Below, piece by piece: positions 1-52,976 of a DNA stretch of 52,976 nt. Below the pieces are notes generated by a model. That model was given only the letters and a program-made list of their open reading frames with translations. It did not search any database and was not told where the DNA came from. The position numbers and the translations under genes are program-made. Position 1 is the stretch's first letter, and every line of letters starts with the position of its first letter. Origin of the DNA: Pseudomonadota bacterium (GTDB lineage Bacteria; Pseudomonadota; Gammaproteobacteria; Acidiferrobacterales; UBA6901); the NCBI GenBank assembly GCA_027364845.1, contig DAHXOO010000019.1, forward strand, positions 1 to 52,976, given 5' to 3'.

Positions 1-43
1 CCTGATGGAGGATGCGTAAGGGTGGTAAAGTTTTATTCCAAAG

Positions 44-1345
44 TTAGCCGTTACCCCAAAGCACATAGAGCAGCACGGGGAGTCCCACAATCGTCGCCAG
101 TAGCGAGCCGAGTGGCGGACGACCTGTGAGCCGCCACAGATAACGTGGAGCAGCAACGCAAGCCAGACTGTAGATCACCAGGAAACCCATAGCCGTGAAG
201 ATCCCAAAAAGGTTCACGACAGCAAGCACGGACAGGTGACTGACAGCCATGAACGTCACAAAGACGAACATCGCAACGCCAAGCACGTGCAGGGCCAGGG
301 TCGGTGTGTGGTGACGAGGATGCACCCGCGCCAGAAAACGGGGAAGCACTCCATGGCGCGCCATGGAGTACAAGATGCGGGAGATGCTGTTCAGGGTCGC
401 CACCGCGGCGCTGAAAGCAGCGGCTGCCATCGCCAGGTCGGAGAACACCGCAAGCCAGGGCACACCGTTGCGGGCGGCAATCAGGTTCAGGGGCGCTGTG
501 GTGCGGCCGAGCAGCGCCGTGTCGTCTCCGAAGCCGAGCACCTCGGTGTAGGCCATGAACACGAAGAAGACACCGACCACCACCACGCTGAGCAGAATAG
601 CCCGCGGCACGGTCTTTTCAGAGCCGCGGCGCTCGCGCGCCAGATTGCCGGCGGTCTCGAAACCACCGTAGGCAAGCACCGTAAGCATGCAGGCGAGAAA
701 GAAGCCGTGACGGTCAAATCGTGAAACGTCGAACTGGACCGGATCAATAGGCCCGTGGCGGGCAAGCGCGACGACACCGATCGCGACGATGCAGGCGATG
801 GAAAAGCCTTCCACAATCAACCCGTAGCGCGCGGCGAGTTCGACATCACGCACTGCAAGCGACCAGGCAATGATGACCAGGACGAGACCGACTGGCCAGG
901 GCGGCACGCTTAGATGCACCAGCGCCAGCGCTTTAGCGGCAAATACGCCGCCCAGCACAGGCGCTGCCAGCAGCGCCCCCAGGTAGCCTCCGACCATAGC
1001 CCAGCCGGCGACAATGCCGGCCACTGGATGCAGCGCACGGCTGAGGTAAACGAACAGGGAACCAGCGGCTGGCACGTGCTGCGCGAGCCGCGCGACTTGG
1101 CTGGCAACCAGCAGCATGAGCCCACCGACCACCAGATACACCATCCAGGTGAGCGTACCGGCATTCGCCGCCACCAACGAAATGGTCACCGCCGCCATCG
1201 CCGAGGGTGTGATATTGGCGACCGCGTGGCCCAGGACCTCAATGAACGACAGACGTCCGACACGTAATCCGTTGCCAGAATCTGCGTCCGCGTCGTCCGC
1301 CGGAACTATGGAGTTCATCTGCGTTGCGTTCCGATTATCAGACAT
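44..1345 (-). CDS. APC-superfamily amino acid permease
   Basis: A 433-residue polytopic membrane protein with about twelve hydrophobic segments after a polar N-terminus of about 30 residues. It has the APC-family layout: a Gly/Ala-rich first helix (GHAVANITPSAMA, about residues 39-51) and a polar helix-6 region with YGGFETAGNLARE near residue 230, typical of amino acid/polyamine/organocation permeases. The family moves amino acids or amines across the inner membrane by proton symport or exchange; the substrate cannot be read from sequence. The start is preceded by a strong GGGGAGG ribosome site. It lies upstream of, and on the same strand as, an amino-acid-type ABC importer, separated from it by about 160 bases, so the two may serve related uptake. 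Family assignment is confident, substrate is unknown. Confidence 0.85.
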   Translation of the reverse strand: MSDNRNATQMNSIVPADDADADSGNGLRVGRLSFIEVLGHAVANITPSAMAAVTISLVAANAGTLTWMVYLVVGGLMLLVASQVARLAQHVPAAGSLFVYLSRALHPVAGIVAGWAMVGGYLGALLAAPVLGGVFAAKALALVHLSVPPWPVGLVLVIIAWSLAVRDVELAARYGLIVEGFSIACIVAIGVVALARHGPIDPVQFDVSRFDRHGFFLACMLTVLAYGGFETAGNLARERRGSEKTVPRAILLSVVVVGVFFVFMAYTEVLGFGDDTALLGRTTAPLNLIAARNGVPWLAVFSDLAMAAAAFSAAVATLNSISRILYSMARHGVLPRFLARVHPRHHTPTLALHVLGVAMFVFVTFMAVSHLSVLAVVNLFGIFTAMGFLVIYSLACVAAPRYLWRLTGRPPLGSLLATIVGLPVLLYVLWGNG

Positions 1346-1506
1346 TCCTCAACCTCCCCTAGGCTCAGGCATAGGATGCTGCCGAGGATGCCTCAACAGA
1401 ATGCGTCGACGCACATCTATATTCCAGCTCCGCGTGCCGATGATGGCGTTGCACCGACACCCACGGTAGCCGGCCGGCCATGACATCAGCTGAAACACTC
1501 GGGCCC

Positions 1507-2250
1507 TCAATCCCGCGGGGCATCCGTGGCTTCCTGCAACCCGAAATAGCTCCGGCGCAAAATATCGTCCCGCTGCAATGCGGCGCGATCGCCGGCGAAG
1601 CGGATGCGTCCGGCATCCAGAACACAGACACGCTCGGCAAGCTCCAAAAATCCCAGATTCTGCTCGGCGACAAGCATGGCTAGTCCTTCACTGTGCAATT
1701 GCTTGAGTGTGGCGATCACTTCCTTAACGTAGCGCGGCGACAGACCTGCAGAAGGTTCGTCCATGACCAGCAGCCGGGGCCCGCTCATGAATGCTTTGGC
1801 CAGACTCAGCATCTTGCGCTGCCCTCCACTGAGGCTGCCGGCCGGCACGCTCCGGCGCTGCACGAGATCCGGGAACATCTCGTACAGCGCCTGCGCGCGG
1901 CGTCGGACCTCACGGCGTGGCAGGTAGTAGCCACCAAGCTTCAGGTTCTCCTCGATACTGAGATTGGGAAAGATACCCATTTCCGACATATAGGCGATTC
2001 CCTGGCGCACGCGCTGATCGGTACGCCGGCCTTCCAAGCGCCGACCTTGAAACTCGATCTGGCCACGCCACAGCGCGACCAGCCCGAGCAGAGCTTTGAG
2101 CAGCGTGGTTTTGCCGGCGCCGTTTGAGCCTAGCAGGATGACACACTCGCCGTCCCCAACCTCGAGATCGACGTCCCACAGCACCTGCAGCTGACCATAG
2201 CCCGCCACCAAACCGGAGGCTCGCATCAACAGACCAGCGCGCTCAGCCAC
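1507..2250 (-). CDS. livF: HAAT-family ABC transporter ATP-binding protein, LivF type
   Basis: A 247-residue ABC ATPase. Visible motifs are Walker A (GSNGAGKTT, about residues 41-49), the signature LSGGQ followed by RKML, and Walker B LLVMDEPSAGL. The protein is compact, without the extra C-terminal helix seen in LivG, as expected for LivF. LivF pairs with LivG to power import of hydrophobic amino acids, amides or urea. Its start overlaps the livG stop by 8 bases, showing translational coupling, and it is the last gene of the five-gene importer operon. An internal Met at residue 9 is an alternative start. Family is certain; the transported compound is not. Confidence 0.93.
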   Translation of the reverse strand: MAERAGLLMRASGLVAGYGQLQVLWDVDLEVGDGECVILLGSNGAGKTTLLKALLGLVALWRGQIEFQGRRLEGRRTDQRVRQGIAYMSEMGIFPNLSIEENLKLGGYYLPRREVRRRAQALYEMFPDLVQRRSVPAGSLSGGQRKMLSLAKAFMSGPRLLVMDEPSAGLSPRYVKEVIATLKQLHSEGLAMLVAEQNLGFLELAERVCVLDAGRIRFAGDRAALQRDDILRRSYFGLQEATDAPRD

Positions 2251-2950
2251 CGAGGAAGATATCGATCACCTGCGGATCGCGCGCGGCGACGTCCAGCGGC
2301 CCTTCGAAGATCTCACGTCCTGCGTCCATGACTACGACACGCGAGGTCAGCTCCCGCAGAAAGCTGAGCAAATGTTCAACCACCAGCAGAGCCACGCCAG
2401 AGCTGGCGATCGTCATCAGCGTCTGCGCCATGCGCTGCAATTCAGCGGGGTTCAACCCGGCTGCGAGCTCGTCCACGAGCAGTAGCCGCGGTCTGGCTAT
2501 CAGGGCCCGAGCCAGATCGAGCCGCTTTTGCTGCGCACTGTTAAGGCTTGCCGCTTCGCGCCCAGCAAGCGGTGCAAGCTCAAGGAACTCCAGACACTTG
2601 CCTATCTCGTCTCGCCCGGCCCCGCTGTAGACCGCCGCAATCTCGAGGTTTTCGCTAACCGTCAATCCCTTGAACGGTTTCGGCACCTGAAAGGTACGGT
2701 TGATCCCCAGGTGAGCCCGGCGGTGAATCGGCAATCCGCCGACCGGCTGGCCATCGAAGTGGATCGTGCCGGCATCGGCGGTGTAGACACCGGAGATCAC
2801 GTTGATGGCCGTAGTCTTGCCCGAGCCGTTGGGGCCAACCAAGCCCAGAATCTCGCCTGACGCGAGCTTGAGGCTGAGCCCGTCCAGGGCCTGGAACGCA
2901 CCAAAATGTTTGCTCAGACGCTCGACGACAAGCAGCGCGCTAGGGGACAT
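2243..2950 (-). CDS. livG: HAAT-family ABC transporter ATP-binding protein, LivG type
   Basis: A 235-residue ABC ATPase with Walker A GPNGSGKTT (about residues 39-47), a non-canonical signature LNSAQQKRL and Walker B LLLVDELAAGL followed by NPAEL. The altered signature and the AGLNP segment after Walker B are features of one common LivG-like subfamily, so I do not read them as decay. It forms the heterodimeric motor with the downstream LivF. Its start overlaps the end of livM by 11 bases. The protein ends soon after the D-loop and H-loop region (VVEHLLSFL) and is slightly short for LivG (about 250 residues). Confidence 0.92.
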   Translation of the reverse strand: MSPSALLVVERLSKHFGAFQALDGLSLKLASGEILGLVGPNGSGKTTAINVISGVYTADAGTIHFDGQPVGGLPIHRRAHLGINRTFQVPKPFKGLTVSENLEIAAVYSGAGRDEIGKCLEFLELAPLAGREAASLNSAQQKRLDLARALIARPRLLLVDELAAGLNPAELQRMAQTLMTIASSGVALLVVEHLLSFLRELTSRVVVMDAGREIFEGPLDVAARDPQVIDIFLGG

Positions 2951-3875
2951 GAACGTTGACTCGGCGCAGCAGTGAGGCGAGCCCGTTGGGCAGGAACAGC
3001 ACCAACATCACGATCACTATTCCGAACACGAGCTGGAAATACTCCGGCTGTGAGATGCCGATCCAGTTGTACAGCCCGTAGAGCAGCAACGTACCCACGA
3101 TCGGCCCGAGCAGCGTCGCGACACCGCCAAACAGCGTGAAGACAATGGCAAATACGCTGATATTGAGATCGAACACTGACTTCGGATAGAACACCGACAC
3201 GTGCCAGGCATAAGTCCCGCCGGCAAGTCCGGCGAGCGCGGCACTGAGCAGCCAGGCGCAGGTACGCTCACGCACGACATTCACCCCTGCAAACTCAGCA
3301 CTAACGGGTTCTTCACGAATCGCCTGTAGCGCCAGTCCCAAGTGCGAGTTGCGCAGGTAGACGACGACACCAAAAGCTAAGGCCAGCACTACCACCATGG
3401 CGGCGTAGCTTGCGTCGGCATCGTAGGCCCGCGCCAGGCTGATGCCATAAGGACCCTGGGTGAGCGACTCCAGATGGGGATTGGAAACAATGTAGTAGAC
3501 AACTTCCGACGCCGCCAGGCTGGCGATGGCAAAATACGCCCCGGACAGTCTCAGCAGCGGTGCCAGCAACAACGCCAACAGCACCGCGATCACGGCGCCA
3601 ACCAGCAATGCCAGCACGGGTGGCAGATGCAACAGCAGGACGGCGAGCGATGCCCCGTAGGCGCCGGAGCCAAAGAAGCCTACGTAGCCGAACGGCAGGT
3701 AGCCCGTGAAGCCAAAGAGCACATTGATACCCTGGGCCAGCGCCAAATACATCATCATGTTGAACAGCAGATCGTGGTTGCCATAGACAAACGGCAGCAC
3801 GATAAACAGCGCTACCACCCCCACGCTGTACCAGCCACCCCTAGGCAAGCCGCACCCTTTGGCCCAGTAATCCAC
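2940..3875 (-). CDS. livM: HAAT-family ABC transporter permease, LivM type
   Basis: A 311-residue inner-membrane permease with about nine hydrophobic segments. It carries LivM hallmarks: GYLPFGYVGFFGSGAY near residue 57 and the EAA-like cytoplasmic loop ALQAIREEPVSAEFAGVNV near residue 185, which docks on the ATPases. The annotated start is GTG and lies inside the 3' end of livH (35-base overlap) with no clear ribosome site, so the true start may be a TTG nine codons later. It forms the channel together with LivH. Confidence 0.92.
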   Translation of the reverse strand: MDYWAKGCGLPRGGWYSVGVVALFIVLPFVYGNHDLLFNMMMYLALAQGINVLFGFTGYLPFGYVGFFGSGAYGASLAVLLLHLPPVLALLVGAVIAVLLALLLAPLLRLSGAYFAIASLAASEVVYYIVSNPHLESLTQGPYGISLARAYDADASYAAMVVVLALAFGVVVYLRNSHLGLALQAIREEPVSAEFAGVNVVRERTCAWLLSAALAGLAGGTYAWHVSVFYPKSVFDLNISVFAIVFTLFGGVATLLGPIVGTLLLYGLYNWIGISQPEYFQLVFGIVIVMLVLFLPNGLASLLRRVNVHVP

Positions 3876-4716
3876 TCGGGCGGATCAACAGAATCAGGAT
3901 CAGCAGCACATAAGGCAGCATGTCGGCCCAAGAGGGAAAATACGTCTCCATGAGCATCAGTCCGAGCCCATAGACCAGCCCACCCAGCACCGTACCCAGC
4001 GGATTGCCAAGCGAACCGATTACGATCACCGCGAACGAGACAGTGGTAATGCGGATTCCCATATCCGGCTCGATGCTGCCCAACATGAAAGGACTGAACG
4101 CACCCGCGACCGCGGCCAGCGCGAGCCCTACTCCCAAAGCGATGGCCGACACGCGGTGCACGTTGATGCCGGTGCTGGCGGCTTCGTCCCGGCTTGCCAT
4201 CACTGCGCGCGTAGCGTAACCCAGGCGACTGCGATAGAGATACAGGTACACCGCGAGAATGGCGGCGGCACTCACCACCCCACTCACCACCCAGGCTGCC
4301 GGAAAGGTCTGACCGAAAACAGTTACCGGCCGGGCACCGAAGACGGTCGCAGGGATGGCACGCTGATCGTTGCCGAAGGCAATCACCGCCAACGCCTCAA
4401 TGATCTGCGACAGGCCAAAGAGCAGAATGAAGGACAGCATCTCTGGATCGCGCGAGGACAGCAGTCGCGGCACCACAGCGTAATACAGCGCGATGCCTGC
4501 GAGCACAAAGGCAACGATTTCAGCCGGAATGGCATACACCGGGTTCACGCCAGCTGCGGTGTACAGGCCGTAGGCCAGAAACGCACCTAGCATCAGGAAA
4601 TCGCCATGCGCCAGGTTGATCAGCCGCATCACCCCGAAAACCAGGTTGAGCCCCACAGCTACCAGACTGAAATACAAACCAAACAGCAAGCCAGCTAGCA
4701 GCGTGTACGCAATCAC
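3841..4716 (-). CDS. livH: HAAT-family ABC transporter permease, LivH type
   Basis: A 291-residue polytopic permease. LivH features are the N-terminal segment GLNLVFGVMRLINLAHGDFLMLGAF (residues about 22-46, described here by its key INLAHGDF core) and the cytoplasmic loop with RAVMASRDEAASTGINV near residue 190. The start is GTG, three bases after the stop of the binding-protein gene, so translation is probably coupled. It is the partner of LivM in the membrane. Substrate cannot be inferred from the permease. Confidence 0.93.
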   Translation of the reverse strand: MIAYTLLAGLLFGLYFSLVAVGLNLVFGVMRLINLAHGDFLMLGAFLAYGLYTAAGVNPVYAIPAEIVAFVLAGIALYYAVVPRLLSSRDPEMLSFILLFGLSQIIEALAVIAFGNDQRAIPATVFGARPVTVFGQTFPAAWVVSGVVSAAAILAVYLYLYRSRLGYATRAVMASRDEAASTGINVHRVSAIALGVGLALAAVAGAFSPFMLGSIEPDMGIRITTVSFAVIVIGSLGNPLGTVLGGLVYGLGLMLMETYFPSWADMLPYVLLILILLIRPSGLLGQRVRLA

Positions 4717-4719
4717 CCG

Positions 4720-5970
4720 TTACGGCGCCGGATACACCGGCTTGCCGGTGGCGAGATCAGGCGGATAAAGCATGCGCACGGTGAGCGCATGCTTGCCCGG
4801 GATAAACTGGCCAACCGGCAGGTTCTCGCCAATCTGCGCTCCGGTGATGTGGTCGATCTTGAAAGTCCCGTTCAGGGTATGCAGCCTCCCGGAGAACGCC
4901 ACAATGCTGCGGCGCAGAGCAAGCTGATCCAGGCGTGCGGCCGTCTGTAGAGTCTTCTGGATGACCAGTCCGGTGTTGAACCCCGCGATATTCAGGAAAT
5001 TGGGGTCCTTGCCATTTGCCTGTCGGAACTCCTGCTGAAAATCGTTCAAACCCATACCGTAATTGACCTTGTTGTAAACCAGCAACGGTGGGGTCGGATA
5101 GGTGTACGTATAGGCGAGCGTCTGATCGCCGACGCTTTTCTCCATGAGCGCGAACAGCTGGCCAGGAAAAATCGTAAAGACCATGTTGAATTTCATGCCG
5201 CTAGCCTGCAGATCGTGCAGGAATGCAATGTCGTTGTTGGGAAACCCAAACTCGATCACGGCATCAGGACGCGCGGCCTGGACGTTGTGCAGCAGCAGCG
5301 CATAGCTCGATGTGCTGGTTGCGACGCCGTGATCGAAGACCAGCTTTACGTGACTGCCCTGCAGGCGCCGGCGCAGGGTCTGAGCCTGGGAGCCGGTGAA
5401 ATCATTGGTCGCATAGAGCAGCGCTGCGCGCTTAATCTGCTTCTGCGTCTTCAGGAAATCCGCCAACGCATAGGGCCATATCCCCGAGGTCGGCAGTGAA
5501 GTCAGTACGATATAGGGATTGTCGTTGGTGAAGAAATTCGCGCCCGTACCGGTCTGATCGAACAGCAGCATCTTGTGCTCCTGGGCGATAGGCACAGCGA
5601 CCGAAGTCAGCACTGAACCAAAATCCGCTGCAAGGATGTTGACGTGGTCCTGCGTGATGAGCTGGTTATAGAGGGTAGCGGCGGTCGTGGTGGAGCTACG
5701 ATCATTATAAGCAATGAGCTTGACCGGGAGCTTTCTGCCATAGGCCTTGACGTAAACACCCCCCTCGCGGTTCACGTGATCCACCCAGAACTCCAGCCCT
5801 TGGAGCTGCGACTGAGACGAGACGGCGAATGGCCCGGAATCGGCATAGAGCGTCCCGATCCGTATCTCCTTGGGCATCGGAGCCGCCTGCACTGCGGTAC
5901 TGCCAAAAAACGCAACCGACAGAACTGCAACAGCAAACAACCAAAAGCGTAACAGAGGACGTATGCTCAT
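4720..5970 (-). CDS. Periplasmic substrate-binding protein of the HAAT ABC importer
   Basis: A 416-residue protein from the chosen ATG at 5970, which follows a GAGGAG ribosome site; a longer frame to 6012 lacks one. An N-terminal signal peptide (MSIRPLLRFWLF, hydrophobic core, AQ-type cleavage near VQA-AP) is followed by a type I periplasmic binding fold beginning KEIRIGTLYADSGPFA, close to the KIG-LxPLTG start of LivJ/AmiC/UrtA-like proteins. It captures the ligand in the periplasm for the four downstream transporter genes. Specificity (branched-chain amino acids, amides, urea, or aromatic compounds) is not determinable here. It is the first gene of the operon. Confidence 0.88.
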   Translation of the reverse strand: MSIRPLLRFWLFAVAVLSVAFFGSTAVQAAPMPKEIRIGTLYADSGPFAVSSQSQLQGLEFWVDHVNREGGVYVKAYGRKLPVKLIAYNDRSSTTTAATLYNQLITQDHVNILAADFGSVLTSVAVPIAQEHKMLLFDQTGTGANFFTNDNPYIVLTSLPTSGIWPYALADFLKTQKQIKRAALLYATNDFTGSQAQTLRRRLQGSHVKLVFDHGVATSTSSYALLLHNVQAARPDAVIEFGFPNNDIAFLHDLQASGMKFNMVFTIFPGQLFALMEKSVGDQTLAYTYTYPTPPLLVYNKVNYGMGLNDFQQEFRQANGKDPNFLNIAGFNTGLVIQKTLQTAARLDQLALRRSIVAFSGRLHTLNGTFKIDHITGAQIGENLPVGQFIPGKHALTVRMLYPPDLATGKPVYPAP

Positions 5971-6599
5971 AGTGGTTCTCCTCAATGTTCCGATTATTGT
6001 CTCGCGGCCCACACAAATCTACGGGCAGCATAGAGAGGACGATGGCAGGAATCAACCACCTAGAGGCCGGCAGCGTGTTTGCGCACATCGCGCACAGATC
6101 CGCACGATACGATTCCTGCCGATGCGTGCAGGGTCCCGCGGCCGCAGGGACCAAAGCACGGCAACCGTTAAAGAAGAGGAATTTGGACTGGATCTTGGAT
6201 TTCGAGTTTATTGCGGATCCAGAATTTCCCGACGGTTGCTGCGGATGCGACAGCCAGTAGCGCAACGGACGAACCTGATCAACGCGATCTCGCGATCCGA
6301 CACCATGCATATTACCCCACAGTTCCTGGAACACCCATCACCAGGATCGATGAATGCAAAGGCTGCTGGCGCACCTCCGGCACCGCTGCATTGATCGAGT
6401 GGGGACCCTGCAGCACACAGCCTCCAGAAAACGCGCCGGTTCCTCTACCCACATCGAGGGCAACAAACCGTCGGCCCGGAACGGGAGAGACTGTTGGCGA
6501 AATCGAAATCCAAGCCCACCACCTGCCGCGACAAATCAGGAGGTAGCTGTCTATGCCGAGCTGATGGATCCGGTGTACACCCCGCCTCGGACATCCCGT
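5971..6599. other. Gene-poor intergenic region
   Basis: About 630 bases between the importer operon start and the DUF3617 stop. The strip nearest 5971 must hold the importer promoter. Small open frames on both strands have no recognisable domain or convincing ribosome site. A short GGTCCC...GGGACC hairpin near 6132-6150 was seen but has no T tract. I see no gene here. Confidence 0.5.
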
Positions 6600-7001
6600 T
6601 TACTTGCAATCCCCCACCCGCTTTCCGATCACGTTGGTAATCATCGTGCGGCCCATCCCCTCGCTCGTCATTTCCGCGTCATACGCAGTGCCGGTCGACG
6701 TCATCTTCCCGGTGATCGTATCTTTGCCCATGCAGACCATTTTCCAAGTCATGGCATTTCCCTCGACCCGGTAATATTTCATATCACAGCCCTTTCGGGC
6801 CGAAGGGATCGCCTTATTGTTCCTGACGTCCGCCGCGGAATAGCATATCGTGTGTGAGATCGGCGGGATCGGGTACGCGAACCCTGGCATTTTCGTTGTT
6901 GCGGTTATCAGCCACTTGCCTGGCTTCATGGGGACAAAACCGGCAAAGGCGTTGGTGGTCCCAACTAGCAATGTCAATACAGCGACCCAGATTCTTTTCA
7001 C
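6600..7001 (-). CDS. Exported DUF3617-family protein
   Basis: A 133-residue protein from a GTG start at 7001, chosen because GAGGAG lies just upstream; the longer frame to 7046 would put polar residues before the signal peptide. Residues 1-20 form a signal peptide (VKRIWVAVLTLLVGTTNAFA). The mature part has the DUF3617 pattern: MKPGKWLITATTKMPG, a Cys pair around CYSAADV and KGCDMKYY, the WKMVC segment, and the terminal GKRVGDC. The family is periplasmic, common in proteobacteria, and has no assigned biochemical function. It appears to be a single-gene unit. Confidence 0.8.
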   Translation of the reverse strand: MKRIWVAVLTLLVGTTNAFAGFVPMKPGKWLITATTKMPGFAYPIPPISHTICYSAADVRNNKAIPSARKGCDMKYYRVEGNAMTWKMVCMGKDTITGKMTSTGTAYDAEMTSEGMGRTMITNVIGKRVGDCK

Positions 7002-7417
7002 GGTATTCTCCTCACGTTTTCCTATATTCCGCACCGTATACCTCACCCCGTGGCCTTCGAACAGCCTATTCTAAAAAAATGGCGCGCTTCCCGCATCCCA
7101 CCGATGGACGGAACGCTCTTTGCCGCGGCGCAATTTCCTGCCATTGCACGCCTTGGCAAATTATCAGACTACCACTTTACAGAATCGGGGCATGCCGCCG
7201 CGTCCACCCCACAGCCGCCAGAACCTGATCAGCCGCTGGCACTAGCCCCTGATACAACACGGCTGACAGGTCGCGACGGCGCTCCAAGTACTTCTGGCAA
7301 CGGTAGACATGCGATGTCCTATTGAAAACATCCGCGTTCAGGGTACAGCGGGTGACGCGCTCGCGTGTCCAGCCGATAAATTAAGCCGGTCCGCCGCCAA
7401 GAAACGACTGGCGACCG
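7002..7417. other. Gene-poor intergenic region
   Basis: About 415 bases upstream of the DUF3617 gene and downstream of the LOG-family gene. It must contain the promoter for the DUF3617 gene. A 91-codon plus-strand frame (7050-7325) shows no domain, signal or ribosome site and is not called. Nothing else recognised. Confidence 0.45.
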
Positions 7418-8287
7418 TCACGGTGGTGCTCCCTGATAATAGCCCTGCAACACAGCAACCGCCTCATCCGCCGTTTCCACAACCGTGAACAGCTCAATGT
7501 CCGCCGGCTCGATCACACCCTCTTGTGCCAGAAAATCGAAGTCCACCGCCCTTTTCCAGAAGGATTTTCCGACCAGCACGATGGGAATGCGCCGGATCTT
7601 CCGCGTCTGTATCAACGTCAACGCCTCAAACAATTCGTCCATCGTGCCATAGCCACCGGGGAATGCCACGAGCGCCCGTGCCCGCAGCATGAAATGCATC
7701 TTGCGCAGGCCGAAGTAGTGGAATTTGAAGCACAAATCCGGGGTGATGTAGGGGTTTGGCATCTGCTCCTGCGGCAGCGTGATGTTCAGGCCGACGGTAC
7801 GCGCGCCGACATCGTGGGCACCGCGGTTGGCAGCTTCCATAATTCCCGGGCCGCCGCCCGTCAGCACGACGAAGTCGCGGCGATGCTCATGTTGAAACTC
7901 GCGTGACATGACTCTCGCGAACTTTCTTGCTTCGATATAATAACGTGAGTACTCCACGCGCCTGCGAGCAAGTGCAATGGTCGCGCGCAGCGAAGGATCT
8001 CCTGGCCGCTCCTGCTCCTGCTGCAGCAAACTGTCGAGCCGTGCGTTTGCTTCTGCCGGGGACGGTATGCGTGTGCTCCCGAACACAACCACCGTAGAAC
8101 GCACATTGTGCCGGCGCAGAAACGTGTCCGGTTTCACCAGCTCGAGCTGCAGGCGCACCGGCCTTGCCTCGTCGCTGTCCAGGAAATCGGCATCCTCATA
8201 GGCCAGCCGGTACGAGGGGCTTCGCTTCAGTTCCTCGGCCAGCGCGTCCAGCTCTTCTTTGGGTAAATCGCGATCCTGCTCCGCCAT
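7418..8287 (-). CDS. LOG-family (TIGR00730-like) nucleotide phosphoribohydrolase-type protein
   Basis: A 289-residue Rossmann-fold protein from the ATG at 8287, which has a GAGGTAG ribosome site; the longer frame runs back through the neighbouring gene and is rejected. It carries the two LOG signatures: GGGPGIMEAANRGAHD (about residues 140-155) and PGGYGTMDELFEALT (about residues 207-221). Family members cleave the N-glycosidic bond of nucleoside 5'-monophosphates, as in cytokinin activation and bacterial PpnN; the physiological substrate here is unknown. The N-terminal extension of about 85 residues with RSTVVVFGSTRIPSP marks the longer bacterial subgroup. It starts 14 bases after the stop of the upstream nuclease gene, so the two are probably cotranscribed. 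Confidence 0.88.
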   Translation of the reverse strand: MAEQDRDLPKEELDALAEELKRSPSYRLAYEDADFLDSDEARPVRLQLELVKPDTFLRRHNVRSTVVVFGSTRIPSPAEANARLDSLLQQEQERPGDPSLRATIALARRRVEYSRYYIEARKFARVMSREFQHEHRRDFVVLTGGGPGIMEAANRGAHDVGARTVGLNITLPQEQMPNPYITPDLCFKFHYFGLRKMHFMLRARALVAFPGGYGTMDELFEALTLIQTRKIRRIPIVLVGKSFWKRAVDFDFLAQEGVIEPADIELFTVVETADEAVAVLQGYYQGAPP

Positions 8288-8301
8288 GGGTCTACCTCGT
8301 C

Positions 8302-9702
8302 TCAAATCCTGGCACTCTCTCCCTCTGTAGGGACCTGCACGTGCCATCCGAGCTGCGTGCCAATCGTGTGCGCGAAACCAAGCGCAATATCCTCCTCGCC
8401 ATGCACAATAAAGGTCTGCCGCGGCGGTCGCTTGAACCCGCGCATCCAGCGCAGCAGCGCCGGCTGATCGGCGTGGGCGGAAAAACCGCCAAGCGTAAAG
8501 ATCTCTGCGCGCACGGCGATCTCCTCGCCGAACAGGCGTACGCTCTTTACGCCGTCGACAAGATGTCTGCCGAGCGTCCCTTTCGCCTGGAAGCCGGTGA
8601 TCAAAACTGTATTTTGCGTGGAACCAAGATTGTAGCGCAGGTGGTGCCTTACGCGTCCTCCGTCGCACATGCCGCTCGCAGAAACAATGATCGCGCCTGT
8701 TCGTATTTTGTTGAGTGCCATTGATTCCTGCACGCTTTCCGTGAAATGCAGTTTCGGCGTCACGGCACTGCGGCGTTCGAGCAGCATTTCTTTCGTCTCC
8801 TTGTCGAAAAGCTCCATATGTCGCAAGGTTATCTGAGTCACTGCTGTAGCCATCGGCGAATCGACATAGATATGCAGATTGTGAAAGCGGCCATCGCGCG
8901 TCAGCAGAGTGAAGTAATAAAGCAATTCCTGCGTGCGTCCAACGGCGAACGCCGGTATGATCACGTTACCGCGTTTATCATTCAGGGTATGATTCACCGC
9001 ATAGACAAGTTCATCCAGCGTCGCGGCGAAGTTTCGATGCGCGCGGTTGCCGTAAGTCGATTCCACGAGCAATACATCAGCGTCCTCGATGATCGTTGGG
9101 TCGCGCAGTATCGGTCTGCCGGGCTGCCCGAGATCGCCTGAAAAAACGAGCTTGCGCTGTTCCACGCCATCGCTTACCCATACCTCGATGATGGCCGAAC
9201 CAAGTATGTGACCGGCATCGCGGAAGACACAGCGCACGCTGGCGTGTGGATTGGCCGGTTTATCGTAATCCACCGCGCGCATCTGCGAGAGACAGGCGAG
9301 CGCCTGATCAGCTGTATAAAGCGGCGTTACCTCGATCGGGTCGTGATTATTCCCTCCGTGGTGATGATATGCGGCGCGTTCGGCCTCGACCTCCTGCAGA
9401 TGACCGCTGTCAGGAAGCATGATACGCAGCAGGTCGATCGTCGCGCTGGTGGAATAAATCGGACCGGCGTAGCCTTCCAGCCGGAGCTTCGGCAACAGTC
9501 CGCTATGGTCTATGTGGGCATGCGTAAGCAGGACAAAATCGATGGATGCCGGGTCGAACGCGAACGGACGACGATTACGCAGCACCGCCGATCGCCCACC
9601 CTGATGCATGCCACAGTCCACCAGGAACTGGACCTGCGACGTCTCAACCAGATAACAGGAACCCGTTACCTCGCGCGCCGCACCAAGAAAGGTGATATTC
9701 AT
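8302..9702 (-). CDS. Metallo-beta-lactamase/beta-CASP RNA-processing nuclease
   Basis: A 466-residue protein starting MNITFLGAAREVTGS at 9702. The metal-binding motif HAHIDH is at residues 61-66, with further ligands in the DAGHILGSA segment and GDLG. The beta-CASP insertion and the C-terminal RMBL region (GFSAHADQPALLRWM, then FIVHGEED) are present in order, as in CPSF73-like bacterial proteins such as Thermus TTHA0252. The family degrades or trims RNA using two zinc ions. Length matches the family (450-470). It is upstream of and close to the LOG-family gene on the same strand. The ribosome site is weak (TTGGTGT). Confidence 0.9.
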   Translation of the reverse strand: MNITFLGAAREVTGSCYLVETSQVQFLVDCGMHQGGRSAVLRNRRPFAFDPASIDFVLLTHAHIDHSGLLPKLRLEGYAGPIYSTSATIDLLRIMLPDSGHLQEVEAERAAYHHHGGNNHDPIEVTPLYTADQALACLSQMRAVDYDKPANPHASVRCVFRDAGHILGSAIIEVWVSDGVEQRKLVFSGDLGQPGRPILRDPTIIEDADVLLVESTYGNRAHRNFAATLDELVYAVNHTLNDKRGNVIIPAFAVGRTQELLYYFTLLTRDGRFHNLHIYVDSPMATAVTQITLRHMELFDKETKEMLLERRSAVTPKLHFTESVQESMALNKIRTGAIIVSASGMCDGGRVRHHLRYNLGSTQNTVLITGFQAKGTLGRHLVDGVKSVRLFGEEIAVRAEIFTLGGFSAHADQPALLRWMRGFKRPPRQTFIVHGEEDIALGFAHTIGTQLGWHVQVPTEGESARI

Positions 9703-10529
9703 TAGTCTTGACACCAAGTGATCTCGGCCTTCAGGCCGGGGAGGAACAGGTTCCACCCACACGGCGGTTCTGCTTCGGCTTCCTCCGCGGGGTTTGGTCT
9801 ATCATTGATAGAGCAGTGCTCCTTAAAAAGGAGCGCAGGCGCTCCTCAATCTGCCGACAATGTCCGAACACCCTCGAGGCCCTCGCTACCCGCAGAAGCC
9901 GAAGTCTACGCCTGCAACACTTTCATTGGCATGCGCAGGAACGCCGTCGTCGGAACCACGCCGCGCGGACCGCCTGACCTATTACCCGGTCCGCCGGCAG
10001 TAATCCAGCCCTTGGCAGTCACAGGGTGTGCCAGGCGCCGACCACGTCGCCGATGACCGCCAGATTGCTTGATGCCAGCCATGTGGGTACCAAAAAACCA
10101 GTGCCAAACCGATCACGGTCGGTTTCAATAAGCACGCCCGGTCAATTATAGGCGACAGGCTTTCTCTGTTCACCATGGCGCTTCGAGTTTATCTTTCCTC
10201 CTGCCGATGCGCCTCGGCTCGAATGACGATGCGCTCGGTTATAGGCCATGGATGAAAACAATCTCGCTGCCCACCTGCGCTGGCCAAGTAGCAAGTGGCG
10301 GGAAATTGCGGCATCGCTGGGATTTCTGCCTTGCCCATCATCCTCGTCGGCAATCCGCCAGGCGGCCGCGCAATCGTCGGCACGGCGACGTGAACGCGGT
10401 GCTGAACATACTGGGGATTTCCGAACCTGTCGGCGCAGCAATGGGCGTCGTAGTCTAGGCCGTCATGGGTCTGCACGTGAGGAACTGCAAAGATGCCGGC
10501 CGCATCCGACGTGAAAACCGGCGAGCGCG
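9703..10529. other. Gene-poor region with hairpins and a possible TnpB tail relic
   Basis: About 830 bases without a credible intact gene. It contains the GC hairpin at 9723-9740, a perfect 7-bp hairpin GCTCCTT-AAA-AAGGAGC at 9818-9834, and a 7-bp hairpin AAACCGA...TCGGTTT at 10106-10125. A plus-strand stretch at 10381-10455 encodes RHGDVNAVLNILG, which resembles the DxNAAxNIL end of IS605-type TnpB, but the zinc-ribbon cysteines expected before it are not in frame. I read it as at most a decayed mobile-element scar. Confidence 0.3.
9723..9740. repeat. IS200/IS605-end-like hairpin
   Basis: Stem CTCGGCC, loop TTCA, stem GGCCGGG (one T-G wobble), followed directly by GAGGAA. A short GC stem abutting GGGGAGGA is the usual look of IS200/IS605 terminal hairpins, but no adjoining transposase is intact. 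It could equally be an unrelated palindrome. Confidence 0.3.
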
Positions 10530-12071
10530 TCAGAGGCGCACGTCTCCGTTGCCATCATGGGTTTCAGCTTTCGGCCCCGGCTTGTTCGCAGGTACGCCCA
10601 CCTCTACCCGATTGCGCCCAAGCCGCTTCGCCCGATAGAGGGCCTGGTCTGCGCGGTCAATCAAGGCATGCGGCAACTCACCGGGTATGTATAGCGTGAG
10701 GCCCGCCGAAAACGTTGGCAACGACAAAATGCGCCCTGCGCACTCGCATGAACCTTTTATAACTCGCTGCTGCACCTTGCGCAGCGCACTGATGGCCCCG
10801 TCCTGGCCGGTGTTCGGCAGCAGCACCGAAAACTCCTCGCCACCGTAACGCGCCACCATGTCATGGTGCCGGAATATCGAAAGTATTTCCGTGGCATAAC
10901 AGCGCAGCACCTCATCGCCGGCTGCGTGGCCGTAGTTATCGTTGATCGCCTTGAACTCGTCGAGATCCACGATCGCCAACGCAAGCGGAGTGCTGTAGCG
11001 TTGCGCGCGACCGATCTCATCTTCGAGGCGGCGCATAAAGGCGCGCCGGTTCGGCAATCCGGTGAATTCGTCGGTCAAGCTCAGCAATCGCACTTTATTG
11101 AGCTCGTCGTGCAGCCGCTCACTGTCCGACTTTACCAACTGCAGATAGTCGTTCGATCCGCGCAGCTTTGCAGCCAGAGCGCGTTGACCTTTGATGAGTT
11201 CGTCGATTCCGCCAATCAGGATCTGCCGCATGCCCTCGATTTCTTCAACGCTGTCGGCTTGCTGCAGTGCGCCACGCTCGATCTCAAGCAGCGCGCCGAA
11301 TTCCCGGTTCTGCGCCACTGCCTCGGAAACCTTGTTTGCCAAGGTTTCCTGAAGCCGGTCGATTTGATCGCGCTTTCGGTCCAGATGCAGGCGGTAGGCG
11401 GAGTTGACCCGGCCCTCGGTCACCGGCCCTTCGGCCGATTCCTCTTGCTCAAGAATATGCTGCATGGTCTTCTCGCTTGAGCGTGAACGCCGTTCCACTG
11501 TTCGCCGCTCAAGCGAGGGCTGCCCGGCAGTCTCCGGTTCCGGTGGCGCCGGCTTAACCTCAGGTGTACTTTGCGATGGCGCGACAACAGGCTCGCTCGC
11601 AACTACCGGAGGATGAGGCGGCTGTGGCGCTGGTGGAACGTCAGGCGCACGCTCAAGGCTTCCGAGCAATCCCTGGATAGCATGCTCAAAGGCATCCAAG
11701 TCGTCACCTGGTTCCAGAACGACCCGCTCGCTTTCGCTCAGAAGCTGACCGCGCAGATCCGCGATAGTGGCCATCGACAAAGCCGGCCGCAGCTGTATGA
11801 GTTTTGCAGTCACTCGCAATACATGCTCGCTGGTCGGGTTCTTGGCATAAGCTTCGAGAAGAAAATAGAGCAGCGAGATGTAGGTCTGTTCGACCTGGGT
11901 CTGCTCCATCTCGCAGTCCTGCAGGAGACGGACGATCTGATCGTGTATAACAATACCTGTCGGAGATTGCTTGAGTCCTTCAAGCAATCCTATGACGCGC
12001 CGAAACAACGTTGATTCGACCGATGGTGTCGAATTGCCCTGCAAGGTGCCCCACCCGTAATGTAATTGCAT
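10530..12071 (-). CDS. Diguanylate cyclase (GGDEF) with N-terminal helical region
   Basis: A 513-residue cytoplasmic protein with no membrane segment. Residues about 1-130 are helical and unassigned, 140-185 are Pro-rich (a flexible linker), 200-335 are charged and likely coiled coil, and about 340-490 form a GGDEF domain. The active-site motif is GGEEF, a functional variant. The inhibitory I-site is intact: RHHD lies exactly five residues before it. So it should make cyclic di-GMP from two GTP and be product-inhibited. The N-terminal part presumably senses or localises, but I recognise no named domain. It is a lone transcription unit. Confidence 0.9.
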   Translation of the reverse strand: MQLHYGWGTLQGNSTPSVESTLFRRVIGLLEGLKQSPTGIVIHDQIVRLLQDCEMEQTQVEQTYISLLYFLLEAYAKNPTSEHVLRVTAKLIQLRPALSMATIADLRGQLLSESERVVLEPGDDLDAFEHAIQGLLGSLERAPDVPPAPQPPHPPVVASEPVVAPSQSTPEVKPAPPEPETAGQPSLERRTVERRSRSSEKTMQHILEQEESAEGPVTEGRVNSAYRLHLDRKRDQIDRLQETLANKVSEAVAQNREFGALLEIERGALQQADSVEEIEGMRQILIGGIDELIKGQRALAAKLRGSNDYLQLVKSDSERLHDELNKVRLLSLTDEFTGLPNRRAFMRRLEDEIGRAQRYSTPLALAIVDLDEFKAINDNYGHAAGDEVLRCYATEILSIFRHHDMVARYGGEEFSVLLPNTGQDGAISALRKVQQRVIKGSCECAGRILSLPTFSAGLTLYIPGELPHALIDRADQALYRAKRLGRNRVEVGVPANKPGPKAETHDGNGDVRL

Positions 12072-12597
12072 CCATGCAGTGGATTAAATAAAACATGGAC
12101 GCCTCATAACAACCAGTAGCGTATGAGGATTATTCTATTTTGTCGTTGTTATTCAGGCCTGCGCCTGTCGGCCTAAACCGCCGAAAACCCCTTTGTTATA
12201 TGACAAGAAATCTAACCCATGCCCCACCAAATGACAATCACGCCACCTATATCTTTTCGGTCATTAATGTCCGTTCAATCAGTTAGGAATGACAGTGAAA
12301 GCATCACTCGACGTGGTGATCCGGTTCACGGAAGAAAAAACGGCCGAAATCATCGCCGGTCCGGCGGCTTATAACGGCCTGCTGGGTCCGCCGCGCAACC
12401 GCCGTTGGCGGGCATTGCGACAGTATCGGCGAATGATGATCGCACTTACGCGCTGTTATCAGGGACATCGGGCATTCGAAAGGTCGCGAGCAATGCTGCG
12501 GAACCCGCACTTCAAGCCAGCGTCGACGCAGCCGATCGTTCACCGTATCGGCACTGCCGGGTTGGCGGAATCGGTGCCCTGCGTTAAGGTATGAAAA
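12072..12597. other. Intergenic region with doubtful small ORF
   Basis: About 525 bases between a leftward diguanylate cyclase and a rightward membrane protein gene. The half near 12072 is AT-rich relative to its neighbours and should carry the leftward promoter. A 101-codon plus-strand frame (12289-12594) ends three bases before the next gene, but it is Arg-rich, has no domain, and its only purine-rich site abuts the ATG, so I do not call it a gene. Confidence 0.4.
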
Positions 12598-13071
12598 ATG
12601 ACACGCACAACCACAGCTACGGCCGGCAAGGAGCGCTTCACGTTCAGGAGCGCCGGCGCGCTCTTCCTTCTATCTGCCGTCCTCGAGATGCTTTCGCTTA
12701 CGGACGACATTCCGCTGTTTGGTGCCATGCGCGGCGGTGCTGTCGCAGTGATCTACCACCTGTTGTACGCGGTGCTGTTTGTGATCATGGGCGTTGGCCT
12801 GTGGGACAGAAAGCATTGGGGTGACAAAGCGGTCATGGCCACGACCGCGTTCTATACGGCGGACCGGGCCATGCGGCTATTAAGCCCGGCGACCCTTACG
12901 GCGTATATGTTCCACGACATTGGCAGCTACGTCGGCATGATTCTGCCCGTAGGCGAACAGACTTTCCGGCAACTCGCCGAACTTATGACCTTGCTGTTCT
13001 TGGCCTGCTGGTGGGCATTCGCCTGGTATACCTATGCACAGCGGGACTACTTCCGTGCGAATGGCAAATGA
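12598..13071 (+). CDS. Hypothetical four-helix membrane protein
   Basis: A 157-residue protein, not recognised as a named family. It has about four hydrophobic segments (near residues 18-35, 45-67, 75-95 and 125-147), short loops and a basic C-terminus, so it is an inner-membrane protein. The ATG follows TTAAGGT. Composition and codon use look genuine (no long overlapping frame of better quality). It stands alone between unrelated genes, so context gives no function. Confidence 0.65.
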   Translation: MTRTTTATAGKERFTFRSAGALFLLSAVLEMLSLTDDIPLFGAMRGGAVAVIYHLLYAVLFVIMGVGLWDRKHWGDKAVMATTAFYTADRAMRLLSPATLTAYMFHDIGSYVGMILPVGEQTFRQLAELMTLLFLACWWAFAWYTYAQRDYFRANGK

Positions 13072-13098
13072 GCTGGGGATACGGTGCCCGACGGACCT

Positions 13099-13326
13099 TC
13101 AGCCCTCCCACTCTTCAAGCGGGGAGGATATTTGTCGCTTCTCCGCCAACATACGCTTCGCGTCATGATCGTTCGCGGCAAACACCATGCGAAATCGGTC
13201 AGTAGCTCCCGCCGCCTGAGCCTGGCGAAGGGTCGAGCAAAGAACCTTCGCTTCTCCAAATTTGACGAAACTGTTGACCAACGTCATCGTCTTGTCGGTC
13301 GCAATACGGAAAACGAAGTACGGCAT
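13099..13326 (-). CDS. Small conserved hypothetical protein
   Basis: A 75-residue protein beginning MPYFVFRIATDK from an ATG with GGAG upstream; the longer frame to 13464 is rejected because similarity-like composition begins only at this Met. The pattern (an N-terminal PYFVFRI strand, a helical middle with ALRQAQA-like segment, then RMVFAANDHDAKRMLAEKR) matches small beta/gammaproteobacterial proteins I have seen annotated only as hypothetical. No membrane segment and no catalytic motif. The last codons and stop lie in a GC stem (CCTCCC...GGGGAGG) that may help end transcription. Confidence 0.65.
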   Translation of the reverse strand: MPYFVFRIATDKTMTLVNSFVKFGEAKVLCSTLRQAQAAGATDRFRMVFAANDHDAKRMLAEKRQISSPLEEWEG

Positions 13327-13855
13327 GGCCCGGGTCTCCGGAAAATATCCTGGCGCCATTCTATCCATATCCGCCAATGCAGAACAGATTTGGCCTGCGA
13401 CCAAGGCCGGCCGGGCTAAGCGTGGCTCGTCACCTGTTCCTAAGGCACGCGGGGTGTGTGACATTTTTTCAACGAAGCCGCGACTGACGGGCCGCGTCGT
13501 AAGGAGCGGAGAGAACCGCGTGGAATCTGCGGGTGATCTAGAGGCAGGCTTCGCGAGATACCGGATCCTGCCAGCCTAGCGGGCATGGTGGAAATCAGCT
13601 GGCGCGCGACAGATACCGAATCTGGGCTCGGTCCACGACAGCAGCGTTAAGCCCTTCTTTTCCCTGGACTGCGGCAGGAAAGCATCGGGCACACCGCAGG
13701 GCGGCTGACCGGCACGCAACCTGCCGAAATGCCTCCGTACGGTCGCAGGGTGCAGCGCTGCAGAAATCTGCAACCCGCATCCTGAGAAGGATGTCGCAGT
13801 GGGGATGCCATGAGTTAACATCTGCTTTTTGCATACTGATATCCAGAGAACCACA
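13327..13855. other. Intergenic region upstream of xseB
   Basis: About 530 bases between divergent genes. It should hold promoters for the 75-residue protein gene (leftward) and the xseB-ispA-dxs operon (rightward). Open frames seen here are antisense extensions of xseB or low-quality frames. No gene or RNA recognised. Confidence 0.45.
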
Positions 13856-14098
13856 ATGCCTAAGAAAACATCGACGCCAAATTTCGAAGCTGCACTCGCC
13901 GAGCTTGAACAGCTTGTCGAGAAAATGGAAAGCGGCAACCAGACCCTGGAGCAATCCCTTAAGTCATTCCAGCGCGGCATAGAATTGACGCGCGCCTGCC
14001 AAGAGGGCCTCAAGGAAGCTGAGCAGCGTGTGGAAAAACTCGTGCAACAGAACGGCATCATGGCCATCGAACCGTATCAGGGTAACGATTCCACTTGA
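13856..14098 (+). CDS. xseB: Exodeoxyribonuclease VII small subunit
   Basis: An 80-residue helical protein starting MPKKTSTPNFEAALAELEQLV. The conserved FEAALAELE...LEKMESG-like region, QTLEQSLKSFQRGIEL, and C..GLKEAEQRVEKL identify XseB. Several XseB copies bind one XseA nuclease to form the enzyme that degrades single-stranded DNA into oligonucleotides. The usual length is about 80, so it is complete. Its TGA overlaps the TTG start of ispA, the classical proteobacterial order xseB-ispA-dxs, and expression is likely coupled. Confidence 0.93.
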   Translation: MPKKTSTPNFEAALAELEQLVEKMESGNQTLEQSLKSFQRGIELTRACQEGLKEAEQRVEKLVQQNGIMAIEPYQGNDST

Positions 14099-14988
14099 GC
14101 TTCCTGCACGACTATCTGCCCAGTTGCCAGGCACGGGTGGAGCGGGTACTGGATCGTTACCTGCCGTCCGCTCAGAGCGAGCCGCGACGCCTGCACGAGG
14201 CCATGCGATATGCCACCCTGAGCGGCGGCAAGAGACTGCGCGCAGCACTGGTCTATGCGACTGGCGAGACGTTCGGCGCCAGGCCGGAGCAACTCGATGC
14301 GCCGGCTGGCGCCCTGGAACTGATCCATGCCTACTCGCTCATCCATGACGACCTCCCTGCCATGGACAATGATGACCTGCGGCGAGGCAAGCCTGCCTGC
14401 CACCGGGAGTTCGACGAGGCGACGGCGCTGCTCGCCGGCGATGCGCTTCAGACCCGCGCATTCGAGATCCTGGCCAATGATGCGGATCCTGCGGTAAGTG
14501 CACAGCAGCGCCGGGAAATGATCGCACGTCTCGCCGACGCTGCCGGGTCCCTCGGCATGGCCGGCGGCCAGGCGATCGACCTTGAGGCGGTTGGCCGCAC
14601 GCTGAATCTCGCTGAGCTTGAGGACATGCACGCACGCAAAACCGGGGGCCTGTTCCGGGCGGCGGTAGCGCTCGGCGCCCTTGCCGCCCCCCAGACGCCC
14701 GTCGGGGCACTCGCGCCGCTCGACCGGTATGCGGCATGCGTTGGCCTGGCCTTCCAGATTACCGACGACATCCTCGACGTCGAGGCAAGCACGGCGACGC
14801 TGGGCAAACCCCAGGGCAGCGACCAGCGCCGCAAAAAACCCACGTACTCCGCCATTCTTGGGCTCGAACGGGCCCGGGCCCTCGCCCACGCCCAGTACCA
14901 GACGGCTCTCGCCAGCCTCGTCGGTTTGGGGGATAATGTGCAATTACTCATCGAAATCGCCGCGTATATCCAAGACCGAACCCGCTGA
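14095..14988 (+). CDS. ispA: Farnesyl diphosphate synthase (polyprenyl synthetase)
   Basis: A 297-residue trans-isoprenyl diphosphate synthase. It has the first Asp-rich motif DDLPAMDND (about residues 84-92) and the second DDILD (about residues 223-227), which bind Mg2+ and the allylic diphosphate. Two residues (LP) in the expanded DDxxxxD motif are usual for bacterial FPP/GPP synthases. It adds isopentenyl diphosphate to make farnesyl diphosphate for quinones and undecaprenol. The start is TTG, overlapping the xseB stop, and there is no good upstream ribosome site, consistent with translational coupling. Its stop overlaps the dxs ATG by one base. Confidence 0.95.
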
Positions 14989-16874
14989 TGCCCATCCAGA
15001 ACGACTACCGGTTCCTGCAACAGGTTGATTTTCCGGAAGACCTGCGGCGTCTGGATGAATCCGTTCTTCCCACGCTCGCGGCAGAACTGCGCCGGTTTCT
15101 CATAGGAACGGTCAGCAAGACTGGCGGGCACCTCGCCGCCGGACTCGGCACCGTAGAACTCACCATCGCGCTGCACTACGTATTCAACACACCCGAGGAC
15201 CGGCTGGTGTGGGATGTCGGCCATCAGACCTACCCCCACAAGATCCTGACAGGGCGACGCGCGCTCATGGCCAGCCTGCGCCAGAAGGGCGGCCTTTCGG
15301 GATTTCCGCGCCGAGCCGAAAGCCCCTACGACACCTTTGGGGTAGGTCACGCGAGTACATCGGTGGGCGCTGCGCTGGGCATGGCCGTTGCGGCCGCACA
15401 CGAGGGGTCGGATCGGAACGTCGTGGCGATCATCGGCGATGGTGCGCTCAGCGGCGGCATGGCATTTGAGGCACTCAACAATGCCGGCAACATGGACGCC
15501 AATCTTCTCGTTGTACTCAACGACAACGACATGTCCATTTCACCCAATGTCGGCGCAATGTCGAACTATCTTGCCCGAATCCTCTCCGGAAAGGTCTACG
15601 CGACCGTGCGTGAGGGCAGCAAGACGGTGCTTTCCACCCTTCCTCCTGTCTGGGAGCTGGCCAAGCGTGCGGAAGAGCACATGAAGGGCATGATCATGCC
15701 GGGTACTTTTTTCGAGGAACTTGGGTTCAATTACATCGGACCCATAGACGGCCATAACCTGCACACCTTGGTCAAAACCCTGCGCAACCTGCGTGATCTC
15801 AAGGGCCCACGCTTCCTGCATATCGTCACGCGCAAAGGCAAGGGTTATGAACCGGCGGAGGGCGATCCCTGCGTCTATCACGGCGTCACACCATTCGATC
15901 CGGCCACGGGAAAGATGGAAAAAAAGCCCGCCCGCAAGACCTACACGCAGGTCTTCGGCGAATGGCTGTGCGACATGGCCGCCACCGATACGCGGCTCAT
16001 CGGCATCACGCCAGCGATGCGAGAAGGTTCCGGGTTGGTAGCATTTTCGGAGCGTTTCCCGGACCGCTACTTCGACGTCGGCATTGCCGAGCAGCATGCC
16101 CTCACCTTTGCCGCCGGGCTTGCGTGTGAGCGACTGAAGCCGGTTGTGGCGATTTATTCGACATTCCTGCAGCGCGCCTATGACCAGCTGATCCACGACA
16201 TCTGCCTGCAAAATCTTCCGGTGACCTTCGCGGTCGATCGCGCTGGACTGGTCGGACCCGATGGTCCCACCCATGCCGGCAGCTTCGATCTAAGCTATCT
16301 CCGCTGCTTGCCGAACATCACGGTGATGGCCCCGTCGGACGAAAACGAATGCCGCCAGATGCTCTACACTGCCTTCAGCCTGGACGGGCCGGCGGCGGTA
16401 CGCTACCCGCGCGGCAGCGGCCCCGGTGTCGAAATAGATCCGACCATGCAGGCCTTGCCTCTGGGCAAAGCGCAGCTGCGCCGGCGCGGAAAAGGTGTGG
16501 CGATTCTGACATTCGGCTCCCTGCTCCAGCCGGCGCTGGCCGCTGCGGAAGAACTGAATGCCACGGTAGTCAACATGCGATTTGTGAAACCGCTAGATGC
16601 GGAAATGGTCCTTAACATGGCGCAATGCCATACATTGCTTGTCACCGTCGAGGAGAACACCGTTCTGGGCGGTGCAGGCAGCGCCGTTACCGAAGCATTG
16701 GCACACGCCGGCGTCAGCATTCCAGTCATTCATCTGGGCCTTCCTGACAGCTTCATCGATCAAGGTGAGCGCGACGAGCTGCTGGCCCAATGCGGACTGG
16801 ATGCCGCAGGAATACGGCGGGCAATTCAAGCTGCCATACCTTCTGGTATTGCCAGGATACCGGGCAAGGCTTAA
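14988..16874 (+). CDS. dxs: 1-deoxy-D-xylulose-5-phosphate synthase
   Basis: A 628-residue thiamine-diphosphate enzyme, full length for the family (about 620-640). The N-terminal domain has the TPP motif [18 protein letters not shown] (about residues 150-167, with GDG...NN), and the middle domain has [15 protein letters not shown] and [15 protein letters not shown]. It condenses pyruvate and glyceraldehyde 3-phosphate, the first step of the MEP isoprenoid pathway, feeding ispA next door. It is third in the xseB-ispA-dxs operon. Confidence 0.97.
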
Positions 16875-17237
16875 ACTTGATCAAATCCGTCAACAATTTT
16901 GGGCAATAAATCCCAATTGGGATCGGAACCGTAAATCAACCCCCGACTGAAGCCGAAGGCCTTAATGTCTGATGCACGAATGTACTGAACATGCGGGAGG
17001 TTTACACGGGAGCGTAAGCTGCCGGTCCCGACCTGTTTCCCGATCTGGCGGCAGCGATTGCCGGGTCGTGCCGGGGTGGGCACTTTCCTTATGTCTGGTT
17101 CAGGTCTGTCCGGCTTGCGCCGGCGATCCCCCGATTTCCGGCTGAGCCGCCTGCGTCAACAGAGGTTCACGCACCCGTTGATGCCCTAATGCAATTCCTC
17201 CCCTGACTGAGGTCAGGGGTTTCTTTGTGGAGGTTTT
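16875..17237. other. dxs-folE2 intergenic region, possible mobile-element scar
   Basis: About 360 bases with an unusual density of palindromes: ATCCCAATTGGGAT at 16910-16923 (perfect), a GGGAGG...CACGGGAG segment near 16992-17013, and the terminator-like stem at 17200-17219. The text between about 16940 and 17190 is GC-rich, has interrupted frames, and to my eye resembles 3' ends of IS1341/IS605-type elements. This is recollection only. No intact gene is present. Confidence 0.3.
17200..17227 (+). terminator. Rho-independent terminator-like hairpin before folE2
   Basis: A perfect 8-bp stem CCCCTGAC / GTCAGGGG with loop TGAG, followed by TTTCTTTG. It ends about ten bases before the folE2 ATG (17238), with the GGAGG ribosome site immediately after it. 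It could end the xseB-ispA-dxs transcript or act as an attenuator for folE2. Confidence 0.5.
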
Positions 17238-18065
17238 ATGAAGGCTACTGCCAAGCAAGCCGGAAAGGCCGAGATCAGCCCCATCGCGGACGTTCAGAAC
17301 GAACCGGATACGCGCCACCTTGCGATCGACAAAGTGGGCATCAAAAATATTCGTCATCCGGTGCGTGTCAAGGATCGCAGCCAGGGCGAGCAACATACGA
17401 TCGCCCATTTCAACATGTACGTGGAACTCCCGCACAACTTCAAGGGAACGCACATGTCGCGTTTCGTGGAGATCCTGAATGGCCATGATCTGGAGATATC
17501 GGTTGAGTCATTCAAGGACATGCTGACAGAAATGAGCGCACGCCTCGAGGCCAACACCGGGCATATCGAGATGAGTTTCCCGTATTTCATCAATAAATCT
17601 GCTCCGGTATCCGGCGTTCACAGCCTTCTCGATTACCAGGTGACATTCATCGGAGAAATCCATGATGGTCAGCACATCATGACAATCAAGGTGGTGGTGC
17701 CAGTAACCAGCTTGTGCCCGTGCTCGAAAGAAATCTCGAAGTACGGCGCGCATAATCAGCGCTCGCACGTTACGATAGCGGTCCGCACGAACACTTTCGT
17801 CTGGGTCGAGGATCTCATCGATCTCGTCGAGAAACAGGCAAGCTGCGAGCTGTATGGGCTGCTGAAACGGCCGGATGAGAAATACGTGACTGAGCGCGCC
17901 TATGAAAACCCCAAATTCGTCGAGGACATGGTGCGTGACGTCGCCGCCTGCCTCAACAAGGATCAGCGCATCGACGCGTACTCGGTCGAGTCGGAAAACT
18001 TCGAATCGATCCACAATCATTCCGCCTACGCGATGATCCAGCGGGACAAGACTCACTCCCATTGA
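17238..18065 (+). CDS. folE2: GTP cyclohydrolase I type 2 (FolE2)
   Basis: A 275-residue protein of the GCYH-IB family, not homologous in sequence to FolE. The metal/active-site region is [20 protein letters not shown] (about residues 156-175, with Cys and His ligands), and the C-terminal [17 protein letters not shown] is also diagnostic. It opens GTP to 7,8-dihydroneopterin triphosphate, the first step of folate and queuosine precursor synthesis. FolE2 works with metals other than zinc and is often induced on zinc shortage, but I saw no clear Zur box upstream. A TGGAGG ribosome site precedes the ATG. Confidence 0.95.
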
Positions 18066-18092
18066 ACCGGCAGGCGAGACGCGGCATCGTAG

Positions 18093-18533
18093 TTACCCCT
18101 GCGATACCGGCCGATAGAGGAATACCAGTATCACCGTGGTAGCGCAGAGCAGCAAGCTCTGCACGGCATTGCGCGTAAGAAAATAATGCAGTACTCCGGC
18201 GAGCGCGGGAAGGTCCGCGACATTGATGCCCATCATCAGCCGCCGGCGCAGAACCATAATGGGTTCAGAACGACCTGCGGCCATCACGCCGTCCGCACGG
18301 GTAATCCGCCAATACCGCCGCAACATCGGTATCGATGGAACCGCCAACAGGACTCCTGCCAGCAAGGAATACGGCCCGGCGGCAGACAGCATCGGCCGCC
18401 CGGGCATGAACCGCTGCGTGCCCAGTATGAGAATTGGCAGAAACAGGGAATGGGCACATGAAAGCAGCCAAACCTTGGTGAGCTCGGACATCGTATCCGC
18501 GCATTTTTCCGAAGCTGGGGTTTTTTGGCTCAT
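18093..18533 (-). CDS. Hypothetical membrane protein
   Basis: A 146-residue protein with about four hydrophobic segments (near residues 20-38, 50-68, 95-113 and 118-140) and a basic cytoplasmic loop around RRRLMMG. Not recognised as a named family. The ATG at 18533 follows AGGAAAGAGG; a second Met at residue 15 is possible. It lies alone, convergent with folE2. Confidence 0.6.
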   Translation of the reverse strand: MSQKTPASEKCADTMSELTKVWLLSCAHSLFLPILILGTQRFMPGRPMLSAAGPYSLLAGVLLAVPSIPMLRRYWRITRADGVMAAGRSEPIMVLRRRLMMGINVADLPALAGVLHYFLTRNAVQSLLLCATTVILVFLYRPVSQG

Positions 18534-18833
18534 CCTCTTTCCTGTGCTGGTTCGGCTCGGGCTTTCACGACTGATGCCACGCTGCGGCGCAATAATAAGA
18601 CCATTCCTGTGCGCTGCGCCACTTGTTTTCGGGTTCCACCTCCGGTAGGCAGACTGAAGTCAGAAACAGCCGGAGGGCTGAGGTTCGGCCGCAGACTGCC
18701 TCGATGGCAGCGCAGCGATAACCGGAAGAAGCCTTGGGGTTACCACTTGCCGAAGATCGTACAGTGCGGACTCGGATCCTTGGCAATATCGAGAAAGAGT
18801 CGTTCCATAGCGCCACATCGATGAATCTGACGC
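18534..18833. other. Intergenic region
   Basis: 300 bases between the hypothetical membrane protein start and the hydrogenase protease stop. It should contain the leftward promoter of the membrane protein and the end of the group 3b hydrogenase transcript. No gene, strong hairpin or repeat seen. Confidence 0.4.
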
Positions 18834-19349
18834 CTATGATCGAAAAGCTGAAGACGTCCAGCGCAAGGATGCACAACTCACCTGCTCAAGCACCTCGCGT
18901 TCCACGGCCGCAATAAGGTCGGGTACCGCCGCCATCACTGGCGGACTGAGGACCTCGCCGGTAGTGTCGGCAATCTCCAGACCGAACACCACCACCTGCG
19001 GCGGTAGACACCCTATCACCCGGCCGAGTTCAAGCACTGCAGCCAGACCGAATCCATGGCTCGACAACGCACCAGTCGCGGAACCGACCCTGTCGCGACT
19101 CAGCCTGTGCAGCGTCCCCGCAGTGGTACCGGCAGCCACGGCGTCGATGACGATGAGCATGTTCGAACCCTCGAGGCCCTGCAACAAACCCGTTCCCGGC
19201 TGGTCACATTTCTCGATGGTGAGTGTCTGCTCAGGGAGCGCAGTGAGGACGGCAGAGCGGCGCAACGCCCCGACCGCGACCCAGCCCAGGCGATCATCCC
19301 CGTGCGGTGAACCCAGACCTACAATGTGTATCCGGATACCCATAGTCAT
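18834..19349 (-). CDS. Hydrogenase maturation protease for the group 3b enzyme
   Basis: A 171-residue HybD/HycI-type endopeptidase starting MTMGIRIHIVGLGSPHGDD (a second Met at 19343 is equally possible). The GxGxxxxGDD motif lies near residues 10-18, the second acidic ligand is in VIDAV (about residue 69), and the His in LSSHGFGL completes the usual nickel-sensing set. It removes the C-terminal peptide of a hydrogenase large subunit once nickel is inserted. It starts 29 bases after the hydA stop on the same strand, so hydA is its likely client. The C-terminus is a little longer than usual. Confidence 0.82.
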   Translation of the reverse strand: MTMGIRIHIVGLGSPHGDDRLGWVAVGALRRSAVLTALPEQTLTIEKCDQPGTGLLQGLEGSNMLIVIDAVAAGTTAGTLHRLSRDRVGSATGALSSHGFGLAAVLELGRVIGCLPPQVVVFGLEIADTTGEVLSPPVMAAVPDLIAAVEREVLEQVSCASLRWTSSAFRS

Positions 19350-19378
19350 GCATAAGGTGTTGGTACGGGCCGCGTCGG

Positions 19379-20677
19379 TCAATAACGCTCGATGCGCAGG
19401 TCGAGAAAATGCGTGGCGCAGGAAATGCACGGATCGTAGCTGCGAATGACCATTTCGCAACGCCGGCGCAACTCGTCATCGCTGTGGTCGAGGCCAAACG
19501 CCTCGAGGCTATGGCGCAGATCTGCCTCGATCCGGGCCTGATTCTGGCTTGTGGGAGGCACGATTCGGGCACGCACAACGCGACCATCCTCGTTCACGTC
19601 GTAGCGGTGCCACAGCATCCCACGCGGCGCTTCGGTGCTGGCAATTGCGACCCCCGCCTTTGGCTCCACTGCTGTGTACGGCGCCGCCGGAACGCTGTAA
19701 TCCTTCAAAATCCGCGATGCCTCCAGGACCGCGTAGTAGATCTCAGCAGCACGCGCCACGATGGCATGAAACGGATTGCGGCTGGGCCAGAGAATTCCAC
19801 TCTCGTCCAGCACTACGCGCACCGCCGCTGGCAGCCGTTCGAGGTTGAGATTGATGCGGGCAAGCGGACCGACCAGGTAAGGGCGGCCCTTCAGCAGACA
19901 ATACAATGCGGTCGAGTGCTCGACCTGCTGTTCGGCAAAATGCAGTTCGAACTCCTCGACCGCGACGTCGAGACCGGCGCTGGATGTCAGGCGACCAGCA
20001 TTCATCGGGTATTCGGCGGGATGCCGCAACGAGACACTCACGAAACGCTGCTCTCCGGCCGGAAGATCAAGTGCCGCAGCCCAGCGCACCAGCGCCTCGG
20101 CATCGGGTACTGCCGCCAACAGCCGGACGTAAAGCTCTGCCACATCAGAGCGCGAGGGCGCATGATAAAATCCGCCGACGCGCACACCCACGGGATGCAC
20201 TGAGCGCGCACCAAACAGACGAATGAGATCGTTGCCAAGCGCCTGCAGCTGCAACCCGCGGCGCACGACTTCGGCATGGTCGCGCGCCATGGCGATGGCA
20301 TTGTCGTAACCAAGCAGGTCCGGAGCCGCCAGCAGGTGGATATGCAGCGCATGGCTTTGTACCCACTCTCCGCAATACAGCACGCGGCGCATGTCCCGCA
20401 CCCAGGAACCCGGATCCACGCCGAACAGCCGCTCAAACGCGTGCACGGCGCTCATCTGGTAGGCTACCGGACAGATGCCACAAATGCGCGCAACAATTTC
20501 CGGAACTTCGCTGTAATCCCGTTCTTCTAGGATCTTTTCGAACAGGCGCGGAGGCTCGAAGATGCGCAGTCTGAGGGTCGTGATGTCTTGTCCACGGGTT
20601 TCAAGCTCCAGAGCACCCTCGCCTTCGACGCGCGCCAGCACCGGAACACGGATGGTGATATTGCGCTGCTCAGTCAT
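19379..20677 (-). CDS. hydA: Group 3b [NiFe] hydrogenase large (catalytic) subunit
   Basis: A 432-residue large subunit. The L1 motif RICGIC gives C66 and C69, and the L2 motif DPCISCATH gives C417 and C420; these four Cys bind nickel and iron. Nine residues follow the L2 His, a short C-terminal peptide expected to be cut by the adjacent protease. The size and the RVEGEGALEL start fit cytoplasmic bidirectional (sulf)hydrogenase alpha subunits. The enzyme exchanges electrons between H2 and NADP(H), and some archaeal homologues also reduce sulfur. Its start overlaps hydD by 8 bases. Assignment to group 3b rests on the four-subunit gene set. Confidence 0.92.
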   Translation of the reverse strand: MTEQRNITIRVPVLARVEGEGALELETRGQDITTLRLRIFEPPRLFEKILEERDYSEVPEIVARICGICPVAYQMSAVHAFERLFGVDPGSWVRDMRRVLYCGEWVQSHALHIHLLAAPDLLGYDNAIAMARDHAEVVRRGLQLQALGNDLIRLFGARSVHPVGVRVGGFYHAPSRSDVAELYVRLLAAVPDAEALVRWAAALDLPAGEQRFVSVSLRHPAEYPMNAGRLTSSAGLDVAVEEFELHFAEQQVEHSTALYCLLKGRPYLVGPLARINLNLERLPAAVRVVLDESGILWPSRNPFHAIVARAAEIYYAVLEASRILKDYSVPAAPYTAVEPKAGVAIASTEAPRGMLWHRYDVNEDGRVVRARIVPPTSQNQARIEADLRHSLEAFGLDHSDDELRRRCEMVIRSYDPCISCATHFLDLRIERY

Positions 20678-21467
20678 GATCGTGCATCAGGCGCAGTCCA
20701 GCTTCGGTAAACGGCGCCGCGCCATTGTTGATAGACAGGAAGCGCCGACCGATTGCGGCAGGTGCAATTCCCAGCCCCTCCAGGCGCCGGGTCAGCGCTT
20801 GGGTGTTTGGATTTTCCGCGGGGCCGTAACACGCATAGCAGTCACGCCCGAAGCTCGGGCACAAGGCACCGCAGCCGGTGCGCGTTACCGGGCCCATGCA
20901 AGGCAGCCCATGCGCAACCATGACACACACGATCTGCGAGCGCTTGCACTCCATGCACACTTTGTCGCGCTCCTCGACCGGCGCCACACCGAAAAGCAGC
21001 GCGCGCACTGCTGCGACCAGCTGGCGGCTGCTGACCGGACATCCCCACAGTTCCAGGTCGACCTTCACATGCTGTGCCACCGCCGTGGACGACATCAGAC
21101 TCTCTACATAGGCTGGGATAGCATATATATCCGCGATCCACGCCTGCCCATCCGCCAGGTTACGCAACGCCTGCAAGCCACCGGCGGTCGCACAGGCACC
21201 GATCGTAACCAAAAAGCGGCTGCGGGCACGTACGAGCTGAATGCGCTCGACGTCTTTGGCGGTGCTGATGCTGCCCTCGACGAAGGCGATGTCGACCGGC
21301 GCCTCGGGATTGACCGGGCCCGCCTCTGCGAAATGCACAAACTCCACCAGCGAAGACAGCAGCAGTAGATCCTCGCCGAGATTCAGGAATGCCAGCTGGC
21401 AGCCATCACACGATGCGAACTTGTGGACGGCGACCTGCGGCTTATATCCTGCGGCCACGGGTGTCAT
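20670..21467 (-). CDS. hydD: Group 3b [NiFe] hydrogenase small subunit
   Basis: A 265-residue iron-sulfur subunit. Proximal-cluster ligands are in SCDGCQ (C20, C23), GACATAGG and WGCPVS. A Cys-rich C-terminal region (VCMECK, LPCMGPVTRTGCGALCPSFGRDC, CYACYGP) can hold two more [4Fe-4S] clusters, as in HydD/HoxY-type subunits. There is no signal peptide and no C-terminal membrane helix, so the enzyme is cytoplasmic. It lies between hydG (2-base gap) and hydA (8-base overlap). Confidence 0.92.
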   Translation of the reverse strand: MTPVAAGYKPQVAVHKFASCDGCQLAFLNLGEDLLLLSSLVEFVHFAEAGPVNPEAPVDIAFVEGSISTAKDVERIQLVRARSRFLVTIGACATAGGLQALRNLADGQAWIADIYAIPAYVESLMSSTAVAQHVKVDLELWGCPVSSRQLVAAVRALLFGVAPVEERDKVCMECKRSQIVCVMVAHGLPCMGPVTRTGCGALCPSFGRDCYACYGPAENPNTQALTRRLEGLGIAPAAIGRRFLSINNGAAPFTEAGLRLMHDHD

Positions 21468-21469
21468 GG

Positions 21470-22303
21470 CTAGATACCCCTCACTGACAGCAGAACCTTG
21501 ATCTCGGCATAATTGAACACCGGTCCGTCCCTACACACGAATTTTCCCCCGAACTGGCAATGGCCACAGCGCCCGACGGCGCATTGCATGCTGCGCTCCA
21601 TGCTCAGCCACATCGCGCTGTCGTCTATGCCACGCTCGCGCAGCCGATCCACAGCAATCCGCATCATCCCCTCCGGCCCGCACATCATCACGATCGTCTT
21701 GCGCGGGTCGATGTGCATCTGCGAAAACAGATCGGTCACACGTCCCACGTGCCATGGCCAGAGCGTATTTCCGACATCGGCAGCCACCAGAACCTGGGTG
21801 TGTTCCAGCGTACTCCAGCGGCGGTAGCGTTCCGCCCATATAAGGTCGTCCGCGTGCTTGACGCCCTGCACAATAACAAGCTCCCCGAAGTGCTGGCGGC
21901 GCCGCGTCACGTAGTTGATCACGGAAACTGCGGGCGCGCAGCCCAGCCCTCCGGTTATGATCAACACATCGCGCCCTTCTGCTTCCCGCAAAGGCCAGCC
22001 ATGCCCGTAGGGTCCGCGAATGCCCAACCGATCGCCTACGCGCAGCTGTGCCAGACCACGAGTCACACGCCCGACCGCCCGGATCGTATGGTCGAACAGC
22101 GTATCGTCCTGCGGGTCGGACACGACCGAGATCGGGACTTCGCCGACGCCGTACAGGTACAACATGTTGAACTGGCCGGGAGTAAATCGATAGCGCGCGT
22201 GTTTTGACTGGTCGCAAAACTGCAGCCGCAGTGTGAAGATGGTCGGCGACTCGTTGACGCGTTCGACAACCTCCGCCTCGTGCGGAAGAAGAAGTTCATT
22301 CAT
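21470..22303 (-). CDS. hydG: Group 3b hydrogenase FAD/NAD(P)-binding gamma subunit
   Basis: A 277-residue ferredoxin-NADP reductase-like protein. FAD-binding elements are near [11 protein letters not shown] and VGEVPISV (residues about 39-60), the nucleotide-binding [10 protein letters not shown] is at about 118-127, and a C-terminal [2Fe-2S] site has C241, C246, C249 and C257. It carries electrons between the beta-subunit clusters and NAD(P)H. It overlaps hydB by 8 bases. The same fold occurs in dihydroorotate dehydrogenase subunit PyrK, but the hydrogenase context decides the call. Confidence 0.92.
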
Positions 22304-23402
22304 CCGCAGCCCCGGCGCAGACCGCGCCTGCCTCCTCGGTGATGTCTATGCCGACCGGACACCAACTGATGCACCGGCCGCAGCCCACACAGCCGCTGCG
22401 CCCGAACTGCTCATGCCAGCTTCCCAGCTTGTGCGTCAGCCACTGCCGGTAGCGCGCGCGGGTATCGCTGCGCACGGTGACGCTATTGATGTAGCTGTGG
22501 CCCTGAGTGAAACAGGAATCCCAGGCGCGCGCGTGCATGCTCGTCTCACCGCTCAGCCCGGGCGATTCGATGCCGGCATGGCAGAAACAGGTCGGACAGA
22601 CCGAAGTGCAGTTGCCGCACGCCAGGCAGCGTCCGGCAACATCTTCCCATCTGGGGTGTTCCAGGTTTGCGAACAGTGCAGCGCGCAGATTTCGTGATGG
22701 CAGGCGCCGGTGCTGGCGCTCGCGCGCCGCTTCAATCTGGCGTGCGGCCGCTGCGCGTGCCTCGGCGCTGACAACCTCGAGTTCGAGCGCCGCCGCCACG
22801 CCCGCGCCAAGCGCAGTGCCGGACTCCACGAGGAATCCGTCATCGAGCTCGCTTAACGCGAGATCAAATCCCGCCGACGCCTGCGGCCCGTCTCCGGTAG
22901 AAACGCAGAAGCAGGTATCGGACGGGTCGCTACAATGAACCGCGACGACGAACAATCGCGCCCTGCGTGCCGCATAATGCGGATCGCTCTGCGGCGCAGC
23001 GAGAAAATGCCGGTCCTGAAGTGCCAGCGCCGCCAGGTCGCAGGCGCGTACGCCGATCACCGCGAGCTTATCAGTCGACGGCGGCTCGGTGGAGAACTCG
23101 ATCCCTCCGTCCGGCAAGCGCCGGGCACGCCACAGCACTTCATGTGGTGCAAACACAAGGGGCTTCAACGCTTGCGGGCCGTTTGCCCAGCCGAAATACC
23201 GCAGGCTCGATGTTCGTTCAAGCCGGTAGTACCCGGGCGACTGATGATCGCGCATGCCCTGCGGAAGATCTTCCGAAGCCGAGACCGCAGCATAGACGAT
23301 CGCTCCATCGCGTACCTGCGGGCCAAAACAGCGATACCCGGCTCGGTGCAAGGCGTCCAGCAACCCTTGAAACCTGCCGCGTGGAAGAAACCCAGTCTCC
23401 AT
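22296..23402 (-). CDS. hydB: Group 3b hydrogenase iron-sulfur beta subunit
   Basis: A 368-residue electron-transfer subunit from the ATG at 23402, which has GAGG upstream; the longer frame to 23480 is not favoured. Two [4Fe-4S] sites are in the C-terminal half: [12 protein letters not shown] (C259-C269) followed by TCFC, and [12 protein letters not shown] (C338-C348). An earlier Cys-rich loop ([10 protein letters not shown]) near residue 157 is common in this family. It wires HydG to HydD. It is the first hydrogenase gene after the V/A ATPase operon, 122 bases downstream of subunit D on the same strand. Confidence 0.92.
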
Positions 23403-23524
23403 ACTGGCCTCTATCGGGTGCAAGCCATTGATATTGATTAGAACACAATTTGCCCGAGCGGTCTTGAGCGAACGGCGCAAACGGCTTCCGTTCCCACCGA
23501 ACGCCGCTGCTCATGCGCACCGCT

Positions 23525-24148
23525 TCAGCTTCGGCGCCCGGACTCCCGCAAGCGCATTATCTGAAACAGCGTGGTGCGCTCGTCTTCCTCCAGTATCGAC
23601 TCGATGTAGCGAATCGTGCCACGGTAACGCGGAATGATGTTGTACCGCAGTGCATTAACGCGCCTCTGGGTCCGGCGCTGCTCGGTCAACAGGCGCCACA
23701 GTGCCGTTTCCGCTTCGCCCAGGCGCACAAGCAGAACCGCGGTCTGCGCCAGACCGCTGCGCGCCTGATCGAAACTCGCATCAGTTCCCATGAGTCCCAC
23801 TGGCTGAAGCGCCAGCGTCTCGACGCTGGCGGCCGGATATTCAATACCGGCACTCGATCGCGGAAGAATGCTGACTCGCAATGCAGGTCCGGTTCCTAAC
23901 GCCGAATGGCGGATAACCTGGCTTCCCATGCGCATCTGCGCAGCTGAAAGCCAGCGGTACGCCTGCTCGAGCGCTGTGCGCGTCTCCGAGTGCAGCCGGC
24001 GGTATCGATCCAGACGTTCGCGCACCAGCCTGGTCAGCAGCTCGCGCTTGCGTTCGAGCATTGAATGGCCCTGCTCCAGAAAGCGAAGTTGGCGCTTCAG
24101 GCCGAGCAAGGCGCTCTTGGTCGGCGGTGTCTTCAAACGCCCCTTCAC
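23525..24148 (-). CDS. ntpD: V/A-type ATPase subunit D
   Basis: A 207-residue central-stalk subunit predicted to be a long antiparallel coiled coil. The N-terminus TPPTKSALLGLKRQL and the C-terminal RRVNALRYNIIPRYRGTIRYIESILEEDER are typical of subunit D. It rotates with the c-ring and transmits torque to the A3B3 head. GTG start with GGAGGT upstream, overlapping the subunit B stop (GTGA). Last gene of the ATPase operon. Confidence 0.95.
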   Translation of the reverse strand: MKGRLKTPPTKSALLGLKRQLRFLEQGHSMLERKRELLTRLVRERLDRYRRLHSETRTALEQAYRWLSAAQMRMGSQVIRHSALGTGPALRVSILPRSSAGIEYPAASVETLALQPVGLMGTDASFDQARSGLAQTAVLLVRLGEAETALWRLLTEQRRTQRRVNALRYNIIPRYRGTIRYIESILEEDERTTLFQIMRLRESGRRS

Positions 24149-25539
24149 GGTACCTCCGCAGATTGCTCGCGGCGATGGTACTTGGCCAGATCCGCCTCAC
24201 GCACCCGGGTGAGTTCATCCGGGGGCAACAGCGACAGTAGCTGCCATGCAATGGTGAGCGTCTCAACGATGGAGCGATCTTCGTCCTCGCCCTGCGTCAC
24301 CAGCCGCTTCTCGATCAATTTCGCGAATTCGAGGTATTGGCGGTCGGTCTCCGACAGATCCTCGGTGCCGATGATAGACGCTAGGTTTCGCACCTCGATC
24401 GCACGCGCATACGAGGCATAGATCTGGTTGGCGACACGCGGGTGATCCTCGCGGGTTTCGCCCGCACCAATGCCGTCCTTCATGACACGCGACAGCGACG
24501 GCAAAAGATCAACCGGAGGGTAGATGCCTTGGCCGTGCAGTTCACGCGACAACACGATCTGTCCTTCGGTGATGTACCCGGTAAGGTCCGGTATGGGGTG
24601 GGTGATGTCGTCACTCGGCATGCTGAGCACTGGCATCATCGTGATGGATCCACCACGGTTGCGGATGCGTCCGGCGCGCTCGAAGATCTCCGCGAGATCG
24701 GAGTACAGATAACCCGGGTAACCTTTGCGCGCAGGCACATCGCCCCTGGCCATTGCCACCTCGCGCAGCGCTTCAGCATAGTTGGTGATATCCGTGAGAA
24801 TCACCATAACGTGCATGCCCAGATCGTAGGCGAGGTACTCCGCCGCCGTCAGGGCGGTACGCGGCAGTATCAGCCGTTCTATCGTCGGATCATCGGCGAG
24901 ATTGATGTACATAACGACATTGCCGAGTACACCGTCCCGTTCGAAATCCTCCTGGAAAAAGCGCGCATCGGCATATGAAACGCCCATGGCGGCAAATACC
25001 ACCGCGAAGCGCGCCTGTGCGCCGATGATCCTGGACTGACGGACAATCTGCGCCGCCAGGCGATTGTGCGGCAAGCCCGGCCCCGAGAAAATCGGCAGCT
25101 TCTGGCCGCGCACCAGGGAATACAGTCCGTCGATCGTGGATATTCCCGTCTGTATGAACTCGCGCGGACGGGTCCGCGCCACCGGATTCATCGGGCTGCC
25201 GTTGACATTGCGCCTGATACCCGACACCAGCGGCGGGCGGTCATCACGCGGCTGCCCCACGCCATTGAAGATGCGCCCCATCAGCTCCCGAGACAGTCCA
25301 ATCTCGAATGGCTGCTCGAGGAACCGCGTCCAGGTGCGCTCCAGGTCCAGTCCGTCCGTGCCTTCGAATACCTGCACCAGAACGACTTCGTCCGAGGTCC
25401 GTATGACCTGGCCGTTGCGAATGCGCCCGGCATGGTCGCGTACTGCCACTCGATCTCCCAGCGCTACCCCCGGCACCCCGCGCACGAAGAGCAGGCCACC
25501 GCGCACCGCTGAACTGAGCCGGTAGTCCTTTTCCCTCAT
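24145..25539 (-). CDS. ntpB: V/A-type ATPase subunit B (non-catalytic)
   Basis: A 464-residue regulatory nucleotide-binding subunit. The P-loop position reads IFSGPGLPHNRLAAQI, lacking the GKT of a catalytic Walker A, as expected for subunit B. Further family segments are GVSYADARFFQEDFE and the long GRIRNRGGSITMMPVLSMP. It alternates with subunit A in the head. Overlaps the subunit A stop by four bases (ATGA). Confidence 0.96.
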   Translation of the reverse strand: MREKDYRLSSAVRGGLLFVRGVPGVALGDRVAVRDHAGRIRNGQVIRTSDEVVLVQVFEGTDGLDLERTWTRFLEQPFEIGLSRELMGRIFNGVGQPRDDRPPLVSGIRRNVNGSPMNPVARTRPREFIQTGISTIDGLYSLVRGQKLPIFSGPGLPHNRLAAQIVRQSRIIGAQARFAVVFAAMGVSYADARFFQEDFERDGVLGNVVMYINLADDPTIERLILPRTALTAAEYLAYDLGMHVMVILTDITNYAEALREVAMARGDVPARKGYPGYLYSDLAEIFERAGRIRNRGGSITMMPVLSMPSDDITHPIPDLTGYITEGQIVLSRELHGQGIYPPVDLLPSLSRVMKDGIGAGETREDHPRVANQIYASYARAIEVRNLASIIGTEDLSETDRQYLEFAKLIEKRLVTQGEDEDRSIVETLTIAWQLLSLLPPDELTRVREADLAKYHRREQSAEVP

Positions 25540-27332
25540 GCGCTATTTTCCCGCGTGCTGGCATACTCGAGATGAAGCGGCTGGAAAGCGTCACGAACCT
25601 CAGCGGCGAATGCCCTCAGCTCAACCATCTGGCCGTTCGAATACACCGACTTTGCGCGCCGTGCCCGCCCCAGCACCGGCAGCTGCAACAGCCGCTGCAC
25701 CGGCACGCCCACGTCAATCAGATTCCGCCCCTGATGGTAGAGATCGAGCAGCAAATCGAGCAACGTGAACTGTCTGTCGGGGGAGCAGAAACTGTCGACC
25801 TCATCGAGTGCGCTCTGCTGAAGCAGCCCCTCCTTGAGAAGTGCTGCCCCCTCCAGCACCCAACGCTGCGCAGGCGAAAGCGCTTCGGGCCCGACCAGAT
25901 TGACGATGCGGGCGAGCTCATCGGACTGCAACAGCAGGCTCAGGGCCTCGGCGCGGCGCGCGCTCCAGTGCCGATCGACATTTTCGGCCCACCAATTGGC
26001 GGCCGTGTCCACGTACCCCGAGTAACTTTCGGTCCAGTCAATCGCCGGATAATGGCGGGCATCGGCCAGTTCCTTCGAGAGTGCCCAGAAGGTCTGCACG
26101 ATCTCCTTGGTGTGGCTCGTGACCGGTTCCGAAAAGTCCCCTCCCGGCGGTGAAACCGCACCGATCAGTGAAACCGAGCCGTACCCGCCCGCAAGCGTCT
26201 GTACCCGCCCGGCGCGCTCGTAGAATGTCGCCAGGCGCGACGCCAGATACGCGGGATGGCCTTCCTCCACCGGCATCTGCTCAAGGCGGCCAGCGACTTC
26301 GCGCAACGCCTCAGCCCAGCGGCTGATGGAATCGGCTACCATCACCACGTCATAGCCTTGGTCGCGGTAATACTCGGCGAGCGTCACGCCCATGTAAATC
26401 GACGCCTCGCGCGCGACCACAGGCATGTTCGACGTGTTGGCCACAAGCAGCGTGCGCTCCATGAGCAGGCGCCCGGTATATGGGTCGGTCAGCTGCGGAA
26501 ATGTCTCCAGTATCTCCACCAGCTCGTTGCCACGTTCTCCGCAACCCAAATAGATCATGATCCCGGCGTTGGACCAGCGGGCGATTTGCTGCTGCACCAT
26601 GGTCTTTCCGGCACCGAAGGCTCCGGGCACTGCAGCCCGGCCACCCTTGAGCAACGGGAAGAAGGTATCGAGCACGCGCTGTCCCGTAATCAGCGGCACG
26701 CCCGCCTGGTCGCGGCGGCCATAGGGCCGCGCCGTACGCACTGGCCAGCGATGGTAAAGCTTCAGAGGGTGCTCGACCCGGTCGCCGTCACGCACCTGCG
26801 CGATCACCTGCTCGACATTGTAATCACCCGCTGGCGCAAGATTCACCAATACCCCGCTGACGTCGGGTGGCACCAGAATGCGGTGTATGATCGTCTCGGT
26901 TTCGGGCACGGTACCGAGGACTGCTCCGGCTGCAACCGTGCTGCCAGCACCGAGACCGGCAGCCGGCTCGAAATGCCACTGGCGCGCGCGATCCAGGGGT
27001 GCAACGGTGAGGCCACGGGCGATACGGTCACCGCTCAGTTCAAGAATCTTCGTCAATGGCCGCTGCAGGCCATCGAAGATGTTTCCCAGCAGCCCGGGAC
27101 CAAGCTCGGCAGCCAGCGGGTGGCCGAGCGGGATCGCGGTCTGGCCGGGCGCCAGAGATTCGGTCGACTCATAAATCTGAACCACGGCGCGCTCACCATC
27201 GCGCTCGATGACCTCACCGACCAAGGCCAGCTCGCCGACCCGCACCTGTTCCCCGATCGTCACCTGCGGCAGATTTACCGTGACGATCGGGCCGTTGACC
27301 TCGACAATGCGTCCCGGACCCGCCGCGTTCAT
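25536..27332 (-). CDS. ntpA: V/A-type ATPase subunit A (catalytic)
   Basis: A 598-residue catalytic subunit. Walker A GAFGAGKT is at residues 237-244; the conserved YLGCGERGNE and the non-homologous insertion (about residues 115-190) that distinguishes A-type from F-type beta subunits are present. It hydrolyses or makes ATP at the A/B interface. Overlaps the subunit E stop by four bases (ATGA) and is followed by B in the same way. A 506-codon frame on the opposite strand is an artefact of GC bias. Confidence 0.97.
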   Translation of the reverse strand: MNAAGPGRIVEVNGPIVTVNLPQVTIGEQVRVGELALVGEVIERDGERAVVQIYESTESLAPGQTAIPLGHPLAAELGPGLLGNIFDGLQRPLTKILELSGDRIARGLTVAPLDRARQWHFEPAAGLGAGSTVAAGAVLGTVPETETIIHRILVPPDVSGVLVNLAPAGDYNVEQVIAQVRDGDRVEHPLKLYHRWPVRTARPYGRRDQAGVPLITGQRVLDTFFPLLKGGRAAVPGAFGAGKTMVQQQIARWSNAGIMIYLGCGERGNELVEILETFPQLTDPYTGRLLMERTLLVANTSNMPVVAREASIYMGVTLAEYYRDQGYDVVMVADSISRWAEALREVAGRLEQMPVEEGHPAYLASRLATFYERAGRVQTLAGGYGSVSLIGAVSPPGGDFSEPVTSHTKEIVQTFWALSKELADARHYPAIDWTESYSGYVDTAANWWAENVDRHWSARRAEALSLLLQSDELARIVNLVGPEALSPAQRWVLEGAALLKEGLLQQSALDEVDSFCSPDRQFTLLDLLLDLYHQGRNLIDVGVPVQRLLQLPVLGRARRAKSVYSNGQMVELRAFAAEVRDAFQPLHLEYASTRENSA

Positions 27333-27976
27333 GGAGCATCGTCCGCGGAAACCACAGATACCGGGAACAGGCGCCCCATGATCATCTGCTGCAGCGCTTC
27401 GCGCATGCGCGCCAGCCGCCCCTCGAATGTCAGGTCAACACGTATGGTATCGGCGACGTCGCGCAGCCTGATCCCGCCCAGACATGACAGCGGCTCCTGC
27501 GCCAGACGCACCTCAACGGTCACGCCGGCTTCGTCGCAGAACGACTTCCAGCGCCGGGAGATACGGGCCCAGTCACGTGCATTGAGCTCCGCGACCAGAT
27601 CCCTGCGCTCGATCGCGGCCGCAGCCTTGGCCAGGGATCTTCCGAGCAGCTGCAGATACTTTTCCTCGTCCTCGACGAGATGCCTGAGTTCGGTGGACAG
27701 GGCGTCCATCGCCTCCTGCACGAGCCGCCAGCGCAGCCACTCCAACTCCCGCTGCATCCTGATTTCTCCGGCCTGAACACGCTGACGGTAAGTGCGCTCA
27801 GAGAACTCGCGAGCCACACGTGCCTCGTATTCCTCACGCTGACGCAGCCGCTCGTTGGCACTGGCAATTAGCTCATCGCGCGTTCGACCGGCCTCCGCAA
27901 GAGATTTCTCCGACAGCGCCTTGGCCCGCGCGAGCAGCGCGGATTCGAGTTCGGCAGTCTGTGAGGGCGGGCTCAT
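27329..27976 (-). CDS. ntpE: V/A-type ATPase subunit E (peripheral stalk)
   Basis: A 215-residue protein. The first half is charged and helical (LSEKSLAEAGRTRDELI onwards) and the C-terminal globular half has CLGGIRLRDVADTIRVDLTFEGRL, the vATP-synt_E pattern that ends in a conserved LTFEERL-like segment. It pairs with subunit G/H as the stator. ATGA overlap with subunit F. Confidence 0.88.
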   Translation of the reverse strand: MSPPSQTAELESALLARAKALSEKSLAEAGRTRDELIASANERLRQREEYEARVAREFSERTYRQRVQAGEIRMQRELEWLRWRLVQEAMDALSTELRHLVEDEEKYLQLLGRSLAKAAAAIERRDLVAELNARDWARISRRWKSFCDEAGVTVEVRLAQEPLSCLGGIRLRDVADTIRVDLTFEGRLARMREALQQMIMGRLFPVSVVSADDAP

Positions 27977-28323
27977 GATCGCGGATTGAGCGCTTGCGCG
28001 CCGAGCAAATCGCGCACCAGTTCATCGACCCGCAAATGGTAATCCTCGGGTGCATTCAAGGATGGTATCTCGACGACGATTATGCGCGCTCCTTTGGCCC
28101 GTACGCGCTGCAACCATGGACCGCTGTTGCGCGCCAGATGACGCTCCAGAAATATCACGGCCTTTTTGTCGTGCTGGCTGAGTCCGGCAAGCAGCGCCTC
28201 CAGCGACGCGGGAGTCGCATCCGGCACCGTCTCGATGCCGATCATGGCGAATCCGTCCATCAGGGCGGCATTTCCCAGAGCGATGATCCGCGTCCGGGAG
28301 GCGTTTGCGTCGGCCCGAGCCAT
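27973..28323 (-). CDS. V/A-type ATPase subunit F
   Basis: A 116-residue protein with a small Rossmann-like fold: RIIALGNAALMDGFAMIGIET at the N-terminus, a central AVIFLERHLAR, and IIVVEIPS near residue 80, matching subunit F of rotary V/A ATPases. It binds subunit D in the rotor. It follows subunit K by 16 bases and overlaps E. Confidence benefits from position. Confidence 0.87.
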   Translation of the reverse strand: MARADANASRTRIIALGNAALMDGFAMIGIETVPDATPASLEALLAGLSQHDKKAVIFLERHLARNSGPWLQRVRAKGARIIVVEIPSLNAPEDYHLRVDELVRDLLGAQALNPRS

Positions 28324-28339
28324 TGCCTGCGTCGTCCTG

Positions 28340-30719
<2,380 letters not shown>

Positions 30720-30761
30720 GGATAGGCCGCTCCGCTGGTGGCATCTGCCGCGGTCAGAGCA

Positions 30762-31805
30762 TCACATGGGACCGGATGCAGCCAAACCCGCTGCCCAGCG
30801 GATCAGGTCCGGGGCGAGACTGAGCCGCCGACCCTTGACGACCGCACGCAGCTGGCGCAGCAGCTTCCCGCGTAACACGAGATAGGCGAACACCCGTGCC
30901 AGATTAAAGGCGCGACTCCGCAGAATCGTTTCCGCCATGCGCCAGCTGTTACGCTCCAGAATCAGGGTGGCGTCTGCCGCCGTGGTCACCCCAGCGAGTT
31001 GCCCGGCAAACGGCTGAGGAAGTCGCATAATGACCTCCTCGATGGTCTCCAGCCGCGACAGCTGTTGCAGCAGCGGACCCTGCAACCGGTCGCCTGCAGG
31101 TATCAGCAGATAATAGGTCTGCGCCGGCGGCAGGCGGTAGGAGAAGCGGTAACGCAGCAACCAGAGTAGGTTGGTCCGATCGATGATATCGCCGACAAGC
31201 CTATCGAGCTGCTGGCGGTCACCGCGATCCAGTGAATGCACCTGCTCGATCAGTCCCGCGTAGTAGCGCCGGTCAACCGCTGCGTCCATAGCGAACAGCT
31301 CGCGACGTTCCTCGTAAATGCGCCGCGCCTCACGCGCGACGGCGCTAAATGGCGTATGTTCCAGGCGCCGCAGCAGTTCGGCCACGTCCTGCGTGTCCAG
31401 CAGCTCATCGACCGGCAAACGGCCATACGGACCCATGTCTACGAGCTGCCGACGTATCTCCGCTGCAGGCTGGCCCGCCATCTTGCCGCGCACTATGGCC
31501 TTGAGATTGCGGAGCTCGAAGCGGCACGCCCAGTAGATGAAAAACCGGCGTGGCGCCCCGGTCAGGGCGCGCACCAGAATCGCGAAATCCGCCAGCAGGC
31601 TTGCAATCAGCTGCTGCTCGAGGGGCAGGCCGGCGTCGGTCGATTTCTCCGGCGCCCACCCGCCAAGCCCCGCGGCCTGCAGCACCCTGTCGTCTTGGCA
31701 ATCGGCCTTGCCGATAAGATCATCGACGCCGTGGTCCGAAAGCAGCTGCGCAGCCATTCCCGACACCCGGGTATTCAGGTATGCATAGCGCGAGATGGCA
31801 CGCAT
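30762..31805 (-). CDS. ntpC: V/A-type ATPase subunit C (AC39-like)
   Basis: A 347-residue soluble helical protein beginning MRAISRYAYLNTRVSGM, the usual start of subunit C (Y-xN-TRVR). It forms the socket between the rotor axle and the c-ring. Helical repeats and the ELRNLKAIVRG segment support the vATP-synt_AC39 family. It starts three bases after the subunit G/H stop and is followed by subunit I after 42 bases. Confidence 0.9.
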   Translation of the reverse strand: MRAISRYAYLNTRVSGMAAQLLSDHGVDDLIGKADCQDDRVLQAAGLGGWAPEKSTDAGLPLEQQLIASLLADFAILVRALTGAPRRFFIYWACRFELRNLKAIVRGKMAGQPAAEIRRQLVDMGPYGRLPVDELLDTQDVAELLRRLEHTPFSAVAREARRIYEERRELFAMDAAVDRRYYAGLIEQVHSLDRGDRQQLDRLVGDIIDRTNLLWLLRYRFSYRLPPAQTYYLLIPAGDRLQGPLLQQLSRLETIEEVIMRLPQPFAGQLAGVTTAADATLILERNSWRMAETILRSRAFNLARVFAYLVLRGKLLRQLRAVVKGRRLSLAPDLIRWAAGLAASGPM

Positions 31806-31808
31806 GTA

Positions 31809-32129
31809 TCACTCCCAGTCCGGGTCGACAAACAGTGCAAGCGCCGCGCCGACGGCCTCCTCTCTATGTTCCTGCGCCAGGCTGTGCAGCAGTTCGCCCC
31901 GCTTTTGGTAGCGGCGCTCCATCTCCGCCACCGCCAGTTTGGCACGCTCCTCGGCCTTGCCGAGAAAGGAACTGCGCATCTCCGGGATATGCGCTTCAGT
32001 GCGCTGCTCGGCGGCGCGCACCTCCGCGTGCGCCTGTTCGATCAGCCGTTCGCACTCGCGCGTGGCCCCGTCGACCAGGGTCTCGGCGCGTGCTTCCGCG
32101 TCGAGCAGCAGTTTCAGATCTTCTTCCAT
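31809..32129 (-). CDS. V/A-type ATPase subunit G/H (peripheral stalk)
   Basis: A 106-residue, highly charged helical protein with Ala/Glu/Arg heptad-like spacing, expected to form a coiled coil with subunit E. Weak family motifs, so the call leans on being first in the ATPase operon, where this subunit (NtpF/AhaH) normally stands. A GGCGGAG ribosome site precedes the ATG. Confidence 0.78.
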   Translation of the reverse strand: MEEDLKLLLDAEARAETLVDGATRECERLIEQAHAEVRAAEQRTEAHIPEMRSSFLGKAEERAKLAVAEMERRYQKRGELLHSLAQEHREEAVGAALALFVDPDWE

Positions 32130-32524
32130 CGCTCCGCCTCAACAGCCGTCCTGCTCAAGGTGGCATGACTGCACCGGTACCGAAGATCGTTCCGCTGGCA
32201 AGACCCAGCCCTGGACAACTCTCGGGCATGGAATCCGGAAAATGTGGCGAACAGCAACGATTCTGCTCGCCGCCATGGCGAGCACATGATCAGGCGCGGT
32301 AAACGGGTGGCGAAAACCAGCCCTGAACCTTGCACTGCGGGCGCTGACGTAACGCACCTGCGACAACTTCAGCGCTGCCATGCCAAAAAATGCCTCCATC
32401 GCGAATGCGCGCCACACGTCCAAGCCCTTCAGCTATCGTGCACCCAGGCATGAATCCCGGCGCAACGCGCTGTGACACCAATGACCCTGCGCCACACAAC
32501 ACTTTGAAGCATCGGCCCGACTGC
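32130..32524. other. Intergenic region between hynL and the V/A ATPase operon
   Basis: About 395 bases. It should hold the ATPase operon promoter near 32130 and the end of the hyn transcript near 32524. Short frames have no domain. No FNR-type palindrome and no strong terminator were seen, so read-through from hynL into the ATPase operon cannot be excluded. Confidence 0.45.
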
Positions 32525-34303
32525 CTACGTCACTTTCACCTGAATGAGCTCGGCGCCTTCCGGGTCGGTCACATGCACTGCACAGGCTATGCATGGATCG
32601 AAGCTATGAATGGTGCGTAGGATTTCCAGCGGCTGCTTGGCATCATACAGCTGCGTGCCTTTGAGCGATGCCTCATAGGGTCCTTCCTGACCGGATGCAT
32701 CGCGCGGCCCGGCATTCCAAGTTGTGGGGACCACCGCCTGGTAGTTGTCGATCTTTCCATCCTTGATCACCACCCAGTGCGCCAGAGCGCCACGCGGCGC
32801 CTCGGTATAGCCGACACCGCGCGCGGTTTTCGGCCAGGATGACGGCTCCCACAGCCTGTCGTTGAAGGTCCGGACATCTCCCGTTTTGATATTGGCAATA
32901 AGGCCGTCATACCAGCCCTGCATCGCGTCGACGATAACCTTTGACTCAAGAGTCCGCGCTGCGGTGCGTCCCAGCGTCGAATACAGCGCCTGGATCGGCA
33001 AGCCAAGCTTCTTCAGCGCGTAATTTGCAATCTCGCGCGTGGGCTCATGGCCACTGGCATAGAGCACCAGTACCCGTGCCAGCGGACCGACCTCCATCGG
33101 CTTGCCACGCCAGCGCGGAGACTTCATCCAGGAATAGCTCTGCTCGGTATCCAAATGCTCGTATGGTGGCTTCGGCCCTGTGTAGTGGAGAACGGTTTCA
33201 CCTTTGTACGGATGCAGACCCTTGTCCTTGCCGACGCTGTAGTCATACCAGGAGTGGGTAACGAATTCCTGGACCTGCGCAGGATCACTCAGGTCCACCG
33301 GGTGCAGTTTCGTCAGGTCGCGGTTAACGATGGCCGCTGGCGGAATCAGGAAGCTTTTTGGATCGTTCATGCCCTTCTGCGGGAATTCTCCGAAGGTCAA
33401 AAAGTTACCCACGCCTTCCCCACGCGTGAACCAGTCCTTATAAAAGCCCGCGATAGCAAGTGTGTCCGGAAGATATACCTGGTCCACAAACGTGCGCATC
33501 TGATGAATGACATTTTGCACCACCTCGAGCCCGACAATATTGACGGCAGTCGCTCCCGCGCCTGCCCCGCCGCTATATTGCTCAACCCCACTCTCCAGGT
33601 GTTCCGGATGCACGCTGATGGCGCATGGCGCGCCGCCCACCAGAAAATTCGGATGCGGATTCTTGCCGCCGAAAATGGCATGAAGCTTCACCACCTCCCT
33701 CTGCCATGCGAGCGCTTCGAGATAGTGACTGACCGCCATGAGGTTTGCCTCCGGCGGCAGCTTGTACCCAGGATTGCCCCAATAGCCATTGGCAAAGATC
33801 CCGAGCTGACCTGACTCGACGAAGTTCTTGAGCTTCTTCTGCTGATCGGAGAAGTAGCCAGGTGATGATTTGGGATAGCTACTGATGGACTGAGCAAGCT
33901 CCGACGTTTTTGCCGGATCAGCCTTGAGCGCCGACACCACGTCGACCCAGTCAAGCGCGTGCAGGTGGTAGAAATGCATCACGTGGTCGTGGACGAACTG
34001 CGCCGCAATCATGAGATTGCGGATCAGCTGGGCGTTCGGTGGAATTTCGTAATTGAGCGCGTTCTCCACCGTACGCACCGATGCGATGCCGTGAACCAGC
34101 GTGCATACCCCGCAGATGCGCTGGGCGAACGCCCAGGCGTCGCGTGGATCGCGCCCGCGCAGGATGATCTCTATGCCACGCACCATGGTGCCGGCGCTTG
34201 ACGCCTGGGTGATTGTGCCAGTGGCGTCGGTCTGAGCCTCGATGCGCAAATGGCCTTCGATACGGGTAATCGGGTCAACCACCACTATTTGACTTGCCAT
34301 CAT
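32525..34303 (-). CDS. hynL: Isp-type (group 1e) [NiFe] hydrogenase large subunit
   Basis: A 592-residue catalytic subunit, full length. L1 motif RICGVC gives C64 and C67; L2 motif DPCIACAVH gives C571 and C574. Fifteen residues (VTDPEGAELIQVKVT) follow the L2 His and should be removed by HynD after nickel insertion. The protein lacks a signal and is exported with the Tat-targeted small subunit. The gene order hynS-isp1-isp2-hynL matches the Thiocapsa and Allochromatium hyn operons. The second ATG (34300) has better spacing from GGAG than the first. Confidence 0.96.
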   Translation of the reverse strand: MMASQIVVVDPITRIEGHLRIEAQTDATGTITQASSAGTMVRGIEIILRGRDPRDAWAFAQRICGVCTLVHGIASVRTVENALNYEIPPNAQLIRNLMIAAQFVHDHVMHFYHLHALDWVDVVSALKADPAKTSELAQSISSYPKSSPGYFSDQQKKLKNFVESGQLGIFANGYWGNPGYKLPPEANLMAVSHYLEALAWQREVVKLHAIFGGKNPHPNFLVGGAPCAISVHPEHLESGVEQYSGGAGAGATAVNIVGLEVVQNVIHQMRTFVDQVYLPDTLAIAGFYKDWFTRGEGVGNFLTFGEFPQKGMNDPKSFLIPPAAIVNRDLTKLHPVDLSDPAQVQEFVTHSWYDYSVGKDKGLHPYKGETVLHYTGPKPPYEHLDTEQSYSWMKSPRWRGKPMEVGPLARVLVLYASGHEPTREIANYALKKLGLPIQALYSTLGRTAARTLESKVIVDAMQGWYDGLIANIKTGDVRTFNDRLWEPSSWPKTARGVGYTEAPRGALAHWVVIKDGKIDNYQAVVPTTWNAGPRDASGQEGPYEASLKGTQLYDAKQPLEILRTIHSFDPCIACAVHVTDPEGAELIQVKVT

Positions 34304-34370
34304 CTATCTCCAGAGGGCGGTTCGGATGCGGAAGGCTGCAGCCAGCCGCCCGGATCTTGGAGCCCGGCGG

Positions 34371-35726
34371 CTATTGCACGAGATTGTCCGCAACCAGCTC
34401 CAGCAGGCTGTGCGCGGTCTTGTCCCACTTGAAGTGCGCCTGACCATCGTCGAAAGTCAGGCGGCAGTTGGAGCAGCTCATCACCAACATCTCTGCGCCC
34501 GATTCGTCCACCTGCTTCATCTTGATCTGGAAGACCTTGTAGCGCAGGTCGTCCGCGCGATGAATGGTCACGACTCCGCCGCCGCCACCGCAACACCAGT
34601 TGACGTCCCCACTCGGGCTCATTTCGCGCAGCTCCACACCCAGCTTCCCCAGGACTTGGCGCGGCGCCTGCGTGGCCCCGCCGCGGCGTGCAATCTGGCA
34701 GGGATCATGGAATGTCACCGACTTCGGCAGATTCTTGACCTTGAGCCTGCCGTTACCGAGGTTTCTGGCAAGATACTCGGAGACGTGCAATACCTCGAAT
34801 GGCAGCGGCTTGCCGTACATGTTCGCGCCGTCCCAGCGCATGGCGCCGTACGCATGACCGCACTCTGGCAACAGCAGAAGCTTTGCCTTGCACTTGATGG
34901 CGGCATTGATGATTTTCATGCTGAGGTCTTTCTGCCACTGGGCGTTTCCGGAAAGCATACCGAAATTCGTCGCCTCATAGCCGTCGAGGCGGATGGTCCA
35001 TTTTTCGCCGAGCGCGTTCAGTACCCTGGCAGTGGCGACGATGGCCAGGGGATATTTCATGATCTCGACCGAAGACATGCTCACCAGTACATCCGCCACT
35101 TCCCTGTCCACGGAAATCTCCACTCCGTGCTCGTCGGACAGCCAGTCGATGCGATCCTTGAACACTTTGGGTGTGGCGCCGAGCGGGCTGCCCTCGCGCT
35201 CGGCACGCTCGGCGACTGCCCACAGTTCGTGTGGCACGAGCCCTGCCTGAAACATCCCATGACGCGCCTGCCCCACGAGATGGGCGATGTCGATACCCAT
35301 GGGGCAGATCAGAGTGCAGCGCCCACACATGGTGCAGGAGTCGTATATGAGCTCCTGCCATTGCTGCAGCTCGTCCACCGTGACCCGAGGTTTCAAATTA
35401 AACATGCGGTAAAAAAAGGCGAACGGTCCCGACTCACGCTTGTACGCCTGCTTGAACGGCTCCAGCTTGCGCACCGGAGTGTACCGAGGGTCATTTGTCT
35501 GAACATAGTAATGGCACGCTTCGGCGCACATGCCGCAGTGGATGCAGGATTCGAGATAGGCCGCCGAAGTCGCACCGAACTCGCGCACAAAGGCGCGCAT
35601 GGCGGCTTCCACGCGCCGGTCATCAGACATGTCGCCCTGCCGATCGTAACGCAGGGCGGGCTTCTTGACGGTCAGGCGCGTCCCTTCGATGTCCAGCGGA
35701 TGGAGCGTGTCGATGTCGGAACTCAT
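34371..35726 (-). CDS. isp2: Isp2: HdrD/DsrK-like iron-sulfur protein of the hydrogenase
   Basis: A 451-residue cytoplasmic protein from the ATG at 35726, which overlaps the isp1 stop (ATGA). Two N-terminal [4Fe-4S] sites: CIHCGMCAEAC (C61, C64, C67, C71) and CTMCGRCTLICP (C131, C134, C137, C141). Two C-terminal CCG-type segments follow (HDPCQIARRGG; WCCGGGGG with SCSNCRL), like heterodisulfide reductase subunit D. It is thought to take electrons from Isp1 to a cytoplasmic acceptor, or the reverse. A 474-codon opposite-strand frame is an artefact. Confidence 0.94.
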   Translation of the reverse strand: MSSDIDTLHPLDIEGTRLTVKKPALRYDRQGDMSDDRRVEAAMRAFVREFGATSAAYLESCIHCGMCAEACHYYVQTNDPRYTPVRKLEPFKQAYKRESGPFAFFYRMFNLKPRVTVDELQQWQELIYDSCTMCGRCTLICPMGIDIAHLVGQARHGMFQAGLVPHELWAVAERAEREGSPLGATPKVFKDRIDWLSDEHGVEISVDREVADVLVSMSSVEIMKYPLAIVATARVLNALGEKWTIRLDGYEATNFGMLSGNAQWQKDLSMKIINAAIKCKAKLLLLPECGHAYGAMRWDGANMYGKPLPFEVLHVSEYLARNLGNGRLKVKNLPKSVTFHDPCQIARRGGATQAPRQVLGKLGVELREMSPSGDVNWCCGGGGGVVTIHRADDLRYKVFQIKMKQVDESGAEMLVMSCSNCRLTFDDGQAHFKWDKTAHSLLELVADNLVQ

Positions 35727-36376
35727 GTGCTGGCCCCCCGGCGCCCATAGACCACACCGGTCTGACCACGCGCCAAAACAAACAGAACGGCATGCATGAG
35801 CTTGCCAAACGGAAACCAAATGAACAGCAGTTCGACGCTCAAAATATGCACCGCCAGCAGGTTCTCATAGCGCCCGCCGTAATGTGCCACCGCCAGCAGT
35901 CCGGTCACCAACGGCGCGATCGTCACCGCCCAGCTGAAATAGTCATCGAAGTTCGACAGCAGCTTCAGCACCGGATGGGTCAGACGGCGGATGAGAGCCA
36001 TTACCAGCGCGGCCAGGGTGACGACGGCGCTGAAGTAGATCACCGCGCCGGGCAGCCCGGGCCAGCTCACTCCCAGGAGGCTGCGTATAAGCAGGATATG
36101 CGGCACAAAGCCGAAGACGACGATAGCCAGGCCGACATGGAAAACATAGCTGATCGCCAAGCCGTAGGTGGTACGTGCCCGAAACTCCTTACGCGGCCAA
36201 GTACGGCGCACGATGGCCTGCAGCGCTCCCAGCGCCGCGCGGTGGGCGCGCGGCTCGGAATAATCGTGCACACGTCGCAACAGCAGGATGCCGAGCAGGC
36301 GCCACAGAACGCCGAACAGAAAGATCGCGAACGACCACTCCAGCGCCGGCCCGCGCGCGAAGTCGAGCAAGTTCAT
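35723..36376 (-). CDS. isp1: Isp1: haem b membrane subunit of the hydrogenase
   Basis: A 217-residue integral membrane protein with about five helices, starting MNLLDFARGPALEWSF at 36376, overlapping the hynS stop (ATGA). It is similar in layout to nitrate reductase gamma subunit NarI and DsrM. Candidate haem ligands are His residues in YVFHVGLA, FVPHILL, RLTHPVLK and the pair in AVHILS/LMHAVLF. It connects the periplasmic HynSL with Isp2. Confidence 0.93.
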   Translation of the reverse strand: MNLLDFARGPALEWSFAIFLFGVLWRLLGILLLRRVHDYSEPRAHRAALGALQAIVRRTWPRKEFRARTTYGLAISYVFHVGLAIVVFGFVPHILLIRSLLGVSWPGLPGAVIYFSAVVTLAALVMALIRRLTHPVLKLLSNFDDYFSWAVTIAPLVTGLLAVAHYGGRYENLLAVHILSVELLFIWFPFGKLMHAVLFVLARGQTGVVYGRRGAST

Positions 36377-37452
36377 GGCTGCTTCTCCTTCGGCTGTTTC
36401 TCGTTGTCGAGATGCGCCTGGCGGCGGCGCGAGACAACCGCCGCGCCGACTCCGATGGCGGCCCCGGCGACCGCGGCCACGCCCAGCACGGTGGCGCCAC
36501 TCCAGGTGCCGGTGGACAGCGCTTGATAGAAGCTGCCCTTGTCCCAGAAATCCGGTTCCGAACAGCCTAGGCAACCGTGCCCTGACTCAATCGGATAGCT
36601 CGTCCCCTGATTCCACTTTACCGTGGCGCAGGCGTTGTAGGTGACCGGACCCTTGCATCCGAGCTCATACAGGCACCAGCCGTTGCGCGCACCCTCGTCA
36701 TCGAAGGTCTTGGCGAACTTCCCCTGGTCGTAGAACGGCCGGCGATAGCACCGGTCATGGATGGTCTCGCCGAAGAACACCTTGGGACGGCCGAGGTGAT
36801 CCAGCTCCGGAATGCTGCCGAAGGTCAGGTAATGGGCCAGTACGCCGGTGATGACCTCGGGCACCGGAGGGCAGCCAGAGACGTTGACCACCGGCTTGTC
36901 CCTGACGATCTGGCTCACCGCAACAGCGCCGGTCGGATTGGGGTTGGCATGCGGAATACCGCCGAACGCGGCGCAGGTGCCGACCGACACCACCGCAGCC
37001 GCGCCTTTAGCGGCCTCGGTCAGGATATCCACCGCGCTTTCGCCTGCGATCGTACAGTAAACACCATCGTTCCCCACAGGAACCGCGCCATCCACGACAA
37101 GAAGGTATTTGCCCCAATTCTCCTTCATCGCCGTCTTGCGTGCTGCTTCCGCCGCGGTGCCGGCTGCCGCCTGCAGGGTTTCATAGTAGTCCAGCGACAT
37201 GGCATTGAAGATCAGGCTCTCCAACGTTGGCGAGAACGAGCGCGTCAACGATTCACCGCAGCCGGTGCATTCCTGATATGAAAGGTAAATGACTGAAGGA
37301 CGCCGGGCGCGGCTCAGTGCCGCCGCCATCACCGTGGCCATCCCCGGCGGCAGCGCCAGCACCGACGCAGTGGCCGCACAGAACTTCATGAATGCCCTGC
37401 GGGAGATGCCCTGCTTCCTTAGAGATTCCCCTAAAGAATCATCTTTCGACAT
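36373..37452 (-). CDS. hynS: Isp-type (group 1e) [NiFe] hydrogenase small subunit
   Basis: A 359-residue protein from the ATG at 37452, preceded by a near-perfect AAAGGAGGT. It has a Tat signal (SRRAFMKF, twin Arg at 18-19), so it is folded in the cytoplasm with HynL and exported. Cluster ligands: ECTGC (C62, C65), GTCAAFGG, GCPPVPE, then DRCYRR, NGWCLYELGC and SGHGCLGCSEPDFWD. Gly64 sits where oxygen-tolerant enzymes have an extra Cys, so a standard proximal cluster is expected. A C-terminal membrane helix (about 319-342) and basic tail anchor it. Confidence 0.96.
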   Translation of the reverse strand: MSKDDSLGESLRKQGISRRAFMKFCAATASVLALPPGMATVMAAALSRARRPSVIYLSYQECTGCGESLTRSFSPTLESLIFNAMSLDYYETLQAAAGTAAEAARKTAMKENWGKYLLVVDGAVPVGNDGVYCTIAGESAVDILTEAAKGAAAVVSVGTCAAFGGIPHANPNPTGAVAVSQIVRDKPVVNVSGCPPVPEVITGVLAHYLTFGSIPELDHLGRPKVFFGETIHDRCYRRPFYDQGKFAKTFDDEGARNGWCLYELGCKGPVTYNACATVKWNQGTSYPIESGHGCLGCSEPDFWDKGSFYQALSTGTWSGATVLGVAAVAGAAIGVGAAVVSRRRQAHLDNEKQPKEKQP

Positions 37453-37486
37453 CGGATACCTCCTTTGTTTCGATGCGCTGCGGCAT

Positions 37487-37906
37487 TCAACCGCCGAACG
37501 CTTGCAGTTGCGCGTGCAGCATTTCAAGCCCATCAGCAACGTCGTCCGGCGGTGTCTTGAGGATCTCGGGCATGTGCGTGATTTCGATGAACTCCGCCGC
37601 GACTTTCCCGTCTTCGTTGTGATGCGTCACCCACCACACCCCGCGCACGATTGTCTCGTACACCTGCGTCGAACCCAGGGCATGGATGACGGCACTCACC
37701 TCACCTTCCGCAAAAATCCTGCGCAAAACGTCGCGGTCGCCTGGCGCCATGGGCAGACCGCGCAGATCTATGGATCCGCAGGCCCCGATGTCCGCCAGTC
37801 TAGCCAGCATGGACTCGACCTCGTTCGCGATCGCCATAACCCTGCTGAATGCGCGCGCTGGCTCGGCGCCGACAACCCTGACCGGCACATCACTCAGCCG
37901 GCTCAT
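37487..37906 (-). CDS. HupH C-terminal-domain hydrogenase expression/formation protein
   Basis: A 139-residue protein whose second half has the HupH_C pattern: VIHALGSTQVYETIVRGVWWV, HHNEDGKVAAEFIEIT and PEILKTPPDD. Only one such domain is present, whereas HupH and HyaF are longer. HupH-type proteins aid processing or cluster assembly of the small subunit. The ATG at 37906 overlaps the hynD stop (ATGA), better than the GTG at 37912. It precedes hynS by 34 bases. Confidence 0.82.
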   Translation of the reverse strand: MSRLSDVPVRVVGAEPARAFSRVMAIANEVESMLARLADIGACGSIDLRGLPMAPGDRDVLRRIFAEGEVSAVIHALGSTQVYETIVRGVWWVTHHNEDGKVAAEFIEITHMPEILKTPPDDVADGLEMLHAQLQAFGG

Positions 37907-38373
37907 TGCCACGCCCCGGCAAGACCGATGACTTCGCCACAGGCCTGAGGAATCGCGCGCGCAACGGCATCACTGGGACAATCGGCCCAGTCCAGGAATT
38001 GGGGTTGTATTCCGACTAGGGCGCGATAGCGCGGCAGGCGTCCGGCTAGCAGGGCTATCGTCATCAGATCGAGCAGACTCACCTCATGAACACTTGCCTT
38101 GCGATTCGTACCGAGAAAACGGTCCATTTCCCCGCCGACGAATACCCGCAAAGTGCCAGGTGCTGCATGGAGCTCCGCGGCGTCGACGACAATGAGATTG
38201 TCAGCCTCTTCGATCGGACCGGCGAGCGTAAAACTAAGCGTGCCACCGTCGAGAAATTCGATGTCGGAGCGACCACCGTGCTGCTGCTGCATCCAGCGCA
38301 CGGCATGGACACCGACACCCTCATCGCCGAGCAGCGTGTTTCCCAGTCCGAGCACCAGCGTTTTTCTTGTCAT
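37903..38373 (-). CDS. hynD: Hydrogenase maturation protease HynD
   Basis: A 156-residue endopeptidase starting MTRKTLVLGLGN at 38373. Metal-binding residues: Glu in GNTLLGDEGVG (about residue 18), Asp in VVDAAEL (about residue 63), and His in VHEVSLLDL (about residue 94). These match HybD/HupD. It should cut HynL after the L2 His. It is the first gene of the leftward operon hynD-HupH_C-hynS-isp1-isp2-hynL, unusual in that the protease precedes the structural genes. The frame reaching 38550 runs through the promoter region and is rejected. Confidence 0.9.
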   Translation of the reverse strand: MTRKTLVLGLGNTLLGDEGVGVHAVRWMQQQHGGRSDIEFLDGGTLSFTLAGPIEEADNLIVVDAAELHAAPGTLRVFVGGEMDRFLGTNRKASVHEVSLLDLMTIALLAGRLPRYRALVGIQPQFLDWADCPSDAVARAIPQACGEVIGLAGAWQ

Positions 38374-38522
38374 TTTTCTCACATCGCACCGCGCGTCAGA
38401 ACTTGCCTGGTCCAAAACAACCGATTCACCATCGCCACCTCTCCCCGCCATGCGGCCGCACATCTTCTGGTTACGCCGCGTCAGGCTCTTGGCGTTCCCG
38501 AGCAAGCCTTCCGTTCCGAAAG

Positions 38523-38528
38523 ATGGTA
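38523..38528 (-). promoter_or_regulatory. Candidate -10 hexamer for hynD
   Basis: TACCAT on the minus strand (four of six matches to TATAAT), its centre 31 bases from the FNR-box centre, one base short of the ideal class II FNR spacing. Confidence 0.4.
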
Positions 38529-38549
38529 TTCCACTTTGAACGATGATCA

Positions 38550-38563
38550 TTGATGTAAATCAA
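38550..38563. promoter_or_regulatory. FNR/ANR-type binding site
   Basis: TTGATGTAAATCAA is an exact match to the FNR consensus TTGAT-N4-ATCAA. Because the site is symmetric it can serve both directions. FNR-family proteins with an intact iron-sulfur cluster bind such sites in the absence of oxygen, and hyn expression in Thiocapsa is described as FNR-dependent. Confidence 0.85.
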
Positions 38564-38585
38564 ATTTTGGGCGAATGCGCCGCAG

Positions 38586-38591
38586 TAGACT
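38586..38591 (+). promoter_or_regulatory. Candidate -10 hexamer for hypC
   Basis: TAGACT (four of six matches to TATAAT). Its centre is exactly 32 bases from the FNR-box centre, the spacing of a class II FNR-activated promoter (box at -41.5); a start near 38598 is predicted. Confidence 0.5.
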
Positions 38592-38676
38592 GCGGTCACA
38601 TGAACAGCGGCCCGGTAACCAACAGGCCGAGCGGATTTGGCGGTGCCACTCGCCGCGATTCGCCGCGGAGGGTGGA

Positions 38677-38904
38677 ATGTGCCTCGGGATACCCATGCAG
38701 ATCATTGAAATTAACGGTTACACTGCGCGCTGCGCCGCCAAGGGCGTCGAGCGCGAGGCCAGCTTGTTTCTGCTGCAGGATGAACAGCTCGCGCCGGGTG
38801 ACTTCGTGATAATTCACCTCGGATATGTCATACAGAAGATGACATCGCAGGAAGCGTACTCCGCGTGGGCGCTCTATGATCAGATACTGGCCGCCGATGC
38901 ATGA
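38677..38904 (+). CDS. hypC: Hydrogenase assembly chaperone HypC
   Basis: A 75-residue protein starting MCLGIPMQIIEI with GGAGGG upstream. The essential N-terminal Cys2 is present and length is normal. HypC, with HypD, carries the Fe(CN)2CO unit to the hydrogenase large subunit. First gene of the rightward hyp operon; its end overlaps hypA by 8 bases. Confidence 0.95.
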   Translation: MCLGIPMQIIEINGYTARCAAKGVEREASLFLLQDEQLAPGDFVIIHLGYVIQKMTSQEAYSAWALYDQILAADA

Positions 38905-39274
38905 ACTTTCGGTGTGCCAGGCACTGATCGCGCAGGTCGAGGCGGTGGCGGTGCAACATGGGGCAACAGCGGTGCGTAGCATCCGAATCTGCGTCGGACC
39001 GCTTTCCGGCGTCGATCCGGATCTGCTGCAACGGTCATACCCGCTTGTCCGGGCAGGCACCGTCGCAGATGCTGCTGTACTCGTTATTGAGCGTCTGCCG
39101 ATTCGTGTACGCTGCGAGCGCTGTGGCCTTGAGTCCGAGGCAACGCCAAACCGGCTAATCTGCACTCATTGCGGTGACTGGCATACCCGGCTGCTGAGCG
39201 GTGACGAAATGCTGCTGGCGAGTGTGGAACTGGAAGCAAACGACAACCGTCATGTTCCTACGGTATGGGCTTGA
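38897..39274 (+). CDS. hypA: Nickel insertion protein HypA
   Basis: A 125-residue metallochaperone. It begins MHELSVCQAL (Met1-His2-Glu3 bind nickel) and has the zinc site C73-C76 and C89-C92. With HypB it delivers nickel to the large subunit. Overlaps hypC and precedes hypB by 49 bases. The start at 38897 is fixed by the conserved MHE. Confidence 0.95.
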   Translation: MHELSVCQALIAQVEAVAVQHGATAVRSIRICVGPLSGVDPDLLQRSYPLVRAGTVADAAVLVIERLPIRVRCERCGLESEATPNRLICTHCGDWHTRLLSGDEMLLASVELEANDNRHVPTVWA

Positions 39275-39323
39275 ACGCTTTGTATCGGCATCAACTGAAT
39301 CGCAACCTTTCCGGAGATAACCC

Positions 39324-40187
39324 ATGTGTGACACCTGCGGATGCAACATTACACCCGGAAACGGGCATCTGGTGGCAAGTGGTGGAAAGCTGTCCCGGAC
39401 CGCGGACGGGAAGGCTGCGGTGACGATTCTCAGAAGCCTGCTGGACGAGAACGACCTGCAGGCACGCCACAACCGGGAACATTTTGACCAACATGGAGTT
39501 CTCGCCGTCAATCTCATGTCGTCGCCGGGCTCCGGCAAGACTGCACTGTTGGAAGCGACCATAGACTCGTTGCGCAATGAATTGCGGGTGGCCGTGATCG
39601 AAGGCGACCTCGAGACCGAAAACGACGCGCAACGCGTGCGCGCCAAGGGTGTGCCTGCGGTGCAAATCACAACCGGCAGCGCCTGCCACCTGGATGCGCA
39701 CATGGTGCACGATGCACTGCATCATCTGCCGCTCGACGGTATCGACATCGTTTTCATTGAGAACGTCGGTAACCTTGTGTGTCCGGCAAGCTTCGACCTC
39801 GGCCATCACCGCAATGTCACGCTTCTCTCGGTCACCGAAGGCGATGACAAACCCGCCAAGTATCCAGTAATGTTCCGCGCCGCTGATCTGATGCTGCTCA
39901 CCAAGATCGACCTGCTTGCAGTCCTCGACGATTTCGATCCGCAACGCGCCGAGGCCGCATTGCGAAATCTAGCCAGCGAGGCGCCTTCGATCCGGCTTTC
40001 GGCGCGCTCCCATATGGGCCTTGAAACCTGGACCACATGGCTGCGGCAAGAACTTCACGCTCAACGCCAACGTCTGGCGCAGCATAACAGCGCACGTCCG
40101 GCGATCCAGCCCGACGGCCGCCTCATGCACCACGGGACAACGTCTTTGGTGCATTCTAAATATGTATTTTCCCGGGCGAAACCCTGA
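39324..40187 (+). CDS. hypB: Nickel-binding GTPase HypB
   Basis: A 287-residue SIMIBI-class GTPase. The N-terminal MCDTCGCN (C2, C5, C7) is the high-affinity nickel motif, but the His-rich stretch found in some HypB is absent. The P-loop SSPGSGKT is at residues 66-73, and the second metal Cys lies in GNLVCPASFDLG. It couples GTP hydrolysis to nickel transfer. The roughly 40-residue C-terminal extension after the core is longer than usual. Confidence 0.95.
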   Translation: MCDTCGCNITPGNGHLVASGGKLSRTADGKAAVTILRSLLDENDLQARHNREHFDQHGVLAVNLMSSPGSGKTALLEATIDSLRNELRVAVIEGDLETENDAQRVRAKGVPAVQITTGSACHLDAHMVHDALHHLPLDGIDIVFIENVGNLVCPASFDLGHHRNVTLLSVTEGDDKPAKYPVMFRAADLMLLTKIDLLAVLDDFDPQRAEAALRNLASEAPSIRLSARSHMGLETWTTWLRQELHAQRQRLAQHNSARPAIQPDGRLMHHGTTSLVHSKYVFSRAKP

Positions 40188-40479
40188 ATCCCCCCCCGCG
40201 TCGCGGCATCGTTCATAACACCCAGTTCCGCGCCAGACCGCAGGCACCGCCCACTGATCAGCCGTCGTCGCATATGGTTCGATTCACTGCAGGCGGATCG
40301 GCTGGGTCGCCTTGACATAGCCCATCACAGCAGCAACACTGTGGCGCGCAGGCAATAGCCTGCCTGGGGCGGCCTGCATCAGAACTGCAGCCCGCAAGTC
40401 ACGTAGCACCTTCTATCTTCCTCATAAATGACTCCACCCGGCTGCCTTTCAGCCACTTTCCGTCGGAGCGAATGCGTGT

Positions 40480-41400
40480 ATGTCACGGCTGGCTGCTAAA
40501 TACCCGCGGCTTGCCGCCACGGTTGCACTTATCTTGCTGTCCCTGATCTGGGGGTATAACTGGATCATGATGAAACTCGCTCTGCGCTCCGCAAGCCCTA
40601 TCGACTTTGCCGCCTTGCGCACCCTTCTTGCTGCCGCATGCCTGTTCATCGCACTGGCCGTGCTGCGACGACCACTGCGCCCCACCGAGCCGCTCGGCCT
40701 CGCCTGGCTCGGCCTGTTGCAGACCACGGGCTTTATCGGGCTTTCAATGTGGGCGCTGGTGAGCGGTGGCGTGGGCAAGACTGCAGTATTGGTCTATACG
40801 ATGCCGTTCTGGGTCATCGTACTGGCCAAGCTTACGCTCGGCGAACGCATGGATAGCACGCAGAAACTTGCAGTCGCTTTTGGGTTTCTCGGCCTAATCA
40901 TGGTGCTGGCGCCGTGGCATTCGAACGGGAGCTTTAAGAGCGATCTGCTCGCGATCGGCGCCGGAATATTCTGGGCCGCGGGTACGCTGTACGCCAAGAT
41001 CCTGCGCCGCCGGGTACGATTCGATCTGCTGTCCCTCACAGCGTGGCAAATGCTGTTCGGCGCCATCGGGCTCTCGCTGATCGCGGTGCTTCTGCCTCCG
41101 GCACCGCTGCACTGGAATAGGGAGTTCATCGGTGCGCTGACCTATAATGTGATTTTGGGAAATGCGCTTGCCTGGTTCCTGTGGCTGTACGCGCTCGATA
41201 CGCTTCCGGCCGGTGTCGCGAGCCTCGGAACGCTGGCCACTCCCGTCATCGGCGTGGCGGCAGCAGCACTGCAGCTAGGCGAAATGCCGGATACTCCCGA
41301 GGTCATCGGCATGCTGCTGATCGGATCTGCCTTGGCGCTCATCTCACTGCATGCAATTCGCCAGCACCGGCGCGTGAGCCCGGCCATCGGCCAGGAATAG
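40480..41400 (+). CDS. EamA/DMT-family transporter
   Basis: A 306-residue membrane protein with ten predicted helices in two similar halves (about 14-145 and 160-295), each an EamA repeat; SLIWGYNWIMMKLAL at the start is typical. The family exports amino acids, nucleotides and other small metabolites. It is not a known nickel transporter type. It lies between hypB and hypF but is separated from both by gaps (292 and 806 bases), so it is probably independent. Confidence 0.88.
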   Translation: MSRLAAKYPRLAATVALILLSLIWGYNWIMMKLALRSASPIDFAALRTLLAAACLFIALAVLRRPLRPTEPLGLAWLGLLQTTGFIGLSMWALVSGGVGKTAVLVYTMPFWVIVLAKLTLGERMDSTQKLAVAFGFLGLIMVLAPWHSNGSFKSDLLAIGAGIFWAAGTLYAKILRRRVRFDLLSLTAWQMLFGAIGLSLIAVLLPPAPLHWNREFIGALTYNVILGNALAWFLWLYALDTLPAGVASLGTLATPVIGVAAAALQLGEMPDTPEVIGMLLIGSALALISLHAIRQHRRVSPAIGQE

Positions 41401-42206
41401 AGCGAGAAATCCGGCGAATTCCGCGATCACTTCTCATCCGCTTCCGCAACCTACGCAACGCACCACCCACCGCACCCGCCGGAGTTGCTCGCCCATCGTG
41501 CTCCGGCGTGCACCTGTGCCTAGGATTACGGTACCAGCAATGGTCAGGCGGCGGTCGGGCTCGCGGAATTTCTAGACGATGTGCTCACAGCCGACATCAA
41601 CAACTTGCCGCTCAAAAACGCGTGGCGCATGGATGCGTGCGTTACTGGAGCACGCCAGCGGAAAATCCAGGACTCGCACCGCACTCCATCGGCTTTCGGT
41701 ACAGGCGCATGCTGACTCCCCGCCTGAAAATGCACGCGGACCGGCGCCCGCACGATATGATGAACTACCGGTGTACCTGGTCAGCTGCACAATGCTACAC
41801 CTGCGAGACCGGCCACGACCCGACCGACGCGGTGAGGACCACCGATCGGGGAATGGGGCGATGCCGACAGACCCCGCACGGTGGTCTGTCCGATTCATCT
41901 GCTTGCCAGTTGCGCCGGATCCGCGGTTGACGGCTGGCGCTCGCGAAGGCAATGATGGGCTTTTCCGGAACGCCACAACCGCGGCCGGACTGCGTTCGGT
42001 GAATATGGACAAAGAGTGCGCCAAGGGGCCCGAAGCGGTTACCCGACAACCCGCCGCCGCGCGGCAACGCTGCGGACGCTTCGCTCGCAACTGTTCCGCT
42101 GCCGATCATGCCATCGCACAGCAGTGGCAGGCCGCATGGCCGACTTTCGGGCATGCGATCGCCTGCATCGATTGTCAGGAGTTAGACCGGACCAGCCGGC
42201 GATAGC
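41401..42206. other. Gene-poor region upstream of hypF
   Basis: About 800 bases. The longest frames (plus 41579-42205, minus 41572-42090) are Arg/Ser/Pro-rich, have no domain and look like GC-driven open frames. A short plus-strand stretch near 41528-41640 has more protein-like composition (DYGTSNGQAAVGLAEFLDD) but is flanked by stops and may be a gene remnant. hypF's promoter should be near the right end. Confidence 0.4.
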
Positions 42207-44513
42207 ATGCACGACGATCCCCAACCCGTACCGACCGACTCGTCCCCGCAGCAGATTGTCGCGAGGCGTTGGATCCTGGGAGGCCGCATCCAGGCGGTCG
42301 GATTCCGTCCCTTCGTCTACCGCGTGGCGCACCGTCACGGACTTTCCGGCTGGGTCAGAAACCACGGCGGGCAAGTCGAAATTCTAGCGCAGGGGGCGCT
42401 CGCCGCCATAGACGAATTCGCTGCCGCGCTGCTGGCCGAGGCACCCCCGTTGGCGCAACCCGAGATGCTTTCGGTCGAAGACACGCGAGCCGCGACACTG
42501 CAGACGTTTACCATCCTGGAAAGCGAGGAAGGGCTGAATGCCCCCATCCATGTTCCGCCAGATTACTTCGCCTGCGACGACTGTCTGCGCGATCTGCAGG
42601 ACCCGGGCAACCGGCGCTACCGCTATCCCTTCATCAACTGCACACAGTGCGGTCCCCGCTACACGCTGATCCGGCACCTGCCCTACGACCGGGCCAACAC
42701 AACAATGGCCGGGTTCACACTGTGCGCCGAATGCCAGCACGAGTACCGCGACCCCGCAGACCGCCGCTTCCACGCTGAGCCCATAGCCTGCCCTGTCTGC
42801 GGCCCGGCCGTGGAGTTCTGTGTTGCAGGAACGCCCGCGGTGCACGAAACACCGGCGGCGCTGGCAGCCGGCGTCGCAGCACTTCGGGCCGGACGCATCG
42901 TTGCGGTAAAAGGCGTGGGCGGCTATCACCTCATGTGCGATGCACGCGATGCCGCGGCCGTCGTGCGCCTGCGCCTACGCAAACCGCGGCCGCACAAACC
43001 GTTTGCCGTCATGTTTCCGCTACGCGGCAAGGATGGCCTCGATGCCGTGCGCGAGGCGGTGATGCTCGATGATGAGTCGGTCCGCTTGCTGCGCTCACCG
43101 ATGCGCCCGATCGTGCTGTGCCAGAAAAAGGCTGGCGGTCCACTGTGCACCGAGATCGCTCCCGGGCTGAAGGAGATAGGCATCATGCTGCCTTACAGTC
43201 CGCTGCATCATTTGCTGATCGCCGACCTCGATGCGCCGGTGGTAGCCACTTCGGCCAACGTCAGCGGGGAACCGGTGCTGACCAACCAGGTGCAGATCGA
43301 GGAGCGCCTGGGGCACGTGGCCGAAGCGTACCTGCACCACAACCGTCCGATCGAGCGACCGGCAGACGATGCCGTATACCGCGTTATCGCGCAGCGACCG
43401 CGACTGCTACGCCTCGGGCGCGGCGGTGCGCCACTGGAGCGCCAGCTTCCGCTGCGCTTGGCACAGCCGCTACTGGCCGTGGGTGGGCATACTAAGAATA
43501 CCGTAGCCCTCGCCTGGGAAGACCGTGTCGTGATCTCACCCCACATCGGCGACCTGGACTCACCGCGCAGTCTTGCTGTCTTCGAGCAAGTGGTGGGCGA
43601 CCTTCAGACACTGTACCGCGTGAAAGTATCCGCAGTGGTATGCGATGCCCACCCGGGCTATGGCAGCACGCGCTGGGCGAAACGCACCGGTCTGTCGCTG
43701 ACCACCATCTACCACCACCATGCACATGCTTCGGCCCTTGCCGGAGAGTTTCCGCAAGCGCGGAACTGGCTCACATTCACCTGGGACGGCGCAGGCTACG
43801 GAGAGGACGGGACGCTGTGGGGTGGCGAAGCGTTGTTGGGCCGCCCCGGGGTATGGCGGCGGGTGGCGCGGCTTCGACCGTTTCGACTGCCCGGAGGCGA
43901 GCGTGCTGCACGCCAGCCGTGGCGCAGCGCAGCGGCACTGTGCTGGGAAACCGGGAACACCTGGGACTCTTGCCCAGAGGACACGACGTTGCTGTTTGCG
44001 GCGTGGCAGCAGCACGTCAACAGCCCACCCACCTCCGCCGCCGGACGGCTGTTCGATGCTGCCGCCTCGCTCACGGGACTGCTGCATCGCGCGAGTTACG
44101 AGGGGCAGGGCCCCATGTATCTCGAGGTGGCGTGTACCGCACCCGCCGCAGCGATCACTCTTCCGCTGCGGCGGGCGACGGGGGGTCTGTGGGAGTGTGA
44201 CTGGGCGCCGCTGGTGCCTTATCTGACCGATGCTGCCCTGCCGGTGGCGCAGCGCGCCGCAGGCTTCCACGCGAGTCTTGCGCACTCGCTGCACCAGCAA
44301 GCGCGCATGCTGCGGCTTGAGCACCGAATCGATGCTGTAGGTCTTACCGGTGGCGTGTTTCAGAACCGCATCCTGACTGAGCATGCCTGCGCCTTATTGC
44401 AGGACGACGGCTTCACGGTATACCTTGCACGCGACATCCCGTGCAACGACGCCGGTATCAGTTTCGGTCAGATCGTGGAATGGCAGGCGCAACTGGCTGC
44501 GCACAGCCAGTAG
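42207..44513 (+). CDS. hypF: Carbamoyltransferase HypF
   Basis: A 768-residue protein with all HypF domains in order: acylphosphatase-like (about 18-105, GGRIQAVGFRPFVYR), two zinc fingers (about 122-150 with CDDC/CTQC and 172-200 with CAEC/CPVC), YrdC-like carbamoyl-AMP domain (about 210-395), and Kae1-like C-terminal domain (HHHAHAS near 502, GLTGGVFQNR near 711). It makes the thiocarbamate on HypE that becomes the cyanide ligands. There is no clear ribosome site before the ATG, so the start may be slightly downstream. Confidence 0.96.
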   Translation: MHDDPQPVPTDSSPQQIVARRWILGGRIQAVGFRPFVYRVAHRHGLSGWVRNHGGQVEILAQGALAAIDEFAAALLAEAPPLAQPEMLSVEDTRAATLQTFTILESEEGLNAPIHVPPDYFACDDCLRDLQDPGNRRYRYPFINCTQCGPRYTLIRHLPYDRANTTMAGFTLCAECQHEYRDPADRRFHAEPIACPVCGPAVEFCVAGTPAVHETPAALAAGVAALRAGRIVAVKGVGGYHLMCDARDAAAVVRLRLRKPRPHKPFAVMFPLRGKDGLDAVREAVMLDDESVRLLRSPMRPIVLCQKKAGGPLCTEIAPGLKEIGIMLPYSPLHHLLIADLDAPVVATSANVSGEPVLTNQVQIEERLGHVAEAYLHHNRPIERPADDAVYRVIAQRPRLLRLGRGGAPLERQLPLRLAQPLLAVGGHTKNTVALAWEDRVVISPHIGDLDSPRSLAVFEQVVGDLQTLYRVKVSAVVCDAHPGYGSTRWAKRTGLSLTTIYHHHAHASALAGEFPQARNWLTFTWDGAGYGEDGTLWGGEALLGRPGVWRRVARLRPFRLPGGERAARQPWRSAAALCWETGNTWDSCPEDTTLLFAAWQQHVNSPPTSAAGRLFDAAASLTGLLHRASYEGQGPMYLEVACTAPAAAITLPLRRATGGLWECDWAPLVPYLTDAALPVAQRAAGFHASLAHSLHQQARMLRLEHRIDAVGLTGGVFQNRILTEHACALLQDDGFTVYLARDIPCNDAGISFGQIVEWQAQLAAHSQ

Positions 44514-44548
44514 GATGTGTACGTCCATCAGGCAACGGGTGCATCACC

Positions 44549-45568
44549 GTGAAAACCGATAAATCAAGCGAAACGCATATTTCCCTCGCACATGGGAACG
44601 GCGGACGCTTCATGCGCGAACTAATCGAGCAGGTATTTGCGCATCACCTGTCAAACCCATTGCTTGATATACAAGCTGACGCCGTACCCGTGTCCGTCGG
44701 GGCCACAGAAATCATGGTCACCACAGACGGATTCACGGTTCAGCCGCTGGAATTTCCCGGCGGCGACATCGGCTCGCTTGCGGTTCATGGCACCATCAAT
44801 GATCTCGCCGTGTCTGGTGCCACGCCGCTTTACCTCAGTCTCAGCACGTTCATAGAGGAAGGCATGGAAATTGCCCAGCTCGAACGCATCGTGTCCAGCC
44901 TTGGCCGTGCTGCGACATCGGCCGGCGTGCAGGTCGTTGCCGGCGACACCAAGGTCGTGCGCCGTGGCGAGGGTGGCGGACTTTATATTGCCGCCACCGG
45001 CGTGGGAATTCGCGCGCCCGGTCTGTCTCTGGGCATGCAACACATCCGCGCGGGCGATGCCATGATCGTGAGTGGTCCAGTGGGGGATCACGGGATTGCA
45101 GTGATGCTCGCCCGCGAGCAGTTCGGACTGCGCAGCGACCTGCAATCCGATGCTGCCAGCGTGCTGCCACTGACCCGTGCGCTGCTGCCGCTGTCCGGAC
45201 TGCGCTTCATGCGCGACCCGACGCGCGGCGGGCTAGCCACGGTCGCGAACGAAATCAGCCGCGCCACCGGTCTCGGCGTGCTGTTGCGCGACGAACAGAT
45301 ACCGGTGCGCGAGGCCGTGCGCTCAGTATGCGAAATGCTCGGCTACGATCCATTGTATCTTGCCTGCGAAGGCCGCGTCGTGGCTGTGGTCGCCGCCGAT
45401 CAGGCCGCGGCGGCGCTCGCCGCGTGGCGCGCCCTGCCGCAGGGTGAGTTCGCGGCAATCATAGGAGCGGTGGAGAAAACGCAACCGCAAGTCATTATGG
45501 AAACCGCTCTCGGAGGAAAACGCTTTCTTGAAGAGCTCGAGGATGACCCGCTACCGCGCATCTGCTAA
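44549..45568 (+). CDS. hypE: Hydrogenase maturation protein HypE
   Basis: A 339-residue PurM-like ATPase from the GTG at 44549; the frame reaching back to 44441 lies inside hypF. Family features are HGNGGRFMRELI at the N-terminus, the dimer/ATP region with GDIGSLAVHGTINDLAVSGATP, and the C-terminal PRIC whose Cys accepts carbamoyl from HypF and is dehydrated to thiocyanate. It follows hypF by 35 bases and is surely cotranscribed. Confidence 0.95.
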   Translation: MKTDKSSETHISLAHGNGGRFMRELIEQVFAHHLSNPLLDIQADAVPVSVGATEIMVTTDGFTVQPLEFPGGDIGSLAVHGTINDLAVSGATPLYLSLSTFIEEGMEIAQLERIVSSLGRAATSAGVQVVAGDTKVVRRGEGGGLYIAATGVGIRAPGLSLGMQHIRAGDAMIVSGPVGDHGIAVMLAREQFGLRSDLQSDAASVLPLTRALLPLSGLRFMRDPTRGGLATVANEISRATGLGVLLRDEQIPVREAVRSVCEMLGYDPLYLACEGRVVAVVAADQAAAALAAWRALPQGEFAAIIGAVEKTQPQVIMETALGGKRFLEELEDDPLPRIC

Positions 45569-45803
45569 CCGGCTACCGACTTGCTGTGACACCGCATGCG
45601 GCATTGCGCACCACGATGCCGCCACCCGGCTGGCACCCCAGAGAACATCGCGAGCCCACACGATACCCAGAGTGCTTTTTGTCACGCCAGGCCAGCGCCC
45701 GGTGAAGCCAGTCCACAATTCAAGTCCAGTATCCGCGAATTAGGCACGCCACTGCACGGACTTCCTATTTCACTCAGCGCCGGACTCACGTTAGAATCGT
45801 GCG

Positions 45804-46505
45804 ATGAATGAAATCCTGATCTTGCGCCATGCTGCCGGCGAAGGGCCGGGCTACTTAGCCCAATTTCTCGACCGTCATGGCCTTCGTTACCGCGTCATCC
45901 GCATAGACCAGAACGAACCGGTACCGCCAAGCATCGACGACTGCGCCGCGCTTGTGCTCATGGGCGGGCCGATGAGCGTTAATGACGCCCTTCCCTGGAT
46001 TCCGCAGGTCATCGGCCTGATAGGCAAGGCAATGGCAGCCGACCGGCCAGTGCTCGGTCATTGCCTCGGGGGTCAGTTACTCAGCAAGGCACTGGGTGGG
46101 ACGGTCGCGCCCAATGCGGTACGCGAGATCGGCTGGCTTCCGGTTCGGCGCGTCCCCAATGCCGCAGCGAACGACTGGCTCGATGGACTCGCACCCAAGT
46201 TCGAAGTTTTCCACTGGCACGGGGAAACGTTCACGATCCCACCAGACGCAAGTCACATCCTCTCGAGCGACGCATGCGCCAATCAGGGATTTGTCGTCGG
46301 AAAAGCGCTTGGTTTGCAGTGCCATGTGGAAATGCTGCCGCAGATGGTCCATGCCTGGGCACGGATTGGTCAAGACGAAATCTCCCGGCCTTCGGCAACC
46401 ATCCAGAGCCTCGGGCAAATGACCGAGGCTCTGGATGAGCGCATCAGTCGCCTGCATCATGTGGCGGATGTTCTCTACGCCCGCTGGATACAGGGCCTGG
46501 CCTGA
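45804..46505 (+). CDS. Class I glutamine amidotransferase-like protein
   Basis: A 233-residue GATase1 domain protein. The catalytic triad is intact: Cys87 in GHCLGGQ, His174 and Glu176 in QCHVEM. The HWHGETF segment is typical of stand-alone GMP-synthase-like amidotransferases (YfeJ/GuaA-like family). No synthase domain is attached, so the acceptor or true substrate (possibly a gamma-glutamyl compound) is unknown. A perfect 14-bp inverted repeat lies in its 3' end. Confidence 0.87.
   Translation: MNEILILRHAAGEGPGYLAQFLDRHGLRYRVIRIDQNEPVPPSIDDCAALVLMGGPMSVNDALPWIPQVIGLIGKAMAADRPVLGHCLGGQLLSKALGGTVAPNAVREIGWLPVRRVPNAAANDWLDGLAPKFEVFHWHGETFTIPPDASHILSSDACANQGFVVGKALGLQCHVEMLPQMVHAWARIGQDEISRPSATIQSLGQMTEALDERISRLHHVADVLYARWIQGLA
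46401..46436. repeat. Perfect 14-bp inverted repeat inside the amidotransferase gene
   Basis: ATCCAGAGCCTCGG, an eight-base loop GCAAATGA, then its exact complement. It lies within codons for IQSLGQMTEALDE, about 70 bases before the stop. Confidence 0.8.
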
Positions 46506-46637
46506 ACACAGAAGTGCCCACCCGCTTCTGTCCGGCTGACGCCGCTCGCACGAAGGGATCATCTTCGCGGTTCGCGTCGCGCGCAACGGCCGCGCCGTGG
46601 ACCTAGCCAATACCGCCCCAGGAGTAACCTGATCCTA

Positions 46638-47657
46638 ATGGACCCCTCGACTATCTCGCGACTGCGCATCGGCATCGACCTCGGCGGCACAAAGACCGAG
46701 GGGATACTCATGGACAGCCGCGGAGACATTCTCGTGCGAGCGCGCCGGCCCACTCCGCAGCACGAAAGTTACCGTGCCATACTCGAAAACGTCCGTGACC
46801 TGATCCACGAACTGGACCAGCATGCCGGCATGCGCTGTCCAGTGGGTATCGGCACTCCGGGATCGGTCTCTGCCCGCACCGGACTGCTGAAGAATTCCAA
46901 CACTGTCTGTCTCAACGGCCAGCCGATCATGCGCGATCTGGAGGCCGTACTCGATCGTCCAATCCGGATTGCGAACGATGCCAATTGCTTTGCGCTGAGC
47001 GAAGCGATAGACGGTGCCGGCCGTGGCCATGCCGTCGTATTCGGTGTCATTCTGGGTACTGGCGTCGGTGGTGGCCTAGTTGTCCATGGTCAACTGCTCG
47101 AAGGACTACAGCACATAGCCGGTGAATGGGGCCACAACCTCCTCGACCCGGAAGGACCGGAATGTTACTGCGGCCGCCGCGGCTGTGTCGAAACCCTGAT
47201 CTCCGGACCCGGTCTTGAGTACGATTACGCGGTGCACGATGCGCGCGGGCGGATCGTTGCAGCCCCCGCTGGAGGTGCGGACAACACGCGCTGGGCTGCA
47301 CAATCAGAGACCGCTTGCACCAACCAGCTTACACTCGATGCGCGCGCAATCGCTGCACGCGCGCGCGCTGGCGACGAGCGGGCCGAGGCAGCGATGCGGA
47401 GATATCTCGAACGCTTTGGCCGTGCCCTGGCTACAGTGATAAATATTCTCGACCCCGACGCGATTGTACTGGGCGGCGGACTTTCTAACGTCTATCGGCT
47501 CTATGATGACGGGCGCGCACAAGTCGCCAAGCATGTCTTCAATGACGAACTGCGCACATTGATATTGCCGAACATCCATGGAGACAGTTCCGGTGTGCGC
47601 GGCGCCGCGCGGCTATGGCCGGTCTACGAAAACGGAGAGATTGAGCCTCCACTTTGA
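46638..47657 (+). CDS. ROK-family sugar kinase
   Basis: A 339-residue protein with the ROK pattern: phosphate-binding GIDLGGTKTEG near residue 11, IGTPGSVS, NDANCFALSEA, GTGVGGG, and the zinc-binding HNLL...CYCGRRGCVE segment (His then CxCGxxGC). ROK kinases phosphorylate glucose, fructose, N-acetylglucosamine or N-acetylmannosamine with ATP. The Glu-His zinc segment GEWGH supports a kinase rather than a repressor, and there is no N-terminal DNA-binding domain. Sugar specificity is not determined. Confidence 0.92.
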   Translation: MDPSTISRLRIGIDLGGTKTEGILMDSRGDILVRARRPTPQHESYRAILENVRDLIHELDQHAGMRCPVGIGTPGSVSARTGLLKNSNTVCLNGQPIMRDLEAVLDRPIRIANDANCFALSEAIDGAGRGHAVVFGVILGTGVGGGLVVHGQLLEGLQHIAGEWGHNLLDPEGPECYCGRRGCVETLISGPGLEYDYAVHDARGRIVAAPAGGADNTRWAAQSETACTNQLTLDARAIAARARAGDERAEAAMRRYLERFGRALATVINILDPDAIVLGGGLSNVYRLYDDGRAQVAKHVFNDELRTLILPNIHGDSSGVRGAARLWPVYENGEIEPPL

Positions 47658-47676
47658 CAATCGTCAAAGTGGAGGC
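47645..47676 (+). terminator. Perfect 14-bp hairpin at the end of the ROK gene
   Basis: GCCTCCACTTTGAC, loop AATC, exact complement. The stem includes the ROK stop codon. No long T tract follows (CATTT), so it may be a weak terminator or an RNA-stabilising 3' hairpin. Confidence 0.55.
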
Positions 47677-47742
47677 CATTTCGGTATGTTATAGAAGCAT
47701 GAGCTTCACATCACTTATGAGCAGATCAAAAAGGAGGCTTCA

Positions 47743-48099
47743 ATGAAACGGTATTTGATTTTTGGCGTAATAGTTCCACTGCTCTTGCCGGGCATGCTTT
47801 CAGTCGCCACAGCCGCAGACCAGGATCAGCTCCAGACTCGAGACCAAACCCCGGATCGCGACCGCGATCAACTGCAGACCCAGGATCGGGATCAAATCTA
47901 CGGCTCCCAGCTGATGACGCCTGGGGAACGCGCGCAGTACCACACCCGGATGCGCAATCTCAAAACCGAGCGGGAACGCGAACGGTACCGCCTCGAACAT
48001 CATCGTCAGATGCAGGAACGTGCCAGGGAGCGTGGCGTGACACTTTCGGATCAGCCGATGCTACGTGGTGGTGGCATGGGACCTGGCGGGAGACAGTAG
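47743..48099 (+). CDS. Small exported Asp/Gln/Arg-rich protein
   Basis: A 118-residue protein with a signal peptide (MKRYLIFG, hydrophobic core, cleavage after AAD-type TAA). The mature N-terminus has repeats of DQ, RDQ and QTQDRDQ (about residues 26-55), followed by a charged helical stretch starting MTPGERAQYHTRMRNLKTERERERYR and a Gly-rich end. Similar small periplasmic proteins with a TPxERAxYRxRMR core occur in many proteobacteria without known function. AAGGAGG precedes the ATG. Confidence 0.75.
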   Translation: MKRYLIFGVIVPLLLPGMLSVATAADQDQLQTRDQTPDRDRDQLQTQDRDQIYGSQLMTPGERAQYHTRMRNLKTERERERYRLEHHRQMQERARERGVTLSDQPMLRGGGMGPGGRQ

Positions 48100-49036
48100 G
48101 GCTGTGCAAACAAGGTAACGGTTCGCTCAAGCTGGGCACCGGATCGTGCATTGAGCTTCGGGTCGTAAGCTCACCATGGTGGGCCCAGGGGTCTTGTGTG
48201 CGTGGCTTTCCCGACACAATCTGCATGACAGCACGCAACTGGCGACCCGACGATCCGTGCGGGGCCGTGGTAAAAGCGGGTCGCAAGATATCCGGTCGCT
48301 TGCGCGGTAGCGGCATTCCGAATCCTCCGCACCGGACGATTGTTGGCTGCGACCTTAGTGCCCCGCTGCTTCTCGACGGATCGCCTGACCCGCCTGATGC
48401 AGTGGGGCGCAACCGGTCGGCCGATTACTGGATCTGCGATCCGATGGTCGCCAGCATCCCCGGTCATGTGCCCGCCCGGAAGTCACCGCTGGCTGCATTG
48501 CGAAACAGTGGCGCAAGGCTGCTCCAGGAGAGAACCTGACGGCTCTGGTCAATGTCGGTCCCACTCGGGATTGGGCCGCCATCGGCACGGCACCGAGCGT
48601 GACCGTCGGCGTGCTGGTGTAAAGATTATTGCTGAAGCTCATGGCATGGTAACTTCCCGCTTCCTCCTGCAAGAAGTTGGACATGGAAGCGTAGTACCGG
48701 TTGCTGGCGTTGATGTCGAAAAGATACTCGCATATTGCCCCGGCCATACGCCGCCATTGAACCGGCTGTTTCCGGAAGTGTTGACACCCCCATCGACGTA
48801 AGGATCCGGACGGATGCGATGCGCTATGCTGGAGCCGATAGATGGTTTTTCGGCTTTTGGCACCAGCCACGATCTGGATCCGTGTGAACATAAATGCCAG
48901 CCAGGGCGCGCGTTTTCCCAGGTCAATGCGCATCCTTTACTGCGGTCCCGATCGCGTCTGCTCCGGTCGATAACCGGTATTCGGGAGTCTTCGGATATAC
49001 TTTCATTTCCTGTTTGAACATGCCGGGCGCGAAGCC
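48100..49036. other. Gene-poor region
   Basis: About 940 bases between the exported protein gene and proS. Several overlapping frames on both strands reach 110-190 codons but none has a ribosome site, signal or recognisable domain. A minus-strand stretch (about 48600-48740) has more ordinary amino-acid composition and could be a decayed gene. proS's promoter should lie near 48950-49020. Confidence 0.4.
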
Positions 49037-50764
49037 ATGCGCACCTCGAGATTCTTGCTGTCCACGGTCCGAGAACCCCCTGCCGACGCAGAATGCGTCA
49101 GTCATCGTCTGATGCTGCGCGCAGGAATGACGCGCAGGCTCGCCACCGGACTCTACACCTGGCTGCCCATGGGTCTACGGGTACTGCGAAAGGTGGAAGC
49201 CACGGTGCGCGAGGAAATGGATCGCGCTGGCGCGCAGGAAGTGCTCATGCCGGCGATCCAACCGGCGGAGCTGTGGCAGAAATCCGGACGCTGGGAACAA
49301 TATGGTCCGGAACTGCTGTGCCTGCGCGACCGGCACAATCGCGAGTACTGCCTTGGCCCGACACACGAAGAAGTCATCACCGATCTGGTCCGGCACGAGA
49401 TAAAAAGCTATCGACAGCTCCCTGCGAGCTTCTACCAGATCCAGGCCAAGTTCCGGGACGAGATCCGTCCACGGTCCGGCATCCTGCGGGCTCGCGAGTT
49501 TCTCATGAAGGATGCCTATTCGTTTCATCTAGACCCGGCCTCGCTGCGCCAGACTTACAACCTGATGCTGCAGACCTATTCACGCATCTTCACACGCCTG
49601 GGCCTGGAATTCTGCGTGGCCATAGCCGACAACGGAGTCATGGGCGGTAACGCCTCCCACGAATTCCACGTGCTCGCCGAGGCTGGCGAGGACACTTTAG
49701 CTATGTGTAGCCGCTGCCACTATGCCGCAAACGTCGAGTCTGCTCCCGCGCTGCCGCCGATGGGCCGGCGTCCTCTACCGGGTGCATTCATGGAACCGGT
49801 GGAAACGCCCGGCCAGCACTCCATCGACGAGGTCAGCCACTACCTCGGAACTGAAGTCGACCGGACGCTCAAGACGCTGCTCGTGCGCGGCTCTGGGGGC
49901 GTCATTGCGCTGGTGCTGCGCGGCGACCATGAGATCAATACCGTCAAGGCAGAGAGACTGTCGTTGGTGGCCAAACCGCTCGTATTCGTCACGCCGGAGG
50001 AGGTGCGGATGGCGGCTGGCTGCGGCCCCGGATCGGTAGGCCCGGTGGGGCTCAAGATCCCCGTCATCGCCGATGAGAGCGCCGCACGCCTCGCCGACTT
50101 CATCTGCGGTGCCAACCGTGACGGAGCGCACTTGCAGCACGTGAATTGGGGGCGCGACCTACCTGAGCCGGTTGTCGCCGACATCCGCAATGTCGTGGAC
50201 GGCGATCCCTGCCCGCGCAGTGACGAGTCCGCTGCAGCCTGCAACGGACAGATGTACCTTTGCCGCGGCATCGAGGTAGGGCATATCTTCGAACTCGGTA
50301 CCCGCTACAGTGCTGCGCTCGGCGCCACTTGTCTGGACGAAAGCGGCAATGCGGTGACCATGACGATGGGCTGCTACGGCATCGGGATATCACGCATCGT
50401 CGCGGCCGCTATTGAACAACATCACGATGCCAACGGCATAATCTGGCCGCAGGCCATCGCACCATTTCTGGTCTGTCTGGTACCGATCGGCCTGCACCGA
50501 TCGGCCCGGGTGGGTGAAGCGACCGAGCGACTTTACGACGAACTGGGCGCGGCCGGCATCCAGGTCCTGCTTGACGACCGTGACGAGCGTCCCGGCGTGA
50601 TGTTTGCCGATATGGATCTTATCGGCATCCCCCATCGCCTAGTGCTCGGGGAACACGGACTCGACCAAGGAGTAGTGGAGTATAAAAGCCGGCGCACTGG
50701 CGAAAGCCGCGCCATTCCCATGACGGAAATCGTCCCGACCCTGCGGATGCTGTTGGGCTACTGA
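49037..50764 (+). CDS. proS: Prolyl-tRNA synthetase
   Basis: A 575-residue bacterial-type ProRS, normal length. Class II motif 2 is in [21 protein letters not shown] (key Arg and Phe, about residues 138-158), the editing INS domain spans roughly 224-410, and motif 3 is [14 protein letters not shown] (about 446-459). The C-terminal anticodon-binding domain follows. It charges tRNA-Pro. It starts [15 protein letters not shown], as usual. Confidence 0.97.
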
Positions 50765-50791
50765 CGCCGGCGCGCGCCACCGGGCGTCCAC

Positions 50792-50818
50792 CGCCAGGTC
50801 GCCTCAGGCGATCTGGCG
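50792..50818. terminator. Hairpin between convergent proS and GGDEF-EAL genes
   Basis: CGCCAGGTCGCC, loop TCA, GGCGATCTGGCG: a 12-bp stem with one G-T wobble. The loop is the stop codon of the leftward gene. There is no T tract on either side, so it is a possible bidirectional terminator of the T-less kind. Confidence 0.45.
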
Positions 50819-52426
50819 ATCCCTGAGCGCCGCCTGTTCGATGGCTTCTAAAGGCTTGCCTACGGCAAAGCCCTGCGCATAGTCGACACCCAGCTCGGCA
50901 AGAACACCGAGAACCGCCGGATCCTCGATGAACTTGGCGGCAACCTTTATGCCCAGGTCATGAGCCATTGTTACGAGAGACTTCACCAGGGACCGCGCCT
51001 CACTGCTGTCAGTGATCTCACGCAACAGTCCGCTCTCGAGCTTCAGCATGCTGGGTGCCAACTGCTGCAGATAGCGGAAGGACGCCATGCCTGCGCCGAA
51101 ATCGTCCATGATCAGGTCATACCCGGCGCCGTGGATCTCACCGGCCAGCTTGCGGGCCCGACCGAGGTCTTCAAGCAAGACACGCTCGGGAATCTCGAAC
51201 CCAATCTGTCCCGCGTCAACGCCAGCCTGCACCACTGCGGCGCCGACATGCCCGATGAAACCGGGATCCATCAGGGTCTTGCGCGAAAGATTGACGGACA
51301 GACGGAGGCTCCGGTCGTGACCGCCCAGGACCGCAAGCTTGCTGGTGACCTTGCGTATCACCATCCGGTCAATCGGGACGCTGAGATCGAACTGCTCGGC
51401 GCTCTCAAGGAACATGCCAGGCGTTATCAGGAACCCGTCTCGGTCCTCCATGCGCAACAGCGCCTCATAGTGATGCGTAGTGTTGTTGCGCAGATCCAGC
51501 AGCGGCTGGTAAAGCAGCAGGAATTGGTCGGTCTCAAGCGCGCGCCGGATGCGTCCCTCCCAGTTGACCTTTTCCTGCACATGCTGGATTTCGGAGGTGG
51601 AGGCGGAATACATCCGCCAGCAGCCACGACCGCATTGCTTGGCTTCATACATGGCGGCGTCCGCGAACATCAGCAGCTCATTCGCGGTAGTGGTGTGCTC
51701 AGGCAGCAACGCAATCCCGATGCTGGCGGAAATGGCCATGGTCTGCCCGCCGACCGACGTAGTCGCCTTACTGAACAGTTGCAGCAGCTTGTTGGCCACT
51801 TCCGCGGCCGAGTTGGCCTGCGTTTCCGGCAGCAGAATAGCGAACTCATCCCCGCCCCAGCGCGCAATGTAGTCCGTAGAGCGCAGCCCGCGCTGCAGCA
51901 CGTCCGCGGCCAACAGCAGATGGCTGTCTCCGGCCGAGTGACCGTAGCGGTCATTGATATTCTTGAGCCTGTCCAGATCGACGAACATCACGGCAACCGT
52001 GCGCTGGTAACGCGCTGCGTGGTCGGCCCAGCGCTCGAGCTCCTTCTGGAAGCGCCTGCGATTCAGCAAGCCGGTGAGCGCATCGTGCTCGGCCATATGG
52101 ATGATCATTTCGTTCGCCTTCTGGGCCTCTTCCAGAGCGCGCCGCAGGGACTCGGTCTTCTCGGCGACCTGCTGTTCTAAGCCTTCCGAGAACCGCCGGA
52201 TCCGATCCTGTCGCACACCGGCAAAGCGGGCGAACAAACCGAGAAAAAACGGCGCAGTGTCAATCACATAGAGCAGGCGACTGACGACATGCGCATGCAC
52301 AACCGTCGCTATCAACCCTTGAGACAGTGAAATTTCGCCCGTAACCAAAAGAAACGCGATCGAACCGATCGGGAAACACAGCCCGAACAGTGCGCCGAAG
52401 AGCGTATATTTCGTTGATTCCGACAT
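50804..52426 (-). CDS. Membrane GGDEF-EAL protein, EAL domain probably inactive
   Basis: A 540-residue protein from the ATG at 52426. Two N-terminal membrane helices (about 8-28 and 35-55) precede a short coiled coil, a GGDEF domain with intact GGDEF and an I-site RSTD five residues before it, and an EAL domain. In the EAL domain the EAL triplet, NLS and DDFG are kept, but the AEGVE loop reads AKFIE (Glu to Lys) and the LKID segment reads LKLE. The first is the catalytic general base in RocR-type enzymes. I infer an active cyclase and an inactive, perhaps ligand-sensing, EAL domain. Confidence 0.9.
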   Translation of the reverse strand: MSESTKYTLFGALFGLCFPIGSIAFLLVTGEISLSQGLIATVVHAHVVSRLLYVIDTAPFFLGLFARFAGVRQDRIRRFSEGLEQQVAEKTESLRRALEEAQKANEMIIHMAEHDALTGLLNRRRFQKELERWADHAARYQRTVAVMFVDLDRLKNINDRYGHSAGDSHLLLAADVLQRGLRSTDYIARWGGDEFAILLPETQANSAAEVANKLLQLFSKATTSVGGQTMAISASIGIALLPEHTTTANELLMFADAAMYEAKQCGRGCWRMYSASTSEIQHVQEKVNWEGRIRRALETDQFLLLYQPLLDLRNNTTHHYEALLRMEDRDGFLITPGMFLESAEQFDLSVPIDRMVIRKVTSKLAVLGGHDRSLRLSVNLSRKTLMDPGFIGHVGAAVVQAGVDAGQIGFEIPERVLLEDLGRARKLAGEIHGAGYDLIMDDFGAGMASFRYLQQLAPSMLKLESGLLREITDSSEARSLVKSLVTMAHDLGIKVAAKFIEDPAVLGVLAELGVDYAQGFAVGKPLEAIEQAALRDRQIA

Positions 52427-52761
52427 TTGTGAATCCTTCTTCCGTCTCACAGCGACAGTTCGTCCGTGTGTAAACCATCGGCGCCATTCAATTTCATCTC
52501 GAGCGCCCTGTTATTAGGAAATTCCGACTCAGGGACGGAATGACGGCTTAACTATAGGAAAGTTTAAGGCAAAAATCATGCCGGCCGTTATACCCCATTG
52601 AATAGTTATAGTTTATCGTCGCAACGGCGGCCCGTCATCTGAACGGAAGGCAAGGTGGCGAGGCGTCGGATCCGGTCTGGGAAGGCGCAAATAATGCCAT
52701 CGGACCAGAGTAGCTTCTGGACGCCGTACCGTCCGGGTCGGCAGGTGCCCTGACGGTAATC
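52427..52761. other. Intergenic region
   Basis: About 335 bases between the GGDEF-EAL start and the relA stop, on the same strand. The part near 52500-52620 is relatively AT-rich and should hold the GGDEF-EAL promoter. No gene seen. Confidence 0.45.
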
Positions 52762-52976
52762 TCAGTGCGTGCGGCGGCGTACTTCGGTGACATTCGGCAG
52801 CTGGTCGATCTGCGAAAGAATCTGGCTGAGAGTAGCAATATTCGGTATCTCGAGGGTCAGATTCATGTGCGCCACGTGCTGCTGCCTGTCTGACAAGGTA
52901 TTTACGGCAACAACGTTGATGCGCTGATTGGCAAGCAACGAGGTGATGTCGCGCAGCAGCCCGGGTCGCTCATAGG
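52762..52976 (-). CDS. relA: (p)ppGpp synthetase RelA, C-terminal ACT domain (partial)
   Basis: The last 70 codons of a gene whose start lies beyond the window. The peptide reads YERPGLLRDITSLLANQRINV, then NLTLEIPNIATLSQILSQIDQLPNV and EVRRRTH, the ACT domain that ends RelA/SpoT proteins and senses amino-acid starvation at the ribosome. The ending with a VxEVRR sequence fits RelA rather than SpoT, but the two cannot be firmly told apart from this piece. Confidence 0.8.
   Translation of the reverse strand, partial: YERPGLLRDITSLLANQRINVVAVNTLSDRQQHVAHMNLTLEIPNIATLSQILSQIDQLPNVTEVRRRTH

Follow-up and report, generated by a model that had tools for sequence, protein, structure and literature searches.

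A single FNR-type palindrome, TTGATGTAAATCAA at positions 38550-38563, most likely acts as a class II activator site in both directions, from which the hydrogenase operon hynD-hupH-hynS-isp1-isp2-hynL and the maturation genes hypCAB would both be switched on at low oxygen, as judged from sequence comparison across relatives. In the window (the whole stretch of DNA that was analysed, 52,976 nucleotides, contig 95 of its genome), hynD on the minus strand and hypC on the plus strand diverge from a 303-bp gap, 38374-38676, and the minus-strand genes, in the order just given, are tightly packed. The features concerned are as follows.

38550-38563, no strand: FNR-type palindrome, exact consensus TTGAT-N4-ATCAA; each of the four genus mates has it with no more than one mismatch, and it occurs in other families too
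38586-38591, plus strand: -10 element TAGACT toward hypC, its centre 32 bp away from that of the box (38556.5), predicted start near 38598
38523-38528, minus strand: -10 element TACCAT toward hynD, centred 31 bp from the box centre, predicted start near 38515
37903-38373, minus strand: hynD, hydrogenase maturation protease and first gene of its operon (TIGR00072 above cut-off; start set from relatives)
37487-37912, minus strand, exact start not set: hupH-type hydrogenase expression gene (PF04809, HupH_C, above cut-off)
36373-37491, minus strand, exact start not set: hynS, hydrogenase small subunit (TIGR00391 above cut-off)
35723-36385, minus strand, open frame: isp1, membrane electron-transfer subunit, named by its position and conservation between hynS and isp2
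34371-35732, minus strand, open frame: isp2, membrane electron-transfer subunit, resembling HmcF/DsrK below their cut-offs
32525-34303, minus strand: hynL, hydrogenase large subunit (strong match to NiFe large-subunit models, below the equivalog cut-offs; conserved in relatives)
38677-38904, plus strand: hypC, first gene of the plus-strand operon (TIGR00074 above cut-off)
38897-39274, plus strand: hypA, nickel chaperone (TIGR00100 at 79 bits, cut-off 88; place conserved)
39324-40187, plus strand: hypB, nickel-insertion GTPase (TIGR00073 above cut-off)
42207-45568, plus strand: hypF and hypE (TIGR00143 and TIGR02124 above cut-off)

The limits that a preliminary description had given for the gap were correct, hynD starting at 38373 (MTRKTLVLG) and hypC at 38677 (MCLGIP), and the position of the palindrome, its exact match to the FNR consensus and the distances of TAGACT and TACCAT from it were likewise confirmed. 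Longer upstream starts, at 38550 for hynD and 38575 for hypC, would make the region coding; these were rejected, since the alignments of the conserved proteins begin at MTRK and MCLGIP and leave the longer starts outside. The palindrome was the only TTGAT-N4-ATCAA without mismatch in the 53 kb scanned, and about 1e-4 such matches would be expected by chance in a 303-bp gap of the window's base composition. Genome-wide, 10 exact boxes were found against approximately 0.64 expected (3.15 Mb, window base composition), whereas the reversed control pattern gave no exact match. Each of the two -10 hexamers agrees with TATAAT at four of six positions; they are weak and, taken alone, would not be convincing. 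A σ54-dependent hydrogenase promoter of the NtrC/HupR type was rejected, since neither the window nor any of the divergent gaps inspected contains a -24/-12 element (TGGCA-N6-TTGC). What characterizes a class II FNR promoter was found here, namely a palindrome, a -10 element at some 31-32 bp from the centre of the site and a four-cysteine FNR protein in the genome, as was what characterizes a bidirectional one: divergent operons, one common site and a fitting -10 element on either side.

The genome contains eight matches to the CRP/FNR DNA-binding domain, one of them weak. Two of the proteins, L001 and L005, carry a C-X2-C-X5-C cluster close to the N-terminus, have one more, central cysteine and a recognition helix with the sequence ETVSR, and pass the NCBI Fnr cut-off; residues 21-250 of L001 align with the solved FNR structure 5cvr, and close relatives of L001 occur in all four genus mates. 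By these features, the genome encodes two bona fide four-cysteine FNR proteins. Exact boxes also precede cydA, a DUF883 gene and ackA, with TAAGAT at 32 bp, TATAAA at 32 bp and TATCGT at 31 bp, respectively; another, TTGATTTGAATCAA, lies upstream of hupK-hypC2-hypD on contig 22 of the same genome (L136:1977-4001). At the exact boxes L137, L139, L140, L141, L142 and L144, the nearest downstream genes were a coxB-like gene (330 bp away), cydA, a radical SAM protein gene, a gene for a σ54-dependent regulator with a PAS domain, the DUF883 gene and ackA. These six make up a small candidate FNR regulon, and the boxes before cydA, the DUF883 gene and ackA are consistent with one of class II. Considering that DNR and FixK proteins read TTGAT-N4-ATCAA-like sites, the reader of the box might instead be a different member of the CRP/FNR family that shares this half-site, L004 being the main candidate, and the cue nitric oxide or another signal rather than oxygen directly. 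L004 has the identical ETVSR helix but no N-terminal cysteine cluster, and its score with the Fnr model, 146 bits, falls short of the cut-off of 228. We nevertheless regard a reader of this DNR or FixK kind as unlikely to be the explanation, because two full FNR proteins are encoded and because the exact boxes before cydA and ackA fit an oxygen regulon; the two kinds of reader can, moreover, operate together.

The strongest evidence that the two hexamers belong to promoters comes from the conservation of their spacing. We measured the distance between the centres of TANNNT hexamers and the box centre in 23 box-bearing sequences, using as controls shuffled flanks and 34 box-less gaps, the latter measured around their best pseudo-site. 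On both sides the hexamers peaked sharply at 31 bp, with some at 32 bp; elsewhere between 12 and 59 bp, no distance had more than two. A hexamer at 31/32 bp was present on the hypC side in 13/23 box-bearing sequences (1.1 in shuffled flanks, 2/34 in box-less gaps), on the hynD side in 14/23 (0.9 and 0/34) and on both sides in 9/23 (0.06 and 0/34), these last including the window and all four genus mates. When the set was thinned to 15 sequences with less than 50% ungapped flank identity, the corresponding counts were 8, 9 and 5. The box lies 29 to 329 bp from the hynD start and 33 to 113 bp from the hyp start, which indicates that the constant 31/32 bp belongs to the promoter and not to the gap. 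In 14 of the 23 box-bearing sequences at least one side lacked the hexamer, and in nine it was found on one side only, as would be seen if FNR activated a single operon, the other -10 being incidental or the other operon having a separate promoter. The four-of-six match of each hexamer in the window would also agree with such one-way activation. However, each side peaks independently at 31/32 bp, both -10 elements are present in all four genus mates, and the two sides of the window fit equally well, so that we consider activation of only one operon very unlikely.

The divergent hynD/hypC layout was found in all four genus mates, which are all metagenome assemblies, and in many other Gammaproteobacteria, among them loci labelled Gallionella and Betaproteobacteria (older naming). 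The preliminary description had named conservation of the box and its spacing among relatives as a check on its proposal, and both were borne out by the genus mates and the spacing survey. Counting the window, 14 of 51 divergent hynD-hypC gaps carried the box with at most one mismatch, compared with 0.37 in shuffles. In other families its surroundings have diverged, and its central four bases differ among relatives, which fits a protein-binding site rather than mere recent descent. A chance palindrome flanked by chance hexamers, for which the weakness of the -10 elements in the window taken alone could speak, is thus ruled out for practical purposes by the genome counts and by conservation in every genus mate and beyond, unless many separate assemblies share one artefact. 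Not all divergent hynD-hypC pairs have the box: about 70% of the sampled gaps, mostly from other lineages, are without it. Five of these box-less gaps (L073, L060, L069, L134 and L089, Sulfuriferula and Thiobacillus loci among them) have AATAACAACC in common, and several of the five carry TATACT toward hypC; AATAACAACC may be the sign of a different regulator in those lineages.

Because the box and both -10 spacings are conserved, FNR proteins are encoded, and other exact boxes include those of cydA and hupK-hypC2-hypD, one FNR dimer is very probably a two-way activator here. The FNR dimer is symmetric, and polymerase approaching a class II site from either side meets the same face. As oxygen falls, the [4Fe-4S]-FNR dimer, from whichever paralogue, would bind the palindrome, and each of its faces would recruit σ70 RNA polymerase to its own -10 element, centred 32 bp away toward hypC and 31 bp away toward hynD. 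FNR would then be centred near -41.5 relative to both predicted starts, and hynD-hupH-hynS-isp1-isp2-hynL and hypCAB would be induced together. Since the -10 elements are only 63 bp apart, the stretches of DNA that the two polymerases need around the box would overlap, and the polymerases would probably exclude each other at any moment, the promoters firing in turn. We tentatively suggest, as something that may well prove otherwise, that the symmetric site with its two conserved class II -10 elements could be an evolved device in which polymerases competing for one dimer hold hydrogenase subunits and maturation factors in proportion; several gammaproteobacterial families would have retained it, and a different regulator would have taken its place in other lineages that share the layout.

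The hyn [NiFe] hydrogenase of Thiocapsa roseopersicina is reportedly under FNR control (FnrT) and is alike in being an Isp-type hyn hydrogenase with the same kind of regulator and box; a single box common to hyn and a divergent hyp operon is not known from that organism. Anaerobic control of hydrogenases is the subject of a review (BST0330036, as cited in PMC8485047). In Rhizobium leguminosarum, hypBFCDEX has an Fnr-type promoter, so that maturation genes are driven by the same type of promoter as here, but in one direction only, the structural hupSL genes being under their own NifA promoter (PMC3534401). One FNR site at -41.5 suffices at the nrf promoter of E. coli, which makes it a class II site with the position predicted here; unlike the window, nrf is described as a single promoter firing in one direction, and other proteins modulate it (PMC5434802). 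Activation of divergent promoters from a single target is attributed to E. coli CRP in the title of El-Robh and Busby 2002, as listed in PMC5499769 and PMC5434802, and Mycobacterium Cmr also acts from one site (PMC5499769). In both cases one dimer of the same protein family serves two promoters; by contrast with the window, neither protein is FNR, the genes are others, and Cmr represses one of its promoters. One FNR box common to both operons with a conserved two-face geometry was not found in the searchable literature, which leaves out most subscription papers. Both elements, hydrogenase control by FNR and divergent activation from one site (by CRP), are already known, and the site in the window is a new and unusually well-supported case. 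From it follows a concrete prediction of how oxygen would control Isp-type (hyn) hydrogenases among little-studied Gammaproteobacteria, and it is a compact natural case of a single activator dimer with two promoters and a conserved geometry.

The preliminary description had proposed that one site controls the structural operon and its nickel/iron insertion genes. The first part is strongly supported by class II geometry conserved in both directions; the second is safe for hypCAB alone, because hypB is followed by a 292-bp gap, an EamA-type transporter gene and a further stretch of about 0.8 kb before hypF-hypE begins. No FNR box with up to two mismatches was found near the hypF start at 42207, and hypF-hypE are possibly, but not certainly, on the hypCAB transcript. 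hypD is absent from the window's cluster; on contig 22 it follows a hupK-like gene and an additional hypC (hypC2). Downstream of its own FNR box, hupK-hypC2-hypD would supply the missing hypD. This box is weaker evidence, because the class II -10 element was not found there: in the window's genome it has no TANNNT at 31/32 bp, the nearest being TATGGT at 27 bp from the box centre. Three genus mates out of four (L182-L184) also have a box there with zero or one mismatch, L184 having two, and the boxed locus offers an example of how a scattered maturation pathway can be kept under a single regulator. The EamA-type gene (40480-41400 in the window) likewise lies between hypB and hypF in all four genus mates.
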